Of a DNA stretch of 63,944 nt, positions 1 to 63,944 are shown one piece after another (the first letter of the stretch is position 1; each line of letters starts with the position of its first letter). This DNA is from Haloplanus sp. (GTDB lineage Archaea; Halobacteriota; Halobacteria; Halobacteriales; Haloferacaceae). The notes beneath the pieces are model-generated. The model was given only the letters and a program-made list of their open reading frames with translations, searched no databases and had not been told where the DNA came from. The DNA lies in assembly GCF_028275055.1 (NCBI RefSeq), contig NZ_JAQCNJ010000077.1, forward strand, positions 1 through 63,944, in the 5' to 3' direction. The position numbers and the translations under genes were made by a program.

Positions 1-1607
1 TCGAGGTCGTAGAGGTCGGCCGTCGGTTCGAACTCCATCCCGTGTGGCGTTTTGAACGACTCGGTGAACGGCGGGTCGAACGATTCGATCGGGAGGCGGT
101 GGAAGATGCCGCCGCCGTCGTTGTTGATCAGCACCACCGTCGCGTCGACGCCGCAGCGAAGCGCCGACAGGAGGCCGTTGCCGTCGTGGTAGAAGGCCAA
201 GTCGCCGATAACGAGTGTCAGGTGGTCGGTGGTGGCGCTGCCCGCCCCAAGCGCGGTGGAGACGATGCCGTCGATGCCCGACGCGCCGCGGTTTCCGAGA
301 ACGGTGTAGGCGGCCAAATCCGGGGCGGCGTATCGGTCGGCGTCGCGAACGGGCGTCGAGTTCGAGACGACGAGTGTGGCAGGCTGAGGGGCGAGGTCGG
401 TCACGTCGGCGAGGATGGCTCCCTCGAAGTAGCCGCCCGCGCCGTCGTCGTTCGCGCCGGCTACCACCTCGCGGTGGGTGCGTTCGGCGGCCGTCCACCG
501 CTCGCGCCACTCGGGGGCATCCGGGCCGCCAACCGTCTCCGCGAGGGTGGCGAGCAGGCGCGATGGGTCGGCGACCACGAGGTCGGTCGCCCGGAACTCC
601 GCCTCGCGCCACCCGCCCGCCGGATCGACGACGAACTGGCGAGCCCCGGTTCGGGCGAGATACTTTCGGAGACGCTTCGAGGTGGGCGACGCGCCGATAC
701 GCACGACGACCTCCGGATCCGGCCAGTCGGCCGTCACCCGCGGGTCGAGGTAGCCGTCGTAGCCGCCGACGGTCGTCGTCACACGGGTGTGGCCGCCAAA
801 GCGCAGGCCCGAAAGCGGGTCCGCGAGGATCGGGAAGCCGGTCGCGTGGGCGAGCGCCGTCACCGCCTGCGGATCGGCACCCGGCGGGTCCGGCGGTCCG
901 GCGACGATCAGCCCCCGACCGACCGACAACGCCTCCGAGAACGCGCGCCTGTCGGAACGATCCAGTCGCGGGACGCCGGCGGTTGTCGACACGAACGGCC
1001 GGTCGTCGTCGCGACCGGCGACGGCGAGGGAGTTGCGGTCGGTTGGCACGTCGTCCTCGACGGGTGTCGGTTCCAGCGGCTTTCGAAACGGACAGTTCAG
1101 GTGGACCGGCCCCGAGGGAGTGCCCGTCGCCTCGGCGAGCACCCGGCCGACGGTCGTCCGGAGCGACCGGAGTTTGCGGGCGTCGGCCTCCGGTTCGGGC
1201 AGGTCGCGATACCCTCGGACGGCGTCGCCGTACAACTTCTCCTGATCGACCGTCTGGTTCGCGCCGCTTTCGCGGAGCTCCGGGGGGCGGTCGGCGGTGA
1301 GGAGAAGGAGCGGCACACGACCCTCGTCCGCTTCGACGACCGCGGGATGATAGTTCGCGGCTGCGGTACCGGAGGTACAGATCAGGGGCGTCACGTCGCC
1401 GGTTCGGCGGGCGCGGCCAAGCGCGAAGTAGGCGGCCGAGCGCTCGTCGAGAACGGAGTAGGCGGTCAGCTCCTCGGACTCGGCGACGGCGGTGACGAGC
1501 GGCGTCGACCGGCTTCCGGGCGAGACGACGACGGCATCGACGCCGCCCCGGGCGAGTTCGTCCACGAGTGCCCGCGCCCAGAGCACGTTGCGGTTGGGTG
1601 CGCTCAT
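1..1607 (-). CDS. menD: 2-succinyl-5-enolpyruvyl-6-hydroxy-3-cyclohexene-1-carboxylate synthase, partial
   Basis: ThDP-dependent enzyme that joins isochorismate and 2-oxoglutarate in menaquinone biosynthesis. The open frame starts at the ATG complementary to 1605-1607 (MSAPNRNVLWARALVDEL) and is still open at the left edge, so the C-terminus is missing. Visible hallmarks are the N-terminal ThDP-pyrimidine part (VVSPGSRSTPL, then a CTSGTAAANYHPAV segment) and, near the edge, the pyrophosphate-binding region (IGDLAFYHDGNG, then INNDGGGIFH), as in MenD. Its start codon overlaps the menF stop by 4 nt (ATGA), which indicates translational coupling. The partner menF upstream supports the assignment. 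Confidence 0.93.
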   Translation of the reverse strand, partial: MSAPNRNVLWARALVDELARGGVDAVVVSPGSRSTPLVTAVAESEELTAYSVLDERSAAYFALGRARRTGDVTPLICTSGTAAANYHPAVVEADEGRVPLLLLTADRPPELRESGANQTVDQEKLYGDAVRGYRDLPEPEADARKLRSLRTTVGRVLAEATGTPSGPVHLNCPFRKPLEPTPVEDDVPTDRNSLAVAGRDDDRPFVSTTAGVPRLDRSDRRAFSEALSVGRGLIVAGPPDPPGADPQAVTALAHATGFPILADPLSGLRFGGHTRVTTTVGGYDGYLDPRVTADWPDPEVVVRIGASPTSKRLRKYLARTGARQFVVDPAGGWREAEFRATDLVVADPSRLLATLAETVGGPDAPEWRERWTAAERTHREVVAGANDDGAGGYFEGAILADVTDLAPQPATLVVSNSTPVRDADRYAAPDLAAYTVLGNRGASGIDGIVSTALGAGSATTDHLTLVIGDLAFYHDGNGLLSALRCGVDATVVLINNDGGGIFHRLPIESFDPPFTESFKTPHGMEFEPTADLYDL

Positions 1608-2941
1608 TCCAGTTCGTCGAGGATCGGCCGATATTTAAGTTGCACCTCGTCCCACTCGCGGTCGGGGTCGGAGTCGGCGACGATGCCGACGCCGGCAAAG
1701 AGCGTGGCTGTCGTCTCGCGGGCGAGCGCGGAGCGAATGGCGACTGCGAAAGAGCCGTTGCCGGCGGCGTCGACCCAGCCGACGGGCGCGGCGTACCACC
1801 CGCGGTCGAACGGCTCCGTCTCACGAATGGTTGCGAGCGCACGCTCCGGGGGGAGTCCTCCGACCGCCGGTGTGGGGTGAAGCGCCTCCACCAACTCGAG
1901 AACGTGTGTGTCGTGATCGAGCGTCGCGGTGATGGGGGTAAACAGATGCTGGACGGTCTCTAGTCGTCGGACCCGTCGTCCGCCTGCGGTGACCGACGAC
2001 GCAAACGGCGAGAGCTGTTCGCGGATGGTTTCGGCGACGAGGTCGTGTTCGTGGGCGTTTTTTTCGTCGTCAAGGAGTTCGGCGGCCAGCCAGTCGTCCT
2101 CGGTCGGCGTATCCCCCCGGCCGGTCGTACCGGCGAGCGCACCGGTCGTGACCGTCCGCCCGTGACGGCTGACCAGCCGTTCGGGCGTCGCGCCCAAAAG
2201 GCTCGGTCGGTCCAGGCCGGCGGTCGGTTCGACAAGGAATCGATAACAGTCGGGGTACGTCTCGCCGAGGTCGGCAAGCACGTCCGGCACGGACAGAGGG
2301 TCATCGAGCGTCACGGCGAGTGCCTGTGCGAGAACGACCTTCCGAAGGTCGCCGTCCTCGATCCGATCGACGGCCGCCGCGACCGACTCCCGCCACGTCT
2401 CGCGTGGCGTCGTCCGCGTTCGCGAGACGATGTGTGACCCGCGGCGGGGGCCGGCCTCCTCGACGGCGGCGAGTCGCTCGCGTGCCTCCTCGAGACGACG
2501 CTCGACGGCCTCTGGCGTCGCATCCGCGCCGACGGCGTTGACCGTCACCCACGTTCCGCGGTCGGTGTCGGTGACCTGGACACGCGGCAGAACGAACCGC
2601 GCCCCGGGAAAGTCGGCCCACGTGCCGTTGTTGTCGCTGGCCTCGTCGTGGAAGGCGAACCCGCCGAACAGGCGGGGACAGGCGGCCTCTGTTCCGGCGT
2701 GGACGTCGCCGGAGCGCAGTAGCCGGTCGATGTCGTCGCGGACCGACGTGAACCGGTCGCGACCGTCGGCTGTAACGGCCGCGGCGACACCGCCCGCGAC
2801 GACAGTCGCCTCGTCGGGACCGGTCCAGAACGTCCGGGGTGCCGGCATCGCATCGAGGGCAGCACGGAGCGACGGCACCGATCCCCGGACCGACCGACTG
2901 ACGAGACCGGTCTCCGTCTCGTCGTTTCGGGGGATACCCAT
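1604..2941 (-). CDS. menF: isochorismate synthase
   Basis: Converts chorismate to isochorismate, the committed step to menaquinone. The 445-residue length fits the MenF/EntC/DhbC family. The C-terminal chorismate-binding domain is clear: LLGATPERLVSRHGRTVTTGALAGT, then HLFTPITATL, then the family signature PTPAVGGLPPERALATIRE followed by FDRGWYAAPVGW (all read directly). A TATA-like GTAAAAGC on the minus strand (2966-2973) lies about 27 nt upstream of the ATG, so a leaderless transcript is plausible. The gene also sits only 32 nt after the upstream molybdoenzyme and could be cotranscribed with it. It overlaps menD by ATGA. Confidence 0.93.
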   Translation of the reverse strand: MGIPRNDETETGLVSRSVRGSVPSLRAALDAMPAPRTFWTGPDEATVVAGGVAAAVTADGRDRFTSVRDDIDRLLRSGDVHAGTEAACPRLFGGFAFHDEASDNNGTWADFPGARFVLPRVQVTDTDRGTWVTVNAVGADATPEAVERRLEEARERLAAVEEAGPRRGSHIVSRTRTTPRETWRESVAAAVDRIEDGDLRKVVLAQALAVTLDDPLSVPDVLADLGETYPDCYRFLVEPTAGLDRPSLLGATPERLVSRHGRTVTTGALAGTTGRGDTPTEDDWLAAELLDDEKNAHEHDLVAETIREQLSPFASSVTAGGRRVRRLETVQHLFTPITATLDHDTHVLELVEALHPTPAVGGLPPERALATIRETEPFDRGWYAAPVGWVDAAGNGSFAVAIRSALARETTATLFAGVGIVADSDPDREWDEVQLKYRPILDELE

Positions 2942-2973
2942 TATAAACTCTTGCGTGCGCCGTACGCTTTTAC

Positions 2974-3597
2974 CTAACTATCGCTGTAACGCTCCTCGGC
3001 CCAGGGGTCGGCGGTGACCGAATACCCCCGTTTCTCCCAGAATCCGCGTTGCGGTTCGGTGAGGAACTCGATGCCGGTTACCCACTTTGCGCCCTTGTAG
3101 GCGTACCGGTGGGGCGTGACGACGCGGACGGGACCGCCGTGGTCCCGCGGCAAGGGGTTGCCGTCGAACTCGAACGCAAGGAGCGTCTCCGGGCGCAGGC
3201 AGGCGTCCAACGGGAGGTCAGTCGTGTAGTCGTCCGCGGCGTGAAAGAGGACGTGGACCGCCTCCGACCCGACGCCGACGCGTTCGGCAAGCGTGGTAAA
3301 CGGCAGGCCGGTGAACTCACAATCGAACCGGCTCCAACCGGTGACACAGTGAAAGTCCTGGCGTTGTGTCTCCACGCCCAGTGATGTGAACGCGTCCCAG
3401 TCGAGTGTCACCGCCTCCGCTACCGCGCCGCTCACCGAGAGCGTCCACTCCTCCCGTGTGACCCGTGGGGTCGATCCTTTCGAGAGAACGGGAAAGGAGT
3501 CGGTGCGGTGTTGTCCCGGCGGGAGACGCTCGTCGCCAAACTCGCGGTATATGTCGGTGGCGTCCCGATCCATATCCTGTTTCAGGCGGCGACTCAC
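2974..3597 (-). CDS. sulfite oxidase-like molybdopterin-dependent oxidoreductase
   Basis: A protein of 207 residues consisting of a single sulfite-oxidase/YedY-type molybdopterin-binding domain, without the dimerisation or heme domains of full sulfite oxidases. The Mo-ligating cysteine lies in DFHCVTGWSRFD, followed by GLPFTTL and the RDHGGPVRVVTPHRYAYKGAKWV segment typical of this fold. No Tat signal is visible, so it is probably cytoplasmic. The GTG at 3597 was kept because a TATA-like GAGTTAAC lies about 28 nt upstream; ATG at 3573 (MDRDATDI) is an alternative. The substrate is unknown. The next gene downstream is menF. Confidence 0.85.
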   Translation of the reverse strand: MSRRLKQDMDRDATDIYREFGDERLPPGQHRTDSFPVLSKGSTPRVTREEWTLSVSGAVAEAVTLDWDAFTSLGVETQRQDFHCVTGWSRFDCEFTGLPFTTLAERVGVGSEAVHVLFHAADDYTTDLPLDACLRPETLLAFEFDGNPLPRDHGGPVRVVTPHRYAYKGAKWVTGIEFLTEPQRGFWEKRGYSVTADPWAEERYSDS

Positions 3598-3706
3598 CTA
3601 TGCGTACCGGTCCGATACTCGATTCGTTAACTCGAGTTTACTATCCACGTGAAATTACTTGTCCGTCAAGGCGCGGGATTGTCGAAGTACGAATCACCCC
3701 ATAGAA

Positions 3707-3714
3707 TTTAAATA
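3707..3714 (+). promoter_or_regulatory. TATA box for the gene at 3743
   Basis: TTTAAATA, a near-consensus haloarchaeal TATA box, is centred about 32 nt upstream of the ATG at 3743, implying a leaderless or nearly leaderless mRNA. Confidence 0.75.
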
Positions 3715-3742
3715 CGCCCCTCGCAAAGCGTCAAGCGTCCAA

Positions 3743-3955
3743 ATGCCGAACGTGCAAATAACCGTCCCCGAACATCTGGAGATGCAGATCGCTCAGTTGG
3801 TCGAACAAGGGGAGTTCGTCAGTCGGGAGGAGGCCATTCAAGAACTGCTCTCGACCGGTCTTCGTGCCTACAAGACGAGTGGCCCGATCGAAGAGGAAGA
3901 GCCAAGCTTTGAGGAGGAGGGCATGATGGGTCACGAGGACGAGTACGTCTTCTGA
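3743..3955 (+). CDS. ribbon-helix-helix (CopG-like) small protein
   Basis: A 70-residue protein. The N-terminus (MPNVQITVPEHLEMQIAQLV) followed by the EFVSREEAIQELLSTGL helix pair is the ribbon-helix-helix DNA-binding pattern. The tail is strongly acidic (EEEEPSFEEEG). The start was chosen because a consensus TATA box lies about 30 nt upstream and the RHH strand begins right at this Met. This gene next to a UPF0058 gene is an arrangement I recognise from haloarchaea, so the two may be functionally linked. Role inferred: small transcription factor; target unknown. Confidence 0.8.
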   Translation: MPNVQITVPEHLEMQIAQLVEQGEFVSREEAIQELLSTGLRAYKTSGPIEEEEPSFEEEGMMGHEDEYVF

Positions 3956-4009
3956 GCGTGGGAGCCCGCCGCAATAATCCTTAACCCGTATACGGTCGTA
4001 CACGGGGGT

Positions 4010-4288
4010 ATGCACAAGGAAGAACTCCTCGAGCTGCATGAACAGATGGTGACGATCATGAACTATTTCCGTAGCCAGGAGTCGGTCGACGACAGTATTT
4101 TCGACCCGTACGAATCGCTGAGTGTCGACCCTTCACACGTCCACAAGTCGAAAAGCGAACACAAACACGCGGTGTTCGTTCTCGGCAACGCCTTAGCGAC
4201 GGCGATGAGCGAAGACGAGTTCTCCGGCGCCGGCCGGGTCGGCAAGCGCATGGCCGAACTCGCCGAAGACGCCGAGAGCAAACTGTAA
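4010..4288 (+). CDS. UPF0058 family protein
   Basis: A 92-residue protein with the UPF0058 pattern: MHKEELLELHEQMVTIMNYF, then a DPYESLSVDPSHVHKSKSEHKHAVFVLGNAL core rich in His and Lys, and a helical tail. The function of the family is unknown. A TATA-like CCTTAACC about 28 nt upstream points to a leaderless mRNA. It follows the RHH gene by 54 nt and precedes the rhomboid gene by 75 nt, so it appears to have its own promoter. Confidence 0.88.
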   Translation: MHKEELLELHEQMVTIMNYFRSQESVDDSIFDPYESLSVDPSHVHKSKSEHKHAVFVLGNALATAMSEDEFSGAGRVGKRMAELAEDAESKL

Positions 4289-4363
4289 CCGGCCGGGACG
4301 GCCCGCGCGTCTCGACGACACGCCCCCACCGGATTCATTACCGCCCGGTCGACAACAGGAGAC

Positions 4364-6028
4364 ATGCTCGGTCTCCCGGATGCGGCGACCCTGTTCCGGC
4401 TGGCGCTGGGCCTCGCACTCCTTGTTTCGGTCCTCGTCGTCGTTTCCCTCGACCGCCCACGAGGTCGGTGGGGCGCTCGGCTCCGGTCTCGGTTTCTCGC
4501 CGGCGTGCCTTGGGGAACGCTGGTGGTGTTAGGGTTCGTTCTCGGGGTGTATCTTTTCATCCAGGGTGGCTGGTCCGGTTGGTACTCGCCGGTCACCATC
4601 CCGTTCCGAGCGTGGTCGTATTTGTACCCATTGGGTGTCGCGGCGGCGGCGTTCTCACACTTCGGGCCTGCACACCTGATCGGCAACCTGGTCGGGACGG
4701 TCGCACTCGCCCCGATAGCCGAGTATGCGTGGGGACATTTCCCCCGCGAGCGAGGCACCCAGACGTTCACCTCGCCGCTGACCAACCCTTACGTGCGGGC
4801 GTTAGTCGTCGTTCCGGCGGCGGTTGTCGGTGTTGGCCTGTTCACGTCGGTGTTCGCCGTCGGCCCGGTGATCGGATTCTCCGGAGTCGTGTTCGCGTTC
4901 GCGGGCTTCGCGCTCGTTCACTACCCGATCACGACCGTCGTCGCACTCGCGGCGAGCAACGGGGTCCGGACGCTGTACCGGGCGTTTCAGCAGCCGACGC
5001 TGACCGCAAGCGCCGGCCCGTCGTACTCGTCGCCGTGGTGGGCCGACATCGCGATCCAAGGCCACGCAATCGGCCTTCTCGCGGGCGTTCTCCTCGGCGT
5101 GTGGCTGGCTCGTGCCCGCGGCGATGACCGACCGTCGGCCGCCCGGGTCGCAACCGGTGTCGCCCTGTTCGGCGTTGCACAGTCGTTGTGGGCGGTGTAC
5201 TGGTTCCGCGGTGGCGAGACGTACGTCCTCTACCGGGCGGCCGGCCTCGCACTCGTCGTGTTGTTGGCGACGCTGGTGGCCGCCACCGTCGCGGCGTCGG
5301 CACGCCCGTTGTTGTCGACACCCGCGGACACCGACGCCTTCAGGTCGCTTCCCCGGTGGCAGGTCGGGGCGACCGTGCTGGTGTTGTGTACGGCCGCCAT
5401 CGCCGGCCCCGCGGTGCCGGTGAATCTGACGACTTCGGCCGGGGGCGACCTGCCCGGCGACGCCGACCCGGTGACGGTGCGCGGATACGAGGTAGCGTAC
5501 GCCGAGAACGTCCCCAATGGGATGGTGTCGGTCGTCGATATCGAGGCGTTCGGAGAGACGACACGGGTCAACACCTCGGGGGTGATCGTCAGGAACCGCG
5601 AGCGTGGTATCTGGATGACCGCCGTACCGGCCGGCCGACTCGCATTCACGGGAACGACCCGCGTCAGGGTCGGCGGTGTCGGCTGGCGGGAGTCGGTTCG
5701 CGTCCAGCGACAGGGGTGGAGCGCCGTCGGCGGTGGCACGACCTACCGGGTGCGACTCTCCCACCGGGGTGAAAACGTGACGGCCTACACCGCTCCGCCG
5801 GCCCGGGCCGGCCCCGTGATCGCCGGCCGGAACGTCTCCGTCGTCAGCGGCTCGGACCGGTTCCGACTCAACGTCTCGGTCGGTAACCGATCGGAGACGA
5901 CACCCGTCCCCGCGGTCAACGAGACGGTGTCGGCCGGTGGCTTGGAGTTCACCAACGCCGACGGCCGGATCTACGCCATCGACGGGTCGACGCAGGTTCG
6001 CGTCGCTCGACGGGAAACCTACGAGTGA
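4364..6028 (+). CDS. rhomboid family intramembrane serine protease with large C-terminal domain
   Basis: A 554-residue protein. An N-terminal membrane segment is followed by the rhomboid core: HFGPAHLIGNLVGTVALAP, the catalytic GFSG with Ser173, and the catalytic His234 in the GHAIGLLAGVLLGV helix. Two more membrane segments follow, then from about residue 340 a soluble, beta-rich region with N-glycosylation-like NxS/T sites that is probably outside the cell. The core is complete, so an active protease is expected. The extra domain is not part of the minimal rhomboid and might present or bind substrates (inference). No neighbour indicates the substrate. Confidence 0.88.
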   Translation: MLGLPDAATLFRLALGLALLVSVLVVVSLDRPRGRWGARLRSRFLAGVPWGTLVVLGFVLGVYLFIQGGWSGWYSPVTIPFRAWSYLYPLGVAAAAFSHFGPAHLIGNLVGTVALAPIAEYAWGHFPRERGTQTFTSPLTNPYVRALVVVPAAVVGVGLFTSVFAVGPVIGFSGVVFAFAGFALVHYPITTVVALAASNGVRTLYRAFQQPTLTASAGPSYSSPWWADIAIQGHAIGLLAGVLLGVWLARARGDDRPSAARVATGVALFGVAQSLWAVYWFRGGETYVLYRAAGLALVVLLATLVAATVAASARPLLSTPADTDAFRSLPRWQVGATVLVLCTAAIAGPAVPVNLTTSAGGDLPGDADPVTVRGYEVAYAENVPNGMVSVVDIEAFGETTRVNTSGVIVRNRERGIWMTAVPAGRLAFTGTTRVRVGGVGWRESVRVQRQGWSAVGGGTTYRVRLSHRGENVTAYTAPPARAGPVIAGRNVSVVSGSDRFRLNVSVGNRSETTPVPAVNETVSAGGLEFTNADGRIYAIDGSTQVRVARRETYE

Positions 6029-6059
6029 GCCACAAGGGACGAAAGCTCATAAGCATCTG

Positions 6060-6689
6060 TTACGACGGCCACTCGATCCGAAACACCTCGGTGTCGATTT
6101 CGGTCCGGTCGGTGGCGTGGTGGTCGAACTGGTTGTCGAGATCGAACTCCGCGGCGAAGGCGTGTGTCACCTCGCCAGCGTTGTCGGCCGCGAACGACTC
6201 AACGAACGCCCGGCTCCCGGCGTTGTGTACCGAGTAGGAGATGTCGGCGATGTCGACGGCGGTCGACAGAAACGCGCGGTCGGCGTGTTCGTTTCCGTTC
6301 TGTGCGCCGAACGGAGGGTTCATGACGACCGTCGTGGGACCGGATGGCCGGACGGGCGCGTCCGTGGCGTCGGCGTGGACCCAATGGATCTCCGTGCGGG
6401 TGCCGACCCGCCGTCGGTTCTCCCGGGCGATCAGGAGCGCGTCACGGTCGATTTCGACGCCGATCGCTCGACTGGGGCCACGGAGCGCCGCGCCGAGCGT
6501 GAACATCCCCGTCCCCGCGCCCAGATCGACGACCGTCCGGCCCTCGATGTCGTCGTTCAGGTCCGCGATGTGGACCACGTGAGCCGCGAGTTCCGGCGGC
6601 GTCGGATACTGTTCGAGGGCGGCCTGCGGGTTCTCGAAGCCGGCGACGACCGCCAACTGTCCCGCGAGATCGGCCTTTGTCGCCGTCAT
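6060..6689 (-). CDS. METTL5-like N6-adenine methyltransferase
   Basis: A 209-residue protein starting at MTATKADLAG. It has the class I SAM-binding motif VVDLGAGTGMFTLGAAL, an acidic IGVEIDRDAL strand and the catalytic NPPFGAQ motif. NPPF is the signature of N6-adenine methyltransferases, and the layout matches archaeal METTL5-type enzymes that act on rRNA (established for the eukaryotic relative). The target in this organism is inferred. An upstream Met at 6713 gives an eight-residue extension; I prefer 6689 because family similarity starts there. Confidence 0.82.
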   Translation of the reverse strand: MTATKADLAGQLAVVAGFENPQAALEQYPTPPELAAHVVHIADLNDDIEGRTVVDLGAGTGMFTLGAALRGPSRAIGVEIDRDALLIARENRRRVGTRTEIHWVHADATDAPVRPSGPTTVVMNPPFGAQNGNEHADRAFLSTAVDIADISYSVHNAGSRAFVESFAADNAGEVTHAFAAEFDLDNQFDHHATDRTEIDTEVFRIEWPS

Positions 6690-6906
6690 CGCCCCTCCAT
6701 CGCGTCGGTCCACGCCGTCCGCCCGTCCGCCGTCTCGACCCCGCGGACGTTCAGTGGCGTCATGCGTGTCAGCACATATTCTCCGGTAATACTAAAGTTT
6801 TTTTGGATACGTCGGGGTAATTATTCGGGCGCATGGCGTCCTTGACGCCGCCGCGAGGTAGGCTCGTGGGACCGTTTCAACACTCATTTCGGTGCCGTTC
6901 ACGGCG

Positions 6907-7491
6907 TTACGCCGCACACGACCAGACGCCACGTCGGTTTTCTCGTGCCGTTGTTTCGAGCGACGCGTACCGGTCGCGTTCGCGGAAGGTGGCGTCGTAG
7001 AGGCGGGCGTGGCCGCGTTCAAGCAACGCCGTGTTGAACGAGCGACCGTCGACGACGACGTACGCGAGAAGGCGGCCGTAACCGCCTCGTCGCCCTGCGG
7101 CGGTGTCAAAACGGAGCGTCACCGCACGGCCGGCGAGCATGTTCTCCGCGTAGGCGCTTGCCTCCTCGCCGTGCCGCCGGAGACAATCACGACCCGCCGT
7201 GGTGTCGGGGACACCCTCGAACTCCGTCGGATCGTTCTCGGCTCGGACCTCCGGAGTGTCGACGCCGAGCAGTCGGACCGTGTCCTCACCACCGTTCGGA
7301 AAACGGACGTCGACCGTGTCGCCGTCGACCACGTGGGTCACACGAACGGTCACCGCATCCTCGGGTGTCGTCGGTGTGGAGGCGTCCGGGGTCGTCCCGA
7401 CACACCCAGCGGTCACGAACAGAATCAGGACGGGCAGAAGCCGCGCCCAGTCGCGTCGGATCACGGGCGTCCGGCCGGTCCACGGGGTCAT
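6907..7491 (-). CDS. thermonuclease (SNase-like) lipoprotein
   Basis: A 194-residue protein. A signal peptide with a lipobox ends in VTAGC, so the protein is predicted to be lipid-anchored outside the cell. The staphylococcal-nuclease domain follows: VVDGDTVDVRF, then VRLLGVDTPEV, RRHGEEAS and GRLLAYVVVDG, carrying the acidic and Arg residues of the SNase active site. The ATG at 7491 was chosen over a GTG at 7497. It begins 13 nt after the argS stop on the same strand, so it may be cotranscribed with argS. Probable role: extracellular nucleic-acid degradation. Confidence 0.88.
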   Translation of the reverse strand: MTPWTGRTPVIRRDWARLLPVLILFVTAGCVGTTPDASTPTTPEDAVTVRVTHVVDGDTVDVRFPNGGEDTVRLLGVDTPEVRAENDPTEFEGVPDTTAGRDCLRRHGEEASAYAENMLAGRAVTLRFDTAAGRRGGYGRLLAYVVVDGRSFNTALLERGHARLYDATFRERDRYASLETTARENRRGVWSCAA

Positions 7492-7503
7492 AAGCACCCG
7501 GAC

Positions 7504-9402
7504 CTACATCTCCGCGAGGGTGTCGACCCCGAGAAGCCCGAGTCCGTTCTCGAACACCTGTGCGGTGGCCGCGGTCAATGCGAGGCGCTCACCGGCCGCC
7601 GACTCCGCGTCAAGCACGCGGTTCTTGTGATAGAAGGAGTTGAACACGTGTGCCAGATCCAGCAGGTAGCGCGCGAGCGGTGCGGCGTCGTATCGCTCCT
7701 CGCACAGGTTGAGGACCAGCGGATAGCGACCGAGATGGTAGATCAGTCGGTGATCGGTGTCGTTGAACGCTCCGGGGTCGATGGCGTCCGCTTCCGGCAC
7801 CGACTCGGCGTCGTCGAGAATGCTGTACGCCCGGGTCGTGGCGTACTGGACGTACGGCCCCGTGTCGCCGTCAAGCGACACCGCCTCGTCGATGTCGAAG
7901 GTGATATCCTTGCCCCGGTTCGAGGCGACCATTCCGTATTTGACCGTCGCGAGCGCGATCTTCCGGGCGATCACAGCGACCTCGTCGTCGTCGACACCGC
8001 GGCCCTTCTCCTCGACGATGTCGCGGGCACGATCCCGGGCGGCGTCGAGTACCTCGCGGACGGTGACGATCTGGCCGCCACGGGTCGACATGCTCCCCTC
8101 GGGGAGGCTGATCATCCCGTAGTTGACGTGTTGTAACCGCAGGTCGGTGAACCCCATTTTTCGGGCGGCGACGAACAGTTGCGAGAAGTAGTGGTCCTGT
8201 TCGCTGGCGACGACGTACACCGACCGGTCGGCGTCGAACTCCTCGATCCGGTAGGCGATGGTCGCCAGATCCCGCGTCCCGTAGACGGTCGACCCGTCCG
8301 ACTTGACGATGTAGAAGGGGTCGAAGTCGGCATCCTCGACGTTCCCGGCCGCATCGAGGGCCTCGCGGGCACGGGCCAGCGAGGGGTCGACATCGACCCG
8401 TTCCGGGTCACCCGCGTCCTCGTACTCGTCGGGGTAGATCGGGATGAAGGCCGATCCGTCCGCCGCACGCATCGCCACGCCTTCTTCGAGGGCCCGATCG
8501 ACGATCCGGTCGTTCCACCCTTCTCGGGCGTAGAAGCTCTCGCCGATCCAGAGGTCGAAGTCCACACCGAGTTCCTCGTAAACGGCCTCGAAGCGTTCGA
8601 TGCTGGCCTCGCGGAACCGTTCCCAGCGCTCGACCGCCGCCTCGTCGCCGTCCTCTAAGCGGGCGAACCACTCCTTGCCGGCGGCGGTGTGGTGGTCGCG
8701 CTCCGCCGCAACCGCCTCCTCGAACGACCCGGTGAGCGCTTCGAACGCCTCGACATCCTCAAGCATCGAATCGCGTTGTTCGAACTGCTGGTAGAGGTCG
8801 AGGAGGTGAGCGATAGGGTCCTCCTCGAAGGCGTCCTCGTCACCGAACTCGACGTACTCGTGGAGGAGATTGCCGAACTGCACCCCCCAGTCGCCGAGGT
8901 GGTTGTCCCGAGCCACGTCGTGGCCCAACGCCTCGAGAACGTTCATGAGAGCGTCGCTGAGGATCGTGTTCCGGAGATGGCCAACGTGGAGTGGCTTGGC
9001 GATGTTCGGCGAGGAGACGTCCGCAATGATGGTTTCGGGGGCCGCGTGCTCGCGGGCACCGTAGGACGCCGCCTCGTCGCCGATGGCCGACAACGTCCGT
9101 CGGGCCATCGTCTCGACGTCGAGGTGGTAGTTGATATGACCGTTCTCGACGGTGACGGCACCGATTCCCTCGGGGAGACCGGCCGCCTCGTGCGCGTCGG
9201 CGATGGACGACGCGACCGACATCGGGTTCGACCCCTCGTCGGCGGCGATAGCAAACGAAATCGCGGAGGAAAACTCGCCTTTCTCGTCGTCGTCGAAGTC
9301 CTCGAGTTCGAGCGCCGAGGGGTCGACGGTGCGGTCGTGTCCCGCCTCTGTGACCGCCCCGGCCAGCCCGTCGATCAGCGCACGTTCGATGGATCGAAGC
9401 AT
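7504..9402 (-). CDS. argS: arginyl-tRNA synthetase
   Basis: A 632-residue class I aminoacyl-tRNA synthetase. The N-terminal domain (to about residue 110) is followed by the signature SSPNIAKPLHVGHLRNT, containing the HIGH-type HVGH, and later by TRGGQIVTVREVLD in the KMSKS region, which carries SMSTRGG in place of KMSKS. The C-terminal anticodon-binding domain shows the usual YHLGRYP and FNSFYHKNRVL segments. Its substrate tRNA-Arg(CCG) lies immediately upstream on the same strand. The downstream nuclease gene is almost contiguous. Confidence 0.96.
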   Translation of the reverse strand: MLRSIERALIDGLAGAVTEAGHDRTVDPSALELEDFDDDEKGEFSSAISFAIAADEGSNPMSVASSIADAHEAAGLPEGIGAVTVENGHINYHLDVETMARRTLSAIGDEAASYGAREHAAPETIIADVSSPNIAKPLHVGHLRNTILSDALMNVLEALGHDVARDNHLGDWGVQFGNLLHEYVEFGDEDAFEEDPIAHLLDLYQQFEQRDSMLEDVEAFEALTGSFEEAVAAERDHHTAAGKEWFARLEDGDEAAVERWERFREASIERFEAVYEELGVDFDLWIGESFYAREGWNDRIVDRALEEGVAMRAADGSAFIPIYPDEYEDAGDPERVDVDPSLARAREALDAAGNVEDADFDPFYIVKSDGSTVYGTRDLATIAYRIEEFDADRSVYVVASEQDHYFSQLFVAARKMGFTDLRLQHVNYGMISLPEGSMSTRGGQIVTVREVLDAARDRARDIVEEKGRGVDDDEVAVIARKIALATVKYGMVASNRGKDITFDIDEAVSLDGDTGPYVQYATTRAYSILDDAESVPEADAIDPGAFNDTDHRLIYHLGRYPLVLNLCEERYDAAPLARYLLDLAHVFNSFYHKNRVLDAESAAGERLALTAATAQVFENGLGLLGVDTLAEM

Positions 9403-9491
9403 TTCTTGGCTGTGGTCGCCTCTACATCCCGATAAAACTCACTACATCCCCCGGCCGGTCGCTTCGCTCGTCGGATCGTGACCGAGGTGAG

Positions 9492-9564
9492 CGTCCCGAC
9501 GGCGATTTGAACGCCGGTCCCTGGCTCCGGAAGCCAAGAGGATAGTCCACTACCCTATCGGGAC
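9492..9564 (-). tRNA. tRNA-Arg (anticodon CCG)
   Basis: Read on the minus strand, the acceptor stem GTCCCGA pairs with TCGGGAC. The anticodon stem TTGGC/GCCAG encloses the loop TTCCGGA, giving anticodon CCG (codon CGG). The T arm is CGGCG-TTCAAAT-CGCCG. Discriminator G; no CCA encoded and no intron. It lies 89 nt upstream of argS, whose product should charge it. Confidence 0.95.
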
Positions 9565-9595
9565 AAGATTACGTTCTTGACTTCATCGGAGTCAC

Positions 9596-9603
9596 GTATA
9601 TAT
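9596..9603 (-). promoter_or_regulatory. TATA box for tRNA-Arg
   Basis: ATATATAC on the minus strand lies about 33 nt upstream of the tRNA 5' end, a suitable distance for a short 5' leader. Confidence 0.55.
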
Positions 9604-9720
9604 GTATTGATCGGGGTTCGCCCGCCTAAACCGGTCTCGGACACGGTCGAGGCGACGGCCACCCGCCGGTTTTTTGTCCCCGACAACAGGGTTATCAGCG
9701 TCGCCGCCGTGCGTTCGTGA

Positions 9721-10320
9721 ATGTCAGATGACAAGAGCGGGCGAGACAAGCAGGCCCACGACGCCGAGGGTCGACGGCAGGCACGCGCCCTCGTCGAGGA
9801 ACTGGAACGGATGGACGAGACAAAGCCGCCGGTCGAAACGGCGACACTCGACGAGTTCGAGGCCGAACTCGGCGCGCTGACGTTCCCGGTGACGGGGGCC
9901 GATGTCGTCGCTTCGGTCGGTGACTACCCGATCGAGTCGGCCGACGGAAGCTACACCGTTGCGGATCTCATCTCCGAGACGGCCGACGAGACGTTCGACG
10001 CTCCCACGGCCGTGAGCGTGCGGGTTCAGCGGCCGACGGTCGCGGCGGCGATGAAGCGGGTCGTCGAGGCCGCCGCGACTCTCACCAACGAGACGCTCGG
10101 CCGATCACAGCACACGGGCTACGAGAGAACGTTTCGCGAACTGCGATCGATCGACGCCGTCGACGAGGACGAGGGGATCGAGGTGATCGGCGACTGGATC
10201 GTCGGCTGGATCCACGAGAAGGAGACGCTCCCGGGCTCCCGGGACGTTCGCCGGCAGGCGGCGAAGTTCTGCCGAGCGAGGGGGTACGAAATCCGAAACG
10301 ACGAGTGGCTCGGCGTATAA
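9721..10320 (+). CDS. conserved haloarchaeal protein, function unknown (DUF5789-like central part)
   Basis: A 199-residue soluble acidic protein without signal peptide. The central part (ALTFPVTGADVVASVGDY, then GSYTVADLI) resembles the small haloarchaeal DUF5789 domain; the remainder is helical and charged and ends in RRQAAKFCRARGYEIRNDEWLGV. I do not recognise a catalytic motif. It stands alone between the tRNA and a decayed region. The coding character is convincing because of the acidic composition and high GC at third positions. Confidence 0.75.
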   Translation: MSDDKSGRDKQAHDAEGRRQARALVEELERMDETKPPVETATLDEFEAELGALTFPVTGADVVASVGDYPIESADGSYTVADLISETADETFDAPTAVSVRVQRPTVAAAMKRVVEAAATLTNETLGRSQHTGYERTFRELRSIDAVDEDEGIEVIGDWIVGWIHEKETLPGSRDVRRQAAKFCRARGYEIRNDEWLGV

Positions 10321-10437
10321 TCCACCCATCCTCCAGAGGGTCGCCGCAACTCGCCCAACGGTGTGCGGTTGGCTCGTTGTCACCATGGCTACCGATCAGG
10401 GAGCCACCAGCCATGTGGATGCGACGGGCGTAGATCA

Positions 10438-10569
10438 ATGACAGCCTCCGACGACATCTTCCATGTCCTCCACGTGAACGACGACGGGACGTCCGTCGAT
10501 ACGGCCACACCCTTTCTCCAACGGGAGAACGACCGGACCGCGACGAGTGTCGACGAGGCGGGCCGGGCG
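10438..10569 (+). pseudogene. response-regulator receiver domain, N-terminal fragment
   Basis: The reading frame starting at ATG 10438 encodes FHVLHVNDDGTSVDT, then TPFLQRENDRTATSVDEAG. This closely follows the start of haloarchaeal receiver domains, for example the gene at 52832 (IHVLHVDDEPGFTD, then TFLEREDDRFRVETAVSADEG). The acidic pocket residue is altered (NDD for DDD/DDE). After about 40 residues the similarity stops and the frame continues as Arg/Pro-rich noise without the phospho-acceptor segment. I read it as a decayed remnant. Confidence 0.6.
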
Positions 10570-11069
10570 GGCGCGGTTCAAACGCTACAAAGACCGCGCG
10601 GACCGGTGGTGATTGCGGCTCCGCCACACCACGGCGGTGGTGTTTACAATCACGTCCGCCGAACACCGGACGATGTGAGACACCACCGACCGGGACCGCT
10701 CGGCGGACGACATATCCGGCGGGATGGAGGTCATCGGACCGCATACGGCGGCGGAGCGTGTGTCTGCGGTCGAGACACCGACGGGCCGCGTCCGCATCCG
10801 CATCCGCCGCGCCGACGCGGGGCGGGCGTCAGCAGAAGCGCCCGCGTCCGAGCGCCTCGTCTGAATCGGCGGGACACACCCCGGCGCGTGCAGACACCAC
10901 GTGTATCGGTGCGTGATGCGGTCACTCCGTCGGGTGTTCCCGACCTCTCGGTGTGGGGTGCAGGTGTGGTCATGACGGCTCTCGAACCGATGAGAGACGA
11001 CGGACGAGTCGCTGGGGGTGGGACGGGGCACCGAGCCGACGTGGTCACAGTTGCCGGGTCCGCGAACGA
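10570..11069. other. intergenic region, no supportable gene
   Basis: About 500 nt without a convincing gene. Open frames here have Arg/His/Pro-rich compositions typical of shadows. It is probably the eroded remainder of the receiver gene that starts at 10438. Confidence 0.5.
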
Positions 11070-12260
11070 ATGACTCCGTCGCTCCCGTCCCACCTGTTGG
11101 ATCGCTGGGTCGGCTGGCATGCGTTCGGGCTTCGGCTGACCGTCGCGCTCACCGCCGTCGTCGCCTTGCTCTCCGTTGCGACCGGTATCGCGAACATCGG
11201 CGCGCAGTCGGTTGTCGGTCCGCTTGCCGAGGTTATCCCGCGGTCGATCCAGCGGACCGCGGGGTTCACCGGAGCGCTGACCGGCTTTCTCATGATCGCG
11301 AGCGCGTACGGTCTCCGGCGTCGGCTTCGGGTAGCGTGGTATTCGACGGTGGTGCTGTTGCCCGTCACGACCATCCAAGGCGTGTTGCAATCGAGTCCGC
11401 TTTCGCTCCCGCTTGTCGCTCTCTCGGTCGTAACGCTGCCGAAGGTGTTGTACACCCGGCGGCGATTTGACCGGACAGCCGAATTGACGCCGGCACAGCT
11501 CGCCGCGGGCGTGGCAATCGCCGGGACACAGATCTACGGCACCGTCGGTACGTACGCGCTCCGCGAGGACTTCGCCGGCGTCTCGACGCTCGTCGACGCA
11601 TTCTACTACACGCTCGTTACCGCGAGCACGGTCGGCTACGGCGACGTGACGCCCACCTCGCAGGTCGCACGGCTGTTCGGTATGTCGGTGGTCGTTATCG
11701 GGACGGCCAGTTTCGCGGTCGCCCTCGGAACACTCTTAGGGCCGGTCATTCAAGCGCGGTTCGCGAGGGCACTCGGACGTATGTCAGACACCGACCTCAA
11801 ACGGCTCGACGACCACGTACTCGTGCTCGGTTACAGCGACATCGTCGCTGCCATCCTCGACGAGAACCCCGACCCCGACTCCGACGTGGTGGTCGTTACA
11901 CCCGACCGCGAGGTGATACAGAGCCTTACCGACCGGGACATCGGCGCCCTCGCCGCCGACCCCGACGACGAGTCGTCGCTCCACGAGGCCGGCGTCGAAC
12001 GCGCCCGACTGGCCATCGTCGCGACCGGTGACGACGCCGCCGACGCACTGACCATCCTGACCGTCCGGCAGCTCAACCCCGACGTGGAGATCCGCGCCGT
12101 CGCGACCAACCGCGAGAACGTGCGAAAGCTGGAAGACGCCGGCGCAACCTCCGTCATCAGCCCGATCGTGATCGCGGCCAAACAGCTTCTCGACCCATCG
12201 CCCGGGGATGGCACCGGCGTGGACCTCCTGACCGAGGCCCCCGACGATGGCGACGGCTGA
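11070..12260 (+). CDS. potassium channel with RCK/TrkA-N regulatory domain
   Basis: A 396-residue protein. Four or more hydrophobic segments occupy residues 1-220. A pore loop carries the K+ selectivity filter TVGYGD (in TLVTASTVGYGDVTP), followed by the inner helix. From about residue 240 a Rossmann-type TrkA-N/RCK domain begins (HVLVLGYSDIVAAIL in place of the classic GxGxxG) and continues through SSLHEAGVERARLAIVAT and DDAADALTILTVRQLNP. The start at 11070 was chosen because upstream codons in this frame are Arg-rich noise. Role: ligand- or NAD-gated K+ flux, important for the salt-in strategy of haloarchaea. Confidence 0.92.
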   Translation: MTPSLPSHLLDRWVGWHAFGLRLTVALTAVVALLSVATGIANIGAQSVVGPLAEVIPRSIQRTAGFTGALTGFLMIASAYGLRRRLRVAWYSTVVLLPVTTIQGVLQSSPLSLPLVALSVVTLPKVLYTRRRFDRTAELTPAQLAAGVAIAGTQIYGTVGTYALREDFAGVSTLVDAFYYTLVTASTVGYGDVTPTSQVARLFGMSVVVIGTASFAVALGTLLGPVIQARFARALGRMSDTDLKRLDDHVLVLGYSDIVAAILDENPDPDSDVVVVTPDREVIQSLTDRDIGALAADPDDESSLHEAGVERARLAIVATGDDAADALTILTVRQLNPDVEIRAVATNRENVRKLEDAGATSVISPIVIAAKQLLDPSPGDGTGVDLLTEAPDDGDG

Positions 12261-12340
12261 TGTGCCGGCTCCTCGGGACACGGATCGCATCGCCCCGGCG
12301 AGCCGGACGGTTTTTGTTCGTCGCCGCGGAACCCCGCCGT

Positions 12341-12715
12341 ATGGTTTTAGCGAACGGTGCCGTAACCGCCCTCCAGACCGGCGACGGAAGCCTCGGTGTC
12401 GTCGTGGTTCAACTCGTTATCGGGATCGCTCAGTTGGCCGGGATGTGGGCAGTGTTCAAAAAGGCGGATCGCGCGGGATGGGCGGCCATCATCCCGGTCT
12501 ACAACCTTTATGTCATGCTTCAGATCGGCGACAACGCGTGGTGGTGGCTGCCGGTTCTACTCGTCCCGCTGGTGAATATCTACGCGCTGTACCGGATTCA
12601 CGCGGGTGTCGCCCGCGCCTTCGGCAAAGGAATCGGCTTCGGCCTCGGACTGGCCTTTCTCGGTCCGATTTGCTTCCCCGTACTCGGATTCGGCAACTAC
12701 CGGTACACCGGGTGA
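12341..12715 (+). CDS. DUF5684 family membrane protein
   Basis: A 124-residue protein with three to four hydrophobic segments and the motif KADRAGWAAIIPVYNLYVML, then NAWWWLPVLLVP and AFGKGIGFGLGLAFLGPICFP, as in DUF5684 proteins. Function unknown. A TATA-like GGTTTTTGT lies about 27 nt upstream of the ATG, so the mRNA is probably leaderless and the upstream in-frame codons are not translated. Confidence 0.85.
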   Translation: MVLANGAVTALQTGDGSLGVVVVQLVIGIAQLAGMWAVFKKADRAGWAAIIPVYNLYVMLQIGDNAWWWLPVLLVPLVNIYALYRIHAGVARAFGKGIGFGLGLAFLGPICFPVLGFGNYRYTG

Positions 12716-12937
12716 TAGAGGGTGTAGCGGGGTTGGCGGCGTACGCGAGAGACGTGTGGTCGGGTACATACCTCCAGAGTAAACGGTCATCGGGCCCGTC
12801 TCGGACGGACCCGAACTGACCCGCCCGGAGCGACACGGGAACCCCGTCTGGTCTGGGTGTATAACGGATCCGAGGCGTCGGTGAGGTGGGCAACGACCGA
12901 CAGTTCTTAATATTCGGGGGTTGTCATGTACGATGGC

Positions 12938-14206
12938 ATGGGACTCGAGGTCAGCGCTTCGTACGGGATTCTGGCTTTTGCACTCTTCATGTCCGTAGGG
13001 ATCATGTACGGATCGGTCTGGAACGCGGCCGAACGAACGAGCGATTCGCTGGAAGACGAGCGGACACACTCCGATGAACTTCGGAAGACCGACATCACGG
13101 TCGTCGGTGCGGACTATGCCGCCGGCACGCTTCGGCTCAGTGTGAAAAACACGGGGGCGACGGAACTGTCCGTCTCCGCGACCGACATCCTCGTCGACGG
13201 GCGGTATATCACGGCGGAGAGTAGGGACAGCACCGTCGTCGGGGAACGCAACACCGGCGTGTGGGCACAGGGGGAGACGCTCGAATTCCGTGTCGACGCC
13301 CCGCCTCCCACCTACGTGAAGGTCGTCACCGAGTACGGCGTCGCATCGAGGGTGCCGGTCGATGTCTTCAGACAGACGGCGAACGTCGCGTTTACCGACG
13401 ACACCGACTCCCTCCGGTCGTACGGACGCGACGATCGGTACACGAACTACCCGGGAACGGCGACAGCGGTCGGCCCTCCGATATCGAACTTCCTCACCCA
13501 GAAGGTCAATGAACTCCCGTCGGTCACCAGCGGTGGGAACGTGACTGTCGCGACCGAGACGGGGAATCGGGTCGTTCTCGCAACCGACGCACGAACCGGG
13601 TTCACCCGGCTCTCGGCGGGCCGTTGGCAGGGTAGCGATCCGTCTATCTTCTATGTCAACGGCACGTCACACATCGTCCGGGTGACCAGCGACGGAACGA
13701 CCACACCGATCGATGCGGAATCGAGTATAGAAGCACAGGGAGTCGCCGGAATCGGCGACATCGACGGCGATGGGGCCGTCGAACTGATCTACGGCGGCAA
13801 CGGTCCGGACGGGACGAGCAACTCGGTCATCTACATCGACGACGACGGGACGGTCGTCGGCACCGGTGTGGGGTACGGTACCAACAACGGCATCGGTCTC
13901 GGCGAACCGGCCGATTTCAACGGTGACGGAACGGTCCGTGTGCCCTACGTCGATGGGGGTAACAACATCAAGCTCACCGACGAAAACGGTGACACCACGG
14001 CGCTGACCAGCAGCGGCACGGCGGCGAAGGCACCCATCGCGGCGGGCAACTTCGACGGCGACGATCCGCTGGAGATATACTTCGTCGGTGCGGACACCGG
14101 GAGGCTCAAACTCATCGACAACGCGACCCGTGAGAACACGATCAGAACGGTTACCGACGACCAAGGGAACACGACCACCGTCGATAACGACGCCGGAGTC
14201 GCGTGA
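12938..14206 (+). CDS. FlaG/pilin-like N-terminus fused to FG-GAP (integrin-like) repeats
   Basis: A 422-residue protein. Residues 1-25 form one hydrophobic helix (SYGILAFALFMSVGIMYGSVW). Next comes a beta-rich domain (VVGADYAAGTLRLSVKNTGATELSV, then DILVDGRYI) that looks like the archaellum stator proteins FlaG/FlaF. From about residue 200 there are FG-GAP/VCBS-type Ca-binding repeats: GIGDIDGDGAVELIYGG, then ADFNGDGTVRVPYVD, then AGNFDGDDPLEIYFVG. ATG 12938 was chosen because the TATA CTTAATAT lies 28 nt upstream; ATG 12926 adds four residues. Probably exported and membrane-anchored, acting in surface binding. No other archaellum genes are nearby. Confidence 0.78.
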   Translation: MGLEVSASYGILAFALFMSVGIMYGSVWNAAERTSDSLEDERTHSDELRKTDITVVGADYAAGTLRLSVKNTGATELSVSATDILVDGRYITAESRDSTVVGERNTGVWAQGETLEFRVDAPPPTYVKVVTEYGVASRVPVDVFRQTANVAFTDDTDSLRSYGRDDRYTNYPGTATAVGPPISNFLTQKVNELPSVTSGGNVTVATETGNRVVLATDARTGFTRLSAGRWQGSDPSIFYVNGTSHIVRVTSDGTTTPIDAESSIEAQGVAGIGDIDGDGAVELIYGGNGPDGTSNSVIYIDDDGTVVGTGVGYGTNNGIGLGEPADFNGDGTVRVPYVDGGNNIKLTDENGDTTALTSSGTAAKAPIAAGNFDGDDPLEIYFVGADTGRLKLIDNATRENTIRTVTDDQGNTTTVDNDAGVA

Positions 14207-14733
14207 CCGGTTCCGACGCGCCGTGGTCGGTTCCGTCGACAGCGCGGGACACACTCGCCGGCGCATCGATGACAGCGGGGCTGAACTGGTGGCTGATCGG
14301 ACGCCTGAGCACCAATGTCGGTCACCTGACACACCGTCTATCGGAACGGGTCGAACTACCCCATCGAGCGCCGGACAACCCGACTCGGATCGGGTCGTGT
14401 GGGCCGACCGAGAGTTCTCACGACAAGCCTCCGGTGTCGCACATCTCTCCGGTATGATTCTCGGAGCCACCGTCGCACTGCTCAACACCCACCGCTAACG
14501 GCGTACGAATAGGGGTGTGGATGTTTTCTATCCTCGGGGAATCCGGGAGTTCGAACGTCGTGTGTCGGGACAGTTAGCTCGCACGTTTACTCGATTTTTC
14601 ATCGCTAATGGGATTAAAAACGACGACCGGCCGCCGCAGACGTTCTCTACATCGGTCACGCGGTTACGCATAAACGCCACGTGATTCAAACGACAGTGTC
14701 GCATGCAGGGCGTGTCTCGGTTACGGCCGGGAA
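14207..14733. other. intergenic region, no supportable gene
   Basis: About 530 nt between convergent genes. The right part (14520-14680) is AT-richer, with a TATA-like GGGATTAAAAAC at about 14610, but no coding frame follows it. Two open frames (one starting with GTG at the stop of the preceding gene) look like chance frames. Confidence 0.5.
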
Positions 14734-15735
14734 TTACTCACCACCCGGGGCAGTCGGCTGATCGTCGTCCGCCGACGAGGCCGGAAGCAGTACCGTCGGA
14801 ACAACCCGCGTGAGGACGACCATCCCGCTCAACTCGACCAGTGTCTGTGTGACGACGATTGCCGGTACCAATTCGTAGCCGGCCGGCAGCGCCAACGCCA
14901 ACGGCAGAACGACCAGCGAGTTCCGCGTCACGGAGGTGAACACCAGTGCCCGCCGCTCACCGACCGCCATCCCGAGCAGACCGCCCGACAGTCGCCCGAG
15001 CAACGGCATGATGAGCAGAAACGCGACGTAGACGGGCACGACCACTGCAATCCGGTCGAACGCGCCCTGTACGCGAGGGAACTGCGAGGCGATCACCACG
15101 AACAGTGTCATCCCCATCATCGGCACGGGGAACCACCCCAGCGCCTCCTGTACCGACTCGATTCGGGGCGATTGCTCCGCTCCGGCCTCTGTAAGCCACG
15201 CCAGTCCCAGCGGCAGGGCGATGAGCAGCACAAACGCCTCAACGAACGGACCGGCTTCAACGACCGCCGCGAACTCCGGGCCGACGAACAGCCAGAGATA
15301 CACCGGAAGCAGGAGCAGTTGTGCCAGCATCAGCACCGGCGTCGTCGCGGTGAGTTGTTCGGCGTCACCATCAGCAAGATCGGTAAAGGTGATGACGTAG
15401 TCGATACACGGCGTCAACAGCACCAGCAACACGCCGACGAGGATAACCCGATCGGACGGCAGAGCGCGGGTGAGCCCCCACACCACGACCGGGACGACGA
15501 GAAAGTTCAGCCCGAGTGCGGCCCCGATGAACCGTCCGTTGGTGAACGCATGGCGGAAGCGTACGAACGGAATCTCGAGAAAGGTCACGTACAACAGAAC
15601 GGCCAGAATGGGATTGATACCGTTTTCGATGTGGGTGGCCCACGCCGGCCGGCCTGCTCCGACGGCGACCGACAGTGCGACCGCGGCCGCGTACACGAGG
15701 ACTTGGTGTCGACGGAGCCATTCGTTTGCCTGCAT
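14734..15735 (-). CDS. BASS/ACR3-like secondary transporter
   Basis: A 333-residue protein with about ten membrane segments. The segments LYVTFLEIPFVRFRHAF, LTPCIDYVITFTDLADGDAEQL (the conserved TPC motif of the bile acid:sodium symporter/ACR3 superfamily) and SVTRNSLVVLPLALALP support membership in this superfamily. Homologues are often annotated as arsenic resistance or bile-acid:Na+ symporter proteins. No ars genes are nearby, so the substrate is open. Confidence 0.8.
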   Translation of the reverse strand: MQANEWLRRHQVLVYAAAVALSVAVGAGRPAWATHIENGINPILAVLLYVTFLEIPFVRFRHAFTNGRFIGAALGLNFLVVPVVVWGLTRALPSDRVILVGVLLVLLTPCIDYVITFTDLADGDAEQLTATTPVLMLAQLLLLPVYLWLFVGPEFAAVVEAGPFVEAFVLLIALPLGLAWLTEAGAEQSPRIESVQEALGWFPVPMMGMTLFVVIASQFPRVQGAFDRIAVVVPVYVAFLLIMPLLGRLSGGLLGMAVGERRALVFTSVTRNSLVVLPLALALPAGYELVPAIVVTQTLVELSGMVVLTRVVPTVLLPASSADDDQPTAPGGE

Positions 15736-15953
15736 TCATCGGTGAATTCGTCGCCTCGGGCTAACCTCTTTTCTATCGGTCGTCGGGTCGTCGACAACAT
15801 GTGGATGCGTCTCGGCGCGACGGCGAACGCGCTCCGACCGGCCGGTATCGAACCCGAGCGATTCGAGTAGCAGCCTCGGCTGTGGGTCGAGTTCCCGCAG
15901 AATCCTGGGAAGAGGCTACCGAGCACACAAGGTTGTATCCGACACGCCCGTTC

Positions 15954-16873
15954 TCATCCACGGATCGCAAGATAGAGCATCGCCGCCCCGAACGTCCCGA
16001 GGGTCGCGGCCACGTATGCAACGATAGGGAGAACGTCGGCCCCGACGACGACGAATCCGCCCGTCGCCCCGAGAAAAACGACCCCAAGACCCCCGAGAAC
16101 GACCCGAACGGCCCTGGTTAGTCCGTCGCCGGGCGTCCAGTCGTGTGTCCGGATCACGGTGTCGAGGGCCGTCTCAACCTCGGCGGCGGTGTCGTTCGGG
16201 ACAACGAACATGAGCGGTCGACCCCACCATCCCCGGGAGCGGTACCGGGGAAAAAGATCGTGTAGTTACCCACCTGTCGCTCGTGGACGCGCTCAAGCGG
16301 CGAGATATCGAACGTCCGAACCTGCCTGTCGTCCGGGTCAAGCCTCGCATTACCGGTGTAGTCGGCGGCTGCCGCGCCGCTCACCTGCCAGAGCGAGGCC
16401 GTCTCCGGGTCGAGTCGGCCAACCGTGTATCGGAGGTCGACAACCACCTTACAGGCAACGAGAGCGCCCACATACACAAGTAACAGTTCCGGCCGAATCG
16501 CCGGCAGCAAGAGCACGATACCGGCGCCGAGCAAGGTGATTGGGAGATAGCGGAGACGAACCCATCCCACCGGTGGTGCAAGCCTCGCCACCTCACGCTC
16601 GGTCACATACCCGACCGCAAGCAGAATGTACACCAGCGACGCCGGTCCACCGATAAACAGGAGAACGACGACGAGAACCGTCGATCCGACGTTTTCGCCG
16701 GCGGTTCCGTCCACGATGACGAACACGAGCGCCCCAAGCAGCGCAACCCCGAGCAGTCCGGGGATACCGGCGGCGAGATGTAACACCGTGAGTCGAATCC
16801 GGTCGGTGTCGCGGTCCGGGAACACGGCCCACGTGACAGCCGAGTCCGCGGCGCTTTGCTCGGTAGTGGCCAT
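15954..16873 (-). pseudogene. haloarchaeal membrane protein split by a frameshift
   Basis: Starts at MATTEQSAADSAV (ATG complementary to 16871-16873). Four to five hydrophobic segments follow and then a soluble part ending QVGNYTIFFPGTAPG at about 16230. There the frame leaves coding sense and reads Ser/Arg/Pro-rich residues to a stop at 16154. The overlapping frame continues sensibly as WWGRPLMFVVPNDTAAEV, then two further membrane segments, and ends at 15954. A one-base indel near the homopolymer-rich CCCCGGGGAAAAA area (about 16215-16255) would join the two. It could be a true frameshift mutation or a sequence error. The family is unknown; the DUF6498 gene upstream has a similar layout. 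Confidence 0.65.
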
Positions 16874-17115
16874 TGTCGTAGAGGTTCCCTCGTCTCGCCA
16901 GGTTCGTATTCCGGACGGGGCTACAAAGCTTCGACAAAGACGCCAGGCCAGCGTTGTGGCTCCCATCGCACCCGTGTTCGGATTCCTGCCGAGTAGTGCT
17001 TTTCGACCACGTGTGGTAGGTGTCGGCTCTCACTCCCGACTTTTACCGGACCATCGAGCCACCGACCGCAGGGTCGCTCCGGCTCGCCCGGTTTGACACC
17101 GACAGGCGGTCGTTC

Positions 17116-18504
17116 TCAGATTCGTCTGAGCGCCGCCCACAACATCAGCACCACCGGTAGCAGAAAGATCGGCCCGACGCTGATGGCGAGACCGACCAGC
17201 TGTGCGGTGTTCAGCGCTGGACTGAACGCGAGACCGGCCGGCACGGCGAGAAACGAAAGCGCAAGCAGCACCGCGGACACGATAACGGCCACATCCCGCT
17301 CGGGACGGGTAGAGTCCGATACGGGGAGGTCGAGCGTCTCGACTGTGGCGTCGAGGTCGGCGACCGGGCCGAGTTGGACATCACGGTCGCCGGGGGCTGC
17401 CCCGGATACCTCTAGTGTCCCGGTGTCGAGCAGTCGATCGGGTATCGCGTTGCGGGTCGAGAACGTGGTCGTGTTCACCGGGGCGGTCCACTGGACGGCC
17501 CCGAGCACGGTGTCGTAGGCCACGAGTCGGCGCTCGTACCGACGATACTCGATCGTTCCGTACCGCAGATAGTAACTCCCGATACGCGCGCCGGCAACGA
17601 CGAGGACGAACGCCACCCACAGCCCAACCCAGACCGGTCCACCGGTGAGCGCGGCGAGTGTGAGTGCGGCGAGGATGGCGAGCGTGGATCGGTGGACAAA
17701 CCCGAACGCGACCATCGGGAGGCTCCCGAGAAGAACCGGTGCCGTGTCGACGGAAGCCCGTCCGAGAACGGGTCCCTCGGGAGCATCGACATCCGGAAGC
17801 GGCTCGGTGTGGTTCCCGTCGACTGCCCCTTCGATAACGGCCGGCACCGGAAGGTCCGTATGTTCGGTGACGATCCGATAGACGGAGGCCGCGGTCTTGG
17901 CGATGACGATGCCGGTAAGCAGGAACAGCCCATCGGGTCGGTCGCCGATGCCGGCGACAAACCCCAACACGAGAAGCACAAGGCCGAGCTGTACAGGTTC
18001 ACGCAGGATCTCCTGTGCGGAGACCTCGGTGTACGCTCGACCGGCGAGGTAGTCTGACCGGAACTCGTCGACCTGTGTGATCAACAGTCCGATACCGGCG
18101 ACGAGCAGGTCCAGCGAGGGACGTATCGCCGGTCCCGCCGTCAGCCAGTAGAGAAGACTCACCGGAAAGACGGCGACGATCCAGAACCCGAGTATCGACG
18201 CCGCGAACGGAACGTTCCGTGGATAGACCGCCGGTATCCGGGAGGTGAGACGCCAGCCGCCGCGCTTCTCGCGGAGTTCGTGGAGTGGCTCGATATCCGG
18301 AACCCCCGGCGAGCCACGCTCGGCGAACAGTGCCTTCGCCGCGGCCAGCAGCACCGTGACCAGGCTTTCGAGCCAGTAGAGCAACAGAAGCGAGTAGACG
18401 TCCCACCCGAGGGTCAGGACGCCGACCAGCGGAACGAGGTTGGCGACGGCCGCGACGCTCCCGACACGACGTGTTTCCAACTCCGTGGGGGGGCGGACGT
18501 GCAT
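17116..18504 (-). CDS. DUF6498-containing integral membrane protein
   Basis: A 462-residue protein. The N-terminal half has about eight membrane segments, with NLVPLVGVLTLGWDVYSLLLLYWLESLV and a RNVPFAASILGFWIVAVFPVSLLYWL block that match the DUF6498 pattern. The C-terminal third holds two further hydrophobic pairs around a beta-rich soluble stretch (TGTLEVSGAAPGDRDVQL). No catalytic motif and no known function. The partially similar, frameshifted membrane gene lies downstream on the same strand. Confidence 0.78.
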   Translation of the reverse strand: MHVRPPTELETRRVGSVAAVANLVPLVGVLTLGWDVYSLLLLYWLESLVTVLLAAAKALFAERGSPGVPDIEPLHELREKRGGWRLTSRIPAVYPRNVPFAASILGFWIVAVFPVSLLYWLTAGPAIRPSLDLLVAGIGLLITQVDEFRSDYLAGRAYTEVSAQEILREPVQLGLVLLVLGFVAGIGDRPDGLFLLTGIVIAKTAASVYRIVTEHTDLPVPAVIEGAVDGNHTEPLPDVDAPEGPVLGRASVDTAPVLLGSLPMVAFGFVHRSTLAILAALTLAALTGGPVWVGLWVAFVLVVAGARIGSYYLRYGTIEYRRYERRLVAYDTVLGAVQWTAPVNTTTFSTRNAIPDRLLDTGTLEVSGAAPGDRDVQLGPVADLDATVETLDLPVSDSTRPERDVAVIVSAVLLALSFLAVPAGLAFSPALNTAQLVGLAISVGPIFLLPVVLMLWAALRRI

Positions 18505-18574
18505 GTATCAGCCGAGTCGTGGACGCGAGTTCTCGTTTGGTATCATGACAGCTCGCACGGACGGCCGGCGCTCA

Positions 18575-18772
18575 TCACAACCGACGGGCAAGTTCGTATG
18601 CGAGAGTCGCCGGAACGGTGATACTCAACGCGACGAAGATCACGTCGTTGACCGTCGGGCCGGATCGAGTGAGCGCGGCGAAAAACACCACTGCACCGGT
18701 GGCGAGAACGCTGGCGACGGTCGCGACGTATCCCGGGTTCGTCCGGTTCACTCTGTGTGTCTCGGAGGGCAT
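18575..18772 (-). CDS. small two-helix membrane protein
   Basis: A 65-residue protein, MPSETHRVNRTNPGYVATVA then two hydrophobic helices (SVLATGAVVFFAAL and VIFVALSITVPATLAYELA). The minus-strand TATTATT box at 18804-18811 is about 34 nt upstream, which supports this ATG rather than the longer frame to 19105. No known family. It follows the usual pattern of small haloarchaeal membrane proteins. Confidence 0.6.
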   Translation of the reverse strand: MPSETHRVNRTNPGYVATVASVLATGAVVFFAALTRSGPTVNDVIFVALSITVPATLAYELARRL

Positions 18773-19168
18773 GTGCGATGGCACCATCGTGTGGTATCGA
18801 GACAATAATAAAGAATACGCATGTCGGAGTGCCCAAGCGGCGACACTCACGGCGTTCTCGTTGCGTCGCCGCGACCACACGGACACCGGGTGCACTGCCG
18901 CCAGCCACCGGTTCGAGGTTACGGGCCGTCGCTCGGAGCCACCACAAGCGAGGGAGCCGTCGGACCCGAATATCACCGTCGGCCGTCGTTGTGCTTCGGT
19001 CCGCCGACGTGCCCACAAGCGTGCGACGGGACACCGTGTGGCCGTTGGAATCCGTCGGAGGCGCACGAAACGGACGACCGATTCCTCTCGGCGAGTGCCT
19101 GTCAAACCAGTTTCCGCTTCGGAAACGGTGCGGAGGCTGGTTTACAAAGGCACGATGTACACCGGAGT
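18773..19168. other. divergent intergenic region with a minus-strand promoter
   Basis: Contains the AT-rich ACAATAATAAAG (18802-18812), which reads as a TATA box for the small membrane gene at 18772. The rest, towards the DUF4097 gene, shows no coding frame I would defend. Confidence 0.5.
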
Positions 19169-19939
19169 ATGGGAACAGACACACTGTCCAGACGGAAGAT
19201 GCTTGCCGGAACCGGAGCCATCCTCGCCACGATTCCGGGGTGTGTTACATCGGCCGGTGGCAAAGAGATCACCGAAACGGAGGTACGCCGTTTCGATGTC
19301 TCGGCGGAGACGACACTCGCAGTCGACAACGTCAACGGAGCAGTCACCGTCGAGGCGACCACCGGTGAGGAGATGACCGTGAAAATCGAACGCACCGGTA
19401 CCGAGCGGGCACTCGACGACGTGGCCGTCGCAACGACCCGCGAGAACGGACGGCTTGAACTCACGACGGAGGCGGACGAATCCGACACAGCGGTCCCTCG
19501 TGTAGCCACCGTCGCGTTGACAATCCGGTGTCCCGCCGGTGTTGTCGTCGATCAGGTTGCGACAGCCAACGGCGATATCACGGCTCGGGATGTCGCCGGG
19601 ACGGTGTCCTTGCAGACGACGAACGGGGCAGTCGAGGCCAACGGTCTCGAGGCGGTCGGCGACACCACCACGGCGAACGGTGACATCGACGTCACAGTCC
19701 CAGCCATAAACACCGACACGAGAATCGACTCCACCAACGGGGCGATTACTGCGAGACTGGGGCCGTCCCTCAGCGCCGACGTGACAGCGACGACCACGGA
19801 GGGTTCGGTGACCGCCGAGGGTGGGCTCGGACTGTCACGGGGCGATAACGGCCTCTCCGGGACGTTGGGTGAGGGGACCCACGACCTCGCCATCGAGACG
19901 ACGACCGGCGACATCAGGCTGGCAGGGGCCTCGGTATAA
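19169..19939 (+). CDS. DUF4097-type beta-solenoid lipoprotein
   Basis: A 256-residue protein. The N-terminus LSRRKMLAGTGAILATIPGC combines a twin-Arg-like RRK motif with a lipobox, so Tat export and lipid anchoring are likely. The rest is made of repeated short strands with the DUF4097 pattern: VDNVNGAVTVEATTGEEM, then TANGDITARDVAGTVSLQTTNGAV, TANGDIDVTV, DSTNGAITARL, ETTTGDIRLAG. It is a right-handed beta-helix or adhesin-like surface protein of unknown role. Confidence 0.85.
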   Translation: MGTDTLSRRKMLAGTGAILATIPGCVTSAGGKEITETEVRRFDVSAETTLAVDNVNGAVTVEATTGEEMTVKIERTGTERALDDVAVATTRENGRLELTTEADESDTAVPRVATVALTIRCPAGVVVDQVATANGDITARDVAGTVSLQTTNGAVEANGLEAVGDTTTANGDIDVTVPAINTDTRIDSTNGAITARLGPSLSADVTATTTEGSVTAEGGLGLSRGDNGLSGTLGEGTHDLAIETTTGDIRLAGASV

Positions 19940-20119
19940 CCGTCAGCCCGGCTATATTCGACGCCCGTCTGCCGTCCACGTTGGGCTGTGGGGTCCGGCT
20001 GTGTCGGCGGCGAGGTTGTGGGGGCTATCATGACGCGCCGGACCGATCCGGTCGCTGCCGGGCCTGTTTGATCGAGCACAGTCTCCGTTCCACCCACACC
20101 GAAAGACGGCCTCACGCGG

Positions 20120-21961
20120 TCAGAACTCGACGAGGCGGTCGAGCGGACGGTCACCCTGCCAGCGGGCGTACGCGTACGACGCTGCCAGCAGAAAGGTTCC
20201 AAGAACGAGAAACGAGATCGTCCGGGCGGTCGTGTCGAGTCCCTGCGTATCGAGCAAAAACACCTTGACCGTTGTCACGCCGAACACGATCACACCTTGG
20301 AGCCGGAACAGACGCCTGTCCGTGCGGAGCCCACCGCCGAAAAGCGCCGCACCGAACGTTGTCCACGCGACGGAGAGACCGAATCCGGACAGTTCGAGAC
20401 CGAGCCCAATGCCGGTGAGCGCGGTGGCGGTCAGAACGTACGGGAGTGCCAGCGTGACGTGCTCGTCCCAGCCTGGCACAGCGAGTGTCTCGTCACGGAA
20501 CCACCATGCGAGTCCGTAGAAGACCCCGATCACGAGGAGAAACGCGGCCGGCCGCCCGGTCGCGGTTCCGAGCGGTTCCGCGAGTGTGAGTTCGGCCAGC
20601 TCCCTCGTGTCGACGGCGAGAAGTTTGATACCGGTCCCCACCGCGACGAGGTGTGCGCCGATCCGGGTCGCGCCGCCGGCACCGTACCGAGCGGCCGCGA
20701 CCGCGCCACAGACGATCGCGAGGAGCCAGACCGTGGCGGCGAACGTTCCGGCCGCGAACACCGCGCTCACGCCGAAAAGAACAACGGCAGTTACCCCGGC
20801 CGTGTCGTCCCGCGAGACGGACCGATGGGCCGTAGCCGCGTAGACCCCGACCAGCGCGAGTGCGATCACCCCAACGGCGACGCCATCAACCGGCAGTTCC
20901 GGGACCCACTCGCGGACGGTCCACTCCAGAAGCGCCGCCGCGAACACGGCGTTGAGAGGCGTCAGTGCCTGTAGCGAGCGACGGTGCCGTTCGTCGGTGT
21001 GAGGTTCCCACCTGAGTACGGCACTTCCAGCGAGGTAGACGGCACACACAGCCACGGTGACGCCGGCCACGGCCCCCCACCCGGGGTCGAGATCGGCCAA
21101 CCACACAACGACGAGCCCGTACGTCAAGGGAATGCTGATCGTCACATACCGGCTCCACGGGCGGGTCGCGGCGATGGCGACCAGCCCGAGGGTGAGCAGG
21201 AGTGCGTACGCAGGCGTCACGACGAAACTGCCGGAGTCGAGGCCGAGATACGCGGTCACATAGCCCAGCAGAAACGCCTCGCCAGCCACCAGTGGATTGC
21301 CGTCGGAGACGGAGACGAGTATCGTCCCTGCGACGAGCGCCGTTAGCCCCAGAAGGACCGCCCACACCGGTGTGCCGATCGCAGTGCGGTACGACTCGAA
21401 CCCGTATGCAGAGTAGACGCTGAAAAACGTGATCGCGAGACCGGTGCCAGCAGTGATACGTCCCCACCGCCGGTACCCCCGATAGCGGGTGGCGTGGCGC
21501 CCTCCGGCAAGCAGTGTGGCTCCGCCGACGGTACCCGCGACGACTCGACCGAGTGGGCCGAGAAGCCCGGCTTCGATGGCCACTCGAATAAAAAAGACGA
21601 TGCCGAGAACGAGTGCGACGCTGCCGGCACGTCCCAGCCACCTGATCCCGATGTCTCGCTCCCAGTTTCTGCTGTGATCGTCCGTCCCGTTCTCACCGGC
21701 CGAGTCGGATCCGGTTGCCGTGGCGGCCGCATCGCCGTTTGGCTGTTCGGGGCCGGCGTGGGGGGTCGTCACAGTCTTTGTGTCGCTGACCTGTCGGTTC
21801 GGCGGGTGAGTGCGTGTTGGGTCGTTCTCGTTCGGTCGGTGGTCCTCGGAGGGTGTCTCGTTGTCCACTGTCGACTCAAGCCTGTCGACACGGTGGTGGA
21901 GAGCGTCGACCTCCGAACTGAGTTCTCGGACCTCCGCCACGAGGTCGTCATCGTCGGTCAT
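20120..21961 (-). CDS. DUF2339 polytopic membrane protein
   Basis: A 613-residue protein. The N-terminal coiled coil (MTDDDDLVAEVRELSSEVDALHHRVDRL) is followed by a hydrophilic Asn/Thr/Asp-rich linker to about residue 100 and then the DUF2339 start WERDIGIRWLGRAGSVALVLGIVFF, with some twenty membrane segments. The C-terminus has the expected LFGGGLRTDRRLFRLQGVIVFGVTTVKVFLLD block. ATG 21961 was chosen over 21997 because the coiled coil starts there. Function unknown; possibly cell-envelope related. Confidence 0.9.
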   Translation of the reverse strand: MTDDDDLVAEVRELSSEVDALHHRVDRLESTVDNETPSEDHRPNENDPTRTHPPNRQVSDTKTVTTPHAGPEQPNGDAAATATGSDSAGENGTDDHSRNWERDIGIRWLGRAGSVALVLGIVFFIRVAIEAGLLGPLGRVVAGTVGGATLLAGGRHATRYRGYRRWGRITAGTGLAITFFSVYSAYGFESYRTAIGTPVWAVLLGLTALVAGTILVSVSDGNPLVAGEAFLLGYVTAYLGLDSGSFVVTPAYALLLTLGLVAIAATRPWSRYVTISIPLTYGLVVVWLADLDPGWGAVAGVTVAVCAVYLAGSAVLRWEPHTDERHRRSLQALTPLNAVFAAALLEWTVREWVPELPVDGVAVGVIALALVGVYAATAHRSVSRDDTAGVTAVVLFGVSAVFAAGTFAATVWLLAIVCGAVAAARYGAGGATRIGAHLVAVGTGIKLLAVDTRELAELTLAEPLGTATGRPAAFLLVIGVFYGLAWWFRDETLAVPGWDEHVTLALPYVLTATALTGIGLGLELSGFGLSVAWTTFGAALFGGGLRTDRRLFRLQGVIVFGVTTVKVFLLDTQGLDTTARTISFLVLGTFLLAASYAYARWQGDRPLDRLVEF

Positions 21962-22731
21962 ACGCCCACGCCCACGTCGGAGAAGTAAAAAAGACACAGC
22001 CGGTATGCTGGTAGAGACATCCGGAGCGGCGTGGGTGTGTACAGGTCGGCCGGTTCTCTGCGAGGGCAGACACCTGCAACCGGTCTGCGACGGCGCTCTG
22101 CTCGGGGGCCGGATGTGTTTGAAAATGAACCGGTGTGATCATCTCGTCGTTTGAACACGTCCACGCGGGGCGGGCGAGTGGTGTCAGAATCGACGGCGGG
22201 GGACGGCAGATATCGCTCAGCGGTGGGTTGAATCGCGGTGTCTCGCCGGTTCGGGCGTCGACTCTCGCTCCGTGGCCTTTCTCGAACCGGCCGTCACCGT
22301 CCCCGAGACACGCCGTGTCGAGAAATCGCACTCGAACATCGCACCGTCTCACGGCTGCTCCTTTCTCGAAGGCTATCCCGTGTCTCGGGGGCATCCGAGG
22401 GTGTCCGACTCCACCCATGGCGGCCGTTTGTGCCGGCTGTGTCGGCACCCGTCGACCGGTACGCACCCTCCGTGTCACAGCACCCGAGCGAATCCCCACA
22501 CTGGGGGCAGGGCACGACCGTGTGATACGACGGTGGCATGTAGCAAGCAAACCGCTTCCGATCGTAACTCCTAACTTACCGGTTGGTCGGACAGACACCA
22601 CCGGCGAACCTGTCGGGCGTAACACCCCGTCTACCGAGTGCTGTTGCCGAACGGCTGACTCGGGTGACCGTGACGCTCCGGACCGAGACCTGACGGGAGC
22701 GGAACCGGCCGGAGAACGGGCAACGTCGAAC
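21962..22731. other. long intergenic region with one decayed small frame
   Basis: About 770 nt. The only stretch with gene-like character is a minus-strand zinc-ribbon-like frame at 22294-22539. The remainder gives only Arg/Pro/Ser-rich chance frames. Confidence 0.5.
22294..22539 (-). pseudogene. possible decayed zinc-ribbon small protein
   Basis: ATG 22539 begins MPPSYHTVVPCPQCGDSLG, then CCDTEGAYRSTGA. The first CPxC knuckle is present, but at the place where a zinc ribbon would have its second CxxC pair the sequence reads RSTGA. After that the frame turns into Arg/Ser-rich noise. A weak TATA-like GAGTTAC lies about 27 nt upstream. I regard it as a probable remnant with low certainty. Confidence 0.3.
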
Positions 22732-23970
22732 TCACCCGTCGGGTGCGATACGGTATATCGGCGCGTTGTCGGCATCAACCGCCGCGTAGAGGTAGCCCGA
22801 GGCCGGTGACACGGTCACATCACGGATACGCTGGCCCTGATCGGCCAACAGCGGCTCCGCCTCGGTCACCTCGCGGCCGTCGACGGTAAAGTGTGCGAGG
22901 TACTGTTTTGCCAGCCCGGCGACGAACAGGTCGCCACGCCAGTCGGGGAACGCGTCCCCGTCGTAGAAGGTGGTCCCGCTCGGCGGAAACCCACCGCTCC
23001 CGCAGGCCCACCCGTAGACGGGGCCAACCACGTCCTCGCGTTCCTGATGCGAGACGCCGACCGGAGTCTCTGTACCGTACTCACAGGAGTTGTCCGCGAC
23101 CGGCCAGCCGTAATTTTTCCCTTTCGCGAGAACATTTATCTCGTCGCCGTCGCGTTCGCCGTACTCCGTCTCCCACACCGCGCCCGTTTCGGGATGTATG
23201 GTGAGTCCTTGGGGATTCCGGTTCCCGTAGGTGAACACCGCGTCCGAGGCGTCCGGATCGTCGACAAACGGGTTCGAGTCGGGAGGAGAGCCATCGTCCT
23301 GAAGTCGCAGCACCGAACCGAGGTCGTTGTCCAGTTGTTGTGCGACGTGGCCCGGGCCGAAATTCTTGAACTGCCGGTCACCCACACTAATATAGAGATA
23401 CCCCTCGGTATCGAAGACCGCTCGTGACCCGTAATGACCGTTCGACGCGACGAACGGGCGAGCGGTGTAGACCGGTTCGAAGTCGGCGAGTCGACTCCGG
23501 TCGCGCTCGAGTTGCCCCCGACCGATCCGCGTGGTCGACCCACCCTCGCCGGACACGGAGTAGGTGAGGTAGACAAATCGATTCGAGTCGAAGTTGGGGT
23601 GGAGCGTCACGTCTAGCAGCCCCCCTTGGCCCCGAGCATGGACCTCGGGGACTCCCGCCAGTTCGGTTCGGTCGCCGGTTGCTACGTCCGCCAACAGGAG
23701 CCGCCCGGCCTGTTCGGTCACCAACAACCCAGCCTCATCGGGCAGAACGGCGAGCCCCCAGGGGTTCGAGACACCGGTTACCGCCTCGGTGGCGGCGACG
23801 CTGGTGGTCGAGGCCGAACCGGGAGAGCCTTCTGCGGTCGTTGTCGATGTCCTGCGTGGTGTCGTATCGCCCGATTGGGGTTCCTCAAGCACGCCAGCAC
23901 AACCCGTCACCGGGCTGGAGAGGGCGACTGCTGCAAGCAGACGGCGCCGGGACACACGTTTCTCCGTCAT
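22732..23970 (-). CDS. PQQ-dependent sugar dehydrogenase-like lipoprotein
   Basis: A 412-residue protein. The N-terminus (SRRRLLAAVALSSPVTGCAG) is a Tat-type lipoprotein signal. A Thr/Ser-rich linker follows, then the six-bladed propeller of soluble aldose sugar dehydrogenases: NPWGLAVLPD, GQGGLLDVTLHPNF, NGHYGSRAVFDTEGYLYISVGD, TYGNRNPQGLTIHP, WETEYGERDGDEIN, GKNYGWP. The H and R positions of the PQQ site are in the expected blocks. It would oxidise sugars outside the cell and feed the respiratory chain, provided PQQ is available; no PQQ synthesis genes are visible here. Confidence 0.88.
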   Translation of the reverse strand: MTEKRVSRRRLLAAVALSSPVTGCAGVLEEPQSGDTTPRRTSTTTAEGSPGSASTTSVAATEAVTGVSNPWGLAVLPDEAGLLVTEQAGRLLLADVATGDRTELAGVPEVHARGQGGLLDVTLHPNFDSNRFVYLTYSVSGEGGSTTRIGRGQLERDRSRLADFEPVYTARPFVASNGHYGSRAVFDTEGYLYISVGDRQFKNFGPGHVAQQLDNDLGSVLRLQDDGSPPDSNPFVDDPDASDAVFTYGNRNPQGLTIHPETGAVWETEYGERDGDEINVLAKGKNYGWPVADNSCEYGTETPVGVSHQEREDVVGPVYGWACGSGGFPPSGTTFYDGDAFPDWRGDLFVAGLAKQYLAHFTVDGREVTEAEPLLADQGQRIRDVTVSPASGYLYAAVDADNAPIYRIAPDG

Positions 23971-24265
23971 GGTGGTAAATAGCACTGCGAGCGTATGATA
24001 GCACGGGTGACCCCACGCGGGCGAGGACAGCCATCGTGCTGAAACCGGGGTTGTGCCGTGTGTGCGTTCTGCGGTCTCCGAGACCACGCCCGATACCGGG
24101 GAGCTCGGTTCGACGACACCGAATCAGGTAGGTCCGGGAACGAGCGGTCACGAACCGGCTCGTTTCGAACCTCGGCGGGGACCCGCTTGGTTGCTGTGAC
24201 GGCGATACGATGGGCTGTAGAACCCGCGTGCGAGATACACACGACGTCGGCCCAACCTGTTCGGG

Positions 24266-25585
24266 TCACGCGTCGATCAGCGGGAGCGACCGGCTGGGGG
24301 TGATGACCTCTTCGACCTGGGTCAGAACGACGAGAACGCCCACCGCCGCGAGACTCGCCGCGAACGCAAAGGGGACCACGAATCCCCAAGCGACCAGAAC
24401 ACCGGACAACAGCGGTCCAACGGCGACACCGAGACCGAACGCCATCGTCAGGACCGACAGCGTTGACCCGGACTGGCCGTCACGGGCGATATCACCCGCA
24501 AGCGCCAGCGCGGGGGCAAACACCATCGCCCCGGCGACCCCTTGGAGAAACCGCGCGAGAAACATCGACCACGACCCCGAGATGATCCCGGAGAGAAGCG
24601 TAGCGTCGGGGATGAGCCCTTGAACGAGCGTGGTCGGCACCAGTAACACCATCCCGACGAGGATGAAGCGCTTTCGACCGTAGAAGTCGGTTGCCCGCCC
24701 GATTGGCACCTGAAGCAGCACCTGAGCGAGTATAAACGCCGCGAACTGGAGGCCGAACATCTCGGGACCCTGTCCGAGTTCGGCGTTGACGATTCCCCCG
24801 AGCGTGGCGAACACCGCAATGCCGACGGCCATAAAAAACGAGACGACCCCGAGCGCGAACACGGGGTCGAGCAGTTGGCCGCCGGTCCGGTCGAAAACCG
24901 CGATACCCGTCGGGTCCGACCGGCCGGATCCGCCGGGGTCGACGTCCGGGTCATGGATGAGTACCGACACCAGCACGAACGCCAGTGTCGCGGTCGAGGC
25001 GGCCAGATAAAACGCGGCGTCGAATCCCGTCAGCGAGAGCGTTGTCGCCATCGGGGAGAACGACAGCGAGTACGGCCCGGCAGCGATGACACCGCCGGCG
25101 GCGACCGGACCGACACCGAACCCGATCAAGCGGAACGTGTTGTACGTCCCCATACTGCCGCCCCGATTCCCTTTCTCTGCGAGGTCGTTGACCAGCGCGA
25201 CGGTCGTCGGAATGATAAACGCCCCGGCGACGCCTTGGAAGACGCGAAGGCCGACCAGATGCCAGTACACCGACGCCAGCGAGTAGGAGAAACTCGCCAC
25301 CGCGATAAGAACCAGTCCGAACAGGACAAACACCTTGCGTCGCCCGGTTCGGTCGGAGAGTCGGCCGGTGAACGGCTGGAGGGGGCTGTTGACAAAGCCG
25401 AAAATCGAGAGCACGAGTCCCGTGATGAACACCTCGGTCAGCCCGAGGCTGTTGCCGGTGATGAAGTCACTGGCGATAAACAACGGCAGGACGACGATGA
25501 GAAACGAGTTGCCAACCGACTCGGACAGACGGGCCAGCGAGAGCGCCAGTACCTGAGGATCGACGCCGAGTCGGTCTCTCAGCAT
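24266..25585 (-). CDS. MFS transporter
   Basis: A 439-residue protein with twelve membrane segments. The MFS loop 2-3 signature is GRLSDRTGRRKVFVLFG and its counterpart in the second half is GRATDFYGRKRFILVG. GLRVFQGVAGAFIIPTTVALVNDL and ARFLQGVAGAMVFAPALALAGDIA are the duplicated 4-5 helices. The motif set resembles drug-efflux or sugar-efflux MFS proteins, but the substrate cannot be read. The start MLRDRLGVDP was chosen because upstream codons in frame look untranslated. Confidence 0.9.
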   Translation of the reverse strand: MLRDRLGVDPQVLALSLARLSESVGNSFLIVVLPLFIASDFITGNSLGLTEVFITGLVLSIFGFVNSPLQPFTGRLSDRTGRRKVFVLFGLVLIAVASFSYSLASVYWHLVGLRVFQGVAGAFIIPTTVALVNDLAEKGNRGGSMGTYNTFRLIGFGVGPVAAGGVIAAGPYSLSFSPMATTLSLTGFDAAFYLAASTATLAFVLVSVLIHDPDVDPGGSGRSDPTGIAVFDRTGGQLLDPVFALGVVSFFMAVGIAVFATLGGIVNAELGQGPEMFGLQFAAFILAQVLLQVPIGRATDFYGRKRFILVGMVLLVPTTLVQGLIPDATLLSGIISGSWSMFLARFLQGVAGAMVFAPALALAGDIARDGQSGSTLSVLTMAFGLGVAVGPLLSGVLVAWGFVVPFAFAASLAAVGVLVVLTQVEEVITPSRSLPLIDA

Positions 25586-26346
25586 ATGAGAGGACAGGAG
25601 GAGACACTCATCTGGGTGTGTAGCCGCCAGAACAACGGCGTGTTCACGTGTTGGTCGGGTCGATGTAATACTGTTGTGATACCGTCGTGTGCCCGAAGCC
25701 ACGGGAGCGACCGACAGTCGGTGTCGACCATCGTTGAGCGTCGGTCGGGATGGTCCACTCGCCGCGGACACACGGCCCGTCGAAGCGGGAGAGTCGGCAC
25801 CGCAGACCGGGTCCCGATCGACACGCGTACGCTACCCACCGGCTCCATCACAGTCCACGGGATATCGTGGTGTTCGAACCGTCGATCCGGACCGGTCCGT
25901 CGATCACCACCTTAACAACGTCTACCGATAGGTGTTCGATTGGGAACGACGTTCGGGTAAAACTGTCTCTCAGGCCGCGTACCCACCACACCCGAGAACT
26001 GCTAGTAGGGACACGCTGATCCAGACATGACCGCCACAACGACCGCCGGAGCGTTGAGTGCGGCCGGGTTCTGCCCCGGAGGGCTCGTGTCGATACCGAC
26101 CCGCTCGACGGGGTCCGTCCCGTTGTCGCCGACGGGGGTGGGGTGTTGTCCGTTCTTGTGTCACGTGGGCTCGGCTGTCGTAGACGCCGCCTTCGGGCCA
26201 CCCCGTTCGGGTAACAACGCGGCGGTGGTGCTGTGCAGATACGACCCGAGACCGAACCGCACAACCGGGCCCATATCCGATGACCTGTCGGGAGCCGACA
26301 GGCAGACACTGTGCTAGATTAGCGGTCAGGAGTCACAGTCGGCTCG
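25586..26346. other. long intergenic region, nothing supportable
   Basis: About 760 nt. Frames on both strands are Arg/Pro/Thr-rich. No tRNA, hairpin pair or transposon end was recognised. Confidence 0.45.
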
Positions 26347-26610
26347 CTACTCGAACAGCCCTTCTTCGTGGAAGCCGGTCATTAGATCATCGACGAGATC
26401 AGCCGCCGTCTCGTAGGGATACTCCTGATAGTCGCCGTATTTGGATCCGAAGTCCATCACCCCGACCGTCACGTCACCGGCTTCAAACGTCGTTGCTGGG
26501 CCGTCCGGAAGCGCCGGCACCAACTCCATCGGTTCCTCGACGGGGAAGTCCGCGTTACCAAAGACCGACTCCAGTTCCTGTCTGAGGATTTCGGCTTCGT
26601 CCGTGGTCAT
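26347..26610 (-). CDS. MTH865-like family protein
   Basis: An 87-residue acidic protein (ILRQELESVFGNADFPVEEPMELVPALPDGPATTFEAGD), followed by FGSKYGDYQEYPYETAADLVDDLMTGF. This matches the small archaeal MTH865 family, known by structure but of unknown function. Monocistronic as far as can be seen. Confidence 0.82.
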   Translation of the reverse strand: MTTDEAEILRQELESVFGNADFPVEEPMELVPALPDGPATTFEAGDVTVGVMDFGSKYGDYQEYPYETAADLVDDLMTGFHEEGLFE

Positions 26611-27137
26611 ACCAGTTCATTCGATGAGATGGGTAAAAGAGTTGTTGCTGTAGGCGTGCGATCCGGCCCCCGGTCACCGTGTGTTTGGTAGCCGGGATGG
26701 GCACGTGAGTCGTCTCGCACCCGCAGCGAAAACGGGTGGTTAGCACATGTCCGTGTGGGACATCATCCTGTCTCCGGAGCGCCCGCGACGGCGTGATCGT
26801 AACAGCTCACCCGGTTCGGACTCGTATAGAACGTGTGCCAGGGCAGAGAACCGTCCGGACGACGCGGTGTAGTTGAAAGGCGGCCTGGAACCGGTGAAAG
26901 TGGGTTGAAAAAAGTTGCCCTGCCGAACGCACCGGCCGAGGAGTGCCGGTGGCTCTCCCTCCGTCACGGATCTTCCGTGGCCGATACCGGACCCCTGGAT
27001 CGGTATCAGAGCCATCACCGTATGGCTCCGGCAACCCACGGCAACGCCCAACATTAGTGTGTGGGCATATAACGTGTGGTGAGATGCGACTCAGTCCAGG
27101 ACGGACGGTCCGCGGACTCTACAGACAGATAAATCCA
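26611..27137. other. intergenic region upstream of msrA
   Basis: About 530 nt with no supportable gene. A TATA-like GGGCATATAACG at about 27065 would place the msrA transcript start near 27095. Confidence 0.5.
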
Positions 27138-27764
27138 ATGACACTCGAACCGGCCACAGTACGCGAGTACGACGCGCAGGCGACCGATCGAGAAGCGACC
27201 GACACGGCAACGTTCGGCCTCGGATGCTTTTGGGGCCCCGATGCACGGTTCGGTGCCATGGACGGCGTGGTCCGCACGCGTGTCGGGTACGCCGGTGGGA
27301 CACGGCCCACCCCATCCTATCACTCGTTGGGCGATCATACGGAGGTGGTTCAGGTCGACTTCGATCCGGACGTTCTCACGTACCGCGATCTCGTTGAGGA
27401 CGTCTTCCGGCAACACGACCCACTCGCACAACCACCGAAAACGCAGTATCAGAACGTCGTGTTCGCGTCGACGGCCACCCGACAGAGGGCGGTCGACACG
27501 GTGCTCGCGGAACTCGACCACACCGTCGATGATGTCGCCACGCGTGTCGAAGACCTCTCACGGTTTTATCCGGCGGAAGACTACCACCAGAAGTACAAGC
27601 TTCGGTCGGTGTCGTCGGTTCTCGGTGCCTTCGAGGAGGCCGGGTACACCGACGCGGATATTCGCGAGTCCCCCATCGCGGCAAAGTTGAACGGCTACGT
27701 TGCGGGGCACGATGTCGACGTTGAGACGGACCTGCCGGCACCCGACCAGCGTGCGTCGGGGTGA
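27138..27764 (+). CDS. msrA: peptide-methionine (S)-S-oxide reductase
   Basis: A 208-residue repair enzyme for oxidised methionine. The catalytic Cys30 sits in the motif GLGCFWGPDARF. GVVRTRVGYAGGTRPTPSYHSLGDHTE, then QHDPLAQPPKTQYQN, and finally PAEDYHQKY are standard MsrA blocks. No C-terminal resolving cysteine is evident. An in-frame ATG at 27084 would add 18 residues, but the probable transcript start lies downstream of it. Confidence 0.94.
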   Translation: MTLEPATVREYDAQATDREATDTATFGLGCFWGPDARFGAMDGVVRTRVGYAGGTRPTPSYHSLGDHTEVVQVDFDPDVLTYRDLVEDVFRQHDPLAQPPKTQYQNVVFASTATRQRAVDTVLAELDHTVDDVATRVEDLSRFYPAEDYHQKYKLRSVSSVLGAFEEAGYTDADIRESPIAAKLNGYVAGHDVDVETDLPAPDQRASG

Positions 27765-28162
27765 CCTGGCCGCAAGCGTGGCGTTTCATCCGGAACGTCT
27801 CCACGCTCGTCGTGGGGGCGGCCGCATTCGGACTCGGCCGGCGAACGTAGATCCGGACAGGCGGGCGCGGTCCGCCGGTCACGGCGATCCACCGTGTGTG
27901 ACACACTCCACTCCGACGCTCCCGGCATCAACGAGTCCGGCGATACCGGGACCGTTGTCCCGTGATCTGGGACGGTAGGGCAGTCGGACGGGACCGGTGC
28001 CGACGACTCGATGTCGCCTCGATACCGTCGGTGTCGGCGGCGGGGTGCGGTAGTGTGGCTGGGCCGAACGCACGGACCGTTTCGGTCTTTGCGACGGACC
28101 GAGCGTTCACGAGTCGGTGGCGTTGTGGGATGTCTCCGGAGTGCTACCTGTCGTGTGAACGC
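27765..28162. other. intergenic region, nothing supportable
   Basis: About 400 nt between convergent genes. No coding frame, RNA gene or repeat recognised. Confidence 0.45.
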
Positions 28163-28624
28163 TCAGTCGGCCTGAACCGGGATGTCGACAGCCGCCTCCG
28201 TGTCGTCCACGTCGTCGGAGCGCTCGGTGAGTGGTTCCGCGAGTTCCGCAAGGGTGTACCCGATGTTGCGTTTGTTCGCCTTCCAGAACGGGTCGAAAAC
28301 GGTGCCGATGTGCGGAACTGAGCCACCAACCACGTCGATGCTGATGTTGGCGATCATCCGTAGTAAGGTCGTATAGGAGACGCCCAGATTGGCAGATTCG
28401 ACGACGATGTAGAGCGCGATGCCCGCGCTGGCCAGATCACCGACGACCGGGAGGAGGCCGAGAATCGGGTCGATACCGATGCTGGCGTTTGTTCCCGGAA
28501 TCCGGATGCTCTCGTCCAGTGCGTGCGCGACGGCTTCCATCCGGTGAAGCGCTGCCTCGTCGACGCTGGGCGGTATCTCCCCGTCGTACTCGATATCGAA
28601 ACGCGACTCGAAGTTTGCTGTCAT
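28163..28624 (-). CDS. DUF4112 domain-containing membrane protein
   Basis: A 153-residue protein. MEAVAHALDESIRIPG then IGIDPILGLLPVVGDLASAGIALYIV and GTVFDPFWKANKRNIGYTLAEL are the standard DUF4112 blocks, with two hydrophobic segments between. Function unknown. ATG 28624 was chosen since the family similarity begins shortly after it. Confidence 0.9.
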   Translation of the reverse strand: MTANFESRFDIEYDGEIPPSVDEAALHRMEAVAHALDESIRIPGTNASIGIDPILGLLPVVGDLASAGIALYIVVESANLGVSYTTLLRMIANISIDVVGGSVPHIGTVFDPFWKANKRNIGYTLAELAEPLTERSDDVDDTEAAVDIPVQAD

Positions 28625-29058
28625 ACGAATGTTATGTCGTGCTGGACGCGGAAGGGTGACGTGGTGGCTCCGGTGTGGCAACAGCTCACGGGCGTGGAGC
28701 CGTTCCCACACCCAAGAGTGTGGAATAGTCCTCAATCTTTCGAACCACCGAAACCGATCCGTCTCGCACAGCAGCCGTGTTTGCTTAAATCCGAATCGTG
28801 TGTCTTTTCTTCAAACTTTTCAGGATTATAATGGATATATAGTTCGTCTATACTCAATATTTTTGTTTATCTGGGTAGATTCGTAACTGAGGCGGTCGGG
28901 GTTGACGGGCACTGGGGGCGGGTAGCACCCGCCTTCGCGATATGCCATGCGTGACAGGACACCAACCCGTCCACGAAAGCCATGTTACCGCCTCGACGAC
29001 TGGGCGAAGATGAGTCATTACTCCGACGACATCGACCGAAGCGACGTCCGTCTCCCGG
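28625..29058. other. intergenic region with an AT-rich island
   Basis: No gene supported. Positions 28785-28880 are strikingly AT-rich (for example GGATTATAATGGATATATAG and CAATATTTTTG) compared with the GC-rich surroundings. The block may hold promoters or be foreign, but I cannot link it to a transcript. Confidence 0.45.
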
Positions 29059-30014
29059 TCACCGTCGCTCCCTGAACTCGACCGCCCGGCGTTCACCCAG
29101 TTCCATCAGCTCCCTGATAAACGACGGACGACGGTCGACCTTGGTCGAACAGTGGTACGCCTCGCCCATCTCGATCCGATGGATCGTCGTATTCGAGAAC
29201 TCGCTTTCGGGGGGATGCCCCTGCTCGATCCAATCGTTTACCCGTTTGATCGCCCGCAGTTCCTGATTCAACGAGCTGTGTCTCGAGAGTTCGTTGCGAT
29301 GGTCGGCGATTTCCTCGGTCGACGACGGTTCTCCCTCTCGTGTCTGCGGATTGATCTGGATCACCCACAACGTTTGCGCGACAGCTCAACCGTCATCAGG
29401 TCGTCAAGGGGTGGGTTCTGCGAGAACAGCCCGTCCCAGTGGTAGTGGCCGTTGATTTCGACGGCATTGAACGGGGTTGGCACGGCGGCGGATGCGAGTA
29501 CGGCCTCCGGAGTCACATCCCCGTTGGGGAGCGTCTCGAAGGTGCCGGCGTTGACGTTGACCGTTCCGACGACGAGTTCGGGCACGTCACGCCGGCAGAG
29601 AACCGAAACCTCCGCGAAGTCGATATGCCGTTTGAGCGTCTCTCGAATCGCGGTCTTGCCCACTTCGGCGCCGGGCACATCGCACGGGCTGAGCTTGAAC
29701 ACCGGGATGCCGGCGTTCGTGAGCCGCGACAGACCGACAACGAACTCGTTCATAAACTGATCCGGGAGGTCGGACGCCGACAGGTCGTCCCGGCTCGCGT
29801 CAAGCAGTTCGATGGACCGCTCCGCGTCGGCGGTGACGAGGCCGTACCACGTCGTCAAGGCGGTGACCGCCCCGCACAACGTACCGCTGATTTCGACCAG
29901 CTCCTGCCCGTCGTCCCACCCACGGAGCAGTTCCTGTAACACGCCGGCGGTGAACGCCGTGTGACTGCCCCCGCCCTGACAGGCGATGGCCACCTCTGTG
30001 GGGTCGTCACTCAT
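29059..30014 (-). pseudogene. patatin-like phospholipase / PHA depolymerase (PhaZh1-type), frameshifted and active-site mutated
   Basis: ATG 30014 starts MSDDPTEVAIACQGGGSHTAF with the patatin oxyanion loop. The nucleophile motif, normally GxSxG, reads GTLCG (residues 44-48), so the catalytic Ser position is Leu (TTG where TCG encodes Ser). The Asp motif WDGLFSQNPP is kept. After DDLMTVELSRKR the frame hits TGA at 29361. The rest of the protein continues in the next frame (WVIQINPQTREGEPSS, then HRIEMGEAYHCSTKVDRRPS) to 29059. It overlaps the upstream SDR gene by 8 nt. In Haloferax mediterranei a patatin-type PHA depolymerase sits beside a 3-hydroxybutyrate dehydrogenase gene, and the same pairing is seen here. 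Confidence 0.8.
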
Positions 30015-30870
30015 AGGTGGTGGTGTAACCGCCGTCGTGAAGCATATCGCCGCCGTTGAGATGGTTGCTGTGTCCGGAGAAGCCAAAGACAAAGAGGTTG
30101 GCCACCTCGGCGGGTGCCATCATCTCCGTTGTGCGTGCCTGTCCGAGCATCACGTTCTGGACGACCTCCTGCTCGGAGATGCCCCGCTTCTCGGCCGTGT
30201 CCTCGATCTGATTCACCATCAGCGGTGTGAGAACGTAGCCGACGCTGACCGAAAAGCCACGGAGAGTGCCCTCCCCCTCGGCCGCGATGGCCTTCGTCAG
30301 TCCGTTGAGTCCGTGTTTGGCCGTGATGTACGCGGCCTTGTCCTGGGTGGCGTAGTGGCCGTGGATCGAGGACATGTTGCCGATGGCCCCCACGCCATCG
30401 TCGGTCGCGTGGACGTGGGGCATGGCGTGTTTCGCGGTGAGAAAAGGGCCCCGAAGCATGACGTCGAGGAGGAGGTCGTACTTCGCCGTCGGGAACCCCG
30501 CGATAGAGGAGATGTGTTGCATCCCAGCGATGTTCGCGACGTAACGCAGGTCGCCCCGTTCGGCCGCCGCATCAACGGCCGCCGCCACCTCGTCTCCGTC
30601 GGTGAGGTCGGTCGGGACCGGGTGGACGGACCCGGGGACGTCCACCTCGTCGGCGAGGGAGACGGTGTCGTCGAGACCGTTCTCGTCGATGTCGGCACCG
30701 ACGACGGTGAGGCCGTTTGCCGCGAGTGCGACCGCGGTCGCTTGGCCGATGCCCGACGCCGCGCCGGTCACGACGGCGACCGTCTCGGGGCCGAAGTGTG
30801 GGTCGTCGATGACGAGGAGGTCCTCTGCGGTGAGAGCAGGACTACCGAGGTCGAATCCGTCGGTTGACAT
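30007..30870 (-). CDS. short-chain dehydrogenase, 3-hydroxybutyrate dehydrogenase-like
   Basis: A 287-residue SDR. The cofactor motif is VVTGAASGIGQATAVAL, followed by NIAG (NNAG variant) and the catalytic Ser in GNMSSIHGHYATQDKAAY with YITAK. The long form and the match to BdhA-type sequences, plus the overlapping patatin-like gene, suggest oxidation of 3-hydroxybutyrate released from PHA. A minus-strand TATA box (30898-30906) about 30 nt upstream implies a leaderless transcript that also covers the broken depolymerase gene. The SDR itself looks intact. Confidence 0.82.
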   Translation of the reverse strand: MSTDGFDLGSPALTAEDLLVIDDPHFGPETVAVVTGAASGIGQATAVALAANGLTVVGADIDENGLDDTVSLADEVDVPGSVHPVPTDLTDGDEVAAAVDAAAERGDLRYVANIAGMQHISSIAGFPTAKYDLLLDVMLRGPFLTAKHAMPHVHATDDGVGAIGNMSSIHGHYATQDKAAYITAKHGLNGLTKAIAAEGEGTLRGFSVSVGYVLTPLMVNQIEDTAEKRGISEQEVVQNVMLGQARTTEMMAPAEVANLFVFGFSGHSNHLNGGDMLHDGGYTTTYE

Positions 30871-30897
30871 GAGATAGGTGTACGGACACCACGGGAA

Positions 30898-30906
30898 CGT
30901 ATAATC
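30898..30906 (-). promoter_or_regulatory. TATA box of the SDR/patatin operon
   Basis: GATTATACG on the minus strand, centred about 30 nt upstream of the SDR start codon. Confidence 0.6.
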
Positions 30907-31105
30907 CTACGCCGACCGTGCGACGGTCCGGCAACCCCTCTCATCCGTACACGCCGGTCGCCGGACAGGCAGGGTTGACCCGGGTTCCGATCGTATCTCG
31001 CACGGCCGGGCCGCCTCGGGAAAACGGGGAGACAGACGTCGGGCGTCCGTTCCACGGAGACACTCGAAAGGGACTCACCGATCCGTGTCTCGGCCGTGCC
31101 GCCGC

Positions 31106-31891
31106 CTACACAACCCCGATGCCACCGGCGACGAGCCGGACGCCGACGACGGTCAACAGTGAGAGAACGACGCCCCTGCGGGCGCGCTCATCGGCGGCCG
31201 TCCGGAGGCGTTTGCCGACGGCGACGCCGGCAACGGCCGGAGCCGCCGCGAGAACGGACGCGACGGCGACCGACACGCTCGGATACAGGCCGAACGCCCC
31301 GGCAACGACGACGCGGATCCCGTTGAGAACCAGAAACACCAGCGCCACAACGCCGACGAACAGGCCGTGAGAAAGGTCGAAGCTCCGGAGATACGCGATG
31401 AGTTGGACGCCGACGTTGGTGCCGCCAAACAGGACCCCCGAGACACCGCCGACGCCGACCATCCCGGGGCGGCTCCTGACAACGGCGCCGCGTCGACCGT
31501 CGCCGAGGGAGCGAAAGGGGACGAACCGTTGTGCGGTCGCGACGAATCCGAGCGTCAGCAGTCCGAGGCCGATCCGGAGCGGTCCGGATGGAGCGCTGTC
31601 GAGGACCACCATGCCAAGAACCGTGCCGACCAGCGCCGCGCCGATCAGCGGCGCGAACCGCCGGCTACAGGTGCGTAACTCCTCCGGCGAAAGGTCACGC
31701 ACCAGCGAGAGGTTCACCGCGAAGATGGGGACGATCATAAACACGACGGCCGCCGCGGGATCGACCGCCGTGGCAAGCGCCATCGTACCGACGACGGCGA
31801 AGCCAAAGCCCGCGAGGCCGTTGGTAGCACCGGCTACGAAAACGGTCAGCGTCGCCGCCACGACTGCCGGCCACGGGACGGATATCGCCAT
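31106..31891 (-). CDS. TauE/SafE family sulfite/organosulfonate exporter-like protein
   Basis: A 261-residue protein with about eight membrane segments and the duplicated family pattern: GATNGLAGFGFAVVGTMALA in the first half and GVGGVSGVLFGGTNVGVQLIAYLRS in the second. The substrate cannot be read; homologues export sulfite, sulfoacetate or other anions. It stands alone and reads away from the neighbouring operon. Confidence 0.87.
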   Translation of the reverse strand: MAISVPWPAVVAATLTVFVAGATNGLAGFGFAVVGTMALATAVDPAAAVVFMIVPIFAVNLSLVRDLSPEELRTCSRRFAPLIGAALVGTVLGMVVLDSAPSGPLRIGLGLLTLGFVATAQRFVPFRSLGDGRRGAVVRSRPGMVGVGGVSGVLFGGTNVGVQLIAYLRSFDLSHGLFVGVVALVFLVLNGIRVVVAGAFGLYPSVSVAVASVLAAAPAVAGVAVGKRLRTAADERARRGVVLSLLTVVGVRLVAGGIGVV

Positions 31892-32316
31892 CCAGAGTCA
31901 TGATGACACAGACGACGCGGGATGGTAAATTCGACGGTCGGTGGGTCACGGCGGCCGACCCGACCGACCGCCGAAACGATCGAAGCGACACGGTGGTCGC
32001 CCCTGCAGGCGCCGGTCGAGAAGTTCGGAAGGCGGCAACGGTGTCGAGGCGGGATCGAACCACCGTCCCGCCGGTAGTCTCCGTGTAGAACGACTGGTTC
32101 CGGAACACTCCGTCACGGTGTGTGGTCATTGTGCCCGGAGCGTCGCCGGCAGTTCATCGGCGGTACGCATCGAAGGCGTACCCGATGTCTGTCGGACGGG
32201 GCGTGTAGTGGAAATAAACGTTGAACACCGGTTCCGCCGGTAGGGGTTTTCCGACGCGTTACCGAGGAGTGGGAATCAGCACCACCGTTAGTGCGGTGTC
32301 AAACCGAGACGGCAGT
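31892..32316. other. intergenic region
   Basis: About 425 nt, no gene supported. Frames present are Arg/Thr-rich chance frames. Confidence 0.45.
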
Positions 32317-32589
32317 ATGAAGCTACCTCACATTTCCGAACAACTGGTACCGCTCACCACATACCGGATCGAGGCCGATGGGACGATCTATGAGGCCATA
32401 ACGGACGCGTTCGGAGCGATTGGGATCGACGTTTACGAGCAGGGAACGACGCTCGAAGATTGGACAAAGGACTGCCCGATCAACATGAGCATGTTCCACT
32501 CGGAAAAGCTATGCCGGGTATCGACCATTATCTAGGATCATCCGACGGTCATGACCCCCGACGAGATCCGCATCTACGAGCCCGTGTGA
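32317..32589 (+). pseudogene. small haloarchaeal protein interrupted by in-frame TAG
   Basis: ATG 32317 opens QLVPLTTYRIEADGTIYEAI, then TDAFGAIGIDVYEQGTTLEDW, a pattern I recognise from small haloarchaeal proteins of unknown function. The frame stops at TAG (32533-32535) after RVSTII. In the same frame the typical C-terminus follows directly (DHPTVMTPDEIRIYEPV, stop at 32587). Family members have a Trp at this place, and TGG to TAG is a single change. It is either a recent nonsense mutation or a read-through gene. Confidence 0.6.
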
Positions 32590-32979
32590 GTCGCCAACCC
32601 CGACGGTTCGGACCACCGAGAACGGTGACTCCCCCGGACCGCCACGGGCGCCGGGTGGTCGGAGCGGTCCGACGACCGCCTCCTGTCGTCCTGTCGGAGC
32701 GTCCAACCTGTCCCGATAGTAGGGGTGTTATCGGTTGGTCGCAGCCCCGGTGAGAGAGCCGGTCTCCGCAAGATGGTTGGACTCAACGAGGGAGTGAGCG
32801 GGGGTCGGTGGTTCCGTCCGGCACAGGTTACGTCGTTCGGGCCGGTCTCATGACGTCGGTGCCCGACACAGGGGGTCGCTCGAACGGGCTGTGCGTTCGG
32901 GGCGTCCGAGTCGGGGGTGGAACGACTCCGCTGGTCGGCTCGGGCGGTCTTCGTTCGGTCCGGGCGGCGTACTCCCCGG
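32590..32979. other. intergenic region
   Basis: About 390 nt, convergent to the chelatase gene. No gene or RNA recognised. Confidence 0.45.
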
Positions 32980-33957
32980 TCATCGACGGAGCGAATCGAC
33001 CGTCTCGGCGACGAGACGGGCGCGGTCGGGCGGGGGTACCTCGGCGATCCGGACGTGTTCGCCGCCGGCTTTGGCCGCCATCGTTCGGCAGATGTCGGTG
33101 CCGGAGGTGCCACGATCCAGGTCGAGAACGAGAAGGTCGACATCCGCGGCGCCGAGCCGTCGGGTGAGACGTTCGGTCTCATCGACGGGGTCGCCGGCGA
33201 TTCCAACCGTCGGCCGGCCGTCCGTGAGAACAACGACGACCGCCGGCAGAGCCGGGATGGATTCACGCTCACGCTCAACGAGTCGGTAGGCGGCCAGGAG
33301 ACCGGCGGGTAGGGGCGTCCGGTTCCCGACCGGAATGTCCTCAAGTTGACGCGTGGCGACCGCGGGGTCGTCCGTCGGTGGGACGACCTCGTCGGCCTGT
33401 TCGTCGCGGAAGGCGACGACGGCGACGTAGTCGTCCCGTCGGTTCGCCCGCCGGAGGACCGCCGTCGCCAGCTCCGTCGCCGTCCGGATGTCGCCGTGGG
33501 CGCGCATGCTCATCGACGAGTCGACGACGAAGGTCACCAGCGCCGGTGTCTCGCTGTCCCGTCCTTTCACCCGCAGATCCTGTGTCCCGATCACCGTCTC
33601 GCCGCGCCGCGCCGCGGCCCGAAGCGAGGCGTCGACTGCGATATCGTTGCCACAGTCCCCAGGGTGTCGCCGCCGCGCCCGCACGTACCGGCCGGTCGAG
33701 GTCGGTGCACCGTCGTCGCCGCCGATACGCGCCGTGTCACCGTCGAGGAACGGCACCTCCGGGTCGGAACCAAGCAGGTCGGTTTCGGCCGCTCCCGCCG
33801 TCTCCGTGCCGATGGGGTCGAGGTAGGTGCCGTCGGCGCTCTCTGTGTCGTCTGCGTCGTCCGCATCGCGGCCCTCGGGGTTCCCCGGCGAGTCCTCGTC
33901 GTCGCTTGCGTCCTCCTCGTTCTCGCCCTCGGTCTCGTCTCCGTCGGCCGCCGTTAC
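32980..33957 (-). CDS. VWA half of a ChlD-type metal chelatase, probably expressed by -1 frameshift
   Basis: This frame encodes an acidic linker (VTAADGDETEGENEEDASDD and onwards) and then a von Willebrand A domain with the MIDAS motif VVDSSMSMR, the Thr in GNRTPLPAG and the Asp in VVLTDGRPTVG. There is no ATG before the linker; the first usable start, GTG at 33756, would leave the linker out. In the related fused proteins I know, AAA+, acidic linker and VWA form one chain of about 700 residues. Reading this frame by a -1 slip at 33957-33963 gives exactly that (about 709 residues). A sequencing indel in the T run is the alternative. Confidence 0.75.
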   Translation of the reverse strand, partial: VTAADGDETEGENEEDASDDEDSPGNPEGRDADDADDTESADGTYLDPIGTETAGAAETDLLGSDPEVPFLDGDTARIGGDDGAPTSTGRYVRARRRHPGDCGNDIAVDASLRAAARRGETVIGTQDLRVKGRDSETPALVTFVVDSSMSMRAHGDIRTATELATAVLRRANRRDDYVAVVAFRDEQADEVVPPTDDPAVATRQLEDIPVGNRTPLPAGLLAAYRLVERERESIPALPAVVVVLTDGRPTVGIAGDPVDETERLTRRLGAADVDLLVLDLDRGTSGTDICRTMAAKAGGEHVRIAEVPPPDRARLVAETVDSLRR

Positions 33958-35108
33958 AAAAAATCGCGGAGTCGTCCCGCCAATGAGGTGCCGGTTTCCT
34001 GACGGCTCTCGCTTCCGCCTCGACGGCGACTCGACGGCTCCGAGGCGTTCCGAGGCTCGCCGTCCTCGTCGTCGTCGCCGTCGTCGCCGTCGCTACCCGC
34101 TTCCGGTCTGCCGAACTGATCGCCGGCGAGGTCGTCTAGGTCGACATCGTCGCCGAACGGGCCGTCGGGGACGCGGTGTGCGAGGGCGAGTTCGGCAGAC
34201 CGCCGGAGGTCCGTCTCCGTTACCCTCGTTCGGCCGTCGAGCGCGGCCATCGCCCGCGCACACCGTGCGGTTGCGATGTCGCCGCGGTTCCCTTCGATGC
34301 CGGCCGCGACACAGAGTTCCGCTATCTTCCGCCGATGTTCCGCTCCGAGAGTCACGTCGTCGTATCGCTCCCGGGCGGCGACGATCCGCTCGCGCAGGCG
34401 GCGCTCCTCGTCCCGGTACCGGTCGCGTACCTGCTCGGGATTGCGGTCGACCGCTTCGGCCACCTCGATTATCGTCGCCCGGGCCTCAGGGTCGGTCGGC
34501 GCACTCGCGTCGACCCGCAGACCGAACCGATCCAGAAACTGTGGTCGGAGCCGGCCCTCCTCGGGGTTCATCGTCCCGACGAGAACGAACTCCGCGGGGT
34601 GTTCGACCGCCAACCCTTCGCGTTCGACTCGGTTGACGCCGCTCGCGGCGGCGTCGAGCAACAGATCGACGAGGTGGTCGTCAAGCAGGTTCACCTCGTC
34701 GACGTACAATACGCCGCGGTTGGCGCGGGCAAGCAACCCTGGGTCGAGTTCTTGAACACCCTCGGTGACGGCGCGTTCGACATCGAGCGTCCCGACGATG
34801 CGGTCCTCCGTCGCACCCAACGGTAGGTCGACGACCGGCGTCGGTATCCGTCCCACCTCGGGAGTGGTCCGTTCTCGACACGCCTCGCACTGTCGGTCTG
34901 GGTCGTCCGGGTGACAGTTGAACGGACAGTCCGCGACGACGCGAATCTCGGGCAGAACACGCCGGAGTCCCCGGACCGCCGAGCTCTTGCCGGTGCCGCG
35001 TTCGCCCCGGATCAGAACGCCGCCGAGGTCGCGGTTGACCGCGTTCAGCAACAACGCCGACTTCAGCTCCTCTTGCCCCACGATTGCGGGAAAAGGGGGT
35101 CCCTCCAT
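33954..35108 (-). CDS. ChlI-like AAA+ ATPase subunit of a metal chelatase (cobalto- or magnesium-type)
   Basis: A 384-residue protein. PFPAIVGQEELKSALLLNAV starts the AAA+ domain. Walker A is RGERGTGKSSAV (residues 34-45) and Walker B is VLYVDEVNLLDD (133-144). A four-Cys cluster lies in CPFNCHPDDPDRQCEAC, typical of this chelatase subgroup. GTMNPEEGRLRPQFLDRFGL is the ChlI/BchI sensor segment. The C-terminal part turns acidic and the frame ends at TAA directly after T TTT TTG. It powers insertion of Co2+ or Mg2+ into a tetrapyrrole together with CobN/ChlH-type subunits, none of which is in this window. A minus-strand CGATATAC about 32 nt upstream is the likely TATA box. Confidence 0.88.
   Translation of the reverse strand: MEGPPFPAIVGQEELKSALLLNAVNRDLGGVLIRGERGTGKSSAVRGLRRVLPEIRVVADCPFNCHPDDPDRQCEACRERTTPEVGRIPTPVVDLPLGATEDRIVGTLDVERAVTEGVQELDPGLLARANRGVLYVDEVNLLDDHLVDLLLDAAASGVNRVEREGLAVEHPAEFVLVGTMNPEEGRLRPQFLDRFGLRVDASAPTDPEARATIIEVAEAVDRNPEQVRDRYRDEERRLRERIVAARERYDDVTLGAEHRRKIAELCVAAGIEGNRGDIATARCARAMAALDGRTRVTETDLRRSAELALAHRVPDGPFGDDVDLDDLAGDQFGRPEAGSDGDDGDDDEDGEPRNASEPSSRRRGGSESRQETGTSLAGRLRDFL
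33957..33963 (-). promoter_or_regulatory. candidate programmed -1 ribosomal frameshift site
   Basis: On the minus strand the sequence reads GAT TTT TTG TAA in the ATPase frame. The heptamer T TTT TTG fits the X XXY YYZ slippery pattern and the zero-frame stop TAA follows immediately. Slipping back one base reads TTT TTT GTA ACG, which is precisely the VWA frame. Confidence 0.7.
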
Positions 35109-35699
35109 GTTCCGTGATATCACTCGACGGGACGCGCGTATATCGGTTCGGTTCACCGCGAACGTTTCCTCGCGTTGTTCGGACGGCGGTCGATTCGTCA
35201 CCGAGGTCACGGGTTGGCGTGTCAGCCACGCAAACGCCGGCGTAATAGAGACCGATACGGTGGTTCGGCAGTCCGACAGGTCCATCGACGGCTCGCAGAG
35301 AACCGATGCGAGAAACGGGGCGGTTGGCTCGTGAGAGCAAGCCACCGGGCTTCCGGGCCACCGATCGTCATGACCCTCGTGTGATCGTCGGTGACGTTGG
35401 CGGTGGCCGTGTCAAGGCTCCGCCGGAGCTGCCGGCCCTCGGTCCAAGCCCGGGCTCGGACCGTGGCATCGACGGTCGACGGCAGTTCATCACGCAGGTG
35501 ATCGTCGGCCGAGACCGATCATCGCCGGAGATGTAACGCGGGCCGTCGTACCGATCGCTGCACCGAGGCGAACGAGTGCCGTGCCGCTCGGTCCGGAGCG
35601 AAACGAGCATCGACCCACCGTCGAGAGCCGAGGTCAAGATGGATGAACAACCCGGTCGTCTGACCTTCTCGTCCTTCGGCGGGTGGGTCCGCCACGGAG
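35109..35699. other. divergent intergenic region
   Basis: About 590 nt between the chelatase promoter (TATA near 35140, minus strand) and the regulator promoter. No additional gene recognised. Confidence 0.5.
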
Positions 35700-35716
35700 T
35701 TGTGCAACCTGTACAA
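35700..35716 (+). promoter_or_regulatory. candidate operator palindrome upstream of the TrmB-like regulator
   Basis: TTGTGCA-ACC-TGTACAA is an interrupted palindrome with one mismatch. It lies directly upstream of the TATA TTTTTATC (35722-35729), which in turn is about 28 nt before the ATG at 35755. Its position over the BRE region suggests autoregulation by the adjacent regulator. Confidence 0.55.
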
Positions 35717-35754
35717 AAATGTTTTTATCGGCTCGGGGTGTATACACGTGCATA

Positions 35755-36159
35755 ATGCCGGATTCGATGTCCGAGCAGCTCCGCCAGGATATGCGGTGTG
35801 AGGGGCTGCTGGAATGTTTCCACGGCCTCAAGGAACTCGACAAGGAGTGCTTCCGGGTGCTCGTCGAGGCCGACGACCCATTAACCGTCGACGAAATCGC
35901 CGACAGGGTCGATCGGGAGCGCTCGACCGCTTATCGGGCCGTTCAGCGGCTGCTGAAAACGGGATTTATCGAGAAAAATCAGATCAACTACGATCAGGGT
36001 GGGTACTACCACGTCTACTTGCCAACGGATCCATCCCAGATTGCGGACGATATGCAACGGATGCTCAACGACTGGTACGCCAAGATGGGCCAACTCATCC
36101 AGGAGTTCGAGGACAAGTACGAACGGTCGGAAACCTCGGTTTCGACCGCCGACAGGTGA
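35755..36159 (+). CDS. TrmB-like winged-helix transcriptional regulator
   Basis: A 134-residue protein. The winged helix is LTVDEIADRVDRERSTAYRAVQRLLKTGFIEKN, followed by a wing (YDQGGYYHVYLPTDP) and a C-terminal coiled helix (QRMLNDWYAKMGQLIQEFEDKY). Three cysteines lie in the N-terminal 35 residues. The overall form resembles the thiol-based haloarchaeal regulator OxsR and its relatives, but I cannot say which subgroup it belongs to. A TATA box 28 nt upstream makes it leaderless, and the palindrome at 35700-35716 may be its own binding site. Confidence 0.82.
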   Translation: MPDSMSEQLRQDMRCEGLLECFHGLKELDKECFRVLVEADDPLTVDEIADRVDRERSTAYRAVQRLLKTGFIEKNQINYDQGGYYHVYLPTDPSQIADDMQRMLNDWYAKMGQLIQEFEDKYERSETSVSTADR

Positions 36160-36518
36160 CCCTGGTCCGGTCTCACGTTTCCCGCCAAGGATGGCTCTCG
36201 GACGGAAAGAACAGGGTTCCGGGTCGCTCAGCGTGGTCGAGTAGCATTGAGTATGCCCCTCAAGACTTCCGACCAGCCATAGCGTGAAATAAACTCGTGG
36301 AGTTTCCGGCCGCGCCACGGAGCCTGGGGTTCTCGTGTGGACGGCCATGATCGGGCGACCAGCAGCCGGTGGCCCGCCTGTGTGGGCTGTCTCCGTGGAC
36401 CGGTCACGCCCCCGGGCATGGAGGCCTCAACTGGGCGTTCCACACCGAGCGATCCGCTACCATGCACTCGCCGGTCGTTCGGATCCGAACCCGGTATCGG
36501 TCGGTGCTGGGCGGCCGG
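36160..36518. other. intergenic region
   Basis: About 360 nt. One minus-strand frame ends in a plausible helical segment (KLHEFISRYGWSEVLRGI) but has no start context or family match, so no gene is called. Confidence 0.4.
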
Positions 36519-36800
36519 TTATACCACCTCCCGGCCACGGGCGAGGCGTCCGCGCATCACGAGGTAGACAACACGGAAAATGAGCGAGAACGCGCCGGCG
36601 AACAGGATGATCATCTCGGGCAACATCAGTCCGAACGCGGCGTTCTCGAACACCGGCTGGCCGGTGATCGTCGTGCCGACACCAGGTGGCAGGTCCGTGG
36701 CGCCGGTCTCCTCGCGGAGTTCGGCGTAGATCGCGTCCGAACCGCGGGTCGGCAGGAACGCGCCGCGGTCGAATCGGTCGACCTCGCCGTACGCGTCTCC
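36519..36800 (-). pseudogene. C-terminal fragment of a membrane transporter-like protein
   Basis: Read from about 36800 down to TAA at 36519, the frame gives GDAYGEVDRFDRGAFLPT, then SDAIYAELREETGATDLPPGVGTTITGQP, then a membrane helix LPEMIILFAGAFSLIFRVVYL and a basic tail RGRLARGREVV. It has no start codon and upstream the coding sense moves into a different frame. The pattern (periplasmic loop with GTTITGQP followed by a membrane helix) reminds me of RND/MMPL-type transporters. It is a decayed fragment. Confidence 0.45.
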
Positions 36801-37470
36801 ATGCCCCGGAGGATGTCTGATGATCGTCGGCGTGGGTCTTTCTTACGGCCTCGTCTGTGTCTGCGACCACCGGTCTGACGACTGCCCCGTCCTGCCCGCC
36901 GGGGCCACACCGGTCGACGCGGATCGGCAATCGACCGACAGACGGCCGGTGGTCAGGAGCGGAACCATATGAACCACCGACGGGGTCGGTATCATCACCG
37001 CTGTGGGTTTCGAACACCGGATCGTCGGTCGTCACGGAAGGAAGGGAGCGTGTGACAAGTCCCCTCCGACTCGGGATAGAACGCGGGGTGGGCGTAAATC
37101 TTGTGCAGAGCCGAATTTTCGGTCCCTCGTCATCCGTGACCGACACTCGGTCGTCGCGAGTAAGCCACCCCAACCGGCCTTCGAACGACGGTCGGGAGGC
37201 GCTTTCCGACCGAGCCAACGGTTCTGATTGGATACCGCCGCCGTGGAGTGACCATCGGTCCGGAGGCCACCCCGTTCGCGGTGTCCGTTACGACCGACAT
37301 CCGTTGCTACGGACCGCCGGAACAGGTGCGCTGCAGTTCCCGGCGGTGGAGACGACAGCCCCGTTGTACGGAGTCGGGAATTTGGCGTGAGCGGACTCCG
37401 GGTTCGCGGCGCGCCGCGAGGTGACCGTGAGGCCGGGCATCTGCGTACTGTCGTTCGACGTGGAGAAATG
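36801..37470. other. intergenic region upstream of the DNA-repair island
   Basis: About 670 nt, no gene supported. It may contain the eroded N-terminal remainder of the transporter fragment. Confidence 0.4.
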
Positions 37471-37477
37471 TTTAACC
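37471..37477 (+). promoter_or_regulatory. TATA box of the uvsE transcription unit
   Basis: TTTAACC, centred about 26 nt upstream of the ATG at 37499. It therefore places the transcript start at the micro-ORF start codon rather than at uvsE. Confidence 0.6.
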
Positions 37478-37498
37478 CCAAACCACCCCGACAGTCCG

Positions 37499-37591
37499 AT
37501 GTCGGAACGGATGGCGACGGCAACTCCGGTCGTGACGAATCCGATTCCAACGCTCATGATACCGTCCACCCTTGCGAGCGCTGATCGCTGA
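37499..37591 (+). CDS. leader micro-ORF overlapping the uvsE start
   Basis: Encodes 30 residues (MSERMATATPVVTNPIPTLM, then IPSTLASADR). The TATA box at 37471 puts the transcript start at its ATG, so it should be translated leaderless. Its TGA shares the A with the uvsE start codon (TGATG), a typical arrangement for translational re-initiation. It has no similarity I recognise and could be a regulatory leader peptide. The prediction depends on the promoter assignment. Confidence 0.5.
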   Translation: MSERMATATPVVTNPIPTLMIPSTLASADR

Positions 37592-38475
37592 TGTTGGGAT
37601 ATCCAGGCATGAACCACACCCTCCGTGACCGTGACCCGCCGGTTCGGTGTAACCGAAGCATGCGGAAAGCCACCTTCGAGGAACGAGGACTCTCGTACGC
37701 CTCGGAGCTTGCGCTTCAGAACATGCGGGACCTCCACACGGTGTTGGAGTGGAACACGGACAACGGGATCCGATTTTATCGGTGTCCGTCGAAGCTGGTG
37801 CCGTGGAACTCACAGTTCGAACTCGAAGCGCTCCCGGACTACGAGGCCCTCCGAGAGGCCGCACGCCGTTGCGGGGCGGTGATCGAAGACCACGACATGC
37901 GACTCACCTTTCATCCCGACTACTGGTGTCGGCTCGCCAGCGACGACGCGGAAACCCGGGCGTCTTCTATCACCGCCATCGAGTACCACGCCGATTGGTT
38001 CGAACTGCTGGGTCTCGATGCAACGCCGTACTACGGCATCAACGTCCACATCGGGGCGACCTACGGCGACAAGGAGGCGACAGCCGAGCGATTTCGGGCG
38101 GCCATCGACGACCTCTCCGTGCGTGCACGCAAGCACCTCACAGTCGAGAACGACGACACATCCGGGCTCTGGGGAGTGCCCGAACTCGTCGACGCCGTCG
38201 AGGGAACCGGCGTTCCGGTTCTGTTCGACTACCACCACCACTCTTTCACCGACCGGGAGTTGACATACCGGGAGGGCTTCGAACTGGCCGCCGAAACCTG
38301 GGGCGAGGTGCGGCCGGCGACACACTACTCCGAACCGGCGTGTCTTCGAAACGAGGCCACCAGACCACAGGCACACGCCGAATACGTCGCCGACCTGCCG
38401 GCGTGGCTCCGTCGGCGGTCGGACGTGGTAATCGAGGCCGGGGGCAAGGAAGACGCCGTGGCTCGGGTTCGCTGA
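37591..38475 (+). CDS. uvsE: UV damage endonuclease
   Basis: A 294-residue TIM-barrel UV endonuclease of the UvsE/UVDE family. The N-terminus MLGYPGMNHTLRDRD matches the family start. FYRCPSKLVPWNSQ, RLTFHPDYWCRL, NVHIGATYGDKEATAERF, LTVENDD, PVLFDYHHHSF and THYSEPACLRNEATRPQAHAEY carry the metal-binding His/Glu/Asp residues. It nicks next to UV photoproducts, starting repair independent of NER. Translation is probably coupled to the overlapping 30-codon ORF, and the photolyase gene follows 86 nt downstream. Confidence 0.95.
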   Translation: MLGYPGMNHTLRDRDPPVRCNRSMRKATFEERGLSYASELALQNMRDLHTVLEWNTDNGIRFYRCPSKLVPWNSQFELEALPDYEALREAARRCGAVIEDHDMRLTFHPDYWCRLASDDAETRASSITAIEYHADWFELLGLDATPYYGINVHIGATYGDKEATAERFRAAIDDLSVRARKHLTVENDDTSGLWGVPELVDAVEGTGVPVLFDYHHHSFTDRELTYREGFELAAETWGEVRPATHYSEPACLRNEATRPQAHAEYVADLPAWLRRRSDVVIEAGGKEDAVARVR

Positions 38476-38561
38476 CGAGGGGCCGGTCTCGGCCGGTTCG
38501 GGACGGACACGGGGTGGGGCGGACAGGAACTGTTTTTCTGGTGGAGGCGATACTGTCCACC

Positions 38562-40148
38562 GTGCCTTCCCCGCCGATACCGACCGTTCCGGCGGCGGAT
38601 GCCGTGTCCGCCCCGCCAGACGAGACGGGGTGTGTGCTCTGGCACCGTCGCAACCTTCGGATAACGGATCATCCGGCCCTCGCGTACGCCGCCCGCGAGT
38701 ACGACACGGTGATGCCGGTGTTCGTTTTCGACCCCGCGTTCTACGGGCCAGACGGACTCGCGTGCGATTCCCGCATTCAGGTGCTCCACGAGTCGCTTGC
38801 GAGCCTTCGGCGGCTCTACGAGGCGGTTGGGGGGTCGCTCGGGCTCGCACACGGCGATGCGGTGGCGGTTCTCGGCCGACTTCACGACGCCGGCTGGGAT
38901 GTCGTCGCCACCGCCGACCCGACGGCCGCGTACGGCGCGGAGCGAGACGACCGTGCCGCGAGTCGGTGCGACGCGACGTTCGTCGACGGTGACGGTCTCG
39001 TCAGGGGACAGAGTTGGACCCGTGAGAACTGGAGTGACCGCGTCGAGACGTGGCTTGAGGCCGACCCACCGACGTGGAACCCCGAGACGGTTGCTTTCGA
39101 ATCCCCCGGACAACAGGTTACCATCGATGCGGTTGCGGACGCATACGACGTGATGCCGACAAAATCGAACGTCCCGACCGGCGGTCGGGGTCCGGCGGTT
39201 CGAAAGCTACGAGCCTTTGTCGACCACGTCGAAGCCTACCCCAGTAACATTTCGGCCCCGACCGACGCCCGCACCGGGACGAGCCAGCTTTCGCCGTATC
39301 TGCGGTTCGGGTCGCTCTCGGTGCGGGAGGTGTACCGGTACGTTCAGGAACACGCCCCGGACGGTGCCGGCAAGGAGATGTTCGTCTCGCGGCTGTTCTG
39401 GAACAAACATTACCACCAGAAACTCGAGGACTGGAGCGGCTGGATGACCGAGGCGGTCAATCCGGTGCTGCGGGGGATTCGGTCGGAGAGCCACGACCCC
39501 GAGTTGGTCACGGCGTGGAAGCGTGGCGAAACGGGGTTTCCCATGGTGGATGCCTCGATGCGGTGTCTCACCGAAACCGGGTGGCTCAACTTCCGGATGC
39601 GCGCGATGTGTGCGAGTGTTTTTGCCGACCTTCTCCAGCAACCGTGGTGGATCGGCGCGGACTTCTACCATTACCATCTCGTCGACTCGGATCCGGCGAT
39701 CAACTACACCCAGTGGCAGTCACAGGCCGGCACCGTCGGGACGAACCTGATGCGGATCTACAATCCGATCAAGCAGGTCCGGGACAACGACCCTGACGGG
39801 ACGTTTATCAAGCGATACGTCCCCGAACTCCGCCCGCTGGCCGCCGAACACCTCGCTCGACCCGAGAAAACCCCGGTTCACGTCCAGGAGTCGTCGGGTG
39901 TCGTTATCGGTGACGACTATCCGTACCCGGTCGTCGAGTACGAGGCCGCTCGCAGGCGCGCCGTAAAAAAGTACGAACGACTCAAACCGGACGCCCTCGC
40001 GGCGCTGGAGGATCCCGAAATCGCCCGACGAGCGTCGCTATCCTCGCGGTCACAACCGTTGGAGGCCCCCGAGGAGACTCCCGAGTCGGGGGCCGACAAA
40101 CAGGTATCATTGACATCGTTTTCGGCGTCGGACGCGGACTCCGTCTGA
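38562..40148 (+). CDS. cryptochrome/photolyase family protein
   Basis: A 528-residue flavoprotein. The N-terminal Rossmann-like antenna domain starts at CVLWHRRNLRITDHPAL. The FAD-binding catalytic domain includes GTSQLSPYLRFGSLSVREVY, MFVSRLFWNKHYHQK, ETGFPMVDASMRCLTETGWLNFRMRAM and SDPAINYTQWQSQAGT. The DPAINYTQWQ form differs somewhat from classic CPD photolyases (DGDLAxNNxxWQWxAG), so CPD photolyase or cryptochrome-like function is open. GTG 38562 was chosen from a TATA-like TGTTTTTCT about 28 nt upstream; GTG 38541 is possible. It follows uvsE on the same strand. Confidence 0.88.
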   Translation: MPSPPIPTVPAADAVSAPPDETGCVLWHRRNLRITDHPALAYAAREYDTVMPVFVFDPAFYGPDGLACDSRIQVLHESLASLRRLYEAVGGSLGLAHGDAVAVLGRLHDAGWDVVATADPTAAYGAERDDRAASRCDATFVDGDGLVRGQSWTRENWSDRVETWLEADPPTWNPETVAFESPGQQVTIDAVADAYDVMPTKSNVPTGGRGPAVRKLRAFVDHVEAYPSNISAPTDARTGTSQLSPYLRFGSLSVREVYRYVQEHAPDGAGKEMFVSRLFWNKHYHQKLEDWSGWMTEAVNPVLRGIRSESHDPELVTAWKRGETGFPMVDASMRCLTETGWLNFRMRAMCASVFADLLQQPWWIGADFYHYHLVDSDPAINYTQWQSQAGTVGTNLMRIYNPIKQVRDNDPDGTFIKRYVPELRPLAAEHLARPEKTPVHVQESSGVVIGDDYPYPVVEYEAARRRAVKKYERLKPDALAALEDPEIARRASLSSRSQPLEAPEETPESGADKQVSLTSFSASDADSV

Positions 40149-40306
40149 GGCGGCCTCGTGGGATTCGGACGGTCCGAGCCAGCGGGGACGGGCACGGGAC
40201 GCCAACCGGGCGGCCACATGCGGGAGCGCGACCGGCACCCAAATCTACGTGGCCGAAGGCACCGGTGGCGGCGGACACACCGGGCCGGTGTGAACGTCGA
40301 CGACGA

Positions 40307-40972
40307 TCAGGCCGTCTCGGGACACGCATCACACCGGCAGTAGGTCGCACACACCGGGTTCGAGCAGTCCGGTGACTGCGCCGTACAGTACTCCTTGCCG
40401 TGTGTGATCATGAGCACGTGTAGCGAGTACTTCAGGTCGTCCGGGACGCGGTCGTTGAGAATCTCGTGTGCACGGTCGGTGGTCACGGCGGCGTCTATCA
40501 GCCCGAACCGCTTCGACAGCCGTTCGATGTGGGTGTCGACCGCAAACGTCGGCTTTTCGAACCCGAAATTCAAAACCACGTTTGCCGTTTTCGGGCCGAT
40601 GCCTTTGATGTCGGTGAGCCACGCCTGTGCGTCGTCGGTCGACAGTTTCTCGAGAAAGGCGAGGCTGTACTCTCCGCCCGTGTGTTCACGCGTTTTCGCT
40701 AGCACCCGCTGGATCCGGGCGGCCTTCCGGTTTTTGAGTCCAGCAACGGCGATGGTCTCCGCGAGTTCGTCGTGAGCCGCCGTCTCGATGGACCGGTAGT
40801 CCGGGTACGAATCGAACAGGTCCTCGGCGGCCTGTGCGGTCTGTTCGTCCGCGACGTTCTGGCTGAGCACGGTCGTGAGCAGTTGTCTGACACCGTCTCT
40901 GACGTGTGCGCGGTTTGGCTGTCCGTGGAGTTCGATGAGGGCTCGGTGTAACGCTCTAATGTCGTCAGCCAC
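40307..40972 (-). CDS. nth: endonuclease III
   Basis: A 221-residue base-excision DNA glycosylase/AP lyase. The helix-hairpin-helix DIKGIGPKTANVVLNFGF contains the catalytic Lys (residue 128), and the catalytic Asp146 follows in FAVDTHIERLSKR. The C-terminal cysteine cluster for the 4Fe-4S is present but with unusual spacing (C196-X6-C203-X4-C208-X3-C212, plus C214 and C217). GTG 40972 was chosen because a minus-strand TATA-like TTTGTATAC lies about 26 nt upstream. It reads convergent to the photolyase gene. Confidence 0.93.
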   Translation of the reverse strand: MADDIRALHRALIELHGQPNRAHVRDGVRQLLTTVLSQNVADEQTAQAAEDLFDSYPDYRSIETAAHDELAETIAVAGLKNRKAARIQRVLAKTREHTGGEYSLAFLEKLSTDDAQAWLTDIKGIGPKTANVVLNFGFEKPTFAVDTHIERLSKRFGLIDAAVTTDRAHEILNDRVPDDLKYSLHVLMITHGKEYCTAQSPDCSNPVCATYCRCDACPETA

Positions 40973-41215
40973 ACCGGTTTGTGGGGCCGGCGTATACAAA
41001 AGGGCCGCGTGCGGTGGGCCGTTTCGAGTGTGTCGTGTCGTCTCGGCCGACGGCCATCGAGAGAACGTCTCGTCCGACAGAGGCGAGAACGCTCGAGAAC
41101 AACGCCGACGGCGGCTATCGGTCCCTTAGACGGCGTCGATCCGTGAGGCGTTTTCTCGGTAGGCTACGTCGGGTGTGGTGGTGAGGCATTTGTGTGCTTG
41201 GTGCGAACGCGTCGT

Positions 41216-42793
41216 ATGGATCAGCCAATCGTCGGGGACCCCCCGACATACACGATAGCCGAGAACGAGGTGCCGTGGATCCTCGGGACACAGCTCACCA
41301 CGAGGTCGGGGCCACTCGCTCGTGCGCCGGAGGGATCGCAGGTGCTGATGATCGAGGCACACGACTTCGCGCGGCGCATGCCGTACCATCACCACAAACT
41401 CACGCTGGTGTTTGCCGGGATGCGCCGGTTCCGAGACCGGCTCCGCCGAGAGGGGTACGACGTGACGTACATCAAGACCGACCGATTCGGAGCGGGCCTC
41501 GCAGAGTTTTTTGCCGGCAATCCTGAGACGACGCTCGTTTCGATGCGGTCGCCGAGTTACCGTTCCGCGGAACGGTTTCGCGAACTGATCGGGGAGGCAG
41601 GGGGTGACGTACGGTTCGTCGACAACGAACTGTTCGTTAGCACCCGAGCGGCGTTCGACGGGTGGGCGGATGCCGATCCGTCCGAGACGACCGAATCGTT
41701 CAGACACGAGCAGTTCTATCGCTGGATGCGCCGCGAGAGCGGCGTCCTGATGACCGGCGACGACCCGGTCGGCGGCGAGTGGAACTACGACGACGAGAAC
41801 CAGGAGTTTCCGCCGGACGACTGGGACGCTCCACCGGTGTTGGACCACGACTACGCCGACACCACCGTCGAGACGGCGGCGTGGGTTACAGAGGAGTTCG
41901 ATACGTGGGGCGGCACCGAGATGAGCGAGTTCCCGTGGCCGATCACCCGACGACAGGCCTGCCGACAGCTTGAACACTTTATTACCGAGCGGCTCCCGGA
42001 GTTCGGGCCGTACCAGGACGCAATGCGGAGCGAGGAGTGGGCGATGTCGCACGCGCTGATCGGGGCCGCGATCAACCTCGGACTGCTCCACCCTGTGGAG
42101 GTTATCCAGCAAATCGAGACGGCCCACGAACGGGATGGGGTCGCGCTTAATTCCGTCGAGGGGTCGATCCGACAGCTTCTGGGCTGGCGGGAGTTCATGC
42201 GTCACGTCTACCGGCACGCGATGCCGGAACTGACGACGACGAACCAACTCGACGCCACACACGAGCTTCCGGACCTGTACTGGACCGGCGACACCGACAT
42301 GGAGTGTTTATCCGAGACCGTCGACGATGTCCACACCCGGGGCTACTCACACCACATCCAACGGCTGATGGTGTTGGCCAATTTCGCGACGCTGTGGGGT
42401 GTCGAGCCGACCGAACTCAACGACTGGTTCCACGCGACGTACGTCGACGCCTACCACTGGGTGACGACGCCCAACGTCGTCGAAATGGGTCAGTACGGCC
42501 ACGGTGTCTTTGCGACGAAGCCGTACGTCTCCTCTGCCAACTACATCGATCGCATGTCGGACTACTGTAGCGACTGTCACTACTTCAAGACCAAAGACAC
42601 CGGCGACCGGGCCTGTCCGTTCAACGCGTTGTACTGGGACTTTCTCGACCGCAACGAGGAGCTTCTTCGTTCGAATCATCGGATGGGGCTGATGTACAGC
42701 CACGTCGACAACAAGCAGGAGTCCGGTGATATGGACGACATCCGGGACCGTGTTACCGATCTCCGCGAGATGGCCGCGGACGGCGACCTCTGA
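41216..42793 (+). CDS. Fe-S bacterial cryptochrome/photolyase-like protein (PhrB-type)
   Basis: A 525-residue protein. The N-terminal part (PWILGTQLTTRSGPL, then MIEAHDFARRMPYHHHKLTLVFAGMRRF) and the FAD domain (LNSVEGSIRQLLGWREFMRHVY, then HIQRLMVLANFATLWGVEP, WVTTPNVVEMGQYGHGVFATKPYVSSANYI) match the FeS-BCP group that includes (6-4) photolyase PhrB. The C-terminal DYCSDCHYF...RACPFN supplies C-X2-C-X12-C, with a further Cys upstream for a 4Fe-4S cluster. Likely role: repair of (6-4) photoproducts or light sensing. It is divergent from nth. Confidence 0.92.
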   Translation: MDQPIVGDPPTYTIAENEVPWILGTQLTTRSGPLARAPEGSQVLMIEAHDFARRMPYHHHKLTLVFAGMRRFRDRLRREGYDVTYIKTDRFGAGLAEFFAGNPETTLVSMRSPSYRSAERFRELIGEAGGDVRFVDNELFVSTRAAFDGWADADPSETTESFRHEQFYRWMRRESGVLMTGDDPVGGEWNYDDENQEFPPDDWDAPPVLDHDYADTTVETAAWVTEEFDTWGGTEMSEFPWPITRRQACRQLEHFITERLPEFGPYQDAMRSEEWAMSHALIGAAINLGLLHPVEVIQQIETAHERDGVALNSVEGSIRQLLGWREFMRHVYRHAMPELTTTNQLDATHELPDLYWTGDTDMECLSETVDDVHTRGYSHHIQRLMVLANFATLWGVEPTELNDWFHATYVDAYHWVTTPNVVEMGQYGHGVFATKPYVSSANYIDRMSDYCSDCHYFKTKDTGDRACPFNALYWDFLDRNEELLRSNHRMGLMYSHVDNKQESGDMDDIRDRVTDLREMAADGDL

Positions 42794-42991
42794 TACGGTC
42801 CACGTGAGTCATCAGCGAGAGGTTTCGCCGGGAGGTCCGATGACCCGGGTGGCTGGGAGCGGGACCGACCTCTGAGCGACGGCGTCGGTGACTGACGTTC
42901 GCCGAACCCGACAGCGGGCCGATCGGAGACCGACGGGATCGAGAAGTCGGGAGCGGGTCGTCCCCGGGACTGCATACCGACCACGAACCGG

Positions 42992-43429
42992 CTACCCGTA
43001 GGTGCCGTGTGCGGCGCGTGTGTACTCGTCTGCCGTTGTCTCGTACCGGTAGACCGTGTACTCTGCCGGTGCCTGTGTGTACGTGTGTGACTGGAGAACG
43101 ATACCGGTATGTGCGTCGGTCGTCTCCCTGAGGACACGACCGACAACGGCACTCCCGGCGATGCCGGCGTACTGCAGCATTGCGGGTGCCGTGGCACCGA
43201 CGGCATCGAGCAGATCGTGGGTGAGATACGGAAGCCATCCGTCCCCGGACGTCGTCGCCGGCCGTGTCCGTGCCCAGTCATCCGCGTCGGAAAACCGGAG
43301 TTCGGTCGGTCGACTCACGTCCGGAGCGAGTCCCAACTCCAGAAACGACGATTCGGCGTCCTCGATAAAGTCGATGAGTTCGTCGGCGTCCGTCGATAGA
43401 ACGTGAACGTACGTCTTCGAAAGGGGCAT
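42992..43429 (-). CDS. hypothetical protein
   Basis: A 145-residue soluble protein (MPLSKTYVHVLSTDADELID, then FIEDAESSFLELGLAPDVS). The sequence is acidic and has a balanced helix/strand composition, so it is probably real. No motif or family is recognised. ATG 43429 is the first start after the non-coding upstream stretch. Confidence 0.6.
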   Translation of the reverse strand: MPLSKTYVHVLSTDADELIDFIEDAESSFLELGLAPDVSRPTELRFSDADDWARTRPATTSGDGWLPYLTHDLLDAVGATAPAMLQYAGIAGSAVVGRVLRETTDAHTGIVLQSHTYTQAPAEYTVYRYETTADEYTRAAHGTYG

Positions 43430-43836
43430 GACGAAACATAGCGGCCGACGGACAAGTATCGCCCGTCCGTGACGGGGAACGGTGGCCCTACCCGTCCGCG
43501 GCCGGCCGGGCGTCAGTCCCCCGTCCAGTCCGTGGATGAGACGTTCGACCACGACCGTCAGCCGATTCCAAGGCGTGTCCGTCGCGTCCAAAACCTCACG
43601 AACCGGCCGACCGACGGGGAAGAAGCCACCCACCCGACGGCGAAGACGGTTCGGGCAGTCGAGACGGAGCTACCCGGCGGTTCTCTGGCGAAAGCGGATC
43701 AGAGACGGCGTAGGCCCGTCGAGAGTGGTAGGCACGGCTCGGCGTCGAGGGGGGTGTTGGGTCGGGGTCGGAGAGGTGGCGTGCGTGTGCCGGTGTCGCT
43801 TCCTGCGACCGGTCCGTGGGTGGAACAACGCGGCGC
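43430..43836. other. intergenic region
   Basis: About 400 nt. Only Arg/Pro-rich chance frames are present. Confidence 0.45.
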
Positions 43837-44130
43837 TCAGTCCGGGTCGAGGGTGTCGTAGCGGTCCGGGTGAGTGCTGACACGGTCCGACCACGACGTC
43901 TCCGGAGGCGGGAGTACGGTTATGACTGTACGGACCCCGGCGTCGTCCGCGACAGCCACGGCGTGTCCGTGGTCGTCGATGATGATGAGTTTCGATTCGT
44001 GTTTCCGGTCGAAAAGGTCCCCGTCGGCGTCGCGGATGAATCGGCGGAATCGGGCGACGTTTCGGATGCCGAACTGCTTCAGCCGTCCGGCCCCATGGGC
44101 AGAAATCTCCACCGTGATGGCATCGCGCAT
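43837..44130 (-). CDS. conserved hypothetical protein
   Basis: A 97-residue protein, MRDAITVEISAHGAGRLKQFG, then a basic helix and KLIIIDDHGHAVAVADDAGVRTVITVLPPP. The composition and strand pattern (a small alpha-beta fold with HGHAVAV and VRTVITVLPP) are reminiscent of RelE/BrnT-type toxins, but no partner antitoxin is next to it and I do not claim that role. The gene is divergent from the one at 44313. Confidence 0.6.
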   Translation of the reverse strand: MRDAITVEISAHGAGRLKQFGIRNVARFRRFIRDADGDLFDRKHESKLIIIDDHGHAVAVADDAGVRTVITVLPPPETSWSDRVSTHPDRYDTLDPD

Positions 44131-44312
44131 GCGCGTCGGCGTTGGTTCTCTGTGGACATATCCGTCTCGGCGAACCGGGGGGCGGCCGAACGACCCGTTC
44201 TCTACCCCCGACAAACGGCGGAGCCGCCTCCGGGCGAGAGTCCCTCGATCGGACCGAGTCGACAGCCACAACTCCGTGGGACGAGTATCCCGTTTGGGGA
44301 CAGAGACGGATC

Positions 44313-44681
44313 ATGTTGCTCATCTGTGGGCTGGCCGGCGGCACCGGAACGACGGGAACGCTGTACGAACCGGACGAGAGCCCGCCGTCGTACGACGGCG
44401 CGCCGACGGTCGATGCTCCCTACGTGTGGGTGTGTGACGCGTTCTATCAGGTGGAGTCCGGCGGACAACGACTCGAAACCGACCGGGGGACGATACGGGT
44501 CGCCTTCGAGCGACCGACGGTGCGTGGATTCGAGAAACGCAAGCGGGCGGTCGCCGCTGCCAAGTCACACATCCGCGACCAGTTCTCTCGCATCGGGGTA
44601 CGGGCCGACCCCGACTTCCACGTCGACACACCGGGGGCGGCTGGACACGTTCCGACCGCGTCTCGGTCGGACGAGTCCTGA
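44313..44681 (+). CDS. conserved haloarchaeal protein (possibly DUF7113)
   Basis: A 122-residue protein. LLICGLAGGTGTTGTLYEPDESPPSYDGAP, then APYVWVCDAFYQVESGGQ, then AFERPTVRGFEKRKRAVAAAKSHI. The order of motifs is one I recognise from a small haloarchaeal family of unknown function. It shares an upstream region of about 180 nt with the divergent gene at 44130. Confidence 0.65.
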   Translation: MLLICGLAGGTGTTGTLYEPDESPPSYDGAPTVDAPYVWVCDAFYQVESGGQRLETDRGTIRVAFERPTVRGFEKRKRAVAAAKSHIRDQFSRIGVRADPDFHVDTPGAAGHVPTASRSDES

Positions 44682-45000
44682 TCCCGTCCTCCCGGTCGCC
44701 CCCGTGGCGGCCGGCCTGTCACCGCACAGCGCGGTCACCGCCAATCTGCCGAGCCATCACACCCGGTGTCCCGGACAACACACGACACGGATTTCCGGGT
44801 CGACAGGCGCGGGTGAGCAGTCGGTAGCCCTGTCCACAGACGACTCCGGTGGTGGTTCGTGCCGGACGCGGTGTGCTATTACAGGTTCCACCGGGGTGAG
44901 CGAAGCACCGAATCCGAATCGGAAAGTCAAGCGACCGGTGATCGTGGCAGATTCAGCGTCGTGCCCCGGTGGCGTTATCGACGGCTCCACCGCTCGTCTG
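44682..45000. other. intergenic region
   Basis: About 320 nt left of the transposon remnant. No gene recognised. A minus-strand frame spanning 44757-45137 crosses into the element and looks like chance. Confidence 0.4.
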
Positions 45001-45270
45001 ACATCCTCCCACGACTGAAGTCGCGGGGTTCCACGGTCACAGACCGTGCCCCGACTTCGGAAGGTTCCCCACTCGCGTCGTTCGGTGGGGTTGTGGGCCG
45101 TGCCAGTACGGCCCCCGACTCGGATAGCGGGCTTCATTTACCGCCCCGCTGGCGTGCATATCCTTACCCGAGACTCGGTAGCACAACCGACGATATGAAC
45201 CGGCGTAGTTGTTTCGGTTGTTGTCGGATTCATCCCACGGCTGAAGCCGTGGGCTTTCTCCTTGAACCGC
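45001..45270 (+). mobile_element. IS200/IS605 (IS1341)-type remnant or MITE without transposase
   Basis: Two similar hairpins in direct orientation bound the segment: CCCACGACTGAAGTCGCGGG (45008-45027, preceded by ACATCCT) and CCCACGGCTGAAGCCGTGGG (45234-45253, preceded by TCAT and followed by CTTTCTCCTTGA). Hairpins of this form with a CATCC prefix are the subterminal structures of IS200/IS605-family ends and TnpB-associated RNA ends in haloarchaea. No tnpA or tnpB frame is inside, so this is a solo-end or MITE-like remnant. It ends about 70 nt before the promoter of the next gene. Confidence 0.6.
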
Positions 45271-45370
45271 TGTAACTCACCGCGTGGGTGCGGGATTGAC
45301 CCCTACGACGGTCATGGGGTTGTCTGCTGTTATGACCAACTTATATTACTCTGTAATACGGAGTTCGAAT

Positions 45371-46273
45371 ATGGACACAATCACGCTGGGACTCGAGTGG
45401 TTTCTCAATCCGGACCACATTCCGTTCGTTGTCGCGGACGAGCGTGGCTACTACGAGGATGTGGGGTTGGAACTCGACATCTGGGAGCCGCCAGAACACT
45501 ACGACACGTTGGAGATGCTGGCCGAAGATGAACTCGACTACGCCATCACCGAGCCGATTCACCTGGTGCCCGAGCGCTCGGAGGGCGTCCCTGTCACGGG
45601 CATCGCGACCTTTCTGCACACTCGGGGTGGGATCCAGTATCCGACCGATCGTGGGTGGGAGTCACCGGCCGATCTTACGCCTGGTGTCCGACTCAACTAT
45701 CCCGGAGCGCCGGGTCCCGGCGGTCGGAAGATGGTCGCGTACATGGCTCGACAAGCAGGTGGCGACCTGACGGCCGATGCGATCGAGCCGATCGACAACG
45801 GCTTCTACCACACCGATGCGTTGATGACTGACGACGCCGATATCGCCTTTCTCGCGTTTTACAACTTCGAGATCGTCGAGAGTCGTCACCGTGGCTTCGA
45901 TGCTGCCCTGTGGGAACTTGCTGACTACGGGGTTCCCGACTTCAATCAACTCATTCTCACCGCCGCCGATAGGAAAATCGAGAACAACACCGACGAGGTG
46001 CAGCGGTTCGTCGACGCTACACAACGCGGTGTCGAGGACACTGTCGAGAACAGCGAAACGGCAGTGGACCTGTTTTTCGAGCGATATCCCGGGCTTCGGG
46101 ACGAGAACCCGGATCTGATGGACAAGACCGCAGCGGCGACGTGTAACTGCTTCACACCCGACCTCTCACAGGACATCGGAATGTACCGGGATCTCGTGAC
46201 ATTCTGTGAGGAGCTAACTCTCTCGGAGGAGGCTGTTGAGGTCGATGTCCTCGCCGATGAACGGTTCGTCTGA
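45371..46273 (+). CDS. NMT1/THI5-like (thiamine-pyrimidine type) substrate-binding fold protein, no signal peptide
   Basis: A 300-residue protein of the NMT1/THI5 family: LGLEWFLNPDHIPFVVADERGYY, then LDYAITEPIHLV, LNYPGAPGPGGRKMV and IDNGFYHTDALM. There is no signal peptide or lipobox, and no ABC permease or ATPase is adjacent. Near residue 260 it carries ATCNCFTPDL, a Cys pair reminiscent of the Cys-rich motif of eukaryotic Thi5. It may therefore be a cytoplasmic HMP-pyrimidine synthase-like enzyme or a binding protein, rather than a transporter subunit. The TATA CTTATATTA about 28 nt upstream makes it leaderless. Confidence 0.8.
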   Translation: MDTITLGLEWFLNPDHIPFVVADERGYYEDVGLELDIWEPPEHYDTLEMLAEDELDYAITEPIHLVPERSEGVPVTGIATFLHTRGGIQYPTDRGWESPADLTPGVRLNYPGAPGPGGRKMVAYMARQAGGDLTADAIEPIDNGFYHTDALMTDDADIAFLAFYNFEIVESRHRGFDAALWELADYGVPDFNQLILTAADRKIENNTDEVQRFVDATQRGVEDTVENSETAVDLFFERYPGLRDENPDLMDKTAAATCNCFTPDLSQDIGMYRDLVTFCEELTLSEEAVEVDVLADERFV

Positions 46274-46489
46274 TAACTGCCGTGTCGTACCGATACGATC
46301 GAGACACGGTTCGATCCGATGACACCACTCGCACAACCCTCGCAATCAGCCGCTCGCGACGGGTGTCCGTGCGGCGGTGGGGGTACTACGGCCGGCGGCG
46401 CTCACCGGACACCGGCACTGATCGTGTTCCCGACCGGTCGGCGGGCGACGAAGTGATAAAACGGTTCGAGTCCGTATCCAAACCACAAT

Positions 46490-46816
46490 ATGACTCAAGA
46501 AAGGCTGGACGGAACGGACATCTCCGCGCTTCGTGAGACGTACGACCGGCTGGTGAACGAGAAACTACCCGAGGAGGCACGGAACAGTGACGGGTGGCCG
46601 ATCCATCTCGACCATTGTTTCGGACGTGTTGTCCTCGATAATCTGTTCAACGACGAGTGGTACAGCCACGTCGACGGGCGTCCGGCCTACGAGAACCTGT
46701 CTGCCGAGGAGCTGAGAGAGGCCATCGAAATCGCAAACCGGATGCTAGAAAACGGGCGGCCGGTCGTCGAGAAACTGAACGAGAACTCGTTACGGTGGCG
46801 GGACACCACGGCGTAG
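46490..46816 (+). CDS. conserved haloarchaeal protein, function unknown
   Basis: A 108-residue protein. LRETYDRLVNEKLPEEARN, then WPIHLDHCFGRVVLDNLFNDEWY, then LSAEELREAIEIANRML and VVEKLNENSLRWR. The block WPIHLDHCFGRVVLDN is a recognisable conserved feature of a small haloarchaeal family; homologues are sometimes labelled acetyltransferase, but I see no acetyl-CoA motif. TATA GTGATAAAA lies about 33 nt upstream. Confidence 0.78.
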   Translation: MTQERLDGTDISALRETYDRLVNEKLPEEARNSDGWPIHLDHCFGRVVLDNLFNDEWYSHVDGRPAYENLSAEELREAIEIANRMLENGRPVVEKLNENSLRWRDTTA

Positions 46817-46927
46817 CTGACCGTGCCCGGCGGTAGACCGTGTCGGGAGTGGTATCCACGCGCCAGTAACCAGGCGGTGCTCCGTCTTGGTGGCAGGTAT
46901 TATTTCCCTCCCCCACCGAGAACGAGT

Positions 46928-47008
46928 ATGTCGGTGTACAACCACCGAGGGGAGTCGAACGGAGACGGGGGTGGCCGGACCCGAGCGCCGAACGTGGAAG
47001 GCACATGA
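46928..47008 (+). CDS. leader micro-ORF overlapping the RNase HI start
   Basis: Encodes 26 residues (MSVYNHRGESNGDGGGRT, then RAPNVEGT). A TATA-like GGTATTATTT centred at 46901 lies 27 nt upstream of its ATG, so the transcript should begin here. Its TGA overlaps the next ATG (ATGA at 47005-47008). The peptide has no recognisable family. It has the same architecture as the micro-ORF before uvsE. Confidence 0.5.
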   Translation: MSVYNHRGESNGDGGGRTRAPNVEGT

Positions 47009-47661
47009 CCGACGACACCCTCGCACGCGAGCGGTTGTCGCCGCTGGCGGTGCTCGTCGACGACGTACTCGGGACCGTCGGGTACGAGATAACGGCCGCG
47101 ACCGACGCTATCGACGGCGCTGTTTCCGGTCATGGCGGCCTGTTCGAGCCGACGACTACCCGAGACGAACTGCGGCGTGCACTCAAGCAGGTGTTGGCCT
47201 CGGACCTCGGGCGGCCGCCTGTTCCGGAACCGGCGGACGGCCCACTCGTTCTCTACGTCGATGGCAGTTCGCGTGGCAACCCCGGCCCCGCGGGTGCGGG
47301 TGCTGTTATCGTGGACGCTGCAGGTGACCGACTCGCCCGTCTGGGACGGCCCGTCGGGTCTCGAACGGGGAACAACGCCGCCGAGTACGTCGCGCTCCGG
47401 CTTGGCCTCTCCGAGTTGCTAGCCCGATACGAGCCGCACAGGTTGGAGGTGCGAATCGATTCGATGACGGTCGTTCGAGACGTCTGGTGTGGGGCCGACC
47501 CGACAGAGCCGGGTGTCGAGACACACAGTGAGGCTGTCGCGTCGGCACTGGCGGCCATTCCGGACCACAGTTACACACACCTAGCCGACAGCGATCCGAA
47601 TCCCGCCGACGCGCTGGCGACGGTGTGTGCCGATATCGCGGCCCTGGGCCCCGGCGTGTAG
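47005..47661 (+). CDS. rnhA: ribonuclease HI-like protein
   Basis: A 218-residue protein. The RNase H fold starts at LYVDGSSRGNPGPAGAGAV, with the catalytic set D86, E127 (NNAAEYVAL), D152 (RIDSMTVV) and D202 (NPADALA). The N-terminal 75 residues form a helical extension of unknown role. It removes RNA from RNA-DNA hybrids. Translation may be coupled to the overlapping 26-codon ORF. A second RNase H-fold gene follows 225 nt downstream. Confidence 0.9.
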   Translation: MTDDTLARERLSPLAVLVDDVLGTVGYEITAATDAIDGAVSGHGGLFEPTTTRDELRRALKQVLASDLGRPPVPEPADGPLVLYVDGSSRGNPGPAGAGAVIVDAAGDRLARLGRPVGSRTGNNAAEYVALRLGLSELLARYEPHRLEVRIDSMTVVRDVWCGADPTEPGVETHSEAVASALAAIPDHSYTHLADSDPNPADALATVCADIAALGPGV

Positions 47662-47832
47662 CGTCAGGTCCGGCCACATCCGGACACCGCCGGTCGGCGT
47701 GGGACGGGGCTCGGGAGCGCGACGAACCGATGTCGGGAGGGTGCACTCCACGCCACGGTGATTATCCGACTGGCACCGTAACGTCCGGTATGCATCCGCA
47801 ACAGAAACCGGTGCGACCCTCTTGGCTTGCGA

Positions 47833-47874
47833 CTCAGCGACAGGGTTTCAAACCCGCTTTGTCGGGTTGCTGAG
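47833..47874 (+). promoter_or_regulatory. structured leader with alternative hairpins before the RNase H paralogue
   Basis: CTCAGC (47833-47838) pairs with GCTGAG (47869-47874). Inside, AACCC (47851-47855) can pair either with the upstream GGGTT (47843-47847) or with the downstream GGGTT (47864-47868). The structure ends 12 nt before the ATG at 47887. Confidence 0.45.
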
Positions 47875-47886
47875 ACGGTCCAACCG

Positions 47887-48333
47887 ATGGCTGATCTCGG
47901 CCTTTCGCTCGTTCTCTCGTTCGATGGGAGCGTTCTGTACGGGCCGGCGAACGCAACCCCTGCCACCGCGGCAATCGGCTACGTGATCTCGGCCCACGAA
48001 CCGATCGTCGAGGGATCGCGGTCGCTGTCGACGTTCGTCTCTAGCACTCACGTCGAGTACCGGGCCCTCGTCGCGGGCGCTCGTGCGGTAACAAACGTTT
48101 CAGACCATCGGACGGTTGCCAGCCTACACGTTCGCGGTGATGCTGTTGCACCGGTTGAGGCGGTCGATCCTGACCATCCAACGGAGCCGAACGACGGCAT
48201 CCTCCGACGGCGCGTTGAGACGGTCCAGACGATGGTCGATCCGATCCCACAGGTGAGCTATCGGACGGTTCCCCGCGCACGCAACCGCCGTGCACACGAA
48301 CTCGCTCGGCGGCCACACCGGCAGTTGGAGTGA
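47887..48333 (+). CDS. RNase H-fold protein, possibly with altered active site
   Basis: A 148-residue protein with the RNase H pattern LVLSFDGSVLYGPA (D13), THVEYRALVAGARAV (E57), LHVRGDAVAPV (D85) and RARNRRAHELARR. At the last position the usual Asp/Glu of the DEDD set is His137. The GSxxxNPG loop of RNase HI is not conserved either. It may be a divergent RNase H or a nucleic-acid-binding relative. It lies downstream of the typical RNase HI gene on the same strand. Confidence 0.75.
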   Translation: MADLGLSLVLSFDGSVLYGPANATPATAAIGYVISAHEPIVEGSRSLSTFVSSTHVEYRALVAGARAVTNVSDHRTVASLHVRGDAVAPVEAVDPDHPTEPNDGILRRRVETVQTMVDPIPQVSYRTVPRARNRRAHELARRPHRQLE

Positions 48334-48515
48334 GTCTATCGTGTTCTCGCAGCGCTCTGTCGTGACCGGCCACGGAGCCGGTGTCACCGCGGGTATCCCA
48401 CAATCCTGTCCCGTTTCAGAGCCCGATCCGGTCCGGTCCGGTCTCGTCACCCGTTGTCTGTCTCACAGGGTGTCACGGTGGGTCGGTGGTGCCCCGTTCG
48501 TGGCTTGTCCGTGGC

Positions 48516-48806
48516 TCACCGGGGTGCAACTTCGAATCGACCTGTATCGATGAGTTCGATGAATTCCGCCGGGGCGAGTGTCGTTCCGGCGGTAATAATC
48601 CGTGAGCGCCCGCCGGGCGGCCAGCCGACCTGCGTTTCGGTTTCGTACTCGGTCGCCGGCTCGATCGTCACTCCCGACCCGTCGATCCGTGACACCCACA
48701 GAACCCGGTCGTGTTCGGTGTCGTACAATCCGTCGCCGACCGTAACAGTCGCGCTTGCAGTGTCGATTGACTCCGCGTCGGAGGGTTCCACGTCTATGTG
48801 AGCCAC
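48516..48806 (-). CDS. conserved hypothetical protein
   Basis: A 96-residue acidic protein (GTG start, MAHIDVEPSDAESIDTASA), mostly beta strands: ATVTVGDGLYDTEHDRVLWV, then RSRIITAGTTLAPAEFIELID. No family recognised. A minus-strand TATA-like GTTTAGC lies about 24 nt upstream, supporting the GTG. Confidence 0.6.
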   Translation of the reverse strand: MAHIDVEPSDAESIDTASATVTVGDGLYDTEHDRVLWVSRIDGSGVTIEPATEYETETQVGWPPGGRSRIITAGTTLAPAEFIELIDTGRFEVAPR

Positions 48807-49021
48807 GGGCTTGACGGGCTAAACGCTGCCGGAATCGGAAGAGCGTTGCCGATTCGCGGATGTTTCACGGGGTGAGAGATCCGGACCCGTTACAAAGGTG
48901 TTGGGTTCGTCCGTAGCCGAGGCTAACGCTACCCGGCCGAGCGATGGGCGGGCGACGACACGGGGGCGGCCGTCGGTGCGAACCGCCCCGCCCGACTCGG
49001 TTCCCGGCGCCGGAACGCCGA

Positions 49022-49354
49022 TCACGGACACCGGAGCACCCCTTCGTAGCGGTGCCAGCCGTCGACCGTCTCCGCGTACACGTAGGCGTCGGGGGGGTCG
49101 ATCCCCCACGCTCGGAATCGCCCGTCGATCCCGTCGAGAATGGTTGTCACGAACGATCCCCGGTCACGCAACGTCGATGGCGCCTCCGTATGTTCCGTCT
49201 CGTACCGACAGCAGGCGGTGCCGTCGGCTTGTGGACGAACACGAAGGCGAAGGTCGGACCGCAGTCGGACGGCAAACGGCGGTGGCGTCCCGGTGAGCAC
49301 TCCCTCGCCGAAGTCATCGATGGCGTCGAGCGCCGCGTCTGGAACGTGGTTCAC
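49022..49354 (-). CDS. hypothetical protein
   Basis: A 110-residue protein (GTG start). ALDAIDDFGEGVLTGTPPPF, then RDRGSFVTTILDGIDGRFRAWGIDPPDAYVYAETVDGWHRY. The minus-strand ATTTTACC lies 27 nt upstream, so the start is well placed for a leaderless mRNA. No family recognised. Confidence 0.6.
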   Translation of the reverse strand: MNHVPDAALDAIDDFGEGVLTGTPPPFAVRLRSDLRLRVRPQADGTACCRYETEHTEAPSTLRDRGSFVTTILDGIDGRFRAWGIDPPDAYVYAETVDGWHRYEGVLRCP

Positions 49355-49728
49355 GACCGAGCGAAAGGGCTTCGGTGGTAAAATCGGCGTGATCTATCCG
49401 TCGACGGGCGACGCCGCTCAGGGCGCGGGGACACGGAGCGCGACGCCTCGCTACGACCGGCAGACAACGCGACCACGGAGCGAAAAGACCGTTGTAACTG
49501 TCGGTCGCGAGGGTGGGTTCTGTGATCGCGGCCGGGTAGCGCGAACGCGGCGCCTGGATCCCGGCGACAGCCCCGGAATCACAAACGACGAGGCCCAAAG
49601 GCTTGAAACTCACAGTCGAGACGGTCTCGCCGCTCGCTTGGTCCGCCGGCGACTCGGACCGAGGGAGGAGGGTCACGAGTCACAAGCCACCCGACGACCA
49701 TATGTCGCCGGCGCCGGAACAAACGTGT
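49355..49728. other. intergenic region
   Basis: About 370 nt. It holds the divergent promoters of the flanking genes and no gene that I can support. Confidence 0.4.
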
Positions 49729-49914
49729 ATGTCGCTCCATCCGCGCCGTACGGTCGCGTATTTGGCCGGCGCCTGCACCGGCGGGTTTACGACCGCGGTG
49801 GTCGTTAGCGCCCGCCGTCGTGACGCCCGCGCGGTTGCGCGTTGGCTGGTGTTGGCGTTGCTGGCTGGCGCCCTCGCGGTAGTCTTCGAGGAGGCCACAC
49901 CCGACGAGACCTGA
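49729..49914 (+). CDS. small membrane protein
   Basis: A 61-residue protein (MSLHPRRTVAYLAGACTGGF) with two hydrophobic helices, TVAYLAGACTGGFTTAVVVS and VARWLVLALLAGALAVVF, separated by an Arg-rich loop. A TATA-like CCATATGTC about 27 nt upstream favours this ATG over the one at 49702. No family recognised. Confidence 0.5.
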   Translation: MSLHPRRTVAYLAGACTGGFTTAVVVSARRRDARAVARWLVLALLAGALAVVFEEATPDET

Positions 49915-50033
49915 ACGGTCGACGACGCCGTCCGACACGGTTCATCCCCCCGTCTCCCGTGGCATATCGTCCGGTCGGGGGCGTTCTGTCCCGTGGTATT
50001 AATTACGTTCGCAACACTTAACAGGTTGTTTGC

Positions 50034-52547
50034 ATGAACGGAAGCCGCGGGGGGAGCAAGCTTGAACTACTGGTTGCAACAACGGACCAGTCATTTGGCA
50101 GTGCGGTCGTTGATGCAGTCGAGGGAACGGGGGTAGTGTCGAGCGCGGAGCGCGTCGAACCGGTCACCGATGGTCCGATACAGCGCGACACCGACGGTTT
50201 CGACGGGGCTGTCGTCGACGGCCGGACGGCCGACGCGGCAGCCGTCGTTGAGCGTCTCACCGAGCGGGCGGGTCTTCCGGTCGTCGTCCTGAGCGAGGCG
50301 ACAAAGGACGACGGCACGGTTGCCCGCGCTATCGAGGCAGGGGCGGTCGATGTCTTTCCACGGACCACAGCGAGCGCGCAGTGCGAACTCGCCGTCGAAC
50401 GGCTCAGCACCGAGGGCACCCCAGCGGGGACCCGAGAAAAAGGGTCCGATCACGGGGAGGCCTACCGGACCCTGTTCGAGAAGGTTTCGGAGGGGCTGGT
50501 CGTCCACGACCCGGAGACCGGCACCATCGTCGACGTGAACGAGCGGTTCTGCGAGATGAACGGCTACGAGCGGTCGGAACTGCTCGGCGAACCGATCGGG
50601 ACCGTGATGACCGAGAAGGACGCCTACGGGCCCGAGGCGGCCAAAGAGATGATCCGGCGAGGGCGTACCGAAGGTCCACAACATTTCGAGTGGCGTAACC
50701 GACACCGGACTGGTGAGACGTTCCCCGTTGAGGTCGATCTCGCGGTGATCGAACTTGACGGCAGGGAACGCGTCCTCGCAAGCGTCCGGGACATCACCGA
50801 GCGCAAGCGTCGCGAACGGGAGTACGAACAGATATTTAACAGCGTCCAAGATGCCATCACCGTCCATGATCCCCGGACCGGCGAGATGGTTGACGTCAAC
50901 GACACGTTCTGTGAACTGGTGGGATACGACCGCGAAACGATACTCGAGATGGGGACGCCGGGTGTCAGCGTCGAGGAGGAGGGCTACACCGAGGAGTACG
51001 CGGAGAGGATTATCGCGGAGGTGATGAGTGAGGGTCAGAAGGGCCCATACGAGTGGATGGTGGAGACGAAAGACGGCGAACGCCGGACCACCGAGGTCGT
51101 GACAACGAAAGGCACGATCGGCGGAGCGGAACGGATCATCTCGATCAATCGGGACATCACCGAGCGCAAGCGCCGGGAACGGGAGTACGAACAGATCTTC
51201 AACGGGGTCAACGAAACGATCAGCGTCCACGATCCAAAGACCGGAGAGCTACTCGACGCCAACGACGCGTTCTGTGAGCTACTGGGACACGACCGCGAGG
51301 AGATCATCGAGAACGGTGTTATGGAGTACACCCCGAGTGGACAGGGGTACACCGTCGAGAAAGGGATGGCGTTCATCCGGGAGGTGGTCGAGACGGGTGA
51401 ACCGAAACGGACCGAGTGGGCCGTCGAGACAGCCGACGGTGAACGCCGGCAACTCGAAGTCACCGGCACGACCGTAGAACTCGGTGGCGACCTTCGCTAC
51501 GTCGCCATCAACCGCGATATCACCGAGCGCAGGCGTCGCGAACAGGAGTTCGAGCAGATATTCAACGGTGTGCAGGACGCGATAGCGGTGTTCGACCCGG
51601 ATACGTTGGAGTATCTCGATGCCAACGAGGCCTATCTGGAGATGTTCGGCCACGAAAGCGTCAGCGAACTTCGCGAGCGGGGCGTCTCGGGGCTCAGCAT
51701 CACCGAGGAGGGATACACGGAACAACGGGGCCGCGAGATTCACCAGCGGGTCGCAGAGAGCGGCCAGCCGGAGACACTGGAGTGGCAGGGCGAGACCAGC
51801 GGGGGCAAGCGTGTCTGGCTCGAGGTCAAGGTTACCCCGGCCGTCATCGGTGGCGAACAACGAACCATCTCGATTCAACGGGACATCACCGGGCGGAGGC
51901 GCCGGGAACAGCGTCTGGAGGTGTTCAACCGGATTTTGCGCCACAACCTCCGCAACCAACTCGACGTGATCCGAAGCCACGCAGAGAAGCTCGCGGACCG
52001 GGCGACCGACGGCCGCGCCGAGCGAATCATCACAACGGTCGACGACCTGGCCGAGATCGGGAGACGCGCACGACAGGTGGACCGGATCCTGTCGAAGGAT
52101 GAGACGCCGACGGAAATCGACGTTGCCGAGACACTCGGGGAGACCGTCGAGGCGATGAAACCGGAGCAAAGCGATGTAACGGTGACGACCGAACTTCCGA
52201 GAGAGATGCGCCTGCAAACCGACAAGGAAAGCGTGGTCATGGCCGTCGAGAGCGCGCTGGAGAACGCGCTCGAACACGCGACATCGGCGGTGAGTGTCAC
52301 CGTCGAGAACGAACCGAACGGGTGCGTTATTACGGTCGCCGACGACGGGAGCGGGATTCCGGAGGAGGAACTCATCCCCATCGAGATCGAGACGGAGAAC
52401 CGTCTTCGGCACGGGAGAGGGCTCGGTCTGTGGCAACTCCGGTGGTGTGTGGACAACCTCAACGGAGACCTGTCGTTCGAGACGGCGGCGGGAACGACCG
52501 TCCGTATCACGGTGCCCGACCGGCGCGAACCGGGCCGCCCTCGTTGA
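50034..52547 (+). CDS. multi-PAS sensor histidine kinase with degenerate N-terminal receiver-like domain
   Basis: An 837-residue cytoplasmic kinase. Residues 1-130 resemble a receiver fold without the acidic pocket (LLVATTDQ in place of VDDD). Four PAS domains follow (about 145-260, 265-385, 390-510, 515-630), the middle ones being close copies (each linker reads DITERKRREREYEQIFN or similar). The HisKA helix is NRILRHNLRNQLDV with phospho-acceptor His637. The HATPase has ENALEHA, VADDGSGIP and the G2 region HGRGLGLWQL. It is the first gene of the signalling island. No membrane segment, so it senses an internal cue. Confidence 0.92.
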   Translation: MNGSRGGSKLELLVATTDQSFGSAVVDAVEGTGVVSSAERVEPVTDGPIQRDTDGFDGAVVDGRTADAAAVVERLTERAGLPVVVLSEATKDDGTVARAIEAGAVDVFPRTTASAQCELAVERLSTEGTPAGTREKGSDHGEAYRTLFEKVSEGLVVHDPETGTIVDVNERFCEMNGYERSELLGEPIGTVMTEKDAYGPEAAKEMIRRGRTEGPQHFEWRNRHRTGETFPVEVDLAVIELDGRERVLASVRDITERKRREREYEQIFNSVQDAITVHDPRTGEMVDVNDTFCELVGYDRETILEMGTPGVSVEEEGYTEEYAERIIAEVMSEGQKGPYEWMVETKDGERRTTEVVTTKGTIGGAERIISINRDITERKRREREYEQIFNGVNETISVHDPKTGELLDANDAFCELLGHDREEIIENGVMEYTPSGQGYTVEKGMAFIREVVETGEPKRTEWAVETADGERRQLEVTGTTVELGGDLRYVAINRDITERRRREQEFEQIFNGVQDAIAVFDPDTLEYLDANEAYLEMFGHESVSELRERGVSGLSITEEGYTEQRGREIHQRVAESGQPETLEWQGETSGGKRVWLEVKVTPAVIGGEQRTISIQRDITGRRRREQRLEVFNRILRHNLRNQLDVIRSHAEKLADRATDGRAERIITTVDDLAEIGRRARQVDRILSKDETPTEIDVAETLGETVEAMKPEQSDVTVTTELPREMRLQTDKESVVMAVESALENALEHATSAVSVTVENEPNGCVITVADDGSGIPEEELIPIEIETENRLRHGRGLGLWQLRWCVDNLNGDLSFETAAGTTVRITVPDRREPGRPR

Positions 52548-52831
52548 CACCGGCCTGCGGGGCCCGTAACCGCGTCGCCGCGTGCGGAGACAGCGCCGGC
52601 GACAACGAGAGCGGTCACACACCCCGACCCGCGGGAGCCGTCCTAACGGGGCCATACGGTGCCGAGAAGACCGGTCCGACGCCACCCGTCTCTGCCGGTT
52701 CGATGGACGGCGGTGTGAGTGGGGTCACTCGCACACCCCGGACGGTCAGTTCCGAGTCGTTCACCCGGGGCAGTTAAATCCAATTTCAGTTCTGATTCCG
52801 GTACAACAGCTTTTTGATTACAGTTACACAC

Positions 52832-55800
52832 ATGTCTACTATGTCGTCCGGTTCGCGACAGCAGATCCACGTTCTCCACGTCGACGACGAACCGGGGTTC
52901 ACCGACTTGGCGGGGACGTTTCTCGAACGCGAGGACGACCGCTTCCGTGTCGAGACTGCAGTCAGCGCCGACGAGGGGTTACGGTGCATCGACGACCGCC
53001 AACCCGACTGCGTTGTCTCGGACTACAACATGCCCGGCATGGATGGGATCGAATTCCTGCAGGCTGTCAGACGGGAGTTCCCAGACCTCCCGTTTATCCT
53101 GTTTACCGGCAAGGGCAGTGAGGCCGTCGCCAGCGACGCTATCTCCGCGGGGGTCACGGATTACCTCCAGAAACAGACCGGTACCGAACAGTACGAACTG
53201 CTGGCCAACCGGATCCGGAATGCCGTCCGAGCACGGCGCGAGGCAGAACGAGCCGACAGAAAAGACGAGTTGATGCGTCTTACCGAGGTTCTCGGCGACA
53301 CCGGCGGGTTCGAACTCGACGTTGAGGCTGATGAGGTTATCCTGACCGACGGCGCCCGTCGGATACTGAACGTTCCGGAACAGGAGAGCTACGATCATCA
53401 GAAGGGCTTGGAGTACTACCACCCGGACGACCGGGAGGGTATTCAACGGGCCATCGAGCGAGCACTCCGGACGGGCGAGCAGACACAAGGAACCTGGCGC
53501 TACCGGCACCCGGATGCTGACGAGCAACGGCTGTTGAACATAACGTACACGCCGGCGACGACCGACGGGGACACGACGGCGATCCGTGGGGCTATCCGCG
53601 ACATCACCAGCCGTCGGGAACGCGAACGCGAACTCGGCCGTCTCCGGCAGGCCGTCGACGACGCAAACGTCGCAATCACGCTGGCCGACCCGGAACGGCC
53701 TGACCAGCCGTTGGTCTATGTCAACGCCGCGTTCGAGGAAATGACCGGCTATCGCTCCGAGGAAGTGCTCGGACGCAACTGTCGGTTTCTCCAAGGCGAG
53801 AACACCGACCCCGAGAAGGTTACCGCACTCCGCGAGGCCATCGATGCCGCGGAGCCGATTTCGGTGGAGTTGCGCAACTATCGAAAGGACGGCACAGAGT
53901 TCTGGAACCGGCTGACCATCACCCCCATCTACGACGACGAGGGCGAACTCGTCCGGTATCTCGGGACACAGGAAGACGTTACCGAGCGGAGAAGGCGTGA
54001 ACGAACGCTGTCACAAACCCGTGACCTCATGACGGACATGGAACAGTTGGCCGACGTGGGCGCGTGGGAGTACGACTCGGACGCCGAAACGCTCGTGACC
54101 GACGGAGCCAATCGAATCTTCGGGCTCGAACCGGACGTGAAGCCAACTCCGGAGCAAGCGTTCGAGCGCTTCCACCCGGAGGATCGTGACCGACTCACCG
54201 ACCGATTCACCGACTGTCTCGAAACGGGCACGCCGTACGAGGTTGACGTGAGACTCATCACGCCCGAAGGGGCACAACGGTGGGTTACCGCACGGGGCGA
54301 GCGGGTAGACGGGGCCGAATCCGATGGCGTCGTTCGCGGATACATACAGGACATCACCGAGAAGAAAACCCGCGAACTGCGGTTGACCGAACTGAACCGG
54401 GCCCTACAAAAGCTTTTGACAGCGGAAACCCGACAGGAGGTTGCCGACATCGGCGTCAGGGCCGCCAAGGACGTTCTGGGCTTCCGGGCGAATGCCGTCC
54501 ACCTCCGTGGGGCCGACGACACGTTGACGCCAGTGGCACAGACCGACGACCTCACAGCACTCCTCGATGAGGTGCCCTCGTTGTCTGTGGCCAACAGCAT
54601 CGCCGGGCGCGTCTATCGGCGTGGGGAGCCGACCGTCGTCGAAGACGCACGTCAGGACCCGGACGCCCACGACCTAGAAACCGATCTCAGAGGGCACGTC
54701 TACCTCCCGCTTGCCGATTACGGCGTTTTGATCGCCGGTTCAGAAAAACAGGCCGCGTTCGACAAACAGGATCTCACGGTCGGCGAACTGCTGGCGGGGA
54801 ACCTCGTGGCAGCACTCGACCGGATCGAAAGCGAGCGGACCGTTAGCCGGCAGCAACGGCAACTCGAGTTGTTTTTCGACGAATCACCGCTCGGGGCCGT
54901 TCAGTGGGACGATGAGTTCCGCTTCGAGCGTCTGAACGAACGGGCAGAAGAGATCCTCGGATACGAGGAAGCGACGTTACGCGGCGAACCGTGGGAGACC
55001 ATCGTCGCCGAGGAGGACCGTGAGTACGTGGGGACGGTCGTGGAGAACCTCCTCGACGCTGATGGTGGCACCCACGCCGTCAACAGAAACGTCCGGCAGG
55101 ACGGCGAGACGAGACTCTGTAAGTGGCACAATCGTGTGGTGACCGATGCGGACGGCAGCGTGCAAACGATCATTTCGAAGTTCGAGGATATTACCGAACA
55201 GGAGGAGCGCAAACGGGAACTCAGGGAGGTCGACGGTCAGTACCAAGCACTTGTGGACAACTTCCCGAATGGGGCGATGTTTCTGTACGATACGGATCTG
55301 CGGGTCGTCCGTGCCGGGGGAAGCGAACTGCCAAACGTCGGACTGTCGTCCGATGAACTGCGGGGGACGACGCCGCACGACCGGTATCCACCCGAAATCA
55401 CCGACGAACTCGTTTGTCATCTCGAGTGTGCGCTTGCCGGGGAGAGGCGGGCGTTCGAACAGGAGTACAACGACGAGTGTTATCGGGTCCAGACGGTTCC
55501 CGTCCGAACGGGCGGTGGGGAACCCACCCACGTGATGGCGGTGTCAGAAAACATCACCGAGCGGAAGGAACGCGAACTGGAACTCAAACGGTACGAGCGA
55601 CTCGTCGAGAACCTCCCTGTCGGTGTTTTCAGAACGACGATGGACGGAGAGATCATCGATACGAACGAGGCGGCGACGGATATCTTCGGGGTGGAGTCCC
55701 GTGCGCAACTCCGGAGCGTGGGTGTAGAGGAACTGTACATCGACGAGTCGGACCGTAACGACCTACTCGACCGCCTTCGGGAGACAGGGCGGGTGGAAAA

Positions 55801-55927
55801 CGAGTTACTCGCGTTCGAAACCTTGGATGGGAACCGGCGGTCCGTTCGGGCGACGATTACACTGACCGAGGAGGGGGAACGCAGCTACCTCGAAGGCATT
55901 CTTGAGGACGTAACCGACCGACGCTAA
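52832..55927 (+). CDS. receiver-PAS-LOV-PAS-GAF-PAS-PAS-PAS protein lacking a kinase domain
   Basis: A 1031-residue protein. The receiver (about 10-125) has HVDDEPG, phospho-Asp64 in VVSDYNMPGMDG and the Lys in LFTGKGS. A PAS follows (about 150-275), then a domain at about 285-400 with the LOV photoactive motif GRNCRFLQGENTD, in which Cys317 can form the flavin adduct. It continues with PAS (about 405-515), GAF (about 530-680, DVLGFRANAVHLRGADDTL), and three PAS. It ends in EDVTDRR without HisKA or HATPase. Blue-light input with output through partner kinases is plausible. A second Met at 52841 fits the TATA spacing better. Confidence 0.9.
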   Translation: MSTMSSGSRQQIHVLHVDDEPGFTDLAGTFLEREDDRFRVETAVSADEGLRCIDDRQPDCVVSDYNMPGMDGIEFLQAVRREFPDLPFILFTGKGSEAVASDAISAGVTDYLQKQTGTEQYELLANRIRNAVRARREAERADRKDELMRLTEVLGDTGGFELDVEADEVILTDGARRILNVPEQESYDHQKGLEYYHPDDREGIQRAIERALRTGEQTQGTWRYRHPDADEQRLLNITYTPATTDGDTTAIRGAIRDITSRRERERELGRLRQAVDDANVAITLADPERPDQPLVYVNAAFEEMTGYRSEEVLGRNCRFLQGENTDPEKVTALREAIDAAEPISVELRNYRKDGTEFWNRLTITPIYDDEGELVRYLGTQEDVTERRRRERTLSQTRDLMTDMEQLADVGAWEYDSDAETLVTDGANRIFGLEPDVKPTPEQAFERFHPEDRDRLTDRFTDCLETGTPYEVDVRLITPEGAQRWVTARGERVDGAESDGVVRGYIQDITEKKTRELRLTELNRALQKLLTAETRQEVADIGVRAAKDVLGFRANAVHLRGADDTLTPVAQTDDLTALLDEVPSLSVANSIAGRVYRRGEPTVVEDARQDPDAHDLETDLRGHVYLPLADYGVLIAGSEKQAAFDKQDLTVGELLAGNLVAALDRIESERTVSRQQRQLELFFDESPLGAVQWDDEFRFERLNERAEEILGYEEATLRGEPWETIVAEEDREYVGTVVENLLDADGGTHAVNRNVRQDGETRLCKWHNRVVTDADGSVQTIISKFEDITEQEERKRELREVDGQYQALVDNFPNGAMFLYDTDLRVVRAGGSELPNVGLSSDELRGTTPHDRYPPEITDELVCHLECALAGERRAFEQEYNDECYRVQTVPVRTGGGEPTHVMAVSENITERKERELELKRYERLVENLPVGVFRTTMDGEIIDTNEAATDIFGVESRAQLRSVGVEELYIDESDRNDLLDRLRETGRVENELLAFETLDGNRRSVRATITLTEEGERSYLEGILEDVTDRR

Positions 55928-56031
55928 CTCGAGTGTGCGTTCGTACGGAGCAAGGCGATCATCGCCGCCCTCCCGAGCCCGGTTCGGCAGGCCAGTTGAG
56001 ACGGAACCACTTCTGATAATCCGAGGGAAAC

Positions 56032-56039
56032 GTATAATA
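56032..56039 (+). promoter_or_regulatory. BRE/TATA of RNA unit A
   Basis: GAGGGAAAC followed by GTATAATA. The expected transcript start (about 26 nt on) falls at 56061-56063, the first base of the conserved hairpin. Confidence 0.6.
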
Positions 56040-56061
56040 GTCCACTTACCTTTCGTTTCCG

Positions 56062-56150
56062 TGGCGTTGTGCTTGTACTCGCGACGCCTGCATCTCAAAG
56101 CCCGACACCCCTCACTTCACAGCGATCCTGACAAGGGTGTCCAGGGCTTC
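56062..56150 (+). ncRNA. candidate structured small RNA, unit A
   Basis: Helix 1: GGCGTTG (56063-56069) with CGACGCC (56082-56088), 12-nt loop. Helix 2: AAGCCC plus ACACCC (56098-56110) with GGGTGT plus GGGCTT (56135-56149), giving 12 base pairs with a small internal bulge. No known RNA family recognised. Confidence 0.5.
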
Positions 56151-56192
56151 GGATGCCAAATGAAAAACCAATCGTGATAATTTGGGGGGAAC

Positions 56193-56200
56193 CTATAAAC
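56193..56200 (+). promoter_or_regulatory. BRE/TATA of RNA unit B
   Basis: GGGGGGAAC followed by CTATAAAC. The expected start is at about 56222-56224, again exactly at the hairpin. Confidence 0.6.
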
Positions 56201-56222
56201 AGACTCCGGTTTTTCATTACGA

Positions 56223-56318
56223 TGGCGTTGTGTTCACGCCCGCAACGCCTGCATCCCAAAGCCCTACACCCTTCGCGCGACAGCGGATTCGAACCCGGTT
56301 TTCCGGGTGTTATTTTTC
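56223..56318 (+). ncRNA. candidate structured small RNA, unit B
   Basis: Helix 1: GGCGTTG (56224-56230) with CAACGCC (56243-56249), 12-nt loop, one base-pair compensated relative to unit A (U-G becomes U-A). The helix-2 strand ACACCC (56266-56271) can pair with GGGTGT (56305-56310). The unit ends with a terminator-like hairpin and T run. Confidence 0.5.
56294..56317 (+). terminator. hairpin plus T-run at the end of RNA unit B
   Basis: CCCGG-TTTT-CCGGG (56294-56307) is followed by TATTTTT (56311-56317). Archaeal termination mainly needs the U-run, which is present. Confidence 0.5.
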
Positions 56319-56321
56319 GGA

Positions 56322-56699
56322 TAGGTGGAGAAAGCACACCTCAAGTCGAACGGACGCTCCATGGTCGCCAAAACCTTCAGGCCCCGAACCCCACCCGAAA
56401 ACGGGCGACGTACACAGTACTGCCCCCCGCACACATGAAGAACACGAAAGAAGACGCATCGCCCGAGGCACAACATCGGTGTGTCTCGTGTTTGGATACG
56501 TCGTAGAACCTCGGAAGCGGGGGCCGCGAGAGTCCACGGAGATGTTTCTGAGTCAGAGGCAAGGGGGAATAATAAACACGTGTCCGAACCAATGGAAACG
56601 TATGAGTCGCGTTCGACTCCGTTCCCACCGGGGGGGCCCCCACCGGCCATTTGGGCCGGTGATCCCGCGACGACCGTACGGGAGGACTACGGAGGATCG
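56322..56699. other. upstream region of the kinase at 56700
   Basis: About 380 nt. It contains the AT-rich GGAATAATAAAC (centre about 56571), a probable TATA box that would give a 5' leader of about 100 nt, or start translation at the in-frame ATG 56592. A 23-codon frame at 56435 (with a CxxC) has no support. Confidence 0.45.
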
Positions 56700-57842
56700 A
56701 TGACCGACGAGTGTACCGCGGCGATCCCGGTAGACGCGTTTCCGGATCCCGTTCTCGCATACACCGTAGACGGTCGCGACGCCCGCATCACGACGACGAA
56801 CGAGGTCTTCAAGCGACGATTCGGGGACAGCTTACCCGACGCGTTCGTCTCGACGGTGTTCGAACAGTTCAGTCGTAGTGTTACGACCGGCGATCAGGAT
56901 CCGATAACCCACCTCGTTCGGGGCGACCGTGTCGGGATTTACCTCGATTGGGCCGAAAACGGGGAGACGTTTTTTGTGCGGGTGATTCCCTCGGAAGGAG
57001 ACGCCGGCTATCTCGTTTTTTCGGATCTGCAGCAGTGTCCCACTGTCGAGGAGATGCCCGCCGTCGATCAGGTCAGTAGCGTGATCAGTCACGACCTTCG
57101 GAACCCGCTGGATGTCGCAAAGGCGCACCTCCGAGCGGCACGAGAGACGGGAGACGCGGAGCATTTCGAGTCGGTCGCCGGCGCACACGATCGGATGGAG
57201 CGAATCATTCGCGACGTGCTCACTCTCACACGAGGGGATACCGTCGTTGACCCATCGGAGCAGGTCTCGATCGAAACCGCAGCGACGGACGCATGGCAAT
57301 CGGTCGACACCGATGGGGCAACGCTGGAACTCACCGGATCACTCCCGACCGTCACCGCCGACGCCGACCGCGTTCGAAGGCTGTTTGAGAATCTGCTCCG
57401 AAACAGTGTCGAACACAACGCCGCCGACAACGGAACACGGCCCGGTGACAACGCGGGGCGCGACGCTACGGACGCACAAACACGACCCCGAAAATCGGTC
57501 GAACGAGACGCGGAATCGCCCCCGCCGAACACGGACGAAAATCGGGGGGAACGAACTCCGAAGGCCCAGGACCGGTCTCGTGGTCGAAGCGAGGAGGCGG
57601 CCCGGGAAGGTGGCGTTACGATCACTGTCGGCAGGTTGTCAGGTGGGTTCTACGTCGCAGATGACGGCACGGGGATTCCCGCGGGAGAACGGGAAGCGGT
57701 TTTCGAGCCGGGCTACTCCACGATGAACGGCGGAACCGGGCTCGGTCTCGCCATCGTTGACCGGATCATCGTGGCACACGACTGGGAAATAACGCTCACC
57801 ACGGCCGACTGTGGTGGGGCACGGTTCGAGATCCGATTCTGA
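56700..57842 (+). CDS. soluble PAS histidine kinase with a low-complexity insertion in the ATPase domain
   Basis: A 380-residue protein. A divergent PAS-like domain (AIPVDAFPDPVLAYTVDGRD) at 1-115 is followed by HisKA with VSSVISHDLRNPLDVAKAHL (His131). The HATPase N box is LFENLLRNSVEHN. Between it and the G1 box (VADDGTGIP) lies an inserted stretch of about 60 residues rich in Asp, Glu, Arg, Asn and Pro. The G2 box is MNGGTGLGLAIVDRI. ATG 56592 would add 36 residues of Pro/Gly-rich sequence. It directly precedes the Bat-type regulator. Confidence 0.87.
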   Translation: MTDECTAAIPVDAFPDPVLAYTVDGRDARITTTNEVFKRRFGDSLPDAFVSTVFEQFSRSVTTGDQDPITHLVRGDRVGIYLDWAENGETFFVRVIPSEGDAGYLVFSDLQQCPTVEEMPAVDQVSSVISHDLRNPLDVAKAHLRAARETGDAEHFESVAGAHDRMERIIRDVLTLTRGDTVVDPSEQVSIETAATDAWQSVDTDGATLELTGSLPTVTADADRVRRLFENLLRNSVEHNAADNGTRPGDNAGRDATDAQTRPRKSVERDAESPPPNTDENRGERTPKAQDRSRGRSEEAAREGGVTITVGRLSGGFYVADDGTGIPAGEREAVFEPGYSTMNGGTGLGLAIVDRIIVAHDWEITLTTADCGGARFEIRF

Positions 57843-57908
57843 TGTCACTGGCCGACCTTGTAACTGTGAGCGGTGAGGAAAAACTCGACCAAAGCGGCGT
57901 GTTCAACC

Positions 57909-59456
57909 ATGGATGATCGGCTACACCGGGCACCGATCGGTGTACTCGAGGTTTCGATCGATGGGGTCGTCGTGGACAGCAACGAGGTCGGTCGGACGCT
58001 GATCGGCGAGACGGACCCAACCGGGATCCGGCTTGCCGAGGCGTTTCCCCGGTCCGTCGACGACAGTGTGTTGACCGCATTCGAAGGCGAGTCCGTCACC
58101 GAGACCGAGTTCGAGGAGTATTATCCCGGTCCCGACAGGTGGCTCGCTGTCTCCGTTGTTGCGCTCGATGAAACCGGAGCCGTCTACTTCCGGGACGTGA
58201 CCGAACGGCGGCGGGAAACACGGTCTCTCCGCCGATTGCGACAAGAACGCAAACGAACGGAGCTCATCGACGACGTGCGTTCGGACATTCTCACGGCACT
58301 CGTCGATGCCACCTCGCGGGAGGAGGTTGCCGAAACGATCTGTCGGGGGCTCGGTGAGACCGGGCTGTACGAGTTCGCTTGGGTTGGAGAACGCGATATG
58401 GGACGTGACGACATCGTCGTCCGCGCCGTTGCGGGTGAGACCGGTGAAACCTTCGGGGCCGTGCGTGACGCGGTCGGTGGTGAGACGGTGACGACGCCCG
58501 AGGAACGTGCGGTCGAGACCGGTCAACTGCAGGTCGTCCAGCCGCTCACCGACAGTTCTGCGGTCCCTGAGGCGGTCCGAACGGCCGGGTTTGCCGATGG
58601 CGTCCAGTCGGCGCTGAACATTCCGGTCGTATACGGGTCGAACGTCCACGGCGTGGTCGGCGTCTATGCGAGTGGGACCGAGGCGTTCTCCGAACAGGAG
58701 CAAGCCAGCTTCGAGACGTTGGGCGAGGTAGCCGGGTTCGCGGTCACCGCGGTCCGAAATCGGAACCTGCTGCTTTCCGACAGCATCGCAGAGATCACCT
58801 TCGAACTCGGCGACGACTCGGTGCTGGTGGGGCTGAGTCGGTCACTCGGCTCGCCTCTGAGGTTGGAGGGGATGGTGCCACAGGCCGATGACGTGTTGCT
58901 CTGTTTCGTCTCGGTCGAGGGCGGCGGAATCGATCGTCTCGACCGGGAAACCGCGGGGATAGAGGCAATCGAGCGGGCGCGGGTCATCACCGAGTCCGAT
59001 TCCGGGGGCACCGCCGAACTCACGATCCATGGTTCGACGCCGTTGCTCGCGATCTCCTCGCTCGGTGGCACCGTTCGACGCGCCAGTTTCGGCGATGGAA
59101 CGGGACGCCTCGTCGTGGACCTTCCGCCGGACGGTGACGTTCGCCGGATCGTGGACACCATCGGTCGGGAGTACGACGCGGAGTTCGTCGCAAAGGAGGA
59201 GCGGGAACGGTCCGTGACGACCGCCCGTGAGTTTCGCGACGATCTAGACGACCGACTGACACAACGACAACGGACGGTGCTCCAAACCGCGTACTTCGCC
59301 GATTACTTCGAGTCGCCCCGGGGGAGCACGGCCGAGGAGGTCGCCGCGTCGCTGGATATCACGGGATCGACGTTGCTCCACCACCTACGTGCCGGCCAGC
59401 GGAAGCTTTTGGATGCCTACTTCGACGGTCGTGTACAGACATCCGAGCGGGAGTGA
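57909..59456 (+). CDS. Bat-type (bacterio-opsin activator-like) PAS-GAF-HTH-10 regulator
   Basis: A 515-residue protein. The N-terminal PAS (RAPIGVLEVSIDGVVVD) is followed by a coiled linker, a GAF domain (ETICRGLGETGLYEFAWVGER, then ALNIPVVYGSNVHGVVGVYASGTEAF), a bacterioopsin-activator sensor block (ITFELGDDSVLVGLSRSL) and the C-terminal HTH-10 domain LTQRQRTVLQTAYFADYFESPRGSTAEEVAASLDITGSTLLHHL. Such proteins regulate light, oxygen or stress genes; the target here is unknown. It starts 66 nt after the kinase stop, so the two probably act together. Confidence 0.92.
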   Translation: MDDRLHRAPIGVLEVSIDGVVVDSNEVGRTLIGETDPTGIRLAEAFPRSVDDSVLTAFEGESVTETEFEEYYPGPDRWLAVSVVALDETGAVYFRDVTERRRETRSLRRLRQERKRTELIDDVRSDILTALVDATSREEVAETICRGLGETGLYEFAWVGERDMGRDDIVVRAVAGETGETFGAVRDAVGGETVTTPEERAVETGQLQVVQPLTDSSAVPEAVRTAGFADGVQSALNIPVVYGSNVHGVVGVYASGTEAFSEQEQASFETLGEVAGFAVTAVRNRNLLLSDSIAEITFELGDDSVLVGLSRSLGSPLRLEGMVPQADDVLLCFVSVEGGGIDRLDRETAGIEAIERARVITESDSGGTAELTIHGSTPLLAISSLGGTVRRASFGDGTGRLVVDLPPDGDVRRIVDTIGREYDAEFVAKEERERSVTTAREFRDDLDDRLTQRQRTVLQTAYFADYFESPRGSTAEEVAASLDITGSTLLHHLRAGQRKLLDAYFDGRVQTSERE

Positions 59457-59587
59457 CGGTGCGCTCCGGGGCGTGTGTGCAACGCTGACACCGGTTGTGC
59501 GGCGGGCGTTGTAGCTACCACCCATACACCCCGGAGGCGCCGACCGCCCGTCGTTCCGGCTCCGGCGCCTCGTGGCGCGGTCGGCCG

Positions 59588-60166
59588 TCACACCTCCCCG
59601 CGATTGATCTCGTCGAACCGATGGAGAATGTTCTCATCGGTCAACAGTCGTCTGGCTCTGGTTTCGAGTCGCTCGGCCCGTTCTGCCATCGCCACGAATC
59701 GCTCGTGCTCGTGATGTGTCTCGGAATTCAACTCGGTTTCAAGCACCGCTCGCTTGGCCTCGACACTGAAGTACGTCCCGAGGGTCTCGTAGGCGAGGAT
59801 CCGTTGTTGCTGGTCGACAACCGAGCGAACGTCCTCACGGTCGACCGGCTTGCAGAGATAATCGTCGAACGGCATATCGAGTACCTCGATTCCGGGATCG
59901 ACCGCAGTTACCATGACCACCCGCCCGTAGTAGCCACGGTCGACCAGTTCCGACAACACGTCATCACCCGACATCCCCGGCATATGACGGTCCAAAAGGA
60001 CGATATCGACCGTCGTATCAGCGACCGTCGAGAGCGCGGCTTCCCCACTGTACACCGTCTCGACATCGCAGTAGCCTCGCAGTCTGAGTGCGTACGCGTC
60101 CGCCACCTCCTGCTCGTCGTCGACGATGAGTGTGCGCACATCCGTGGCGCTGTCGTTCCCTGCCAT
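59588..60166 (-). CDS. response regulator with HalX output domain
   Basis: A 192-residue protein. The receiver has TLIVDDEQEVAD, the phospho-Asp in IVLLDRHMPGMSGDD, the conserved Thr in VVMVTAVDPG and Lys in DDYLCKPVDRED. The HalX output domain follows: YFSVEAKRAVLETELN and LETRARRLLTDENILHRF. Start 60166 was chosen because the minus-strand TATA-like GTTATGTG would initiate near 60180; ATG 60184 is an alternative. It is divergent from the winged-helix gene at 60320. Confidence 0.92.
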   Translation of the reverse strand: MAGNDSATDVRTLIVDDEQEVADAYALRLRGYCDVETVYSGEAALSTVADTTVDIVLLDRHMPGMSGDDVLSELVDRGYYGRVVMVTAVDPGIEVLDMPFDDYLCKPVDREDVRSVVDQQQRILAYETLGTYFSVEAKRAVLETELNSETHHEHERFVAMAERAERLETRARRLLTDENILHRFDEINRGEV

Positions 60167-60319
60167 CTGTCCCGGTGTGTACATGGTGTCAAGACTGGAG
60201 ACACATAACTGGTCATCTTCTCCGTCAGGGCACAGCGTCTGCGCTCCTAGAGTCTCGGCCGCCGTGGGATCTGTATACTTAGCCCCGATATCCAGTATGA
60301 ACGGGGTTCTTGTAGAGGT

Positions 60320-60667
60320 ATGTCCGTTAATCCGACCCCAAAGTCGAAGCGGCAACCCGACCGAACCGAGGACATCGACCTCTCGGCGACCGAACTGTTC
60401 GAACTCTTTGGAGACGAGTACACTCGTCGCGTGTACGAGACGATCACGGATCAGCCACGAAGCGGCCGTGCGGTCGCCGACGCAGCGGGCGTCTCGCGGG
60501 CAACGGCGTACCGTCGCCTCAACGACCTCCGCGATGCAGGTCTCGTTCGGACCGAGATGATGATCTGTGAAGACGGGCATCACAAAGAACGATTCAGGTC
60601 CGTGGACACGTCCATCTCCGTCTCCCTCGGCGATGGAATCGGAGCCATGGTCGATGTCGCGGACTGA
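60320..60667 (+). CDS. winged-helix transcriptional regulator
   Basis: A 115-residue protein. LSATELFELFGDEYTRRVYETI, then RSGRAVADAAGVSRATAYRRLNDLRDAGLVRTEM is an ArsR-type winged helix, with a short basic/His wing (EDGHHKERF). A TATA-like GTATACTTA about 44 nt upstream and AGAGGT just before the ATG suggest a short leader. Divergent from the HalX regulator; possibly its partner. Confidence 0.85.
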   Translation: MSVNPTPKSKRQPDRTEDIDLSATELFELFGDEYTRRVYETITDQPRSGRAVADAAGVSRATAYRRLNDLRDAGLVRTEMMICEDGHHKERFRSVDTSISVSLGDGIGAMVDVAD

Positions 60668-60883
60668 CCTCGCGTCCGCGATCGAGCCTGTGCACCACGA
60701 TCGGCCGTCAACTCGACGACCGCTCGACAGCGGACCCGCGGGAGACACACGGCGGGGACGCCGCCACAACGACGACCCACACAGGAGCCACGGTCTGCAT
60801 GGCTAGACTCGCTCTGCTGAGCGGATCTAAATTGGTAGCCCCCGGTTACAGACGGCCACGACACGAGCGTACTGGTAGAGACG

Positions 60884-61225
60884 ATGACAAGTGCCTTTCC
60901 GCACCAGAGCCACGTCGACTACAGTCCTCACGAGCGAGCCGACCTCACCGTCTCCGGTGATTCACAGGCAGAGGCCCTCCAAGCGCTGTCGTCGGGAACG
61001 GCACAGGCGATTTTGGGGGCACTGGACGACGACCCGAAAACGACCTCCGAGATCGCGGAGAGAGTCGATACGTCGATACAGAACACGCACCACCACCTGC
61101 GGCGCCTCGAGGAAAACGACCTCGTCAAACCGATCGGCACGTGGTACTCTGTCAAGGGGAAAGAGATGACCGTGTACGCGCTTACCGCCGAGAAACTCGT
61201 CGTGCAGTTCGGGACCGGCGAGTAG
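60884..61225 (+). CDS. short ArsR-like winged-helix protein
   Basis: A 113-residue protein. SDSQAEALQALSSGTAQAILGALDDDPK-like residues around 28-50 precede TSEIAERVDTSIQNTHHHLRRLEENDLV and a wing (WYSVKGKEMTVYALT). Many haloarchaeal relatives carry a longer C-terminal membrane part; here the protein stops right after the wing (VVQFGTGE). It may be a natural short form. Confidence 0.82.
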   Translation: MTSAFPHQSHVDYSPHERADLTVSGDSQAEALQALSSGTAQAILGALDDDPKTTSEIAERVDTSIQNTHHHLRRLEENDLVKPIGTWYSVKGKEMTVYALTAEKLVVQFGTGE

Positions 61226-61318
61226 GTCACCGTGACCGACCGCCGCGTTCGGCCACATGCTCCGGGGCCGGCACGGTCCGTCGGCGGTGGGTAAACCCGT
61301 CGAGTGGCCGAGGGGGAT

Positions 61319-61499
61319 TCACCCGAGGTCAAAAACAGGTCGGGCGGGTGGCGCTATCTCGTCCGGTTCTCGGTCTCGGGACGTTCCGCGAGATGGGGTG
61401 AGCGTCATGATGACCGTGGTGCCGGTTTCGGTTTCGAACGATAGGTCGCCCTCCAGTGCGTCGACGCCCCACCTGAGTTGCCAGAGGCCGAGTCCACGC
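61319..61499 (-). pseudogene. histidine kinase HATPase, C-terminal fragment
   Basis: The minus-strand frame reads GLGLWQLRWGVDALEGDLSF, then ETETGTTVIMTLTP and ends at 61319. This is nearly the same as the C-terminus of the kinase at 50034 (GLGLWQLRWCVDNLNGDLSF, then ETAAGTTVRITVP). Upstream, remains such as NGCHIIGE lie in another frame, so the kinase part has been deleted or shifted. It is a clear remnant. Confidence 0.7.
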
Positions 61500-61796
61500 C
61501 GGGTTCACCCTGCCGTTGGACGGGTGCCGTCTCCCCGATGATGTGGCACCCGTTCGACACACTTCGAGGTTTCCGAGAGTGAAACACGGGGACCCCCTCT
61601 ATTAATCTCGGGAACCGCCGTTTCCGTGCCCGCACAGTCCCCCAGTTGATGATCTAAGCCCGTACCTCCGCGATCACGTTCGTCGCTAATCGTGCTTTGC
61701 TCCGTGCATCGGCCCTTCGATTCCGAGACCGAATCGAGCAGCCGCCGTCGTATGCAGCCGATATAACACCCGAGTCGCCGTTCGAGAAATGAAACG
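61500..61796. other. intergenic region with further kinase debris
   Basis: About 300 nt. The left part (to about 61570) carries out-of-frame kinase-like residues; the rest shows nothing recognisable. Confidence 0.4.
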
Positions 61797-63458
61797 ATGA
61801 TCGCCGGCACTACGTTAACCACGCCGACACTCAAGACGCTGGCGTCCGCCCTTTTGTGTTGGACAACCTGGAGAACGTACCGGTCCAGAGGCCGGCCCAG
61901 TGCGGAACCGTTTCTCGTGTTCTCGATGACGCTGACCGTCTGGGCAGTCGCCTCGCTTGGGGCCACGGTCGTCAGCGTTGTGAGCGTGCGCTTTCTTAGG
62001 CCGGTTTTCAACGTATTACAGTTCGGTGCCCTGCTGTTTCTCCCCGTCGCTTGGATCGCCTATGCACTCAGCTATGCCGGCCGCGGCATCATGGCGGCAC
62101 GGAGGCGGATCGTGTTGCTGTTCGGAATCGTGTTACCGGTGGTGATCGGCGCGATCGCTCTCGCTAGTGATGCCCCAAAAACGCTCGTCGGACCGGTGCT
62201 CGGACTCGCGCTCGGGTGGACGGTCCTGTACGGCTTTCTGTTGGTCCTGTATGCCCTGTATGCGACGTATCTGCTGATCGATCTCAGCTGGGGCCATCCC
62301 CGGGTGTCGAGCACACAGATAACCATGCTGACAGCCAGCGTTGTGGCTCCAAGCCTGCTCTCCGTTGCGGAGGCCAATACCTCACTGGCCGGCGGCACGA
62401 CGCTCGGTCTGCTCCTGTCGGGCGCTTTCCTGACCGCTGCAATACGACGGTACCCGGTGCTGACCGGGTTCCCGAAAGCCGACCACGTCGCACGGACACG
62501 CGTGGTCGAAACCCTGCAGGAGGCGCTCGTCGTCCTCGACTGGAACGATCACGTCCTCGACGTCAACGAAACGGCGGCGGAGTTGTTCGACGGGTCCACG
62601 GAGGGGATGATCGGCGAACCGGTGCGGACCGTCATCGACGGACTCGAACGGACCGAACTCCCTACAGGTGCCACGGAAACGGTCGCACTTCGGACATCCG
62701 AAGGGCGTCGACGGTTCCAGTTTACCGTCTCCGCGGTCAAGGACGCCACGACCAACGACGAGGGCAACCCCGTCGCCAGAACCGTACTTTTCAGGGACAT
62801 TACCGACCGAGAGACCAGAGAACAACGGCTCGCGGTTCTCAATCGGATCCTTCGCCACAACGTGCGGAACGACCTGGATGTCGTGCTCGCGTACGCCGAC
62901 CACGTCGACGACGAGGAGCTACGGACCGGCATTCGAGAGTGCACGACCGACCTTCTCGAACTGAGTAGCAAGGTCAGAGAGGCAGAAACAGTCATGACCG
63001 AGAGTACCGACTCACCGGAGTCTGTCGATCTGACTGACGTGGCTGGTGCTGTCGTGGATCAGTTCCGATCCGAGAACGAGTCGGCCGACATCTCGCTCGT
63101 CCGTCCCGACGAGGTGACTATCTCCTCTCATCGAGCCGTGCTCCGGCGGGTGCTTTTCGAGCTGGTGGAGAACGCACTCGAACACACGACAGCGGACACG
63201 CCCCGCGTCGAACTCAGTGTTCGCGAGGTGCCCGACGGGACGGTCGAACTCTCCGTTGCGGATGACGGCCCGGGAATTCCCGAGCGGGAACGAGAGATAC
63301 TCGCTGCCGGAACCGAGACACAACTCGAACACGGCCAAGGTATCGGACTCTGGTTCGTCAACTGGGCCATTACCCAGTTGGGTGGGGAGATCCAGTTTCG
63401 GGAGAACGACCCCGAAGGTAGCGTCGTCACCGTCCGGCTCTACGATTCGGTGAGGTAA
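61797..63458 (+). CDS. membrane-bound PAS histidine kinase (N-terminal 7TM type)
   Basis: A 553-residue protein. Residues 1-225 form about seven membrane helices, as in haloarchaeal kinases with the 7TM histidine-kinase N-terminal domain. A PAS follows (VVETLQEALVVLDWNDHVLDVNETAAELF), then HisKA NRILRHNVRNDLDVVLAY with His354 and an HATPase with ENALEHTTAD, VADDGPGIPERE and EHGQGIGLWFVNW. It would pass an envelope or membrane signal to regulators of the island. Confidence 0.92.
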   Translation: MIAGTTLTTPTLKTLASALLCWTTWRTYRSRGRPSAEPFLVFSMTLTVWAVASLGATVVSVVSVRFLRPVFNVLQFGALLFLPVAWIAYALSYAGRGIMAARRRIVLLFGIVLPVVIGAIALASDAPKTLVGPVLGLALGWTVLYGFLLVLYALYATYLLIDLSWGHPRVSSTQITMLTASVVAPSLLSVAEANTSLAGGTTLGLLLSGAFLTAAIRRYPVLTGFPKADHVARTRVVETLQEALVVLDWNDHVLDVNETAAELFDGSTEGMIGEPVRTVIDGLERTELPTGATETVALRTSEGRRRFQFTVSAVKDATTNDEGNPVARTVLFRDITDRETREQRLAVLNRILRHNVRNDLDVVLAYADHVDDEELRTGIRECTTDLLELSSKVREAETVMTESTDSPESVDLTDVAGAVVDQFRSENESADISLVRPDEVTISSHRAVLRRVLFELVENALEHTTADTPRVELSVREVPDGTVELSVADDGPGIPEREREILAAGTETQLEHGQGIGLWFVNWAITQLGGEIQFRENDPEGSVVTVRLYDSVR

Positions 63459-63591
63459 CTGGCCGACACGCAACCGTAAAAGACGAAGACGCCCCATAGA
63501 GCAGGAGCCAGTGTATTCCGACCGTCCGAGGACGGGGACCGGTCGTGATGCACCGAACGCCACTCTTTGACCGAGCAACACCGTGACGGGA

Positions 63592-63599
63592 TTTTTATA
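63592..63599 (+). promoter_or_regulatory. TATA box for the DUF5518 gene
   Basis: TTTTTATA, about 26 nt upstream of GTG 63621, implying a leaderless mRNA. Confidence 0.65.
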
Positions 63600-63620
63600 T
63601 GGAGCGATAGATATCCCGAC

Positions 63621-63944
63621 GTGGTTCGGATTGGTCCCCTCCAGTTGACCGAGACGTGGACGTACGGGCTCGTCGGTGGGCTACTCGCACTCCCGTTCAC
63701 CGCGCTAGAAGTGTGGCACTCCCCGGAAAGCATAACGCTCGGAGCGGTCCTCGTCGGGAGCGTATTCGCCGGGTATCTGATCAAGCGACGCGGCGGGAAC
63801 AGCACCGCGACCGGAGTACGAGCCGCACTTATCGGGGGAATACCGGCTCTCTGGGCGCTGACAGAACTGCTTCGGGCGATCTCGAACATCCCGAACCCGC
63901 CGTGGTTCCAAGCGGTCAGCGTCGGGATGGCACTCGCGTTCGGC
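63621..63944 (+). CDS. DUF5518 membrane protein, partial
   Basis: The frame opens at GTG 63621 (MVRIGPLQLTETWTYGLVGG) and runs off the right edge after 108 residues. At least three hydrophobic segments (LLALPFTALEVW, ITLGAVLVGSVFAGYLIKRRGGN, AALIGGIPALWALTELL) with the GGxxxP/AGYLxxRR pattern match DUF5518. The C-terminus is missing. The GTG start is supported by the TATA spacing. Confidence 0.8.
   Translation, partial: MVRIGPLQLTETWTYGLVGGLLALPFTALEVWHSPESITLGAVLVGSVFAGYLIKRRGGNSTATGVRAALIGGIPALWALTELLRAISNIPNPPWFQAVSVGMALAFG

Follow-up and report, generated by a model that had tools for sequence, protein, structure and literature searches.

A likely programmed -1 frameshift in a chlD-type gene of Haloplanus

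What does a cell make from a chelatase-type gene whose ATPase and VWA parts lie in different reading frames? The question is raised by a locus of Haloplanus sp. in a stretch of 63,944 nucleotides, which was analysed whole and is referred to here as the window. The first-pass annotation read it as a single gene expressed by programmed -1 ribosomal frameshifting, citing precedent among chlD-type genes. That precedent is indeed published: the available text of PMC3711429 describes magnesium chelatase genes with -1 frameshifts from Pseudomonas, Burkholderia, Delftia, Herpetosiphon, Methanocaldococcus and Methanococcus. In Escherichia coli reporters, homologous genes containing 11, 9 and 7 As slipped at rates of 63, 40 and 10%. 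The fs-chlD genes of Antonov and colleagues (2013, 2020, 2022) resemble the window gene in encoding a ChlI-like ATPase followed by a VWA domain in the -1 frame, in having a slip run and a stop where the first frame ends, and in the proposal that small and medium subunits arise from one gene. Some are found in genomes without the large subunit or the B12 pathway, where their function is described as unclear (2022, available text of PMC9227772). Archaeal -1 slip heptamers are also on record for the tail chaperone of haloarchaeal tailed viruses and for Sulfolobus fucA1, which differ from the present case in being unrelated genes with other sites, among them G GGA AAG, A AAA AAC and a poly-A heptamer (available text of PMC5009743, PMC7911831 and PMC8211752). 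Antonov 2020 (MBE msaa081) aside, searches of the available literature for frameshifting with chlD, chelatase or haloarchaea turned up no case of haloarchaeal chlD frameshifting.

Judged from sequence, the locus is likely to be a single chlD-type gene in which a programmed -1 ribosomal frameshift would give two products of a ChlI/ChlD-type motor. It differs from the published kind in its slip site, in an origin that is probably separate, and in occurring without CobN in two of the three carriers.

Anatomy of the locus and its slip site

All parts of the gene lie on the minus strand. The zero frame (33954..35108) encodes a ChlI-like AAA+ ATPase of 384 aa, including a Walker A motif, GERGTGKS (34983..35006). 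Beyond the AAA lid follows a tail (33957..34148) with the C-terminus RLRDFL, which in an alignment with the two other carriers, G005 and G003, is poorly conserved apart from its final codons. The frame closes at a TAA (33954..33956; TGA in G005 and G003) directly 3' of the slippery heptamer T TTT TTG (33957..33963), and the minus strand reads GAT TTT TTG TAA in the ATPase frame, as had been claimed. Beginning at the G of the heptamer, the -1 frame (32980..33957; 325 codons and a TGA) encodes the acidic linker and VWA domain (33124..33537; -1 product residues 141-278 by Pfam VWA) that the annotation had placed there, which translation and matches to Pfam VWA_2 and VWA bear out; the predicted product sizes of 384 and 709 residues are both exact. 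The VWA domain has the DSSMS, T and D of a MIDAS-like motif.

The ATPase frame matches Pfam Mg_chelatase and AAA_lid_2 and NCBIfam TIGR02030 and TIGR02442. TIGR02442 ('putative cobaltochelatase') spans the halves in order, from 2-365 and then from 344-640 of its 641 positions, at 492 bits for the ATPase half and 163 for the VWA half; these were scored apart, and the whole-protein cut-off of 779 is for that reason not cleanly applicable. Pfam and NCBIfam place both halves in a single chelatase family, one as its ATPase part and the other as its VWA part. With a limit of E 1e-10 the ATPase matches three solved sequences, all of them ChlI or its bacterial counterpart BchI, including 6l8d_A (E 1.7e-102, residues 5-318).

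The pattern TTTTTTSTRA occurs once in the window, both strands counted, where 0.02 occurrences would be expected, whereas runs of at least six T or A alone are fairly common (12 in the window). Comparison between species gives the strong evidence that the site is more than chance. The joint reads GAT TTT TTG TAA in the window, GAT TTT TTG TGA in G005 and GAT TTT TTC TGA in G003; the slip run and adjacent stop are thus kept in all three carriers found, within a zero-frame tail that is just 37-53% identical. The homologue check that the annotation had proposed is borne out in these two close relatives. The last base of the heptamer is G in the window and G005 and C in G003; this is the Z position, for which the available text of a review (PMC8211752) gives any base except G. 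A second GATTTTTTGTGACG in G003 (C7:850479) sits in another frame of an unrelated gene and was dismissed as chance. No consistent signal of a downstream RNA stem emerged from 12 folds compared with dinucleotide shuffles, 11 of them lying within ~1.3 SD of the shuffles; the remaining fold, of a 90-nt stretch in the window, was at z -2.1. In G003 and G005 a GGAGG stands 8 nt upstream of the heptamer, at the position that an SD-like stimulator would take; it was not found in the 40 nt upstream of the window heptamer.

The T6 heptamer sets these genes apart from fs-chlD, where the slip run is usually poly-A, though this does not define the group; a 2016 review gives A_AAA_AAR for the magnesium chelatase frameshift gene (available text of PMC5009743). 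In the three haloarchaeal -1 genes the overlap contains T6 and a longest A run of 2-3, while the overlap holds seven or more consecutive As in 36 of 36 non-haloarchaeal -1 loci of our set and a T run of at least five in none of the 36. Linkers of one-frame haloarchaeal genes are without an A6 or T6 run in 35 of 37 cases, the Haloferax volcanii gene standing outside this count. One AT-richer one-frame ChlID (L006, G044:C1:2051955-2055998; locus 46% GC) has an in-phase A AAA AAA in its linker at codon 347 from the match start, with a -1 stop four codons beyond; slipping there would give a ChlI-like protein of ~352 aa, the reverse arrangement. The A6 run of L116 is out of phase.

Distribution, ancestry and selection

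A homologue search of 60 relatives yielded 28 loci in 27 genomes, and a set of 118 locus rows was classified with domain profiles. Its 44 haloarchaeal rows comprise 37 one-frame genes, three -1 genes, three solo ChlI genes and one frame broken by an N-containing adapter-like join. The -1 genes come from a single genus and are those of the window, of G005 at 77% identity and of G003 at 73%. The 12 genomes of that genus analysed include these three with the split gene, six with a one-frame gene and CobN adjoining, and three without either. No fourth equally close member was found among 170 genomes of the family (E up to 1e-114) or 392 of the order (1e-118). A laxer search of the order (1e-50) gave a list of matches from which more distant split genes may be missing. 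Among the short frames listed, in G357, G166, G120, G288, G242, G379 and G312, the first five were inspected: an artefact in G357, solo ChlI genes in G166 and G120, a VWA deletion in G288 and a contig end in G242. The ChlID frames of L127 (G357:C41:250500-256500, ~2600-2630) and L121 (G086:C57) can be mistaken for frameshifts but are broken, apparently by faulty assembly; both were rejected as further cases, since the frame has an N-containing join that resembles a Nextera-type library adapter. In L130 (G288:C52:134000-140500), a ChlID adjoining CobN, most of the VWA domain is deleted but the final stretch stays in frame (a 519-codon open frame).

The closest known relatives are the haloarchaeal ChlID genes that adjoin cobN, which have the same domains in the same order but a single frame and a single polypeptide; in H. 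volcanii, chlID and cobN have the consecutive locus tags HVO_B0050 and HVO_B0051 (available text of PMC8305020). In a careful tree of 44 hand-chosen rows, with 14 of the 36 -1 rows from Chloroflexi among them, the three split genes make up one clade (bootstrap/SH-aLRT 100/99) whose sister is the one-frame gene of G045 (99/95); the wider group takes in 13 further haloarchaeal one-frame genes (100/98). A quick tree of all 118 rows agrees (supports 99, 94 and 98), and a few haloarchaeal rows, the ChlD-ChlI pairs among them, fall outside the main haloarchaeal one-frame group. The window gene groups with haloarchaeal one-frame genes and not with the Chloroflexi frameshift genes, and a common origin with the latter is rejected by the AU test, with p 0.0006 when the 14 Chloroflexi rows of the 44-row tree are grouped and 2.9e-8 when the grouping uses the 12 Chloroflexi -1 rows that form one clade. 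A probably independent origin of the haloarchaeal frameshift is the simplest reading of these trees and of the slip runs. Gain and loss are not separable by counting changes, which leaves an old frameshift that was lost many times as a possible alternative.

The annotation had also held that relatives with separate genes, each with its own start, would refute its reading; such relatives are present, but as full ChlD and ChlI pairs of another clade rather than as the two halves. These pairs share with the window gene the prospect of two polypeptides, here of ~650-680 and 340 aa from the match start, and differ in having two genes and no frameshift.

Selection was estimated for the three carriers with a Nei-Gojobori script written for this analysis. 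The ATPase core has a dN/dS ratio of 0.14-0.17, the VWA half has one of 0.25-0.36, and the two linker parts range over 0.38-0.99; by these ratios both halves are under purifying selection, and a dead gene is ruled out. No start codon near the joint is common to all three carriers, which speaks against an independent start of the -1 frame, although the overlapping GTG of G005 keeps such a start within one of the rival accounts. The earlier claim that the VWA frame has no start of its own before the linker is correct for the window, where the first -1-frame start is 200 nt downstream of the joint. The same holds for G003, where there is none from -315 to +373 nt, but not for G005, whose first -1 codon is a GTG overlapping the stop (GTGA).

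CobN, ChlD-ChlI pairs and gene neighbourhood

Neither CobN (PF02514) nor any CobN/BchH-type large subunit was found in G003 and G005, two genomes that are each 99% complete, and CbiC, the single corrin-pathway marker tested, was not found in them either. For this subgroup, a role in cobalt or magnesium chelation consequently cannot be read off from the gene. The window genome is 79% complete and has CbiC, which lies, on a contig other than that of the frameshift gene, alongside a C-terminal stub of CobN ending 3 bases from the contig end (L126, G000:C93:92000-102017). As the stub is cut at the contig end, a normal CobN system may lie out of view in this genome.

Among the 392 genomes of the order, 211 have the ATPase (E up to 1e-50) and 203 a CobN match, one of the latter being a 20-bit fragment in G020, which has no ATPase match. 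When these lists were compared by eye, nine genomes had the ATPase without CobN: G003, G005, G040, G100, G104, G118, G166, G211 and G220. Seven of them have separate ChlD and ChlI genes (ChlD of ~650-660 aa with the VWA domain in frame and solo ChlI of ~340 aa, each measured from the match start), the other two being G003 and G005, and none has the one-frame fusion only. In G120, G282 and G366, CobN and a one-frame gene occur together with an additional ChlD/ChlI pair. Thus all nine CobN-free genomes could make two polypeptides, G003 and G005 if slipping occurs, a pattern that is an association across nine genomes with shared ancestry rather than a functional test. Because none of the nine is fusion-only, both products are probably used, and in G003 and G005 within a CobN-free complex.

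The 19-kb stretches around the gene in G005 and G003 share with the window an MFS transporter 8 kb away at ~50% identity (92% between G003 and G005) and weaker partial matches to window 50022-52544, 52796-55924 and 61767-63455 (25-54%), none of which is taken as a functional link. Around the frameshift gene, G005 and G003 have histidine-kinase-like, MFS and LPG-synthase-like genes in common (L124, L125); the frameshift gene is placed differently among these neighbours, and therefore either it or they have moved locally. In the window, a TrmB-type regulator (35683-36156, plus strand) lies upstream of and divergent from the frameshift gene, and a UvdE-like endonuclease is followed by a photolyase (37591-40145, plus strand). 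Several short-chain dehydrogenase genes are found downstream of the ChlD-ChlI pairs in L128 (G166) and L129 (G120), and the window also has an SDR gene at 30010-30870, a resemblance that may be chance.

Competing explanations and the proposed motor

Three other accounts of the locus have to be weighed. It is improbable that the joint is bridged in the transcript, by a polymerase that adds a U within T6 and renders some mRNAs in-frame fusions. The T run is kept, as this requires, and by itself would suffice; six Ts are short for polymerase slippage, and a ribosomal site would require just this phase and adjacent stop, although neither point is decisive. This account predicts DFFVT at the joint instead of DFLVT in the window and G005, G003 being unable to discriminate. 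We think it very unlikely that the true run is T7 in an ordinary one-frame ChlID. Assembly faults do break ChlID frames in our set, at the N-containing joins in the linkers of G357 and G086, but T6 is present in three separate genomes with no N or adapter there, and the same site in G003 and G005 makes a sequencing or assembly slip in the window unlikely. As one-frame genes, moreover, those of G003 and G005 would make these the only two of the nine CobN-free genomes relying on one fused protein.

A genuine split, in which no shift is programmed and the VWA part comes from coupled or internal initiation or is never made, is likewise unlikely. It can draw on the overlapping GTG of G005, where alone coupled initiation would be possible, as the window has a GTA at this codon and G003 a CTG; on a GTG 316 nt upstream that is common to G005 and G003; and on a GTG in the -1 frame of all three carriers (V of DLRVK) just ahead of the VWA domain, from which a short VWA-only product is possible. 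Starting at DLRVK would mean that the linker is not translated, but the linker has a dN/dS of 0.38-0.53; the ratio of the VWA half given above, at dS 0.45-0.78, speaks against a part that is never made, and initiation of any kind involves no need to keep the T6 site. The annotation's reading as programmed -1 frameshifting is instead supported by the site in three species of one genus, by selection, by the lack of a shared start, by the order in which TIGR02442 matches the halves, by the published reporter tests of homologous genes and by the distribution of the ATPase relative to CobN, and the gene is probably a conserved, working -1 frameshift gene.

Under programmed frameshifting, ribosomes terminating at the TAA would release the ChlI-like ATPase of 384 aa, while those slipping back one base on T TTT TTG (T TTT TTC in G003) would read RLRDFLVTAAD across the joint and complete a ChlD-like ATPase-linker-VWA protein of 709 aa. 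Both products would probably assemble into a ChlI/ChlD-type AAA+ motor, with the efficiency of slipping setting the ratio of subunits. In G003 and G005 this motor would operate without CobN, and its client there is therefore probably something other than the CobN cobalt chelatase. More tentatively, and with the balance slightly against it, the lineage may have parted from CobN and turned its one-protein ChlID into a two-protein motor by means of a self-evolved U6 site, converging on the CobN-free haloarchaea with two genes.

If true, haloarchaea would have a cellular -1 frameshift that uses a U-rich heptamer, and it would mark an uncharacterised CobN-free ChlI/ChlD machine. A second, separately evolved frameshift split of the same kind of gene would argue that having both a short and a long protein matters, and the two complete carriers without CobN suggest that the need for both is separable from cobalt insertion. 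Genetic tools exist for halophiles, and the role of a ChlI/ChlD pair without a large subunit would become testable in them.
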